DNA of 30,149 bases from a virus, in the IMG/VR virus record IMGVR_UViG_3300030098_006558, positions 1 through 30,149 of that record; one strand, given 5' to 3'. A program made the translations under genes and the position numbers. Below, one piece after another: positions 1 to 30,149 of this stretch (within the stretch, counting starts at the first letter, position 1; every line of letters starts with the position of its first letter). The notes beneath the pieces were generated by a model. That model did not search any database. It saw only the letters and a list, made by a program, of their open reading frames with translations, and was not told where the DNA came from.

Positions 1-570
1 AGTATCTACAGCGGTTTTTAAAATGTCAGTATTTGGGCCAGTGATCGGTGTTTCAGATCCACCAAAACCCTCAACCGTTCCTACCCCACCAGCTTGCAGC
101 AATCTTTGTGCCATTGTTGATCCAGGATTAAGGAAATTCCTGAGCCCTGGAATACGCGAAGCCAAAATTTGCAGTCCCACGTTACCAGCGAGTTCGCTAC
201 CGATTGCAGTAACAGGATCTTTATCACGCATTCGGTCAAGTTGCAGCCGTTCCAAAGCTGTATTTATTTGTCGCGAAGTAAAAGGCTCTGGAATTTTTTG
301 CAATCGAGATTCAGCAAACTTACTACGGACGTTATTAATTTGTTTGACCAATTCGCTATTACTTCCAAGCGCACTGCGTACCCAGCCAATAAATTCATCA
401 CTGTTACTCAAAGTCAAACCTTGAAGTGCAAAAGCAGCACCTGTCGAGTCAAAAAGTGAGCCGTTTTTTAAGCCTTTGAGAACAATATCTCCAGGTGAAT
501 TTGGTTTTATTTGATCTTTAACATTCTCTAATTCATTTTGGATAGTTAACAATTCATTTTTAATTGACAT
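1..570 (-). CDS. Virion-associated protein, 3' end cut by the window edge
   Basis: An open frame runs from an ATG at 570 leftward to the window edge (190 residues) without a stop. It begins MSIKNELLTIQNELENVKDQ, a Leu/Glu-rich amphipathic start that could form a coiled coil. It is followed by a mixed helical region and a Gly-rich stretch (GGVGTVEGFGG near residue 165). No domain is recognised. It lies just downstream of two other large virion-type genes at the end of the late operon, where podoviruses usually encode ejection (internal virion) proteins or tail fibres, so a structural role is inferred from position only. The C-terminus is missing. Confidence is high that it is coding and low on function. 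Confidence 0.8.
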   Translation of the reverse strand, partial: MSIKNELLTIQNELENVKDQIKPNSPGDIVLKGLKNGSLFDSTGAAFALQGLTLSNSDEFIGWVRSALGSNSELVKQINNVRSKFAESRLQKIPEPFTSRQINTALERLQLDRMRDKDPVTAIGSELAGNVGLQILASRIPGLRNFLNPGSTMAQRLLQAGGVGTVEGFGGSETPITGPNTDILKTAVDT

Positions 571-583
571 CTATTGACCCTTG

Positions 584-1909
584 CTATGATCCAAGAACAC
601 TGGCTGGAACGCCTGATTTTAGGTTCAATTTCTTTCTAAGATCCCTAAACTTTTGATTGTCTGCTCTAAATTTCGCATTTAAAGTTTCCATTTGTTCATT
701 TAAAGCAGCTGTAAATTCTAATGGATCTTTACGCAACAGTAATTGGTTTTCTCTAAAAAATTTTGTTTTTGTTGATGCTCGTTGCAGGTTTCGCCGTGCT
801 TTTTCTTGCATTGCATCAATAATAATTCTGTTTGCTCCTGGTGTTTTGGATAAACTCGGAGCTGCTTCGAGTATAAATTCTAAATCTCGGTCAGTTGGGT
901 TTACACCAAGTTGTTTTACCATTGGCAAAATCAAACGATTTATGCCAGCATTAAATGCTTCCCTATTAAGAAGGTCTTTTTGTTCAAAACCTAGTTGTGC
1001 GAGTGCCGCTTTCGATGATGTGATAAAAGGCGAGCCAAATCCTGTATTTTCTATTTTGCTTAATAAATTTTGTGCTGAAGTTAGATCGGTTAATAATTCA
1101 GTGTTTGAAGCTATAGCTTGGTTGGCTTGCGGTAATTCCTTTTTTACAAAATCTACACCAACTGTTTCTTGAATTTTGTTGATAGTTTTATCGCCGAACG
1201 AGACTATTGGCTTTTTTGGTATTGGAGCAACATTTAGACCTCTATCTAAAGCGTTTTGAATTTCACTCGCGGTCATAAAAGTTTCCTTACCATCAAGCAT
1301 AACATCTTGGTATTCTGGTGTTGCTGTGGCTAGTTTTACCGCAGCTGATAGTGCCTCTCTTCCTAACCCTGCCTTTGCCATGCCTTGCAATAAGGAACGA
1401 GCACTATCTGGTACACCTCGCAACGCGCTTGGAGTTGACAATCTCTGACGTACAGCTTCTTGGATTCTAGGAGTTATATTTTCTCGAACAGCTGCATCTG
1501 TTGCGTCAAAATCAATCATTTCTGTAAGAGGATCTTGTGCTAAATTTGCATCAGCCATCATTTTTGTCTCACGACCTTGAGCAATTGGATCAACTAACGC
1601 TTGTGTTCCAGCTTGAACTTCAGCTGGCGTTACCTCGGGTGTTGCAAACATGGTTTTAAGAGCTTCGTCTTGCCGCAACTTTCTTGCTAACGCACCTCGC
1701 GTCAATTCATTGGTAAGTGCTGCGTTGTACGCTTGCATCGGCGCATTCATATTCAACGGCGGCGGTGTTGGCGTAAGCCTAGCCGCACTGCGATTTCCAA
1801 TTTGCCCAAGAACTGAGAACAAACCCTGTAAACTTGCATCTCGAGTTGCGGTTGGGCTCAATAATCCTGTTTGCTCTAAAAAAGCAATGTTATCTCCAAG
1901 TAATGACAT
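584..1909 (-). CDS. Large virion protein, possible ejection/internal protein
   Basis: This 441-residue protein has no domain I recognise. The composition is Ala/Leu/Arg/Gln-rich and mostly helical: MSLLGDNIAFLEQTGLLS, then long helix-prone segments (LGREALSAAVKLATATPE; QEKARRNLQRASTKTKFFRE). The C-terminal 50 residues are charged and coiled-coil-like. No signal peptide or clear transmembrane helix is seen. It sits between a Gly/Ala-rich virion protein and the partial left-edge gene, downstream of the tail hub. Helical, Ala-rich proteins at this position in P22-like and related podoviruses are commonly DNA-ejection proteins; that assignment is inference. Only 13 bases separate it from the next gene, so co-transcription is likely. 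Confidence 0.82.
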   Translation of the reverse strand: MSLLGDNIAFLEQTGLLSPTATRDASLQGLFSVLGQIGNRSAARLTPTPPPLNMNAPMQAYNAALTNELTRGALARKLRQDEALKTMFATPEVTPAEVQAGTQALVDPIAQGRETKMMADANLAQDPLTEMIDFDATDAAVRENITPRIQEAVRQRLSTPSALRGVPDSARSLLQGMAKAGLGREALSAAVKLATATPEYQDVMLDGKETFMTASEIQNALDRGLNVAPIPKKPIVSFGDKTINKIQETVGVDFVKKELPQANQAIASNTELLTDLTSAQNLLSKIENTGFGSPFITSSKAALAQLGFEQKDLLNREAFNAGINRLILPMVKQLGVNPTDRDLEFILEAAPSLSKTPGANRIIIDAMQEKARRNLQRASTKTKFFRENQLLLRKDPLEFTAALNEQMETLNAKFRADNQKFRDLRKKLNLKSGVPASVLGS

Positions 1910-1917
1910 TTTTTTAC

Positions 1918-2793
1918 CTATCCGCCAAAAAATGAGGGAAACGCTTTAGAAAAGAAATAGGCTGCTTGACCCGCTTGCCCTATGTTTCCGAGTGTTGAGC
2001 CAAGAGGGTCGCCGTAGATCGGAGCGGTGCGAGTGGAGCCGACAGTTCCACCGCGTAGCTGCGTTATATAATTTGATAATCTCTGTGCTGGCTCGTTTTC
2101 CAAAAAGTTAAAACGTTGTATATCACTTGCAAGAGCTTCAGCAGCCTTTCGATCTCTTGCTTGCCCAGCTGACAATAGTTGACCAATGTCTGAATAATCT
2201 TGTGCAGCTAATCCTGGGGCCATCGCCGCCGCAGAACGTCTGTTGGCAAAATCTTGTTGTGCGAGATTGCCAATTGCTCGTTGTGCGTTCAACTGATTTG
2301 TTCGTTCTCTAGCAAAATTTTGTGCATAAACAGGCGCAAGTGCTCGGGTCATTGCAGCTGTATTTGCTCCACTTCCAAGCCTTCCAGCTCGGGCAAATTG
2401 GCTTGTGACTTGGTCTCTGACTGGTGCAAGTGATTCCTCCAGATAAGGATTGGAGTTTAAAAAATCACCTTGAGCTGTACTCATAAGCATATTGGAAGCT
2501 GGGTTTAAAAAGTTACCGCCAATTGCACCGCTTAAAAAATCACCCGCTTGTCCAACAAGTGGATTTCCCATCATCGCTCGGGTTTCAAGTCGATTGAGAC
2601 CTTCAAGGGTAGTAGGTGAAAAATCTGTAAATGTTTGATTGGGAAAATATTCTCGCGGAGTTCTAAATAAATCTTGAGCTTCCTGTACACTTTCTTCCAA
2701 AAATGGTTTCACGTAAGCGGCTGGTTCTGAAGACACAACTTGTTGCCCGATTTGCTGTGACCCCCCACCAAATAAATCACCAATAAAACTCAT
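1918..2793 (-). CDS. Gly/Ala-rich virion protein, possible ejection or tail protein
   Basis: This 291-residue protein starts MSFIGDLFGGGSQQIGQQ, a hydrophobic-Gly start typical of short-tailed phage internal proteins. It then has Ala/Arg/Gln-rich helices (FARAGRLGSGANTAAMTRAL; NFARERTNQLNAQRAIGNLA) and a Gly-rich C-terminus (GQAGQAAYFFSKAFPSFFGG). The central segment with an RxGSGA turn is common in proteins encoded next to podoviral tail genes. It follows the small gene at 2795 with a 1-base gap and precedes the 441-residue gene by 8 bases. The exact function is unknown; a virion component delivered with the DNA is the best guess. Confidence 0.82.
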   Translation of the reverse strand: MSFIGDLFGGGSQQIGQQVVSSEPAAYVKPFLEESVQEAQDLFRTPREYFPNQTFTDFSPTTLEGLNRLETRAMMGNPLVGQAGDFLSGAIGGNFLNPASNMLMSTAQGDFLNSNPYLEESLAPVRDQVTSQFARAGRLGSGANTAAMTRALAPVYAQNFARERTNQLNAQRAIGNLAQQDFANRRSAAAMAPGLAAQDYSDIGQLLSAGQARDRKAAEALASDIQRFNFLENEPAQRLSNYITQLRGGTVGSTRTAPIYGDPLGSTLGNIGQAGQAAYFFSKAFPSFFGG

Positions 2794-2794
2794 T

Positions 2795-3154
2795 TTAAAT
2801 ATCCTTTACTAAAATTCTTCCAGCGTCTTTGTAATTTGGCAGCTTTTTAAGCCACCCTGCTCTACCAATAACGCTGACTTTTTTGATGCCGTCTTTTTTT
2901 GCTTTAAAAACCAGTTCTTTTTCCATTTTCACAAGTTCATCCAAATCACCGCCAGCAAGCCAAAAATGAAGTTGTCGTCCCGATGGCATTGTAAGAATTT
3001 GGGTAACAATCGCGCTTTTTTCTCCAGCGTGTAATTTTGCTAATTTTTTTTTACACATTTCAAAAACATCACTCGGCAAGTGCGTATTTCCACATTTATC
3101 AAGCGCCGATTGAATAAATGGCAAACATTTCTGAAATTCATCCAATGACTGCAT
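2795..3154 (-). CDS. Small conserved phage protein of the virion cluster
   Basis: I take ATG 3154 (MQSLDEFQKCLPFIQSALDK) as the start, giving 119 residues. The frame is open further upstream, but that part only shadows the preceding gene in another frame. The core reads HFWLAGGDLDELVKMEKEL, then KKVSVIGRAGWLKKL and a C-terminal VKDI. From memory this matches a small protein common in marine podovirus late regions (consensus WLAGGDLeEL...GRkGW...), whose fold looks like a compact alpha/beta domain. The function is unknown. It overlaps the gene at 3138 by 17 bases, suggesting translational coupling. ATG 3226 is an alternative start. Confidence 0.78.
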   Translation of the reverse strand: MQSLDEFQKCLPFIQSALDKCGNTHLPSDVFEMCKKKLAKLHAGEKSAIVTQILTMPSGRQLHFWLAGGDLDELVKMEKELVFKAKKDGIKKVSVIGRAGWLKKLPNYKDAGRILVKDI

Positions 3155-3455
3155 AACTAAATTCTCGCGTGGACGTTGTGGATGAATGCGTGACAGTAAA
3201 AGAGTTTTTGCTTCTAGCTGAGACATACAGCCCCCCCGCAGCCATTTCTGTTGCCGCTGCCGCGTTCGTTGGCATAAACAAAATAACGCTGTCTGGCCCA
3301 ACGTTAAAATCAGCAACTACAGTTGATGTTGAACTATTCGTTAAAGTAACTTCGTTAGTGCAATTAAGTTTTCCGCGCAGGGTATTGTTGACCACATCAG
3401 AAATTTGTCTTTGTGTCGCAAAAGGTGTGAGCGGCTGAAAACTTGTTGTTGGCAT
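3138..3455 (-). CDS. Small beta-rich virion protein
   Basis: This 105-residue protein begins MPTTSFQPLTPFATQRQISD and ends STREFSYAVIG. The middle (VVADFNVGPDSVILFMPTN, LYVSARSKNSFTVTHSS) is a beta-rich pattern of the kind found in small podovirus virion genes next to the tail hub. The start codon overlaps the stop of the tail-hub gene as TAATG, and its own 3' end overlaps the next gene, so it is an integral part of the late operon. A tail or head-completion component is inferred. No catalytic motif is seen. Confidence 0.82.
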   Translation of the reverse strand: MPTTSFQPLTPFATQRQISDVVNNTLRGKLNCTNEVTLTNSSTSTVVADFNVGPDSVILFMPTNAAAATEMAAGGLYVSARSKNSFTVTHSSTTSTREFSYAVIG

Positions 3456-4930
3456 TATCTAAATCCTTGAGCTTTCGCATCAATATCAACGCCTCGCGCA
3501 ATTTCCCAATCACCTGTTAAATTTATTCTAACTCTATGAAATGCACCCAATGAACGAACAGGTATATAACCGTCAGCATTTAAAGATGATGATGCTGAAA
3601 AGACAGGTTGATCAATTTGACGTTGGCGAGAGCCGATTTGCGCTGTGATTGTTTGTAACTCAGATGAGCCGCACGTAATGTATGGAATAAGATTATTTAT
3701 TACGCTTCGCTGTCCTTTTGCTACCTCAAATTCGGTAGTTTCAATTGTGGCATCTAAGCTTGCACCACTAAAACTTTGAACTTTTTTATCTTTTGCTCCC
3801 GCAAAGAAAAATACGCCACCCTTGTAAATTCCATCATCAAGACTTGCGGGTAACGCATCAATACTCGAATTTATATTATCTAAAGTATCTAAAGTGTATC
3901 CAGCTGTCATAAGCGATGAAATCGATGTTGTTCCCTCGGAAACATAACTCCAGCGATCAAGTCGATAATTATAAATTAAAATTTCATTGTTCTCGCCGTC
4001 AGTGCTTTCTGAATTTGGGTAACTCCAAATTACATTCTGTGTTCGAGGGTCAATCCCGCTCACCATATTTTCTTTACTGTCAATTTTAAATCGATCAAGA
4101 AACCAACGATTTATTTTTTCTGCTCCAATAGCTTTGATCTGATCTCCAACCAACATATAAAAACCATCATCACCCAGCCAAAATACTTGGCTAGAGCCAA
4201 TTGCTGCAACACTGCCAGAAGTTGAACAACCAACGGATGTTGATAATTTTTGGAAGGTGTACACCAACGGTGCTCCGACAAAATTGCCTCGCACAATTGC
4301 TTTTTCAAAAAGTGCTATGGCATACTCACCACCAACAAGCCCAGTGCAATCACCAACGTCCGGTATATCTTGGAAGTCAGATAAAGATGTACCTGGTGTC
4401 CAATAATCTTCATCATTCACTCCAGACCACCAAAGTCGATAAGGTTTTACTCCATCACTAGAATCGTTAGTGTGACCAGTCATAACTTGATCGCGCACTA
4501 CGGCTATAAATTTTGCTTTCGGTGGAGATCCTCCAAGATCAGCAAACACAGCTCCTTGACCAACTTGTTGTGCTATTTGAATTGGGTCATCGAAATTTGT
4601 ACATATAACCTTTTCGCCAAATTGTACAAATCGCCATCGATCATCGCTTGATGTTGTGTAATTTCCACTTTTGCTTTTGTTTACCAGTGTTGAGTCAGCT
4701 GCGTTAAAAAGATAAATTTTGGTGCTATCTGCTGCATAAAGCGCAGCGTTTGCACTGTCATCCTTACCCGAAAACATTCCGATTATTTTATTATCTGCTG
4801 CACCACTGACTGCGGATTGGGTTTTGAAAACCCGATAGCCACTGAGCGCGGGAATAACATTTTTCACTTCGGTCGCACCACGGTTTTTAAACGCGGGTTG
4901 ATCAGGTAAAAACTCGCCGAAGTTAATCAT
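3455..4930 (-). CDS. Tail hub/DNA-stabilisation protein, P22 gp10-like
   Basis: A 491-residue protein. The opening MINFGEFLPDQPAFKNRGAT and the following V(I)PALSGYR are the hallmark start of the podovirus tail-hub/packaged-DNA-stabilisation family related to P22 gp10, which forms the hub under the portal and adaptor. The rest is a repeating beta pattern (ALYAADSTKIYLFNAADSTL; QVFWLGDDGFYMLVGDQIKA; NEILIYNYRLDRWSYVSEGT) compatible with a beta-propeller. The RLWWSGVNDEDYWTPG segment is typical of the family. It overlaps its upstream neighbour by 4 bases. Assignment rests on motif memory, position after the adaptor gene, and length. Confidence 0.85.
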   Translation of the reverse strand: MINFGEFLPDQPAFKNRGATEVKNVIPALSGYRVFKTQSAVSGAADNKIIGMFSGKDDSANAALYAADSTKIYLFNAADSTLVNKSKSGNYTTSSDDRWRFVQFGEKVICTNFDDPIQIAQQVGQGAVFADLGGSPPKAKFIAVVRDQVMTGHTNDSSDGVKPYRLWWSGVNDEDYWTPGTSLSDFQDIPDVGDCTGLVGGEYAIALFEKAIVRGNFVGAPLVYTFQKLSTSVGCSTSGSVAAIGSSQVFWLGDDGFYMLVGDQIKAIGAEKINRWFLDRFKIDSKENMVSGIDPRTQNVIWSYPNSESTDGENNEILIYNYRLDRWSYVSEGTTSISSLMTAGYTLDTLDNINSSIDALPASLDDGIYKGGVFFFAGAKDKKVQSFSGASLDATIETTEFEVAKGQRSVINNLIPYITCGSSELQTITAQIGSRQRQIDQPVFSASSSLNADGYIPVRSLGAFHRVRINLTGDWEIARGVDIDAKAQGFR

Positions 4931-5487
4931 GCAGCGTCACTCCATGTTTCGCTTCCAGCGGTTACTTCTGTCCATGAAGCTGCCGCTGGTGAAATAACCG
5001 TAAATGTTTCTGTTGTTCCGACAGGCTGTTCCCACAAAAATCGTGCAACCCCTGTGGTACTAATGGTAATTGTATCTGATGCACTGTTAATAAAAATCCC
5101 AATTGCAGCAGCACTTTCACTAAACGAAATCGTAGCTGTAGCACCAGCGGTCAGTATTGCTTTCGCTTGCCCAGTTGTGGCCATTTGAATTGTGTCAGAA
5201 GCACTAACCGTTTGCACTCTCACCGCCCCTGCACTAGCGGCAATTGATATGGATGCTGTGCCGCTTACAGTTGCAAGTAAAACACCACCACCAGTTGTTG
5301 TGATTGCAATGCTGTCACTGGCAGCTGCGCTTTGAACACGAACAGCAGAAGCATTTTCAGTAATAGAAATTGATCCTGTACCGCTTGCTTCGTGCAGCGT
5401 TAAATTGTCTAAATTCTCAAGAGTGCCAAAACTATCGAGTGATTCCAGAGAAGTAGACCAAATGTCTAATTGTTCTAAGGTAGCCAT
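4927..5487 (-). CDS. Tail/appendage protein built of about 20-residue beta repeats
   Basis: The 186-residue protein contains a tandem array from about residue 34 to 155: roughly six units of 20 residues that alternate in two types, giving three copies of a 40-residue super-repeat. Representative halves are SGTASISIAASAGAVRVQTV and SASDTIQMATTGQAKAILTA. The composition is Ser/Thr/Ala/Gly/Ile with almost no Lys, as in beta-solenoid or trimeric fibre shafts. The N-terminal 30 residues (MATLEQLDIWSTSLESLDSF) differ and could be an attachment segment; the C-terminus is Trp-containing. It lies between the Gp80-like protein and the tail hub with overlapping ends. A small fibre or appendage is inferred. 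Confidence 0.82.
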   Translation of the reverse strand: MATLEQLDIWSTSLESLDSFGTLENLDNLTLHEASGTGSISITENASAVRVQSAAASDSIAITTTGGGVLLATVSGTASISIAASAGAVRVQTVSASDTIQMATTGQAKAILTAGATATISFSESAAAIGIFINSASDTITISTTGVARFLWEQPVGTTETFTVISPAAASWTEVTAGSETWSDAA

Positions 5488-5874
5488 TTAAGCAGCCGTA
5501 ATATCTAATTCGCCCGCGTTAATGCGTAGTATGTCTCCACTTGCAATTGTTTTTGCAGCAGAAAACGCACCATGTATTAAAAGATTTCCACTACTGGAAG
5601 CGTCAAAAATTCCATAGTGCGATACCGAACCCCAACTGCCTGACGCAGCAGCAAACTCAACATTGCTTGTGTTGTCTGTTGCTCCACTGCTGGCTGCATC
5701 GAACGCAATGCTTACTCGACTATAATTATTGCCACTGAGCTCAGTACCAGAATTATCATCTCCAAAGCTTCCTGTGGAAAGCCCAAGGTAAACGGTGCTT
5801 GGGCTTGTGTACGCTGTGTTTCTCAAAACATGATCTAAGAGTTTATTTTCAAGATAATCGCTCATTGCACTCAT
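5488..5874 (-). CDS. Gp80-like small tail/fibre protein
   Basis: This 128-residue protein starts MSAMSDYLENKLLDHVLRNT, followed by YTSPSTVYLGLSTGSFGDDN, NYSRVSIAFDAAS, GSWGSVSHYGIFDASSSGNL and SGDILRINAGELDI. This pattern is the family often annotated as phage tail fibre or Gp80-like virion protein; the order of these blocks is diagnostic from memory. The ATG overlaps the stop of the adaptor gene as ATGA, which decides ATG 5874 over the internal ATG at 5865. Its exact place in the virion is not known, and several phages annotate it only as a structural protein. Confidence 0.85.
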   Translation of the reverse strand: MSAMSDYLENKLLDHVLRNTAYTSPSTVYLGLSTGSFGDDNSGTELSGNNYSRVSIAFDAASSGATDNTSNVEFAAASGSWGSVSHYGIFDASSSGNLLIHGAFSAAKTIASGDILRINAGELDITAA

Positions 5875-6500
5875 GTTATTTCTCCGTACTGCGTTTGAAC
5901 TTGTGGGGCTGCACCACCAAATTTGCTGGACTCATCGTCTAATTTTATTTCGTTTAACGCTCGCGTGAACAATGCGTCATATTGCGCTTGCCGAGTATTA
6001 TCCATTAAATATTGATAGGCACTGGCCAGTGATCCATAAAGATAGGCATCAGGATGCCGTGATAAAATTGTATTGGTTGTATTTGAATCAGTCAGAGCTG
6101 GGACAGCACCAACGTAAAGAATTTCGATTTCGTAACTCGCATCGGGCATTGGCCGTAGATATAACTCCTCGCCAACAATTGAAAAGTAAAGCGGTTGGCC
6201 AGTACCAGTGCTTGAAATTTCTTGATCAGCAGCCAGAGGCGTATAAAATTGAAGCGTCCTAATTGGCGAGGTGTTTAATCTAACGTGTCTGATTTTACGC
6301 ATATCAGTTGGCAATGTGACGTATGAATCATCAGCCGTAGTTGTACTCGTAACTCTTTTTTCTTGAGCACGAGTTTCAAGTTCGCGAGACATCCGAGCTT
6401 CGCAAATCGAAATAAACTCAGGACTACGATTTTGTAAATCAGTTCGCGCCAGAAAATTATCAATCGCTGTTTGCAATTCAGCGTAAGTGGTTATTGCCAT
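5871..6500 (-). CDS. Head-tail adaptor protein
   Basis: A 209-residue protein. The N-terminus MAITTYAELQTAIDNFLART and the segment FISICEARMSRELETRAQEK match the adaptor/connector proteins of P22 gp4-like and SU10-like phages, which form the ring under the portal. Supporting features are VTLPTDMRKIRHVRLNTSPI, LYFSIVGEELYLRPMPDASY and YLYGSLASAYQYLMDNTRQA. The length is usual for the family. It overlaps its upstream neighbour as TGATG and its downstream neighbour as ATGA. Placement between capsid and tail-hub genes fits the role. Confidence 0.85.
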   Translation of the reverse strand: MAITTYAELQTAIDNFLARTDLQNRSPEFISICEARMSRELETRAQEKRVTSTTTADDSYVTLPTDMRKIRHVRLNTSPIRTLQFYTPLAADQEISSTGTGQPLYFSIVGEELYLRPMPDASYEIEILYVGAVPALTDSNTTNTILSRHPDAYLYGSLASAYQYLMDNTRQAQYDALFTRALNEIKLDDESSKFGGAAPQVQTQYGEIT

Positions 6501-6841
6501 CAGACGTTTCCACCACCAGTTCTAAATAAACGATTGTCTGGATCATTAAGCCAACGCTTCCAAGCCTTCGCGTTGTGTTTGGGATCGCCTAACTTTTTTA
6601 TTAGATCGAAATACAAAGTGGTTGGTATCTCAGCAACTTTTTGTTGATGTCGTTGCGTGTGACCAATCATCGATCCCTTTTTATATTCAGCATTTTGTGC
6701 TTGGGCTGACTTAATAATGTGATCGACTTTTTGCTCAGTGATAACTGTAGCGTCATCACCATCCCACTTCATATAAGTTTCTTTTTTAGAAATCGGATCT
6801 TTTGATATTGGTAATTTCATGGATAAAAAAAAGGGGAGCAT
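6500..6841 (-). CDS. Small hypothetical protein after the capsid gene
   Basis: The 113-residue frame starts at ATG 6841 (MLPFFLSMKLPISKDPISKK). A very purine-rich Shine-Dalgarno (GGGGAGGGGGG) ends 5 bases before it. An internal ATG at 6820 (MKLPISKD) would remove seven hydrophobic residues but has no ribosome site. The protein has a charged N-terminal half and a C-terminal KAWKRWLNDPDNRLFRTGGG. No family is recognised. The preferred start lies inside the loop of the intrinsic terminator that follows the capsid gene, so its ribosome site and first codons are part of the hairpin. Position suggests a head-completion or virion protein. Confidence 0.72.
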   Translation of the reverse strand: MLPFFLSMKLPISKDPISKKETYMKWDGDDATVITEQKVDHIIKSAQAQNAEYKKGSMIGHTQRHQQKVAEIPTTLYFDLIKKLGDPKHNAKAWKRWLNDPDNRLFRTGGGNV

Positions 6842-6851
6842 AAAGCCCCCC
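6825..6851 (-). terminator. Intrinsic terminator after the capsid gene
   Basis: Read on the minus strand, GGGGGGC-TTTAT-GCTCCCC forms a 7-bp stem with one G-U pair and a 5-base loop, followed at once by eight Ts. It lies 24 bases after the capsid stop codon. The next gene's Shine-Dalgarno and ATG (6841) are inside the stem and loop. It probably lowers transcription downstream of the capsid gene, as terminators after major capsid genes do in other podoviruses. Confidence 0.8.
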
Positions 6852-6874
6852 TCCCCTCATAAAGGTTCACAAAT

Positions 6875-7822
6875 TTACGTGTTAAGATCAAACACAGCTG
6901 CGTGAGCTTTTGGCGCAGTCACGAGCAATGTGTATTCACTCAAAATTGCAAATCTAGTTGCATCACCAGTCGGCGCAACATCAGTTACACTAAACATTCT
7001 TCCGGGTAGATGACCGATTGCGTAATGGTCAGTATCAAGAAGAAGTATTTCTGTGTCTGTTGCTTGTCGATCAATGACAACGTTCAGCGTTCCAAAATCG
7101 GTTAAAAATAAGGATACACTCCCGATGATTACCGCATCTTGTGGTGCTCCAGCAGTCATGTGCAGCTGGTTAGTTACAGCTGAACCACTAGATAGATTGC
7201 TGAAAGCAACTTTGTTGCCAGGCGAAACAACCATCATAGTTGGGCTTCCACCATCGACATAAGCTGCTTGCATTGCACTTTCAATTTTTGCAAGTGTGAG
7301 CGCAGCATTTGAACCAGACATTGTAGCCGTGTCAGCACCAGTGCCAGCCGCAGCTGATGAACCTGATTCAACAACAACATTTGTAATCCAACTCAAAAAC
7401 TTACCAGCTTTTCTAGGATCAGAAGCAGATTTTGCTTCGTTTTTGAACATCGATTTTTCAATATCCCTACGCTGCTCGATGCTTTTGAGAATCTTAATAT
7501 ACGCAGATTCTTTGTCCCTGCCAGCTTTATCGACAACTTCAAGAGTGTTACTCACTTGAGCCGCCTGTACAGCTATTTGATGGACGTTCGTTAATCTCAC
7601 CGTTGCTTGCGGGTTGACATAACTATAATCTGCGCCCTCATTTACATGATTAGTGTCAACACTCGAAGCAAGCTCTTGAACTTGCCATTCTGTTGTTACA
7701 CCTCGGGTTGTTTCTTTACGACCATTAGAAAAAATTGGTGTTTCATCTGGGTCGATTTTGTAGATCACATCGCTGAGATCCTCTCGCTGCCCTATCGCAT
7801 TGGCAGTTGCAAATGTAGCCAT
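6875..7822 (-). CDS. Major capsid protein (DUF5309/SU10-like HK97 fold)
   Basis: A 315-residue protein that forms the capsid shell. MATFATANAIGQREDLSDVI, then YKIDPDETPIFSNGRKET and TTEWQVQELAS is the characteristic start of DUF5309-type major capsid proteins. QVSNTLEVVDKAG, the IEQRRDIEKSMFKN helix, MMVVSPGNKVAFSNL and LLDTDHYAIGHLPGR complete the pattern. The length is typical. A strong ribosome site (AGGAGG, 7 bases before ATG 7822) fits very high expression. The scaffold gene is immediately upstream and a strong terminator immediately downstream. No protease gene is seen nearby, so the scaffold may leave without cleavage. Confidence 0.92.
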   Translation of the reverse strand: MATFATANAIGQREDLSDVIYKIDPDETPIFSNGRKETTRGVTTEWQVQELASSVDTNHVNEGADYSYVNPQATVRLTNVHQIAVQAAQVSNTLEVVDKAGRDKESAYIKILKSIEQRRDIEKSMFKNEAKSASDPRKAGKFLSWITNVVVESGSSAAAGTGADTATMSGSNAALTLAKIESAMQAAYVDGGSPTMMVVSPGNKVAFSNLSSGSAVTNQLHMTAGAPQDAVIIGSVSLFLTDFGTLNVVIDRQATDTEILLLDTDHYAIGHLPGRMFSVTDVAPTGDATRFAILSEYTLLVTAPKAHAAVFDLNT

Positions 7823-7831
7823 TTTGGCCTC

Positions 7832-8851
7832 CTATTTTTGAAGTAAGTAGTCAACAGCAGCATCCATTGCATTTCTGCCTCTCTGCTGCCCAATTTGCGC
7901 GAAAGCCTTTTGCCTTCGCCTTTGAGACACTTGCTTTTTCGTTTTAGGTTGTCCTGGCTTTACAATTTTGGGTGCTTTAGCGGTGCGTTTTTTTGCACCA
8001 GGCTTACCCTCCATCAATTTGTCATACAGCATGGCTTTCCTCGATAACATAATCGCACGACTATCCGACACGTTTCCTAACTCTTGTGTCGTATAGCCAA
8101 CGTTTTGAAGATAAGGAATTAATTGTTCCTTTTCTTTTTGTGCCACCGAAGGATCAGACCACTCTGGTATCATTTCGGGCAATCGAGCAGCTTCAGATTC
8201 CAATCGCTTTTGGGCTGCAACTTTCATCTCTTCCATACGCTCGTTGTTAGCTCGAGTGATTTCTTTTTGGACATTTTCCATCGCTTCACGCTGCTCAGTT
8301 TGTTGAGCACGTTCTTGTGTGTAGCGATCAGGATCATTGACTTTAAGAGCCGACCAATATTCGGGCGGTTGTTCTTTTAAATTCAATGCCTCTTGAATAA
8401 AAGCAAGTTCGTTTGTGTATGTGTCACGCAGACCAGAAACTTTTTGCAACTCTTGCTCGACCAATTTTCGATCTTCAGCAACTTGCTGAGTTTTTCTGGT
8501 ATAATCTGATTGACGCATATACGAGTTTCTTAACTCGTCTAAAGATACGTCAAGCTCTTCCTCGCCCACTCTGACGCGGTAAGTTGGCTCTTCGTTTTCG
8601 GTTTCCTCGACCTCCTCGATTTCATCCTCGGCTTCATCGTAATCGATGTCCTCGTCTTCAATCTGTTCGTCTTCAACCTGATTTGCCTCATCGGCGGTTG
8701 TCTCAGAAGCACTTATTTCTTCTTCAACATTTGGCTTCTCGCTCTCTACCTGTTCCTCATTTTGAGGGGGCTCTGGATTGAGAAGATACTGTACAGCTTG
8801 CTCTTTTGTCAGAGCAGAAGTTTCCGCGAGCGGAGTTGCTTCCTCGGCCAT
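7832..8851 (-). CDS. Capsid scaffold protein
   Basis: A 339-residue protein. The N-terminal third is extremely acidic (residues about 30-95, for example DEQIEDEDIDYDEAEDEIEE). The centre is a long charged helix or coiled coil (YTRKTQQVAEDRKLVEQELQ; ENVQKEITRANNERMEEMKV). The C-terminus is strongly basic (KPGAKKRTAKAPKIVKPGQP; VSQRRRQKAFAQIGQQRGR). An acidic, coiled-coil protein with a basic tail immediately upstream of the capsid gene is the usual architecture of an assembly scaffold, with the basic tail binding the shell. The ribosome site AAGGA precedes ATG 8851. It could also carry an unrecognised protease domain, but no catalytic motif is visible. Confidence 0.85.
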   Translation of the reverse strand: MAEEATPLAETSALTKEQAVQYLLNPEPPQNEEQVESEKPNVEEEISASETTADEANQVEDEQIEDEDIDYDEAEDEIEEVEETENEEPTYRVRVGEEELDVSLDELRNSYMRQSDYTRKTQQVAEDRKLVEQELQKVSGLRDTYTNELAFIQEALNLKEQPPEYWSALKVNDPDRYTQERAQQTEQREAMENVQKEITRANNERMEEMKVAAQKRLESEAARLPEMIPEWSDPSVAQKEKEQLIPYLQNVGYTTQELGNVSDSRAIMLSRKAMLYDKLMEGKPGAKKRTAKAPKIVKPGQPKTKKQVSQRRRQKAFAQIGQQRGRNAMDAAVDYLLQK

Positions 8852-8898
8852 AATAAAATCCTTATAAAAAAATGTGAGACTGCCCTTTGGGCTTGGTC

Positions 8899-8915
8899 AT
8901 TACCAAATTGGTAAT
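8899..8915. repeat. Perfect 17-bp palindrome after the 88-residue gene
   Basis: ATTACCAAATTGGTAAT has 8-bp arms around one central base and starts right next to the stop codon of the gene at 8916. A second small inverted repeat (GCCCTTTGGGC) follows at 8882-8892, and a run of seven As on the plus strand lies at about 8864-8870. On the minus strand this could act as a weak terminator or processing hairpin between portal-side genes and the scaffold gene. It does not match the repressor operator consensus. Confidence 0.5.
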
Positions 8916-9179
8916 CTAGTGTAGGTTTTCACCTAATTCTTTTTCAGCCATGTATCCAGTCTGCATGACGTTTTCGATCTCTTCGCGCACGTGGCGCAAC
9001 GCACGAATTTGATAATAAATTCGTTCTCGTTCTTCATGCTGCTCGGGTAAAGTATTCAAGAGCTGAGTATTGTAATGGTTAATTAAATAATCGAATGTTT
9101 CCTCAAAAACTGGATTACGAAGTATAGCTTCAGCTTGTGCGCCAGTGCTAATTTCTTGCCGCCGTTTGCCTTCGTCCAT
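8916..9179 (-). CDS. Small helical protein between portal and scaffold
   Basis: The frame extends to a TTG at 9182, but ATG 9179 (MDEGKRRQEISTGAQAEAIL) is the natural start, 87 residues. It is entirely helical and charged: NPVFEETFDYLINHYNTQLL, then EERERIYYQIRALRHVREEI and a short acidic tail. Small proteins with the pattern ENPLFxEAFDxL...R..ar.al..l in this position occur in many podovirus and siphovirus late operons, but their function is not known to me. It overlaps no gene and is separated from the scaffold gene by a 64-base spacer with inverted repeats. Confidence 0.8.
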   Translation of the reverse strand: MDEGKRRQEISTGAQAEAILRNPVFEETFDYLINHYNTQLLNTLPEQHEERERIYYQIRALRHVREEIENVMQTGYMAEKELGENLH

Positions 9180-9182
9180 CAA

Positions 9183-11234
9183 TTAGTTCCTCGGAATATT
9201 TGTAGAAATATCACTTCCAGTAACCGCTTCTACATTTCTAAGCTGCGCTTCTAATTGCATTTCTTGTCGGCGCATTTCAAATTTCATTTGTAATTCTTGC
9301 ATTTGAATTTCGCGTTTTAGCTCCAACTCGGCCACCATCTTTTCACGATCTAAAGCGATGTCGGCTTGGATTTTTTGCCGCTCTGTTTCCAGTTTTTGCC
9401 GCTCGAGCTCTAACGCTGGATTATTCGCACCTTCAGCCATTTGCATTTTCTGCTGTATCTTTTGTTGAAGCTCGGGCGGTAGATTATCAGGATCAAGAAA
9501 AAACTCATTTGCATTTTTGAACCCTGCTGCTTCAAGCATTTTTGCAAGCGTTGCCCGATATTGTCCCATCGTACAAAGCGGGTTTTCCATGCCCATTTGA
9601 GTTAAAACTTGTTCCTGTTTACCGGCTACTTGAGAGAGCATTGCCATGCGCTGTGCGTCATCGCCGTTGCCTAAACCAACGTTGATGGAAATATCAAATT
9701 CATTTTCCCAAGCTTGCGGATCCATAACAACGAAATTATTCCGTAAACGAATAATGCGCGGTTGTTGCGCGTTTTGTAATACTGTTTTGAGAATACAACG
9801 CATTAAATCTTTAATGCCTGTCTCTGCCATGACACGCGCAATCAATTCTACTTTTGCTTGAGCCGCTGATACGGTTGCTTGAACCGCAGTAGCAGTGCTT
9901 GATTGTAATGCGTCAGGATCAAGACCCATACTGGCTTTACTCATGCCAGTTCGCATTTCTCTCACGTTGTCCATGTAAGCCAAAAGCGGAAAGGCCGCAT
10001 CACTGACAGGTGGTGGAGCAAGAGGTTGCACCATATTTGGTGCTCTCATTCGCACAATGCCGCCAGGTCGATTGGCTATCAAATCATCAAGATTAACTTG
10101 ACCTTCCACAGCACCCATACGTGCGTTATTTATCGAATAAATATTATCAAGCAGCTGCCTCAATATCGCTGTTTTGCTCTCTTGCAAATCAGTTAATAAC
10201 TCAGCAATTGAGCGGCCAGTCATTCTATGAGGCATTAAAATTGGAGACATGACGGCAAACGGAAACATATCAAATTCATCGTTTTCGATAATTTCATAGG
10301 AACTGCCTAGGCACAGTAAACGCCGCATTTCCGAAACACCATCATCATCAAAATCAACTTTGATATAAACTTCAGTAACTAAGACATCACGCTCAGATGG
10401 TGCTTTAGCATCATCATTGGTCGCACTTTCCAAATCTTGGAAACGTGCTTGTCTCTCATCAAGAGTGTCAATTTCGGTGTATCCAGCGTATTCCTCAACT
10501 AATTCTTGATCGTAACCGAGAGATATTAACTCAGATATAGACATGGTTGTACGATGGGCAACAAAACGACAATCATCTAAGCTTTTTGCTCGTTGATTAA
10601 AAAGAAATTCTTCGGGAGGTACATTTTCTATTCTAATACGTCCATCGCGTGTAGTTTTTTTAATTTTTACATCGTAGACATTTATTGCTGGTAACAATGT
10701 TCCATCGTCTAATTCTGTGGGCTCACCAATTTCTCGCGCCTCTTGTTCTAAAACTTCAACATCATCATCAGATAATAACGCTGTCAGCTCATCATCCGTT
10801 AAGCCTGTGTACATATCATTTATGATATTTTCAGATTCATCAAAGAAAATTTTAACTACGCCTTGTCCAGAAATAAGCGCGTCCTTTGCAAAATCGTGAA
10901 TAATCCGAAAACCTGGATTATCGTTATGCAGAACAAAATTTACATACTCAGTGGCTTGCTTGGCAGCTTCAACATCTTCTGGGCCTCGTGGCTCAAAACG
11001 TACAGTTTGATCAGTCGATACAAACATTTTTACCAACTGCGGCAAAATCATATCGATTGTGTCAGCCACTTCTGTTTGGATGACTTGGCTGCGCCCATCT
11101 TGCTCGTTGCCAAGAGGCTCACCCAGATAGTAATCCATTTGTTTTATGCGTTTACCAGCAAACTCGGTATCGTGGTAGTTAACTGCGCTTTCGATCTCGC
11201 CGCGCACAATCGAATGTAGCTCTAAATCATCCAT
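9183..11234 (-). CDS. Portal protein
   Basis: A 683-residue protein forming the dodecameric ring through which DNA is packaged and ejected. The N-terminal region (MDYYLGEPLGNEQDGRSQVI; DTIDMILPQLVKMFVSTDQT; VRFEPRGPEDVEAAKQATEY) is the classic start of the P22-like portal family of marine podoviruses. The central part has MTGRSIAELLTDLQESKTAI and LRQLLDNIYSINNARMGAVE, the region expected to form the wing/stem. Residues about 585-670 are a long Gln/Glu/Lys coiled coil (KLETERQKIQADIALDREKM; MQLEAQLRNVEA), as in the barrel or C-terminal extension. The gene overlaps the upstream metallopeptidase-like gene by one base (TAATG). Confidence 0.92.
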   Translation of the reverse strand: MDDLELHSIVRGEIESAVNYHDTEFAGKRIKQMDYYLGEPLGNEQDGRSQVIQTEVADTIDMILPQLVKMFVSTDQTVRFEPRGPEDVEAAKQATEYVNFVLHNDNPGFRIIHDFAKDALISGQGVVKIFFDESENIINDMYTGLTDDELTALLSDDDVEVLEQEAREIGEPTELDDGTLLPAINVYDVKIKKTTRDGRIRIENVPPEEFLFNQRAKSLDDCRFVAHRTTMSISELISLGYDQELVEEYAGYTEIDTLDERQARFQDLESATNDDAKAPSERDVLVTEVYIKVDFDDDGVSEMRRLLCLGSSYEIIENDEFDMFPFAVMSPILMPHRMTGRSIAELLTDLQESKTAILRQLLDNIYSINNARMGAVEGQVNLDDLIANRPGGIVRMRAPNMVQPLAPPPVSDAAFPLLAYMDNVREMRTGMSKASMGLDPDALQSSTATAVQATVSAAQAKVELIARVMAETGIKDLMRCILKTVLQNAQQPRIIRLRNNFVVMDPQAWENEFDISINVGLGNGDDAQRMAMLSQVAGKQEQVLTQMGMENPLCTMGQYRATLAKMLEAAGFKNANEFFLDPDNLPPELQQKIQQKMQMAEGANNPALELERQKLETERQKIQADIALDREKMVAELELKREIQMQELQMKFEMRRQEMQLEAQLRNVEAVTGSDISTNIPRN

Positions 11235-12880
11235 TACAATATTCCACCGCGATACAACCCAAGACTATCTTCTTGATAGGGGTTTTGTTGATAAAGCAAT
11301 CCCAATGTTGGGTTTGTTGTCATATACGTTTGATCTGCTCTCACATCGCGAGTTTGTGTTGGTGACTTTTCGCGGCGTTCTTCTTTTGTCATATCACGCC
11401 TTTTTTGAACATCACGCGCCTCAACCTCACCAGCCAATCGGCGATATATATCCATTAAAAATGGCCCCTTACCGAGTGAGCCTGTGTTATCACGCATATT
11501 CATTTCTAATAAGCGTTGCCTATACCGCGCCTCATCAGCAGCGCGAACATCAGCAGTATTTAATTTGTTAAATTTATATTCAGCTCGGCGAACAGCTTTT
11601 TTTAACTCAGGTAACTTGCCTCTATATTTTAATAATGCAGAATTTAATTCGTTTGCATTATAATAATCATCATCAGTAAGCTGGCGTTGAGCTAATAATT
11701 TACCAGCTGCTTTTATCCATTCTTTTTGTTTTGGCCCTGATCTTTTAGGCATTGGGCCTAGCTCCGACCGTATATCATCGCCGTACTTGTACCAATCGCC
11801 TTGACTTGTAAGTAAACGCGGTCGAGGCGTAATATCCTCGTTTTTTAAAATGCGCTCAACACGCGAAAGAACTCCGCTCTCCTTACGTGCCATATCCCTA
11901 GCGTTAATTTCTGCATCGGTTGCAAGGTTTGCTTTCTTTTCAAGCCCTTGCTGCGCCGTTCTGAAAGATGTCTCAGGATTACCGCCCTGACCAAATCCTT
12001 TTTCTGTACGCTGTACTAAATGTTGCATTTCATGCAGTAAAATTGAGCGAATTTCGTCTAAGTCTTTGCCAGCAACTTGAATATTTAATGTGCCATCTTT
12101 CATAACTCGTACTGCCCCACCGCGATTAAGTGGTTCAATTGATACAGTGACAGGAGTATCAGCCAGTTTTGGATACGCTTTAAAAAATTCTGGATGATCA
12201 ATTATCCCTTTTAATCGATAATAATCAGGACTTTGCGATACGGCTTTTTCCCCAGAGGCGGCTAAAACTTTTCTGCTTGTTTCTGCCGATGCGTACATCG
12301 GTGCTGAAGTTGAGAGTTTAGCTGTGTCATCAGAAATTTCATATTTCATTTGCTTATCAACAGGATCAAGATAAATGCCTGTATCTCGATAAATTTTTTC
12401 TTTGTTAATTCCGCGATCAGCCATGCGCTCTGCAATCATAAAATCAGCAGTCGGTGCTGTTGCGCTTTCACGACCTCCAAAAATACCGAGTGAACCTCTC
12501 GGTTTAGGCGACAACAAACCACCAACACCTATAATCTCAAGAGCGCGATTTGCTCCCTCGGATGGAGAAATGCGACCCGAAGCGACATCAACAGGGCTCA
12601 TCACTGCTTGATAGCCACGCCTTACAATGTCAGGAATTGCTAGCTCATAAGTAACGTCATCACTCGTTGCATCAACATCTAAAAAAGGACTTTTGATGGG
12701 TGCAAGCAAACCCATGAGTGTTGCAGATCCTAAATTTGCAGGAGAAAAATTAGGACTGTTTTGCAAAACCCTCTCTATTGCATCTGTCCCATACAAATAA
12801 TTTTTATCTTTACTCAGTAAACCACTGTTTACATTACTTGAAGACAGAGGCTGATTTTCTGATAATAACAATGATGCCAT
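11234..12880 (-). CDS. Virion-linked protein with zincin HExxH domain
   Basis: I choose ATG 12880 because it overlaps the preceding stop codon as TAATG, giving 548 residues. Residues 283-287 are HEMQH, an HExxH zinc-metallopeptidase motif in the context RSILLHEMQHLVQRTEKGFG followed by QGGNPE. Downstream LAGEVEARDVQKRRDMTKEE is the second conserved block of the phage large-polyvalent-protein-associated zincin-like domains. Such domains occur in virion or MuF-type polyproteins that enter the cell with the DNA or modify the capsid; substrates are generally unknown. The N-terminal 120 residues are low-complexity, possibly a virion-anchoring segment. Placement just before the portal gene supports a packaged protein. 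The peptidase role is inferred from the motif. Confidence 0.82.
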   Translation of the reverse strand: MASLLLSENQPLSSSNVNSGLLSKDKNYLYGTDAIERVLQNSPNFSPANLGSATLMGLLAPIKSPFLDVDATSDDVTYELAIPDIVRRGYQAVMSPVDVASGRISPSEGANRALEIIGVGGLLSPKPRGSLGIFGGRESATAPTADFMIAERMADRGINKEKIYRDTGIYLDPVDKQMKYEISDDTAKLSTSAPMYASAETSRKVLAASGEKAVSQSPDYYRLKGIIDHPEFFKAYPKLADTPVTVSIEPLNRGGAVRVMKDGTLNIQVAGKDLDEIRSILLHEMQHLVQRTEKGFGQGGNPETSFRTAQQGLEKKANLATDAEINARDMARKESGVLSRVERILKNEDITPRPRLLTSQGDWYKYGDDIRSELGPMPKRSGPKQKEWIKAAGKLLAQRQLTDDDYYNANELNSALLKYRGKLPELKKAVRRAEYKFNKLNTADVRAADEARYRQRLLEMNMRDNTGSLGKGPFLMDIYRRLAGEVEARDVQKRRDMTKEERREKSPTQTRDVRADQTYMTTNPTLGLLYQQNPYQEDSLGLYRGGIL

Positions 12881-13116
12881 TATTTTTTCTTTCTGCGGCG
12901 ACCACTGGCGGTTACCGACCAATTAACTCGTTTTGATCCTGTCTTCTTTTTTGCTTCCGATTTCTTAATGCGCTTTGCAACGGCTTTCGGTCTGCAAGCA
13001 GGGTAGCCGCGTTTGTCATTCTTGCCAGAACGACCACATTTTTTTCCTGTTTTAACATCGCGCCAATCCTGGTCGAACCATTTTCCCAGCCCACCCCTAC
13101 TACTTTTTTTTGGCAC
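12880..13116 (-). CDS. Small basic protein with Cys pair
   Basis: A 78-residue protein from a GTG start at 13116, beginning MPKKSSRGGLGKWFDQDWRD and then VKTGKKCGRSGKND and GYPACRPKAVAKRIKK. It is very Lys/Arg-rich with two cysteines. The GLGKWF..DWVDV..kkCGRs..k.YPkCRP pattern is common as a tiny gene in marine phage late regions, with unknown function; nucleic-acid binding is plausible from charge. It overlaps the upstream DUF5872-like gene by 17 bases and the downstream gene by one (TAATG). The GTG start is chosen because no ATG gives the conserved N-terminus. Confidence 0.8.
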   Translation of the reverse strand: MPKKSSRGGLGKWFDQDWRDVKTGKKCGRSGKNDKRGYPACRPKAVAKRIKKSEAKKKTGSKRVNWSVTASGRRRKKK

Positions 13117-13285
13117 GACTTTTTACTTTGTTGTTACCACCACGCCATGAGCCGCCCATTTTTTTGTACTCCTTTGCAGCGTAAGCATTTGCGTACGCGC
13201 TCGGGTATACTTTAAATTTGCTTTTCGCTTTTCGCTTTGCTGCTGCCCATTTTTTGGGATCTGTCGGTGTCGGTTTTGTTGCCAT
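13100..13285 (-). CDS. DUF5872-like small basic protein
   Basis: ATG 13285 overlaps the preceding stop as TAATG and gives 61 residues, beginning MATKPTPTDPKKWAAAKRKA. The core, KSKFKVYPSAYANAYAAKEY followed by KKMGGSWR, is the DUF5872 signature. The function is unknown. Its repeated presence beside DUF6321-like and other tiny basic genes in phage late operons suggests a virion or packaging accessory. It has a Lys/Arg-rich tail (NNKVKSRAKKK). Confidence 0.85.
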   Translation of the reverse strand: MATKPTPTDPKKWAAAKRKAKSKFKVYPSAYANAYAAKEYKKMGGSWRGGNNKVKSRAKKK

Positions 13286-13557
13286 TACCACTTTGTCCTA
13301 TTTGCCCAGTAGGCAGCTGACATTTTTCCTTTTGCTATATTTTTTGAATGACGCGCTTTAAATGATTTTCTACGCGCTTTGTCTTTTGCCGTTTTCGGAT
13401 TTTTACCCGCACCCGACACACCCTGCTGGCCGAAGCGAATAAGGCGCGTTTTATCACCTTCTTTAGCCAAAACAGCATGGCTTTTTGTTGGGTGGTTGGG
13501 TGTGCGTTTGGGTTTATTAACACCAGAAAAACGCTCACCGCGATAGGTAATACTCAA
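13285..13557 (-). CDS. DUF6321-like small basic protein
   Basis: A 90-residue protein from a TTG start at 13557 that gives MSITYRGERFSGVNKPKRTP, then HPTKSHAVLAKEGDKTRLIR, FGQQGVSGAGKNPKTAKDKA and FKARHSKNIAKGKMSAAYWA, ending NRTKW. This block order is the DUF6321 family. It is highly basic. No ATG exists upstream of the conserved start, so TTG is accepted; a weak GAGAA lies before it. It is probably a DNA- or capsid-associated virion protein, by charge and neighbourhood only. Confidence 0.87.
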   Translation of the reverse strand: MSITYRGERFSGVNKPKRTPNHPTKSHAVLAKEGDKTRLIRFGQQGVSGAGKNPKTAKDKARRKSFKARHSKNIAKGKMSAAYWANRTKW

Positions 13558-13559
13558 GA

Positions 13560-13736
13560 CTATTTTCTCGAACGAGCTTTCTTTTTTGCTGAAGCACTTA
13601 GTTCAGAAAAATGAAATAACTTTTTGCTGCCTTTAGTGTGTCTAGCTCCTGAGTGAACTTCACCGTTAGGCATTTTGTGCATCCCGCCTTTGTGGCGCGT
13701 CCCATCGCGGAAATAATGTGCTACACCTTTTGCCAT
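13560..13736 (-). CDS. Small basic His-rich phage protein
   Basis: A 58-residue protein: MAKGVAHYFRDGTRHKGGMH, KMPNGEVHSGARHTKGSKKL, FHFSELSASAKKKARSRK. The pattern hYFRDGt.HkGg.HKMPdG..HsG..Ht..Sk.lfhf is a recurrent tiny gene of marine phages with no known function. Its ATG overlaps the stop of the 30-residue gene as TAATG. It could bind nucleic acid or metal through its five His residues, but that is speculation. Confidence 0.85.
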   Translation of the reverse strand: MAKGVAHYFRDGTRHKGGMHKMPNGEVHSGARHTKGSKKLFHFSELSASAKKKARSRK

Positions 13737-13828
13737 TACTTTTTCTTTTTACCTTTTTTCATGGTGTTTTTTTTCATGGTTTTTTTGGGTTTACCCATTT
13801 TTTTTCCATACCCTTTTCCCATCGGCAT
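13736..13828 (-). CDS. 30-residue Lys/Met/Gly-rich peptide
   Basis: ATG 13828 is preceded by a strong Shine-Dalgarno (AAAGGAG, 7 bases upstream) and encodes MPMGKGYGKKMGKPKKTMKK plus NTMKKGKKKK. The MPxGKGxYGkk.Gkp.KK pattern is a known tiny gene type in marine phage late regions. The stop overlaps the next start as TAATG. The net charge is extreme, so it may condense or contact DNA. Confidence 0.75.
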   Translation of the reverse strand: MPMGKGYGKKMGKPKKTMKKNTMKKGKKKK

Positions 13829-13829
13829 T

Positions 13830-15341
13830 TTACTTCTCCTTTAGCCAATCATTTTTAAGTTTAGTAACCATCGATTTGTAAATTTGATACGCACTATTAT
13901 TTTTCTTTTTATCAATGGCGCGTATAGCACTGTCGATCTGATTTTGAATGAAATCCCAATCGCTATGATTTTCTGGAATTGCCGCTATGATTTTTGGCGC
14001 AATGTCATAATATTTTTCTACCTCATTAGGCATATCTTGCATGAAGGTATCGCGAAATTTTCTTAATTTTGTAAGCGTTGGGCCATCATCAGCCTCACCT
14101 CTCCGATGAACAATTGCAGTTGTCAAAAAACATTCACCAGCATCATTATCTTCTTGTCCGTCATTCGGGAGATCAGGGTCAAACATATCATCAGTTGTCG
14201 CTGTGGTTTGGCCGACTGCGTCTGGATCAGTTGCTGTGTCTACACCACCTACTGTGTCCACTGCCTCAATAGCCTCATTATAAGCTTGTTGGCTGGTAGC
14301 TGCTTTGCCTATAGCTTCAACACCATCGCGTGTGTCAACAGGATTAGCAATGTCTGTGGTTTGTGCTAAATCTTCACTGACAGGATCACCACCAAAGAGT
14401 GAACTTCCTAATTGTCCAAATCCTTTTCCAATTCCCGCAATAGCATCACCAATGCTGTCGTAGCTAACAGTTGGATTTCCAAATTCATCAATGTCAGAAA
14501 AATCAAATCTGGCTGTGTCAGGAATGTCTGGAAGATTATCAAAAGTTTGACCATATCCAGACATACCACCGCTTGCCATCAGTTCATCAAAACTGGGCGC
14601 ATAATTTGGTGACTGCGGCCCAAAAACATCTTGAAAGCTTACTGCCTCTGGCTCAATTTCAACTGCATACGGATCGAAAAGTGCTGGAACTTCTGTCACT
14701 GTAAAATCTGGCGGTTTCGCACCAAAATCCACAAAGTTTTGTGTTTGTGATGCGTTTGCTCTGGCGTTTAAAGCATTTTCAACCGCCTCATTTAAAGAAG
14801 TTCCCGCAAGTCCAAAAGTGGAGCTTGCCGTCATTGCTGACGGAACATCTCTCAGACCAATCGTTTGCCCTGGTGTCGTGCCAAACACATCAAATTGTTT
14901 ATCTAAAAACTCGTTTGCTGGCCCAATTTGAGAAGCAATGCCAATAGCACTGCCGACAGGCCCACCAAGTAAACCACCAAGCATTCCCGCAGTGTCAAAA
15001 TTTCTACCATAAAGATCAGCAAAATCATTGGCAGTTTGAACATTTGAAGTTGAACCGTCAGGGCCACCTTGCTCCACCTGTTCTCTGACAACATCACTCG
15101 TCGCTTGATTTCGTTGTTCCTCTCGTTTTCGCGCCTCCTCTTCTTCCCGACGAGCAACAGCAAGAGCGATCCGTTCAGCTCGAGGCGTGAAGTTTTGAAA
15201 ATCAAATGGGGTCGGCAAAAATGGCCGATCTGCAAACGGGCCAGTGACTGGGTTTGACCCATAAAAAGACCGATTGATATAGGGGTTTTGGATTTCTATC
15301 GGCCTACCCAAGCCCAAAAGCCCTGGAAGATACGTTGCCAT
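13830..15341 (-). CDS. Large acidic virion-cluster protein with conserved C-terminal Cys domain
   Basis: A 503-residue protein directly downstream of terL (TGATG overlap). Residues 1-60 are Pro/Gly-rich (MATYLPGLLGLGRPIEIQNP). A charged helix follows (AVARREEEEARKREEQRNQA). The middle 300 residues are acidic, low-complexity and Gly-rich. The last 100 residues form a distinct domain starting ECFLTTAIVHRRGEADDGPT, then LTKLRKFRDTFMQDMPNEVE, KYYDIAPKIIAAIPENHSDW and a Lys-rich end. That CxLTTAvv..rGe.Ddg..L..LR.FRD pattern recurs at the C-terminus of unrelated phage proteins and resembles CFI-box C-terminal domains. The function is unknown, perhaps anchoring or processing. Confidence 0.82.
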   Translation of the reverse strand: MATYLPGLLGLGRPIEIQNPYINRSFYGSNPVTGPFADRPFLPTPFDFQNFTPRAERIALAVARREEEEARKREEQRNQATSDVVREQVEQGGPDGSTSNVQTANDFADLYGRNFDTAGMLGGLLGGPVGSAIGIASQIGPANEFLDKQFDVFGTTPGQTIGLRDVPSAMTASSTFGLAGTSLNEAVENALNARANASQTQNFVDFGAKPPDFTVTEVPALFDPYAVEIEPEAVSFQDVFGPQSPNYAPSFDELMASGGMSGYGQTFDNLPDIPDTARFDFSDIDEFGNPTVSYDSIGDAIAGIGKGFGQLGSSLFGGDPVSEDLAQTTDIANPVDTRDGVEAIGKAATSQQAYNEAIEAVDTVGGVDTATDPDAVGQTTATTDDMFDPDLPNDGQEDNDAGECFLTTAIVHRRGEADDGPTLTKLRKFRDTFMQDMPNEVEKYYDIAPKIIAAIPENHSDWDFIQNQIDSAIRAIDKKKNNSAYQIYKSMVTKLKNDWLKEK

Positions 15342-16792
15342 CAGACTACATAACTCGTGTCAACTTCTATGGTTGCACCCCAACCATAGCGCGAACCATG
15401 CGAAGCAGTTATTGCTTGCTCGGCAAAAGTTAAGCAAAAGGCATCAGCCAAATCTGGCGATCTTATCCCTCGTTTCCGCATCTCGTCTTTACTCTCAATT
15501 TTTATTTTTCCGCTCGAGGTAAATGTAAATCGTGGCGTTGCTAACTCGTGAACAAGTGATGGGTCATCTGGCAATTTACATTCTTTGGCCTCAAACCATT
15601 CTCGAGCACGACCCCAAAGCTCATCGCGTTGTCGCATATATTTATCTGTAAGCGATGCACTCTCAGCAACGTTTATGCCTCTCGTTGGCAAATCTAGCTC
15701 CAGACAACGATCAACAACGCCAGCACCAATGCCAATAACATCTATACAAATTGTCTGCGGTCTATCTTGAATCATTGTCGTTTCATACTCATTCAAAATA
15801 ATTCCAGACAGCTCCATCGTGTCCTTGTTGCGCCAAGTCTTTATTGGCTCAATCAAGGCATTTCCTTTGCGCTTTGCGAGTGCTGACCTGTCGCGACCTG
15901 ATCTCGAAACATCCACACCCCAAATGACTGGAGCAACAGGAGAACCCTCAACATCACGAGTGAGTGAGGCGTTTATAAGATCCAACGGGATATAAGTGTC
16001 TTCATCAGACGGAGGAAACTCTCCCAACACTCGAGAATAAAATCCCGCACTCTCTTCGCCGTATCGGTCAGCCATGTCGCGAATGAAGTCGTCCGATACC
16101 AGCGGGTTGTCTTTACAACTAACAGTCTTAGTCCACCAATCATGCGATAAATCCGTATGTGTTCGATAAAAAAATCCACTGTTGCGAATTGGATTGCCAA
16201 GCAGCAAAGTCGTTGCGTTGTGGCCCGACATAGATCCACTTCCAGACTCAAATATAGTTTCTGGAATGCCGCTGGCTTCGTCTGCAATGAGAAGCACCGC
16301 TCCAGGCATCTCAACGTGTACGCCAGCAAGGCTCTCTGGGCGTTCTTTTGAAGCGGTTTTACACGCACAAAATACAGCACTTGGATTGCTTTTTAACACC
16401 ATCCGATCCGATGTGGTCTCAAATAAATCGCCGATTGCTGGCGGCATTTGCTTGTGTCGGCGTTTTACCTCGGCAAACAACGCATCAAATAATTGCGATG
16501 CAGTTGGGGCAGTGACAACCACTTTCGCTGGGTAGCGCGTTGTGAGAAACCAAATAATAATGGCAGCAGCACAGCTGCTTTTGCCAACGCCATGACCGCT
16601 TTTTACTGTTAATCGGCGTGTGCCAACAGCAATTTCTTGCATTACCTCAGTTTGCCAAGGCAGTGGCTTCATTTTTAAAACATTGGCGGCAAAGTCAGCT
16701 GGATTGTCGCGGTATCGTTTTACAAAATTTTTCCACGCTAAATTTTTTTCTGACAATTTTTTCCTAATTTTTTTTACGCGGGTGGTATACAA
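15341..16792 (-). CDS. terL: Terminase large subunit
   Basis: A 483-residue packaging motor. The Walker A is GHGVGKSS (66-73). The Walker B is AVLLIADEAS with catalytic D171-E172. The coupling motif is LLLGNPIRNSGFFY. The nuclease domain has acidic residues in WGVDVSRSGRD (D294), CIDVIGIGAG (D351) and SPDLADAFCLTF. The N-terminal LPWQTEVMQEI is a typical adenine-binding segment. The start is a TTG at 16792 with no good ribosome site; no better start lies upstream of the ATPase core. It is followed by overlapping virion genes and preceded by 170 structured bases and then terS. Confidence 0.93.
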   Translation of the reverse strand: MYTTRVKKIRKKLSEKNLAWKNFVKRYRDNPADFAANVLKMKPLPWQTEVMQEIAVGTRRLTVKSGHGVGKSSCAAAIIIWFLTTRYPAKVVVTAPTASQLFDALFAEVKRRHKQMPPAIGDLFETTSDRMVLKSNPSAVFCACKTASKERPESLAGVHVEMPGAVLLIADEASGIPETIFESGSGSMSGHNATTLLLGNPIRNSGFFYRTHTDLSHDWWTKTVSCKDNPLVSDDFIRDMADRYGEESAGFYSRVLGEFPPSDEDTYIPLDLINASLTRDVEGSPVAPVIWGVDVSRSGRDRSALAKRKGNALIEPIKTWRNKDTMELSGIILNEYETTMIQDRPQTICIDVIGIGAGVVDRCLELDLPTRGINVAESASLTDKYMRQRDELWGRAREWFEAKECKLPDDPSLVHELATPRFTFTSSGKIKIESKDEMRKRGIRSPDLADAFCLTFAEQAITASHGSRYGWGATIEVDTSYVV

Positions 16793-16815
16793 ATAATAAC
16801 AGCACCCCTTTGCAT

Positions 16816-16936
16816 TTTGCTTGGGGGGTCTTCAAGCAAATCGAGCGAGGCAAAATTCAGTACAGGGAGAAATACAAAACCTCGCCTCGCTCGCGCATTT
16901 GGCAGCTTCTAAACCGAAATGCGGATTTGTAATCCG
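16816..16936. other. Multi-hairpin non-coding segment between terS and terL
   Basis: The 170 bases between terS and terL contain four consecutive inverted repeats. TTTGCTTG/CAAGCAAA (16816-16823 and 16833-16840). CGAGCGAGGC/GCCTCGCTCG (16842-16851 and 16884-16893). CGCATTT/AAATGCG (16894-16900 and 16917-16923). CGGATT-TGT-AATCCG (16922-16936), which on the plus strand looks like a tRNA-Thr anticodon arm. No ORF is seen. It could be a packaging-initiation site, a structured leader of terL, or a small RNA. Confidence 0.55.
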
Positions 16937-16962
16937 TTGGTCAATCGTTTAAAAACAATGAC

Positions 16963-17412
16963 TTAGCCTACACTTTTCTGTAATGGATAGACATTTTTAC
17001 TTTTTTCTATCGGATCTGCATCAGCCAATTCTTGCACAGCTGTTAAATGATCGTCATCTAAACTCACTTGACGCTTCTCAACCAATAATCCGCCGAGCTT
17101 TGCTAATCCCATTGCGGCCTGGGAAGCAGCTGACCACTGTCCAGCGGCAGTCGCGCCGTCTAGCGTGCGCCTCAGTGCGCCGCTAATTTCCTCAACAGTT
17201 ATAGCTTCTTGACTGTATAATTCTGCTTTTAGCTGTTCTATACGGGCCGTAATCTTGCCGTTATGCATCAGTTCTTTAGAGCGCCGATGAATAGTCGCAT
17301 TCTTCATCTTTTCTGCGTTGTACGCAATTCTGTAAGCCTCAGACGCATTACCTTCCGCAGTGGTAACATAAGCTCTACAAAACTTATCTTGCTTAATTGT
17401 TAAACCAGCCAT
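16963..17412 (-). CDS. terS: Terminase small subunit
   Basis: A 149-residue protein. MAGLTIKQDKFCRAYVTTAE, then GNASEAYRIAYNAEKMKNAT, HRRSKELMHNGKITARIEQL is the Terminase_2 pattern: an N-terminal helix-turn-helix that recognises the packaging site, followed by an oligomerisation helix. The C-terminal half (ALRRTLDGATAAGQWSAASQ; AAMGLAKLGGLLVEKRQVSL) fits the ring domain that contacts TerL. The length is usual. It lies upstream of terL with a structured spacer in between. An intrinsic terminator lies 12 bases before its ATG, so late transcription must read through it or start within a few bases of the gene. Confidence 0.9.
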   Translation of the reverse strand: MAGLTIKQDKFCRAYVTTAEGNASEAYRIAYNAEKMKNATIHRRSKELMHNGKITARIEQLKAELYSQEAITVEEISGALRRTLDGATAAGQWSAASQAAMGLAKLGGLLVEKRQVSLDDDHLTAVQELADADPIEKSKNVYPLQKSVG

Positions 17413-17423
17413 TCTTTACTCAC

Positions 17424-17448
17424 AAAAAAACCAGCTCTTTCAAGCTGG
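17424..17448 (-). terminator. Intrinsic terminator just upstream of terS
   Basis: On the minus strand CCAGCT-TGAAAG-AGCTGG is followed by seven Ts. It ends the early operon (after the DUF6362-like gene) and sits 12 bases before the terS start, separating early from late transcription. Confidence 0.8.
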
Positions 17449-17462
17449 CTAAGTTTCCTTCC

Positions 17463-17482
17463 ACGGTAAAGAATTTTACCGT
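17463..17482. repeat. Perfect 8-bp hairpin before the early terminator
   Basis: ACGGTAAA-GAAT-TTTACCGT forms an 8-bp stem with a 4-base loop. It has no T-run. A possible minus-strand promoter overlaps it (TTGACT at 17503-17498 and TAAAAT at 17478-17473, 19-base spacer), so it might be an operator or an antiterminator arm for late genes. The promoter call is weak because of the long spacer. Confidence 0.45.
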
Positions 17483-17499
17483 TAAGTTAGTCTAATCAG

Positions 17500-18057
17500 T
17501 CAAGTCCTTTTTGCATCTTTTTTTAATTTATACCAAAGCGTCAACATGGCATTCTCAAATCGATTTTTTACAGTCACTCGATGCACACCGATTATTTTAG
17601 CAATCTTTTGCCACTGCGGCCCTCGCGAACTTTGGACAGCCGAATGCGCCACAGCCCAGATCAGTTTTCTATGCTCGTCATCCATTTCAATAATCACAGG
17701 CAGAATTAAATCAAACGCATCTATTTCACTTGCAGTAGCTGGCCCTGGCAAAACTTTTGAGTCCGTATAACCATAGCTCGACCATTCGTCAGGGTAGTCG
17801 GGCCATTGCGCTTTATAATTCTTTCTCAAAACTCCAGATAGTTTTCTTTCAGTTGCAGCAGCTTCCATTACCATATCTGTAAGCGAGATAATATCTCTAC
17901 ACATTCTTAATATCTTCTCTGCTCTTTGCACCCGCCCCCCCACTCTGCACCCCACACTATTATATAGTGTGTGGGTGCGTTGGGTGCTGGCATCAGCGTT
18001 TTTGGGTGCAATTGGGTGCTTTTTGGGTGCATTGGGTGCATTTTTGGGTGCAGACAT
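17500..18057 (-). CDS. DUF6362-like HTH regulator
   Basis: I choose ATG 18057 (185 residues), which has AAGGGG upstream; the frame remains open to 18144 but the extra residues come from the repeat array. The N-terminus is low-complexity (MSAPKNAPNAPKKHPIAPKN). From about residue 55 it matches DUF6362: RAEKILRMCRDI, WPDYPDEWSSYGY, LPGPATASEIDAFDLILPVI, then a sigma-region-4-like HTH WQKIAKIIGVHRVTVKNRFE. These proteins occur before terminase genes and are thought to be DNA-binding. It could control late transcription from the adjacent terS region. The repeats covering its 5' end suggest autoregulation or a replication origin. Confidence 0.82.
   Translation of the reverse strand: MSAPKNAPNAPKKHPIAPKNADASTQRTHTLYNSVGCRVGGRVQRAEKILRMCRDIISLTDMVMEAAATERKLSGVLRKNYKAQWPDYPDEWSSYGYTDSKVLPGPATASEIDAFDLILPVIIEMDDEHRKLIWAVAHSAVQSSRGPQWQKIAKIIGVHRVTVKNRFENAMLTLWYKLKKDAKRT
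17947..17978. repeat. Palindrome beside the iteron array
   Basis: GCACCC-CACACTAT (17947-17960), centre TAT, then ATAGTGTG-T-GGGTGC (17964-17978): a 14-bp inverted repeat with one unpaired base, ending in the first GGGTGC copy of the array. It lies inside the coding frame of the DUF6362-like gene. A strong cruciform next to iterons is typical of replication origins; this is an inference. Confidence 0.6.
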
Positions 18058-18122
18058 GATGAAAAATCCCCTTAAATTACGTGATTTTTGCTTTTTGGGT
18101 GCAATTGGGTGCAGTTGGGTGC
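17973..18122. repeat. Ten-copy GGGTGC direct repeat array (iteron-like)
   Basis: GGGTGC, mostly inside TTGGGTGCA, starts at 17973, 17982, 18004, 18014, 18025, 18034, 18046, 18097, 18107 and 18117. The close copies are 9-12 bases apart, about one helical turn, and not multiples of three, so the coding frame alone does not explain them. The last three copies lie upstream of the chosen start of the DUF6362-like gene. An AT-rich stretch (18060-18096) interrupts the array. It could be the phage origin or a binding array for the neighbouring HTH protein or primase. Confidence 0.7.
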
Positions 18123-18128
18123 AGAAAA

Positions 18129-19895
18129 TTAGACAATTTCCCACACCAAATTGTGATTTCGACCTACTCTTTCAGTTGCAACGAGTGAATCAGCGGCTCG
18201 ATTAAAGTGCGATGACCTGTGTTTTTTATCACCTGCCATCAATTTATAGGCTTCATTTCGCCAATATTGTTCGTCCACACAAACAATTGTACCTCGCAAA
18301 AACGAGTGTTCACTAGCCAACGCATTTCGCAATCCTTTGAGTAAAATCGTTTGCTGTGCGCCCCCAGGATCTTTTCGCCGTCTACGCCCACCGCTTTCCA
18401 AAGCATCAACTACACAGCTGGTAATTTCCTTACCGCGCTGATCGACACCTAACTTTACAGTTTCAAGCTGGAAACCGTATTCGCCACCAATTTCTAGTTC
18501 ACGTTGCTTTGCCACCCGAGCGTGTGCCATACCCGCGTTACCTGAGATTTCAATTTCGGTATCAGTCGCCGCACGTAGTGAAGAATGACCTCGAGCACCC
18601 CTAGCCTCATCCTTGCCTGAGTGATGCACGATTAAAACATGGGCATCAATTTCTTGACGCAACTCATCAACAGCTCGAACAAACGCAGTCATGTCTTTTG
18701 GGCCATTTTCATCGCCGCCAGCCATCGCTCGGGAAAGCGTATCCACCACAATCAATTTCAACTCGCCATGCCTACGCTGCACCGCTCTTGCAGTCACAAT
18801 TAATTTTTGTAATGCCTCTTCGTCATTGAGCATCGGCACAACCACAGGAACGATCGACAACGGTATTGTATCTTCAATTTGATAATGTTTTTTGAAAGCA
18901 ATGATGCGATTTGAGATCCCTCGAGCACCTTCCATCGCTAAGTATAAAACACTGCCCTGCTCTACAACCTTTTCTCTCCAGCTGCGACCAAGCGCAACGT
19001 GTAGTGCGAGATCCAATACAAAAAACGTTTTACCAACATTACTCGGCCCATAAACAACCGACATTGCACCAGACACGAGTAAATCCTCAACGAAATCATC
19101 AGCTGTCGTTACTTCACTCAACGATGTCGCTTCAACCAATGGATAAATATCCAGCTGGGCCTCATCGTAGCCTTGTAACGCACTTAATAAATCGTTTGGA
19201 TCGTTAGCTTCCAGCCAATCGCTTACATCGGCTCCATCACCTAATTCAGACGCAATTGGACAATATCGCACTGACTTTGCGACCTCAGTCAACGCATTGA
19301 CAACACGCTTGCCAAAAGCAATTCCCTGCTCATCATTATCAACACAAACAAAAACAGTCTTTCCCGCAAAATATTTGACAGCATCAAGATAATTTTTACT
19401 GCCAGCCCCTTCGCTCATACAGGTTGAAGCCAACCCTGTAAGCTTATGAACATTGTCAGCGTCTTTTTCACCCTCGCAAAAGACAACCACATCAGCGGCT
19501 AAAAGCTCCATCAACCGATAAGGAACGCGGCGCACATCACCAAGCTTCGCACCTGCAACAAATTTACCGTTCACAAAAGGCTGCTGTGAAAATTTATGAC
19601 CAAATTTACGAACTACCCGATAAAGCGGAACTCCCGCCTCATTTGAGTAAACATATTTGTTCACAATTATATCCAAAGCTCGAGCGCGTTCTCGATCTTC
19701 CGCAGCCATTTTTTTCTTGGGGTTTATAATGCCACCAGTGTCAGTTGAAAAATCCATCCAAACGCCAGCTTTTTCACCGCGTCTTTCGACAGCGATTTTG
19801 CCATTTGTCCCGAGCCGAAATTGTTCAGAGGTACTAAGCGACTTATTAATCGGCAATCCAAAATGTTCTTCGACAGTAGTTATTGTAATGCTCAT
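18129..19895 (-). CDS. TOPRIM primase / AAA_25 (RepA-like) helicase
   Basis: A 588-residue replication protein. The TOPRIM domain has VVVFCEGEKDADNV (E141, E143, D145) and VFVCVDNDEQGIAFGKR (D186, D188). It is followed by a RecA/DnaB-like ATPase of the AAA_25 (RepA) type: Walker A VVYGPSNVGKTFF (G283-T290), Walker B LKLIVVDTLSRAMAGGD (D about 384) and sensor HVLIVHHSGKDEARGARGHS. The C-terminus is basic and winged-helix-like (DKKHRSSHFNRAADSLVATE). The N-terminal 80 residues have no obvious zinc finger. It probably primes and unwinds DNA at the phage origin. It overlaps the 50-residue gene upstream as ATGA, and an iteron-like array starts immediately downstream. Confidence 0.88.
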   Translation of the reverse strand: MSITITTVEEHFGLPINKSLSTSEQFRLGTNGKIAVERRGEKAGVWMDFSTDTGGIINPKKKMAAEDRERARALDIIVNKYVYSNEAGVPLYRVVRKFGHKFSQQPFVNGKFVAGAKLGDVRRVPYRLMELLAADVVVFCEGEKDADNVHKLTGLASTCMSEGAGSKNYLDAVKYFAGKTVFVCVDNDEQGIAFGKRVVNALTEVAKSVRYCPIASELGDGADVSDWLEANDPNDLLSALQGYDEAQLDIYPLVEATSLSEVTTADDFVEDLLVSGAMSVVYGPSNVGKTFFVLDLALHVALGRSWREKVVEQGSVLYLAMEGARGISNRIIAFKKHYQIEDTIPLSIVPVVVPMLNDEEALQKLIVTARAVQRRHGELKLIVVDTLSRAMAGGDENGPKDMTAFVRAVDELRQEIDAHVLIVHHSGKDEARGARGHSSLRAATDTEIEISGNAGMAHARVAKQRELEIGGEYGFQLETVKLGVDQRGKEITSCVVDALESGGRRRRKDPGGAQQTILLKGLRNALASEHSFLRGTIVCVDEQYWRNEAYKLMAGDKKHRSSHFNRAADSLVATERVGRNHNLVWEIV

Positions 19896-20044
19896 TTAAC
19901 GCCTTTGTACTTCTTTGCAATTCTCGCTAAGTGCATCATGTAAAATTCACAACAAGCCCAATCACCTCGAACAACTGCATTGATAATCTCTCGATACAAT
20001 CGATCAGCCGCCATTTGATTGTTTTTGTGCCAATCGTTTTTCAT
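19892..20044 (-). CDS. Small basic 50-residue protein coupled to primase
   Basis: The frame MKNDWHKNNQMAADRLYREI, then INAVVRGDWACCEFYMMHLA and RIAKKYKGVK. The ATG overlaps the methyltransferase stop as TAATG and its own stop overlaps the primase ATG as ATGA, which is strong evidence of translation. Two adjacent cysteines and an amphipathic helix are visible. No family is recognised; it could be a small partner of the primase. Confidence 0.78.
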   Translation of the reverse strand: MKNDWHKNNQMAADRLYREIINAVVRGDWACCEFYMMHLARIAKKYKGVK

Positions 20045-21111
20045 TAATATGCACTCACAATCGCTCGTCCAATCTGTTCCACAACTTGTGGCACGACACT
20101 ATTTCCCAACGCCTTCAATTTCATTGCCCTGCCTTCTTCGCCTTCCGTAACTCTTGGAATGCCTCGCTCCCAATCTCCAGCCACCCATCTGGATAACCCA
20201 TCAGGCGGCAGACCCAAGCACTGTTGAGGGAGCCAGACTGCCGTTTCTTTTTCACCGCTGTTGTTAAGTTGATCTGCTTGCCTATCCGTATCCTTCTCTG
20301 AGTTACTGGGTCTTCCATGCACCCCCTGTCTCTGTTGTCGCTGGCGTTGGGTGTCGGCCACATTTTTGGTAGCCCCCAACTTCCTTGATCCCTTGTAATC
20401 ATCGAGGGAGCTGTCTGGTTCGCTTTTGCTGTTGGTGTGTGCAATAATTTCATTAATGACACGGCTCTGGGGTTGACTTGCTCTCTCAAATTGGATGGGC
20501 GAGTTCTGCCCTTTCGGCTCGTTGTTGCTTGCTTGATCAAAGCCTTGTCTGATCGCTGCGGTAAATGATCCATTGTGTTTGGTGTCGCCCACATTTTTTT
20601 TGTGTCCGATGATCCAACAGCGGTCTCTTCGATGTGGGGCGTTGACACTGCAAGCTGGAATAACAAATGGGACGGCTTGATACCCGATGCTTTCCAAGTC
20701 AGATAAACTGCGTCTGAGGCCCAACGGCTCGTTAACAAACCCACGCACATTCTCTCCAATAATCCATTCAGCTTGTACAGCTTCAATAACTCTAAACATT
20801 TCTGGCCAGAGGTCACGGTCATCTTCTGCACCTCGCTTCTTCCCTGCCGCACTCCAAGGCTGGCATGGGAATCCACCGACACAGATGTCAACTCCTCTAA
20901 ATCGATCTGTCGGTAAGGTTCGGATGTCGTCAAAGATTGGCGTGTTTGGCCAGTGCTTTCGCAAGACGGCTTGGCAGAAACGGTCTTGTTCACAGAAGGC
21001 AACTGTTGAAAAAGCTCCTGTTGCTTCAAGTCCAAGGCTGAACCCTCCGATTCCTGAGAAGAGATCGATAACTGTAAAGTTTTTTTTTGAGTCAAAACGG
21101 TATCTCGTCAT
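20044..21111 (-). CDS. C5-cytosine DNA methyltransferase
   Basis: A 355-residue enzyme that transfers methyl groups to the C5 of cytosine, probably protecting phage DNA from host restriction. All core motifs are present: I, DLFSGIGGFSLGLE (16-29); IV, GGFPCQPWS with catalytic C83; VI, ENVRGF (120-125); VIII, PACSVNAPHRRDRCWIIG with RRDR at 161-164; and X, LKALGNSVVPQVVEQIGRAI near the C-terminus. The target-recognition region (about 175-300) is low-complexity and divergent. No restriction enzyme is adjacent. A second frame is open through almost the whole gene. Eight As on the minus strand (about 20594-20601) lie just after motif VIII. The gene overlaps the next small upstream gene by 20 bases. 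Confidence 0.93.
   Translation of the reverse strand: MTRYRFDSKKNFTVIDLFSGIGGFSLGLEATGAFSTVAFCEQDRFCQAVLRKHWPNTPIFDDIRTLPTDRFRGVDICVGGFPCQPWSAAGKKRGAEDDRDLWPEMFRVIEAVQAEWIIGENVRGFVNEPLGLRRSLSDLESIGYQAVPFVIPACSVNAPHRRDRCWIIGHKKNVGDTKHNGSFTAAIRQGFDQASNNEPKGQNSPIQFERASQPQSRVINEIIAHTNSKSEPDSSLDDYKGSRKLGATKNVADTQRQRQQRQGVHGRPSNSEKDTDRQADQLNNSGEKETAVWLPQQCLGLPPDGLSRWVAGDWERGIPRVTEGEEGRAMKLKALGNSVVPQVVEQIGRAIVSAY
20121..21095 (-). CDS. 324-codon overlapping ORF in the +1 frame of the methyltransferase
   Basis: Inside the methyltransferase gene, the +1 frame is open from 21095 to 20121. In its second half the reading contains protein-like blocks: VYLTWKASGIKPSHLLFQLA, TPHIEETAVG, MWATPNTMDHLPQRSDKALI, KGRTRPSNLREQVNP, MWPTPNASDNRDRG and LNSAWVCRLMGYPDGW. 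From memory, LFQL..STP, WPTP.AS and LNP.WVEWLMGFP.GW strings occur in annotated phage proteins, so this could be a true dual-coding gene. The alternative is a conserved shadow of methyltransferase DNA. No ribosome site was identified. An internal ATG of this frame sits right after the A8 tract. I keep the entry at low confidence as a candidate. Confidence 0.3.
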   Translation of the reverse strand: MTQKKTLQLSISSQESEGSALDLKQQELFQQLPSVNKTVSAKPSCESTGQTRQSLTTSEPYRQIDLEELTSVSVDSHASLGVRQGRSEVQKMTVTSGQKCLELLKLYKLNGLLERMCVGLLTSRWASDAVYLTWKASGIKPSHLLFQLAVSTPHIEETAVGSSDTKKMWATPNTMDHLPQRSDKALIKQATTSRKGRTRPSNLREQVNPRAVSLMKLLHTPTAKANQTAPSMITRDQGSWGLPKMWPTPNASDNRDRGCMEDPVTQRRIRIGKQINLTTAVKKKRQSGSLNSAWVCRLMGYPDGWLEIGSEAFQELRKAKKAGQ

Positions 21112-21289
21112 TTAATGGAAATTGTTTTGACAACCCTTGATGCGCTTTTACAAAACACTGTAAAAATATCAGCCGTTCTTCAGCAGTCATTTGTGCAAAA
21201 TCAGTCTTACAAATCTCAACAAGGTATTCGCCAGCACTCTTTGCTGCTTTCAAAATCAACTTATTTTCAAACTCGTTAAAATCAGTCAT
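21092..21289 (-). CDS. DUF6511-like small protein
   Basis: A 65-residue protein: MTDFNEFENKLILKAAKSAG, EYLVEICKTDFAQMTAEERL, IFLQCFVKAHQGLSKQFPLN, DEIPF. The pattern i.KTDla.mt.eeW..Fl..v...y..., ending DDEIPF, is common in small phage proteins annotated as DUF6511. The function is unknown. It overlaps the nuclease gene upstream by 8 bases and the methyltransferase gene downstream by 20 bases, so it is part of the early operon. Confidence 0.78.
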   Translation of the reverse strand: MTDFNEFENKLILKAAKSAGEYLVEICKTDFAQMTAEERLIFLQCFVKAHQGLSKQFPLNDEIPF

Positions 21290-22271
21290 TGTTTAACTTC
21301 TCCGACATGTGTCCTTCATCAGTCCACTGACCACCCTCACGCAAATCGTAGACAATGAACTCATCACCAACGTCATTGATGGTTGCGTTTTTTACATACT
21401 CAGGACGAAACAGTTGATTATCACAGCCAACCATTTGTTCTCGGTAACTCAACGCTGTTTCATGCTTGTCGCAGTGCCACATTCCCTCATCGACTGGTCG
21501 AGACCAGACGCACGTTCGACAATGTCGTTTGGGCAATTGATTTTCATAACAAAATGCTTTGAACCCACAAAACAGACATGGGGGTGCTTTTAATGAGTTA
21601 CCTTCCATCGCTGGAAGCACTCGTATATTGTTGATAATCTCCCCAGCGCGTTCGATTTCGTACAGCGCATCTTCTTTTGAGTAATCGGTTCGACAGCTAT
21701 CCCAAGCTCGACCACCTGGCGTTAAAACAACCATGTAGCTTCGCGTCATTTTTGTGTAGTGCATATAAAGTTGTTGCTGAATGTAGTACGTGTGATTCCA
21801 CTGACGTAACGCCTCTTTTTCACCGAGTTCATATTTATATTTTTGAAAGCGTTTAAAATTCTTCTCAGCCGTACATTTAATTTCCAATACGTGCCAAGTT
21901 TTTGGTGCTTGCCTCAGACCTAAAATCTTACCGTCAAGATGACCGATAAAGTGACCATCGTGATCAACGACCTCAATTTGCCGCCCATCATCGCCCTGCT
22001 CAACTATCGTGATCCCTTTTGCCATTCGCAATCGCTTGATAGCTAAATCCTCAGTACGATGCCCATCATCAAATCGTTTTAATGTATCTGCGTTGTGAAT
22101 TTCACGATCAGCAAACGTCCACTGTAGATAATTTTTCCGCCGGCAGTCAGCGGCAGAACTCATACCAAAATAACCGCGAGGCAAAGATGCGGCTGCTCTC
22201 TCTTCGAGAGCAAGATCCGCATCTGCCAAGGTTCGATCTGGCAACGCCATCATGTTTTTTAATTTAACCAT
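21282..22271 (-). CDS. PD-(D/E)XK exonuclease with Cas4/AddB-type Fe-S cysteines
   Basis: A 329-residue nuclease. The catalytic core is FDDGHRTEDLAIKR (H71, E74), GHLDGKI (D113) and HVLEIKCT (E130, K132). The helix after it contains WNHTYYIQQQLYMHYT, the RecB-type QxxxY motif. Cysteines C43 (SAADCRRKNYLQW) and C232, C235, C241 (CLFCGFKAFC, a CX2CX5C run) match the 4Fe-4S signature of Cas4 and AddB nucleases. A second pair, C251/C254, follows. It probably degrades DNA ends and makes ssDNA for the neighbouring Sak4-like annealing system. The TAATG overlap with the DUF669-like gene upstream supports an operon. Confidence 0.88.
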   Translation of the reverse strand: MVKLKNMMALPDRTLADADLALEERAAASLPRGYFGMSSAADCRRKNYLQWTFADREIHNADTLKRFDDGHRTEDLAIKRLRMAKGITIVEQGDDGRQIEVVDHDGHFIGHLDGKILGLRQAPKTWHVLEIKCTAEKNFKRFQKYKYELGEKEALRQWNHTYYIQQQLYMHYTKMTRSYMVVLTPGGRAWDSCRTDYSKEDALYEIERAGEIINNIRVLPAMEGNSLKAPPCLFCGFKAFCYENQLPKRHCRTCVWSRPVDEGMWHCDKHETALSYREQMVGCDNQLFRPEYVKNATINDVGDEFIVYDLREGGQWTDEGHMSEKLNND

Positions 22272-22705
22272 TAGCCAAACGGATTTTGGGTCGCTGCTCC
22301 AATCTCTGGACTAGGACTAATCGCAGTCGGTTGTTCTTGAACAGTCAAAGGTTCAAAAGCACGTACATTGTTATACTTGCCGTTTACAACCACAGTAATC
22401 GAACATTGCTTGCCAACAACTTGATCAGTATCGGACAACGCACCCCGAACACCCATCGCATGAGCCATTTTTTGCAAGTCTTCTCGTGCAATCCGAGCGG
22501 CCTCTGCGTTTGGATGCGCTACGTTAAACAATTGTTTTAAAAATTGACCGTCAGGAAGACGCCACTCAGCTGCCAATCGATAATATTCTCTACCATCAGC
22601 ACTTCCTTGTTCTTCAACCAAAGAATTAAGGGTAGCCACATACACTCCCTGCGCTATTAAACCTATCGCCTCAGGAACATCAAATACTTGTGAAAGAGCT
22701 GTCAT
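22271..22705 (-). CDS. DUF669-like ssDNA-binding protein
   Basis: A 144-residue protein. GVYVATLNSLVEEQGSADGR, EYYRLAAEWRLPDGQFLKQL, VVGKQCSITVVVNGKYNNVR is the DUF669/OB-fold-like pattern. The C-terminus is Pro/Gln-rich and ends TQNPFG, like the flexible tails of ssDNA-binding proteins, although it is less acidic than usual. DUF669 genes commonly sit beside Sak4-type ATPases, as here (4-base overlap with the ATPase gene upstream). The likely role is to coat ssDNA during recombination or replication. Confidence 0.75.
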   Translation of the reverse strand: MTALSQVFDVPEAIGLIAQGVYVATLNSLVEEQGSADGREYYRLAAEWRLPDGQFLKQLFNVAHPNAEAARIAREDLQKMAHAMGVRGALSDTDQVVGKQCSITVVVNGKYNNVRAFEPLTVQEQPTAISPSPEIGAATQNPFG

Positions 22706-23454
22706 TTTTTATCTCCTTTGCCCAAAATGTGAGCTTCTAATGTTGGGTAATCGAGTGGAATTTCGTCAGGCATCGGATAGCGCGACTTGGCGACAAATGC
22801 TGGGTGAGCATTAACCTTTAATACCCGAGTTCCATCGCTAACGGCTCTGCCAACCTTTCGATTAAAGCCAGCGTCTTTTTGTTGAATAACCGTTTTTAAA
22901 TCTGCAAATCCAATCACATCGACATATTCTTGGATGAGCCCTGCCGCGCCTTTGTGTAATTTTATTTCATTGCAGCTGTAGCTGTCGCGATCAGGAAAAT
23001 CTTTTGTGTTAGTAACCATGTGCGCGATAAGAATTACCGACATTTTTTTCGATTTTTTAATCTCTCTCATTTGCAGAAAAATATTTCTGAATATCGAAGT
23101 AGCTTCGGCGTATCCTTTGCCATATCCAAACGCTTCAATGTTGGGTTGGTTTGCTTTACGACACACAAAATCCCAAACAAGCGGCTGTAGCCAATCAAGG
23201 CTGTCAACAACCAAAGCTTGATACTCGTGTTTTTCTTTTTTTATAACGTCTAAAGCTTCTTGAAATTCTTCAAAAGTTTTGATGTTAAAGCGATCAGGCC
23301 CGACAACCCCTGCGCCATCCTCAGTCGCTAAAAATACTGGATTTCTTGCACCCGCAGCAAACGTGGTTTTTCCAATGCCTGGTGCGCCAAAAACGCAAAT
23401 TATAGGCGGCTCAATCGCTTTGCCCCGCACGACATCTTTTAGGCTCAACGTCAT
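22702..23454 (-). CDS. Sak4-like AAA_24 ATPase (recombination)
   Basis: A 250-residue RecA-like ATPase. The Walker A is VFGAPGIGKTTF (GAPGIGKT at 23-30). FLATEDGAGV follows. The Walker B is YQALVVDSLDWLQPLV. The sensor segment is MSVILIAHMVTNTKDF. The C-terminal part is HPAFVAKSRYPMPDEIPLDY, typical of AAA_24 phage proteins. The Sak4 group promotes strand annealing with an SSB, matching the DUF669-like neighbour. It overlaps the resolvase gene upstream by 44 bases and the DUF669-like gene downstream by 4. Confidence 0.87.
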   Translation of the reverse strand: MTLSLKDVVRGKAIEPPIICVFGAPGIGKTTFAAGARNPVFLATEDGAGVVGPDRFNIKTFEEFQEALDVIKKEKHEYQALVVDSLDWLQPLVWDFVCRKANQPNIEAFGYGKGYAEATSIFRNIFLQMREIKKSKKMSVILIAHMVTNTKDFPDRDSYSCNEIKLHKGAAGLIQEYVDVIGFADLKTVIQQKDAGFNRKVGRAVSDGTRVLKVNAHPAFVAKSRYPMPDEIPLDYPTLEAHILGKGDKK

Positions 23455-23776
23455 TTTTATTCTCCCTTTTTGCTAAAAATAATTCTGCTAGAAGCTCTTT
23501 TTTCATAATGAAAACTGGTTCATGGCGATCCAATTTAATCGCAACAATGTCTGCATTATCTTGCTCGAAATAACTCATAATCTGCTTGTGTTTTGTTTTT
23601 GAGCGTTTGCATTCAATAATTTTGCCTTCTAATTTCACATCACCAGCAAAAGCTTCACCGAGTTCTTTTTTGTATGCGCCACTTCCAAATACTCGAGCGC
23701 ATTCAAGTCCATAGCTTTTAAAAGCTTCGACAACTTGTCGTTCAAAATCACTTCCTCGGCGTTTGTTTTTGCTCAT
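23411..23776 (-). CDS. Resolvase-like PD-(D/E)XK endonuclease
   Basis: The frame is open further, but ATG 23776 (MSKNKRRGSDFERQVVEAFK) is the start of the domain, 121 residues. RRGSDFERQVVEAFKSYG, RVFGSGA, EAFAGDV (Asp) and KIIECKRSK (E-x-K) is the pattern of small archaeal/phage Holliday-junction-resolvase-like nucleases. The C-terminus is basic. It overlaps the upstream HTH gene by 29 bases and the Sak4-like gene by 44. It probably resolves branched intermediates of recombination or replication. Whether it cleaves junctions or nicks DNA is not visible. Confidence 0.8.
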   Translation of the reverse strand: MSKNKRRGSDFERQVVEAFKSYGLECARVFGSGAYKKELGEAFAGDVKLEGKIIECKRSKTKHKQIMSYFEQDNADIVAIKLDRHEPVFIMKKELLAELFLAKRENKNDVEPKRCRAGQSD

Positions 23777-23963
23777 ACTCATCCAGAAAATCGTTTGCAG
23801 TGACCGCGCCTTTTGTTTTTTTTCGTATCCGAGCAGCAATTTCTGGTCGCGGATAACGCGCACCGAGCAAGTACCAATGCAGAGCCCCTGTTGATATTTC
23901 AAAAAACTCTGCTGCTTTTGGTCTGTCCCAGCCTTTTAGCTCAACAAATTCATTTAAAGTCAT
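23748..23963 (-). CDS. Cro/YdaS-like HTH protein
   Basis: A 71-residue protein: MTLNEFVELKGWDRPKAAEF, FEISTGALHWYLLGARYPRP, EIAARIRKKTKGAVTANDFL. This is a Cro/YdaS-type helix-turn-helix in which the second helix (AEFFEISTGALHWYLLGARY) precedes the Pro-rich turn and the T.G.V...DFL end. It is the third gene of the leftward early operon and is probably an early repressor or Cro-like switch protein. It overlaps its upstream neighbour by 4 bases (ATGA). Confidence 0.83.
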   Translation of the reverse strand: MTLNEFVELKGWDRPKAAEFFEISTGALHWYLLGARYPRPEIAARIRKKTKGAVTANDFLDEYEQKQTPRK

Positions 23964-24139
23964 TGCTGACCTTTTAATTTCAAAATGTCGGCTTTCGGAA
24001 TTGCGTATTTCGCATCAAACTTAAAATTTCTGATAACCCCAGCTTTGATAAGTTTTCTTGTTTTTTGCTGTTGTCGAGGATGTGAACCACCAAAAAGTTC
24101 AGTAGTGGCTTGCTTAAGCGTCAAAATACAATCGCTCAT
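23960..24139 (-). CDS. Small HTH (excisionase/AlpA-like)
   Basis: ATG 24139 (MSDCILTLKQATTELFGGSH, 59 residues) is chosen because it overlaps the stop of the 33-residue membrane peptide gene as ATGA; ATG 24148 is an alternative. The sequence ILTLKQATTELFGG...KLIKAGVIRNFKFDAKYAIP, KADILKLKGQQ looks like the MerR/excisionase winged helix (helix, turn, recognition, wing, next helix). It is a candidate excisionase for the integrase or a second regulator. The identification is by pattern only. Confidence 0.7.
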   Translation of the reverse strand: MSDCILTLKQATTELFGGSHPRQQQKTRKLIKAGVIRNFKFDAKYAIPKADILKLKGQQ

Positions 24140-24237
24140 GGCAAACAACTATCTAACAGAGCGCATGAAAAAAATATCATGCCGTAAACTCCAGCCAAGG
24201 CTGCAAGTAATGTAAAGGTTTCAAGAAAAAATTGCAT
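24136..24237 (-). CDS. 33-residue membrane peptide, first gene of the leftward early operon
   Basis: ATG 24237 follows GGGAGAAGACT (strong Shine-Dalgarno) and encodes MQFFLETFTLLAALAGVYGM, IFFSCALLDSCLP. Residues about 4-27 form one transmembrane helix. The stop overlaps the next gene's ATG as ATGA. It is transcribed from a promoter overlapped by an operator copy at 24276. Small early membrane peptides are often superinfection-exclusion or lysis-timing factors, but nothing shows which. Confidence 0.72.
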   Translation of the reverse strand: MQFFLETFTLLAALAGVYGMIFFSCALLDSCLP

Positions 24238-24260
24238 AGTCTTCTCCCAAAGTTTGAGAG

Positions 24261-24290
24261 AAGAATAACTAAAAAATTACGAAACGCAAC
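24261..24290 (-). promoter_or_regulatory. Leftward early promoter with operator copy O-L
   Basis: ATTACGAAACGCAAC (24276-24290) matches the operator consensus ATTACGAAACGTAAT at 13 of 15 positions. It overlaps a minus-strand -35 TTGCGT (24289-24284). TATTCT (24267-24262) is a -10 at 16 bases. It drives the 33-residue peptide gene and the early operon. Confidence 0.6.
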
Positions 24291-24297
24291 TTTTTTA

Positions 24298-24951
24298 TTA
24301 CGTTATGGTAATTCCGCAAATGGTATGGATTGATTCGACCAGGTGTTTTTCAACAGTAATTTGTTGTACTGGATTATGTTGTGTTACATAAATTGACTCT
24401 TCATCAGCATTTAAAAATTGCTTAATGATAGCTTTTTTTGTGCTTTGGCTTTCTTTGTATATTATACATACGTCATCGCCAGCTCGTGGTGGAATACCAG
24501 GACTACAGAAAACAATCTCCCCAGCCCTAAAACGTGGTGTCATAGTGACACCACTTACCATTACAGCGTAAGCATTTACATTTTTTGCAACATTTGGATG
24601 TGCAACAATGTAATCAACAGGGGCAGAAACGTTGGAATTATCTGCAAATCCCTCTGTATCTGCACCATATAGAGGAATTTTTTTTACAACTGGTAAATCC
24701 TTTTTGTTTAACTCACCAATCACCTCTGACACACTACAATGTAATATGTCAGCAATTACTTCTGCTAACGCTTTATTGGGTTGCCGCTCTTGCGGTACAC
24801 GTGTGTAACACCGCAAAGCTGCGGCTGACATTTTTTTACCACGCCTTGCTGTTATTTCAGCTGCCAAAGCAGGGATTGAATAATCAGCTTTAGCGGCCAA
24901 CATTTTAATATTATTTTTAATAATTAACTCCCAGATTACAAAACGTAACAC
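24298..24951 (-). CDS. S24/CI-like phage repressor (Thr in place of the catalytic Ser)
   Basis: A 217-residue protein. The N-terminal HTH (NNIKMLAAKADYSIPALAAE; KALAEVIADILHCSVSEVIG) binds DNA and the C-terminal S24 domain (VMVSGVTMTPRFRAGEIVFC) dimerises. The usual GxSMxP has Thr (T136) instead of the nucleophile Ser, while the Lys of the dyad (KAIIKQFL, K177) is present. No clear Ala-Gly cleavage site is seen, so it is probably not RecA-cleavable. I prefer the GTG start at 24951, because the mRNA seems leaderless and ATG 24903 would cut the first HTH helix. It is divergent from the DUF6378-like gene. The operator at 24935-24949 overlaps its own start, suggesting autoregulation. Confidence 0.85.
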   Translation of the reverse strand: MLRFVIWELIIKNNIKMLAAKADYSIPALAAEITARRGKKMSAAALRCYTRVPQERQPNKALAEVIADILHCSVSEVIGELNKKDLPVVKKIPLYGADTEGFADNSNVSAPVDYIVAHPNVAKNVNAYAVMVSGVTMTPRFRAGEIVFCSPGIPPRAGDDVCIIYKESQSTKKAIIKQFLNADEESIYVTQHNPVQQITVEKHLVESIHTICGITIT

Positions 24952-25032
24952 AAAGTTTAATAAAGTGCAATATTTACATTTGCAAATTTTATTTTTACAG
25001 TTTAAAAATTACGTACAATGACGAAACGTAAT
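24935..25032. promoter_or_regulatory. Divergent immunity promoters with two operators
   Basis: A self-complementary TTGCAA (24980-24985) can serve as -35 in both directions. Rightward: 17 bases, then TAAAAA (25003-25008), then ATG 25018. Leftward: 17 bases, then TATTAA (24962-24957), then GTG 24951. The expected transcription starts coincide with both start codons, and no Shine-Dalgarno precedes either. Operators ATTACAAAACGTAAC (24935-24949) and ATGACGAAACGTAAT (25018-25032) sit at the start codons. Confidence 0.65.
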
Positions 25033-25311
25033 TTAAAAATAAGAAATGCCGAGATTGCTCTCGAGACAGCAAGAGCGTTTATAACTGGCACTCGCAGAGA
25101 GGCGTATGGAGATGAATGTTTACCAAATGTTGCAGAGCGTTGGAAAAAATTGTTTCCAGATTCGGACATTACACCTGCTAAAACAGCTATCGCGATGGCT
25201 GAACTCAAGCTTGCACGTCTAAATAATTGTATTGATCACACAGACAGCATAATTGATGCTATCGGTTATTTAGCCTTGGCATACGAATTTACAGTTGAAA
25301 ATGACGATTAA
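25018..25311 (+). CDS. DUF6378-like protein, rightward early gene
   Basis: A 97-residue protein: AEIALETARAFITGTRREAYGD is followed by NVAERWKKLFPDSDITPAKT, AIAMAELKLARLNNCIDHTD and SIIDAIGYLALAYEF. The pattern YGD...N...ia..W...l...it..dva..M.l.KlaRl......DsiiDa.GYlal is DUF6378. Members are MazG-like helical phage proteins, perhaps nucleotide metabolic or regulatory. The ATG is within an operator copy (ATGACGAAACGTAAT) and appears leaderless. It is in the place of a Cro gene, but has no HTH. It overlaps the next gene by 11 bases. Confidence 0.8.
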   Translation: MTKRNLKIRNAEIALETARAFITGTRREAYGDECLPNVAERWKKLFPDSDITPAKTAIAMAELKLARLNNCIDHTDSIIDAIGYLALAYEFTVENDD

Positions 25312-25456
25312 ATGTCCAAATTGCGGTGGAACTGGTGAAATTGAAAGTGAAACAACGACCGCAGGATATTTTAATTTTAGTCCATACATCGATATAAAAG
25401 AAATTATTATAGAATGCCCCAGTTGCTACGGCTCGGGTGAAATAGAAGAAAATTAA
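25301..25456 (+). CDS. 51-residue zinc-ribbon protein (DnaJ-type CxxCxGxG)
   Basis: The frame MTIKCPNCGGTGEIESETTT, AGYFNFSPYIDIKEIIIECP, SCYGSGEIEEN contains two CxxCxGxG knuckles (CPNCGGTG and CPSCYGSG), together a DnaJ-like zinc-binding unit. It starts 11 bases before the stop of the DUF6378-like gene and ends 4 bases inside a convergent minus gene. It is probably a small phage Zn protein binding partner proteins or nucleic acid. It is only the second gene of the plus-strand transcript. Confidence 0.78.
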   Translation: MTIKCPNCGGTGEIESETTTAGYFNFSPYIDIKEIIIECPSCYGSGEIEEN

Positions 25457-25602
25457 AAATTAAATAACTCAATGGCGCGTTTTGCAAAATCCTGTGCTTT
25501 TTCGAGTTCTTTAAATTCAATCGAAATCGATTGTGATTCATCAGAAATGACAACGTCAAAGCATTGGTCTTCTGTCTCGTGAATTATTTTTGTTGTAAAC
25601 AT
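25453..25602 (-). CDS. 49-residue acidic protein
   Basis: The frame is MFTTKIIHETEDQCFDVVIS, DESQSISIEFKELEKAQDFA, KRAIELFNF, a short beta-beta-alpha pattern with a helix of alternating charge. It converges on the zinc-ribbon gene with a 4-base overlap. No ribosome site stands out (TTATAATT lies just upstream). The family is unknown. It lies downstream of the terminator that follows the gene at 25709, so it needs its own promoter or read-through. Confidence 0.55.
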   Translation of the reverse strand: MFTTKIIHETEDQCFDVVISDESQSISIEFKELEKAQDFAKRAIELFNF

Positions 25603-25655
25603 AATTATAAAACATAACTAAAAACTTATGTTATACAACAACAATCGTGCCACAA

Positions 25656-25683
25656 AAATGTGCCACATTATTGTGGCACATTT
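25656..25683 (-). terminator. Perfect 12-bp hairpin after the integrase operon
   Basis: AAATGTGCCACA-TTAT-TGTGGCACATTT is a 12-bp perfect stem with a 4-base loop. On the minus strand it ends in a T5 run. A third GTGCCAC copy lies just left at 25648-25654. It follows the 233-residue gene by 25 bases, so it probably ends the integrase operon. The same palindrome could bind a regulator. Confidence 0.7.
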
Positions 25684-25708
25684 CTGTGGGGTATTTTTTT
25701 CGCAGGAT

Positions 25709-26410
25709 TCAGCCATTTATTTGTACAACATTATATTTTTCATCGACAAAATTGGGAAATAAATCTTTATCGACCATCCTATTAAGCGCAACGTGTATCT
25801 CTTTTGGATAAATTTTTTGATGAATTGCGTGCCATTTTATGGTTTCTTGCGCCAAAGCGTGAAGACTATATTCATCAGTGTAATTATGCTGGATATTGTT
25901 TTCTTTTCGAATATTGAACCAAGCCGCCCAATAATGTGGCGCTATCACAAATTCGAAAACAAGCATGGTAAGAACGCTTGGAAAAAACAGTGCAATTCTT
26001 TTATCAAGGTTGCTATTTTCTTTTACGATTGATCCTTTTTTAATCATCATTTGAATTGGACGATCTGCTTTTTTACCTGTTTTTCCCAACGCATCTTCAA
26101 GATCAAGGCGAGTGGTGGGATGATCATTGTAAAAATCAAACATAATTTTAAACAGACAATTGTATCGAGGCGTTTCATCTATGAACTCATTCATTTCAAA
26201 ATATTCGCGCAAGTGTTCGTTTTTTTGTAAATATTGCAATCGACACTCAGTAAAAAATTTGAGTGCCTTACGCATTTTTTGTGCCTCGACAGATTTCATT
26301 GTTGGTCGAACAAAACGCGGATCTTTGCCGCTTTCCAACGCCTCTCGAACATTATTCTCAGGCATTGTTTGCCAATCGTTCATGCTGATATATTTGTAAT
26401 ATTCACTCAT
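25709..26410 (-). CDS. Unknown 233-residue protein after integrase
   Basis: A helical protein without a recognised family: MSEYYKYISMNDWQTMPENN; FTECRLQYLQKNEHLREYFE; LFKIMFDFYNDHPTTRLDLE, DALGKTGKKADRPIQMMIKK, GSIVKENSNLDKRIALFFPS. The last stretch fits a winged helix (helix, helix, recognition, wing), so it may be DNA-binding. There is also a hydrophobic segment VLTMLVFEFVIAPHYWAAWF, probably buried and not a membrane helix. It overlaps the integrase stop as ATGA, so it is co-expressed with integrase. It could be a lysogeny-expressed accessory (moron) or an integration partner. Confidence 0.75.
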   Translation of the reverse strand: MSEYYKYISMNDWQTMPENNVREALESGKDPRFVRPTMKSVEAQKMRKALKFFTECRLQYLQKNEHLREYFEMNEFIDETPRYNCLFKIMFDFYNDHPTTRLDLEDALGKTGKKADRPIQMMIKKGSIVKENSNLDKRIALFFPSVLTMLVFEFVIAPHYWAAWFNIRKENNIQHNYTDEYSLHALAQETIKWHAIHQKIYPKEIHVALNRMVDKDLFPNFVDEKYNVVQING

Positions 26411-27576
26411 TTTGCTACTCCCCCGAAAGCATTGTTGATCAAATCATACGCCTGACTATCTCTACTTGGTAAATTTAACTCATAAGAATAATGCTTTTCG
26501 GTTGTTTTTATAGACTCATGCCCCATCAGGTAAGTTACTTTTTGAGTTGGTAGTTTTGCTGCAATGATTGTTGCAGCATAAAAATGTCGAAGCAAACGAA
26601 ACACTATCTGGTCATCCAACTTAGCTTTCTCACGAGTTTGCCTAAACTTTCTTCTGTTAAAATTATGCCTGTCGATTGTGTTTCCATCTCTATTTGCGAA
26701 GACAAACAGACTATTTTTTTGTTCCCAACTCCCTCTCTTTTCAACGTCATCTAAATAAAGACGTAATTGCTTTGCCGTTTTATCTACAAGCGGTACAGTC
26801 CGTTTTCCATTTTGAGTTTTTGTTAGTGATATTTTGCCCTCTTTGTCTTTAGCACGATTGATATTTATAACTGCTTCATTCCAACTGATATCCGTTTTTT
26901 GTAGTGCGAAAATCTCTTGAGGACGCATCCCAGTGGTTGACGCAACGACAATCATTGTCTGTGTTTGCAAATCAACAGCGTTATCAATTAATTTCTGAAC
27001 ATCGTTTGCTGTGAGCCTTCGATGATCTTTACGTTCAATTTTACCTTGGTACAGTGGCTTACAAGCCAAGGCTGGTGAAACTTCATAGACATTGATTTGT
27101 ACTGCATAGTTTAAAATCTTCTTAAACAATCCCCAGCGTTTGCCAGCACTGTTTCTATGATGTGTATTATATAAGTGTTTTATTAATTGCTCTTGAATTA
27201 GATTTGCATCAATTTCACTGCAAACAGCATTGCCTAGCTGTTTCAATTTATTATTTCCAACGATATACGTGCTCAGTCTACAAAATTCATCACAATATTT
27301 AATTTGCATTTTTTTATAATTATTTTGAGTTTTGGAAGCGTAAATTCGAGAAGTCTTATATTGATTACACAGCTCAAAAAAAGTTATTGAATAAGTTGGA
27401 TTAAACCCTTTCTTTTCAAATTTTATTAACGCTTTGTTAGCCTCAAATTCTGCTTGTTGTTTTGTTTGAAAACCACTTTTTTGAGCCCCAGGAACATTTC
27501 CAACAATATTTCTTATGTCGTATCGCCATGTTCGACCAACCTTTTGAACCGTTCTTAATTCTTTATCGTTCATCAT
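26407..27576 (-). CDS. int: Tyrosine recombinase (phage integrase)
   Basis: A 389-residue integrase. The N-terminal arm-binding region is MMNDKELRTVQKVGRTWRYD. The core-binding domain runs from about 65 to 170. The catalytic domain has R218 (STTGMRPQEIFALQ), a Lys in the beta-hairpin (about K253), the box RLLRHFYAAT (R330, H331), GHESIKTTEKHYSYE (H353, Y363). The residue normally His in HxLRH is Arg (R327), an unusual variant. It probably recombines attP at 28679-28727 with the host tRNA-His gene. It overlaps its upstream neighbour by 14 bases. Confidence 0.92.
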   Translation of the reverse strand: MMNDKELRTVQKVGRTWRYDIRNIVGNVPGAQKSGFQTKQQAEFEANKALIKFEKKGFNPTYSITFFELCNQYKTSRIYASKTQNNYKKMQIKYCDEFCRLSTYIVGNNKLKQLGNAVCSEIDANLIQEQLIKHLYNTHHRNSAGKRWGLFKKILNYAVQINVYEVSPALACKPLYQGKIERKDHRRLTANDVQKLIDNAVDLQTQTMIVVASTTGMRPQEIFALQKTDISWNEAVININRAKDKEGKISLTKTQNGKRTVPLVDKTAKQLRLYLDDVEKRGSWEQKNSLFVFANRDGNTIDRHNFNRRKFRQTREKAKLDDQIVFRLLRHFYAATIIAAKLPTQKVTYLMGHESIKTTEKHYSYELNLPSRDSQAYDLINNAFGGVAK

Positions 27577-27703
27577 TCAGCCCCCTGGTCTTTTTGACGG
27601 CCTTTTCGATTGCCTTTCCAATTTCATCTTCGCTTGGTGGATTGCCAGACAAGCCTAGTAAACGCAGTAATTGTTCATTATTATAGTGTGTAGCTTTAGT
27701 CAT
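27563..27703 (-). CDS. 46-residue protein coupled to integrase
   Basis: The frame is MTKATHYNNEQLLRLLGLSG, NPPSEDEIGKAIEKAVKKTR, GLNDER, short helices with a Lys-rich end. GGAG lies 9 bases before ATG 27703. It overlaps the integrase ATG by 14 bases, which supports translation. The family is unknown; a small directionality factor or a leader peptide for integrase are possibilities. Confidence 0.7.
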   Translation of the reverse strand: MTKATHYNNEQLLRLLGLSGNPPSEDEIGKAIEKAVKKTRGLNDER

Positions 27704-27733
27704 TGGTGTGCTCCGGTGGTTAAAGTTAGCTTT

Positions 27734-27756
27734 ATGGGGGGGTCGTAACCCCCCAT
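27734..27756. terminator. G/C-rich hairpin before the integrase gene pair
   Basis: ATGGGGGG (27734-27741) and CCCCCCAT (27749-27756) form an 8-bp stem with a 7-base loop on either strand. No T-run follows on the minus strand, so it is a weak terminator or an attenuator/RNA-stability element between the small hypothetical genes and int. It could reduce integrase expression. Confidence 0.45.
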
Positions 27757-27817
27757 GAAGTGTTATTCATATCCATTCATTTTTCATCGCGTTTGCTTAC
27801 TTCTCGTTAAAGATCAA

Positions 27818-28012
27818 TTATTTTTTAGACACAATTCTCCCATGAACGCCGCCTATAATTTCACCATCTTCCATAAGACTACACCAATTATGGGCTAACA
27901 ATTGTTTTTTATAAAAACCAAAACGCTTGGCCATTTCGTCTATTTCTTCATGGTGGAAAAAAATTTTTCGCCCATCTTGAAACCAGATTTTGTAGATTTT
28001 CGTTTCCTTCAT
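27818..28012 (-). CDS. Hypothetical 64-residue protein
   Basis: ATG 28012 overlaps the previous stop as ATGA and gives MKETKIYKIWFQDGRKIFFH, HEEIDEMAKRFGFYKKQLLA, HNWCSLMEDGEIIGGVHGRI, VSKK. A TTG at 28030 is a longer alternative. The pattern is beta-rich then helical, with no family recognised. It is part of the operon expressed from the operator-controlled promoter at 28533-28560. Confidence 0.72.
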   Translation of the reverse strand: MKETKIYKIWFQDGRKIFFHHEEIDEMAKRFGFYKKQLLAHNWCSLMEDGEIIGGVHGRIVSKK

Positions 28013-28224
28013 GTACTTACTATTTTCCAAATATTACCCTCGCACCATTTTTCCCACCCTTTTTTCCAATCTTTAACAGTGTAATCTTTCCAGTCATCTA
28101 AACGGAAGCAATAAGACCCAGTTTGGTTAATTTCATTTAAAATCTCTTGAACCGTCCAGTCTGAAAGAATGCCAGTAGTAATCTGCATTACGGTTATTGT
28201 TTTATCAGTGTCAGTCATATCCAT
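28009..28224 (-). CDS. Hypothetical 71-residue protein
   Basis: MDMTDTDKTITVMQITTGIL, SDWTVQEILNEINQTGSYCF, RLDDWKDYTVKDWKKGWEKW, CEGNIWKIVST. It is rich in Trp and acidic residues, probably a small beta/helix fold. It overlaps the genes on both sides (28215 and 28012), a sign of real translation. The function is unknown. Confidence 0.74.
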   Translation of the reverse strand: MDMTDTDKTITVMQITTGILSDWTVQEILNEINQTGSYCFRLDDWKDYTVKDWKKGWEKWCEGNIWKIVST

Positions 28225-28490
28225 TCCCTTTTTTTAATGGTGTCTAAAACCTCTTCCCACGTGTCACAGTCATGCACCCATGTATGATCATCTCCATATT
28301 CTTTTTCTAAAATAATTCTGAAACGTGGAATATCTGGACCAAGCTCACGTTCGTTTGGATCAGGGTGGTCAATAAAAACTTGATAGCCGTTATGTGACCA
28401 TGAGGGACATACATCATTTCCGTATGAGATGTCTTTCCAACCATCAGGCATTGTGATGTCAACTGTGCATTCGTCATTATAACCTGCCAT
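28215..28490 (-). CDS. Hypothetical 91-residue protein, first gene of the integrase operon
   Basis: MAGYNDECTVDITMPDGWKD, ISYGNDVCPSWSHNGYQVFI, DHPDPNERELGPDIPRFRII, LEKEYGDDHTWVHDCDTWEE, VLDTIKKREWI. It is a Trp/Asp-rich, acidic, compact beta-rich protein with three cysteines. AAAGGAG lies 7 bases before ATG 28490, a strong ribosome site. It is controlled by the promoter with a perfect operator at 28539-28553. No family is recognised; small Trp-rich phage proteins can be anti-host factors, which I only note. Confidence 0.76.
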   Translation of the reverse strand: MAGYNDECTVDITMPDGWKDISYGNDVCPSWSHNGYQVFIDHPDPNERELGPDIPRFRIILEKEYGDDHTWVHDCDTWEEVLDTIKKREWI

Positions 28491-28532
28491 TTTTGTGCTC
28501 CTTTTAACTAATAATCGTAACTAACAAATTAC

Positions 28533-28560
28533 ATTATAATTACGTAACGTAATTAATCAA
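28533..28560 (-). promoter_or_regulatory. Integrase-operon promoter with perfect operator in its spacer
   Basis: On the minus strand TTGATT (28560-28555), 16 bases, TATAAT (28538-28533) form a promoter for the gene at 28490. The 15-bp ATTACGTAACGTAAT (28539-28553), a perfect palindrome, exactly fills the spacer, so repressor binding would block polymerase. Confidence 0.72.
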
Positions 28561-28584
28561 ACAAAAAAATGACTAAAAATTACA

Positions 28585-28641
28585 AAAATATCTGAAATTT
28601 CTCTGAAATGAGCCTTTTTTGGCCTTTTCAGAAAAATTTCA
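28585..28641. repeat. Arm-type repeat pair, left side of attP
   Basis: TGAAATTTCTCTGAAA (28593-28608) and TTTCAGAAAAATTTCA (28626-28641) are inverted copies (15/16) around a 17-base centre that contains GCC-TTTTTT-GGC. The left copy lies in a 22-bp repeat (28585-28606) found again at 28850-28871. The arrangement fits integrase arm sites. On the minus strand it could also fold as a 16-bp hairpin. Confidence 0.6.
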
Positions 28642-28661
28642 AAATCTCGTAAGTTATTGAA

Positions 28662-28754
28662 TTTATTGGGGAAAAAAATGGGGCGAGCGATGGGACTTGA
28701 ACCCACGACCCCCGGAATCACAATCCGTTTCCGTGAAATATTTTCCTCAATAAA
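28662..28754. repeat. 14-bp inverted repeat flanking the attP core
   Basis: TTTATTGGGGAAAA (28662-28675) and TTTTCCTCAATAAA (28741-28754) are inverted with one mismatch and enclose the tRNA-like core (28679-28727). It probably marks host-factor or integrase contacts. A smaller hairpin ACTTAG-CAAC-CTAAGT follows at 28762-28777. Confidence 0.55.
28679..28727 (-). other. attP: attP core: 3' half of tRNA-His(GTG)
   Basis: The minus strand reads from the anticodon arm (CGGATTGTGATTCCG, loop with anticodon GTG) through the variable loop and T arm (GTGGGTTCAAGTCCCAT) to the acceptor end and an encoded CCA. Upstream of the anticodon arm the tRNA similarity stops: the base at position 27 cannot pair. 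So this is only the 3' part, not a functional tRNA. On integration it would restore the 3' end of the host tRNA-His gene (attB). The integrase gene lies about 1.1 kb away. Confidence 0.85.
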
Positions 28755-28797
28755 AACAACAACTTAGCAACCTAAGTCATTGGTTTGCTTAACATGA

Positions 28798-28846
28798 GGA
28801 TAGTATACGGATACTAAACGGATAGCAAGAGGATATTAAAAGGATA
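28798..28846. repeat. Five GGATA repeats at exact 11-bp spacing
   Basis: GGATA starts at 28798, 28809, 28820, 28831 and 28842. Between them lie AT-rich hexamers (GTATAC, CTAAAC, GCAAGA, TTAAAA). The exact 11-bp phasing puts all copies on one face of the helix. It is probably a cooperative binding array for an excisionase or the integrase N-terminus in the right arm of attP. Confidence 0.7.
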
Positions 28847-28849
28847 GTC

Positions 28850-28871
28850 AAAATATCTGAAATTTCTCTGA
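28850..28871. repeat. 22-bp direct repeat, right side of attP
   Basis: An exact copy of the 22 bases at 28585-28606 (core TGAAATTTCTCTGA), immediately after the fifth GGATA unit. It is probably an arm-type integrase site. Confidence 0.65.
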
Positions 28872-28891
28872 GCTCTCTCTACTCACGTAAT

Positions 28892-28910
28892 ATTACAGAG
28901 CGTAATTATA
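28892..28910 (-). promoter_or_regulatory. Operator copy next to a TATAAT, end of lysis cassette
   Basis: ATTACAGAGCGTAAT (28892-28906) matches the operator consensus in both halves with one mismatch in the first. A perfect minus-strand TATAAT lies at 28910-28905, but no good -35 is seen. A regulated transcript entering attP, or a decoy/spacing operator, is possible. Confidence 0.45.
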
Positions 28911-29352
28911 GTGCTTCCATCCGTTTGATAAGGCGGGTTGATCGCATAGGCAGTTGGCGATGCCATCGAGAGTCGCGCATTTCGACTGCGGCAAGCTGAT
29001 AATTGGGCGGTTGTTCATTGAGCGCATTCAGAAAATTATTGAATTTACTTAATCTGGGCAAACCCAAATTGAACATCATATTGGCGATAATTAATTGTGC
29101 TTCGGGCTCTAAAATAGGAAAGTTTTTGATTAGCCTGTCGCAATCTTCAAGAACACCCTCGATGTCTTCATCAAATAATTCCTGACATCGCTGCTCAGTG
29201 ATTGTGTCACCAACTTCTAAAGCAGCCTCGGGGTCATCAGACCTAATCATATGACCAATTCCAACTGTGGCTTTGTCAGCTGTACACATATAAACGTCTA
29301 GCCGTTTACCCTCGTCAATTATTAGCTCTTCACGCAGTTGATCAATGTTCAT
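28906..29352 (-). CDS. GH24 endolysin (T4-like lysozyme)
   Basis: A 148-residue muramidase that cuts peptidoglycan at the end of infection. ELIIDEGKRLDVYMCTADKA, then TVGIGHMI, is the T4-lysozyme active-site region: E14, then Cys (C23) in the place of T4 Asp20, and T29 (E-x8-C-x5-T). T4 lysozyme with this Asp replaced by Cys is known to remain active, and natural Cys versions occur, so it is probably functional. The C-terminal part FNLGLPRLSKFNNFLNAL and RWHRQLPMRSTRLIKRMEAL is typical. No signal peptide or SAR helix is visible, so it needs the holin. It overlaps the holin gene as ATGA. Confidence 0.92.
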   Translation of the reverse strand: MNIDQLREELIIDEGKRLDVYMCTADKATVGIGHMIRSDDPEAALEVGDTITEQRCQELFDEDIEGVLEDCDRLIKNFPILEPEAQLIIANMMFNLGLPRLSKFNNFLNALNEQPPNYQLAAVEMRDSRWHRQLPMRSTRLIKRMEAL

Positions 29353-29816
29353 TTTGAAACCCTTGCTCTGGCTTTGCTCATCGCACGATTACCAAACCAA
29401 AAGGCAACAATTGCTGAAAAGATTGCTTGGGTTTCGTCATCCCAAATGGCAAGCACTCCAGCTTGAAGATCCATACCATTAGTATTTACCATAGTGTATA
29501 AAGTGACCCCTTTGACGGTAGCAAAAAGTGTAAAGAAGGCGTAAGTAAGGATAGGGCGCACAGAACCCCGAAGAGCGTTGACAAAAGATCCAGCGTTAAG
29601 ATTTCGATCATGTTGGTAAATACTTTCTGTTTCTGAAATGTCTGCTTTGGCCTCTAGCTCTTGAAGCTTTAGCTCGTTAAGTTTTGCAGCGTAAGATGCC
29701 TTTGCCTCGAGCATTTTTAAAGCTTGGGCATCAGCTTGCTTTTGTTTGAAATACCCTAAGACCTCTGGCACAATCGATGTTCCAAACCCCAGAAGCGTTC
29801 CTAGCAAGCTAATCAT
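29349..29816 (-). CDS. Holin of the 3-TM gene-transfer-release family
   Basis: ATG 29816 (MISLLGTLLGFGTSIVPEVL) with GAGGAAG just upstream gives 155 residues; the longer open frame has no ribosome site. The N-terminal hydrophobic helix is followed by a long charged coil (QALKMLEAKASYAAKLNELK; LQELEAKADISETESIYQHD). The transmembrane segments near PILTYAFFTLFATVKGVTLY and IFSAIVAFWFGNRAMSK complete the family pattern. It makes the membrane hole that releases the endolysin. It overlaps the preceding small gene by 8 bases. Confidence 0.86.
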   Translation of the reverse strand: MISLLGTLLGFGTSIVPEVLGYFKQKQADAQALKMLEAKASYAAKLNELKLQELEAKADISETESIYQHDRNLNAGSFVNALRGSVRPILTYAFFTLFATVKGVTLYTMVNTNGMDLQAGVLAIWDDETQAIFSAIVAFWFGNRAMSKARARVSK

Positions 29817-29967
29817 CTTCTTCCTCGATCCATTTAATATGATTTTCAAGCAAGTTAATGGTCGTGTAATAATGGCCCATACCAGAACCTTCGCGATCTG
29901 CAATCATTCGAAGAATTTCAATTTCCTTTTTCAACATCGCAACTCGCGCTATGTCTGCTGTATTCAT
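29809..29967 (-). CDS. 52-residue helical protein of the lysis cassette
   Basis: MNTADIARVAMLKKEIEILR, MIADREGSGMGHYYTTINLL, ENHIKWIEEEDD: charged, helical, perhaps coiled-coil. ATG 29967 overlaps the preceding stop as ATGA and its end overlaps the holin start. No family is recognised; it may be a small spanin-like or antiholin partner, but it has no membrane helix or lipobox. Confidence 0.75.
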   Translation of the reverse strand: MNTADIARVAMLKKEIEILRMIADREGSGMGHYYTTINLLENHIKWIEEEDD

Positions 29968-30149
29968 TTTCTTGAAGCTCCCATAGCTTGAAATCCAAAG
30001 AAGGCACTGATAATCCCTGCGCCGCTTATATAAAAAAGATTTGAAAGATCGGTCAGAACTGCTATTCGACTTTCTGGCAAAACAAACATCACAACTGTAA
30101 AAATCAACATCGAAACAGCCGTTCCAATTGTTATTCGTTCTTGAGTTTT
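29964..30149 (-). CDS. Small membrane protein, 5' end cut by the window edge
   Basis: The last 61 codons read TQERITIGTAVSMLIFTVVM, FVLPESRIAVLTDLSNLFYI, SGAGIISAFFGFQAMGASRK, with two transmembrane segments (about TAVSMLIFTVVMFVL and NLFYISGAGIISAFFGF) joined by a short polar loop. It is adjacent to the holin gene, so it may be a second holin/antiholin, but its N-terminus is missing. Confidence 0.75.
   Translation of the reverse strand, partial: KTQERITIGTAVSMLIFTVVMFVLPESRIAVLTDLSNLFYISGAGIISAFFGFQAMGASRK

Follow-up and report, generated by a model that had tools for sequence, protein, structure and literature searches.

A single stretch of phage DNA appears to encode a two-subunit C5 cytosine methyltransferase, with a catalytic alpha subunit in the annotated frame (frame 0) and a specificity subunit, beta, overprinted on it in the +1 frame. 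We put the probability of this reading, which is drawn from sequence comparison, at roughly 0.84. The DNA analysed (the window) is a 30,149-base IMG/VR virus contig; since its genes include those for portal, major head, scaffold, terminase, repressor and integrase, it stems, in whole or in part, from a temperate tailed phage. Both frames are read from the minus strand. Alpha, the putative catalytic subunit, is a protein of 355 aa (20044..21111) that matches PF00145 (1.8e-47) as well as TIGR00675 and phrog_363. The +1 open reading frame, proposed to encode the specificity subunit, extends over 20121..21095 (at most 324 codons, with TTG as the first codon) and matches phrog_1008 (6e-27). The usual one-protein annotation of this widespread phage methyltransferase is probably wrong.

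A conserved overlap with dual coding

The +1 frame is neither a product of chance nor a mere shadow of the methyltransferase gene, and both dual coding and conservation of the overlap are established. An earlier sequence-only reading of this DNA had given the extent of the 324-codon frame (20121-21095) exactly, all of the peptide strings it quoted are found within that frame, and its judgment that a random open frame of this length is unlikely agrees with simulation. When the methyltransferase protein was held fixed and synonymous codons were permuted within the gene, none of 2000 shuffles matched the 315-codon open run of the tested stretch (shuffle mean 122), and the same was true of all 5000 sequences with codons sampled according to their usage in the other genes of the window (mean of 14 stops, mean longest run of 85). 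The longest +1 runs in those other genes are 47-139 codons. Two of them, at 13830-15341 and 15341-16792, have +1 runs of 130-139 codons and exceed the other non-methyltransferase genes of the window. The +1 run has a median of 267 codons in 163 relatives and of about 103 in shuffles, and a comparable excess over shuffles was absent from the +2 frame of the same relatives.

Substitution patterns were compared in 37 cluster-independent pairs, that is, pairs from separate sequence clusters. The ratio of third- to first-position changes was 2.94 before the second gene and 2.49 after it, but 1.53 where the second gene overlaps motifs I-VIII and 0.68 where modules and the IX-like block overlap alpha. 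Third-position changes amounted to 0.244 in the overlap with motifs I-VIII versus 0.39-0.41 in the flanks. In the last part of the overlap (modules to IX), frame 0 changes more amino acids than the +1 frame (0.399 versus 0.305), which indicates that the +1 frame is constrained there and that the annotated frame is filler. The earlier suggestion that the methyltransferase frame reads its own target-recognition region in this part does not hold, because distally it is the second frame that is under constraint. The pair formed by the window and its near relative L001 gives no codon-position test itself, as the two sequences show no difference before the motif VIII boundary and the contig stops shortly past it.

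The second frame also appears to have its own translation start. This frame is offset by +1 from that of the 355-aa methyltransferase and ends with a stop codon at 20121-20123. The TTG at 21095 is just the first start-like codon to follow a stop, and the real start of beta probably lies further in. One candidate start is the TTG at 21033..21035 (LDLKQQELF..., with M at initiation), which is preceded by GGAGGG (21043..21048), a candidate Shine-Dalgarno sequence that ends 7 nt upstream and in frame 0 encodes the GG of motif I; an alternative candidate is a GTG (20882-20880) behind GAGGAG. We assign the window's own start site only tentatively. Among relatives, 88 of 102 cluster representatives have an ATG close to the N-terminus of the second protein, and 45% of these ATGs have a Shine-Dalgarno match of at least 5 bases versus 3.2% of internal control ATGs in the same frame (p about 5e-27).

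Relatives of the second-frame protein are widely distributed. Matches comprised 58 phage records and 31 IMG/VR loci in a first scan, with 80 more found by profile, and a further 66 second-frame loci lie in bacterial genomes from Bacillota, Bacteroidota, Pseudomonadota, Nitrospirota and others. Public phage records name the second frame variously as a hypothetical protein, a second DNA methyltransferase or an internal gene; the last is the case for Paenibacillus larvae phage Shelly, whose annotation already carries the label 'g55 internal gene'. We classified 190 loci with four profiles (alpha I-VIII, alpha X, second-frame N-domain, and second-frame module plus IX). At 161 places both beta domains lie in one +1 ORF, with alpha open across them and motif X in frame 0, proportions that are no census given that the classified loci were mostly retrieved via the second frame; loci beyond these places are mostly +1 too, or explained. 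When whole genomes were searched with phrog_1008, hits came from 10 of 274 in a sample of the class to which a gammaproteobacterial genome belongs, from 9 of 150 in a sample of the family that includes Paenibacillus sp. ACRRX, and from 8 of 291 in a sample of the class to which a lachnospiraceal genome belongs. Among the 41 loci obtained in this way, which include overlapping stretches of the same places, the alpha frame is at the expected offset in 40, the remaining one being at a contig edge; in two of the 40, a cassette in another frame lies downstream as well. The longest +1 runs in seven ordinary C5 methyltransferases of the searched genomes are 48-177 codons, and none of the seven contains the second-frame domains except for one marginal match (L195).

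Contig edges aside, no stand-alone copies of the second gene were found except for cassettes at two loci and one truncated recombinant. The cassettes (L077:2120-2350 and L220:2789-2965) consist of module plus IX, lie just downstream of the gene pair, clear of alpha's catalytic part, and are perhaps spare recognition modules or remnants of recombination. The third case (L179:3059-3748), in which the motif X frame is fused behind the start of a PAPS-reductase-like sequence and a catalytic part is missing, is probably a recombinant. At L156 and L159 (also L198), one indel-like shift moves both frames, modules/IX and X each changing frame, which could reflect decay, phase variation or sequencing error. 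Inspection by eye of the larger ORFs on six contigs revealed no restriction gene near the gammaproteobacterial loci. In the window, a small gene upstream of the methyltransferase (21092-21289; DUF6511, 7e-07) overlaps the methyltransferase start with its 3' end, and a search against Rfam gave no match to an RNA family in the overlap region.

Distribution of motifs between the two frames

The catalytic motifs of alpha are legible in its sequence (FSGIGG, GGFPCQ, ENV and HRRDR), and motifs I, IV (PCQ), VI (ENV), VIII and X are all present in order. Motifs I-VIII lie at 20596..21084, where alpha matches M.HhaI over residues 13-172, and motif X (ALGNSVVPQVVEQIGRAI) lies at 20059..20112, past the 3' end of the overlap, in a part with an ordinary codon pattern. 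Despite the presence of I-VIII and X, motif IX is not recognisable in frame 0 of the window, which also lacks the layout of a single-chain enzyme with recognition domain and IX in frame between VIII and X. Between these motifs alpha has a low-complexity segment (NVGDT...NVADTQRQR..., 20167..20595) that faces the beta modules and whose amino acids change faster than those of the +1 frame. Judged by these rates, the apparent target-recognition region of alpha reads as filler, with the +1 frame as the constrained one distally.

The second protein seems to be organised into an N-terminal domain, a variable array of modules and a C-terminal block. Its conserved N-terminal domain (OVN), identified from alignments and from fewer third-position changes, spans 20616..20873 in the window and overlaps alpha motifs IV-VIII. 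Ahead of it, QQELF (21009..21023) in the +1 frame is a weak candidate for a clamp-binding-like peptide of the form QxxLF. A peptide of this form is present in 57 of 102 representatives, whereas synonymous shuffles predict 4.3, and the second proteins of relatives often begin with QLTLF, QxDLF or similar. QLxLF is the bacterial sliding clamp-binding consensus (PMC4549789). The resemblance suggests that the QxxLF peptide of relatives may bind the sliding clamp; the window has only QQELF.

Between the N-terminal domain and the IX-like block, relatives carry one to six repeats, mostly of 25-60 residues, that open with W-P-T-P-x-x-x-D. In the window they follow the order T0-T13-T4: module 1 (WATPNTMDHLPQRS..., 20445..20591) is a proposed target-recognition module of type T0, which occurs in 26 representative loci and in several slots; module 2 (LHTPTAKANQTAPSM..., 20361..20444) is of type T13, found in 4 loci; and module 3 (WPTPNASDNRDRG..., 20229..20360) is of type T4, found in 11 loci. 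Among 81 representatives, 221 modules fall into 70 types and form 78 different architectures, the types being those of a stricter clustering rule, as single linkage collapsed all modules together. One module type recurs in different slots on divergent backbones, and two loci with near-identical backbones (L002 and L004) have different modules. Judged by this exchange behaviour, the 'WPTP' modules are probably target-recognition domains. The second protein of L022 (2770-3909) contains a long insert with a helix-turn-helix-like segment (TSATKLQKLTKIKKSTVDHWFRKDKYFSHPTVDQW), and so do those of L021, L023, L024, L026, L027, L029 and L030; we take this segment to resemble segments of other phage methyltransferases.

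The C-terminal block of beta (LNSAWVCRLMGYPDGW, 20181..20228), also in the +1 frame, is nearly invariant in relatives (LNPxWVEWLMGYPDGW) and resembles C5 motif IX in both appearance and position. In four single-chain relatives (L012, L013, L020 and L162), the last module and the IX-like block lie in frame 0 between motifs VIII and X. In three other loci (L101, L138 and L180), the catalytic ORF stops just past motif VIII and the +1 ORF holds the modules, the IX-like block and motif X. A profile-profile comparison of the block with ordinary motif IX placed the two in the correct register with a score that was not significant, so the assignment is based on position and pattern, from which we infer that the LNPxWVEWLMGYP block works as motif IX.

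The second protein gave no match in Pfam or NCBIfam, and a PDB sequence search with the second-frame profile gave none either. AlphaFold modelled the second protein with moderate confidence (pLDDT 64, pTM 0.34), and comparison of this model with the PDB (Foldseek, VIA-align) revealed no meaningful match. The model of the single-chain relative L013, built on four sequences to place the block in a C5 fold, has a pLDDT of 31 and was likewise uninformative.

Other explanations and the proposed enzyme

The sequence-only reading had offered two explanations for the long frame: a conserved overprinted gene, or shadows in databases caused by methyltransferase conservation. If the latter were correct, the openness and similarity of the +1 frame would follow merely from conservation of the methyltransferase protein and its codon usage, and the database entries would be misannotated. 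A shadow effect is real: against a second-frame profile built without the window and its near twin, 1000 versions of the window gene with synonymous codons permuted reach 78 bits on average. However, the +1 protein of the window scores 267 bits and the best shuffle 118, so this effect accounts for only part of the similarity and the remainder is not explained by methyltransferase conservation. Every database match does fall on the same overlap, which the earlier reading had regarded as a mark of shadows, but this reflects the conservation of the overlap. Considering also that no shuffle attains the open run, that the ratio of third- to first-position changes inverts only within the overlap and that the second frame has its own Shine-Dalgarno sites, we regard shadows as a very improbable explanation. 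The codon-position result would lose its weight here if it stemmed from a constraint on the DNA or RNA itself; the Rfam search gave no match in the region. The conserved overprinted gene is what the data bear out, by a +1 frame that is open in almost every relative, by constraint on synonymous sites, by ribosome-binding sites of its own and by the profile score.

A similarly small chance is left to ribosomal or transcriptional slippage at the A8 tract, which would yield a single polypeptide running from motifs I-VIII into the +1 modules and IX. The tract (T8/A8) is present at 20594-20601 as had been noted, it sits at the boundary between motif VIII and the modules, and the single-chain relatives suggest that the fused order would be viable. 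Nevertheless, a run of at least 7 A occurs in only 1 of 105 representatives, the second frame reaches well upstream, where it encodes a conserved N-terminal domain and has start sites of its own, and the fused product would be without motif X. Slippage is therefore rejected as a general mechanism, on account of a tract that is not conserved and a product that would miss motif X; internal initiation is conserved instead. We also considered that beta may be an overprinted independent protein, such as a regulator or a clamp-binding factor, rather than a methyltransferase subunit. The lack of any Pfam, NCBIfam or PDB match for beta would fit such a protein, as would its N-terminal domain and clamp-like peptide, for which no counterpart is found in ordinary C5 methyltransferases. 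It is nonetheless unlikely, because frame 0 has no recognisable motif IX and a fast-changing filler where a recognition domain is expected, the +1 frame carries the missing block, which is found between VIII and X in single-chain relatives, and the second proteins of L101 and L138 themselves bear motif X.

Under the preferred reading of a split enzyme, frame 0 would be translated into alpha, in which a flexible filler separates catalytic motifs I-VIII from motif X, and the +1 frame, initiated at its own internal ribosome-binding site, would yield beta, composed of the N-terminal domain, one to six exchangeable 'WPTP' target-recognition modules and motif IX. The two subunits would combine to form an active enzyme whose sites are chosen by beta, and in many relatives the leading QxxLF peptide of beta could bind the host replication clamp. 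Such an enzyme would likely serve a temperate phage by methylating its DNA at several sites, which may allow escape from host restriction; we propose this role because of the phage context and the known multispecific phage enzymes. The roles of the modules as target-recognition domains and of the IX-like block as IX, subunit assembly, clamp binding and the anti-restriction role are all inferred from these comparisons. A broader proposal, to which we would give slightly less than even odds, is that these loci form a phage and prophage family in which a module array is borne on an overprinted clamp-binding subunit, shuffling of the modules programmes methylation, which is in turn tied to replication, and the annotated recognition frame is filler.

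If the split-enzyme reading is true, the overlap would be a very long conserved same-strand overlap of phage genes, kept across many bacterial phyla. Many 'DNA methyltransferases' would need re-annotation, either because two genes have been called as one or because the second is listed as a hypothetical protein or a second methyltransferase, and the annotated protein, made by itself, is predicted to look inactive. The family would also provide a natural, swappable set of specificity modules for cytosine methylation that is directly testable.

Comparison with known methyltransferases

A split of this kind has a precedent in M.EcoHK31I, whose second gene, according to Lee, Kam and Shaw (1995), is reportedly nested within the alpha gene in another frame. 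The present layout resembles that of M.EcoHK31I (and M.EaeI) in that alpha has motifs I-VIII and X without IX, as found in the window, and IX is on a second polypeptide. M.EcoHK31I is a two-polypeptide C5 methyltransferase, of which the larger polypeptide contains I-VIII and X and the smaller contains IX, and its predicted target-recognition domain has been placed in alpha (PMC3404938). M.EcoHK31I recognises a single site as part of a restriction-modification system, whereas the present loci are mostly phage or prophage. Unlike M.EcoHK31I, the present beta has one to six exchangeable modules and often a clamp-like peptide. Plasmid searches gave no match annotated as EcoHK31I. We do not count the present family as a proven member of the EcoHK31I family and set it beside that enzyme by its layout.

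M.AquI is another split C5 methyltransferase, the second polypeptide of which comprises the distal part of the recognition region together with IX and X (PMC3404938). L101, L138 and L180 resemble it in having IX and X in the second ORF. The window differs from M.AquI in that its motif X is in alpha and its genes overlap almost fully in different frames. The C5 methyltransferases of the Bacillus phages SPbeta, phi3T, rho11 and H2 are multispecific, with tandem target-recognition domains, and presumably shield phage DNA from a range of restriction systems (PMC12707154, PMC8936443). The likeness lies in a tandem array in a temperate-phage enzyme, the modules being putative recognition domains in the present case. 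In the Bacillus phage enzymes, however, the array is part of one polypeptide and in frame with the catalytic motifs, whereas that of the window is in a separate frame. The second frame of the window matches phrog_1008 (6e-27), which is labelled 'DNA methyltransferase'; this label was probably borrowed from the overlapping gene, and the family would represent the second subunit and no complete methyltransferase. The papers searched contained no account of the overlap in the present family. What sets this family apart is that its split is nested and comes together with an array of exchangeable modules, in phages and prophages.
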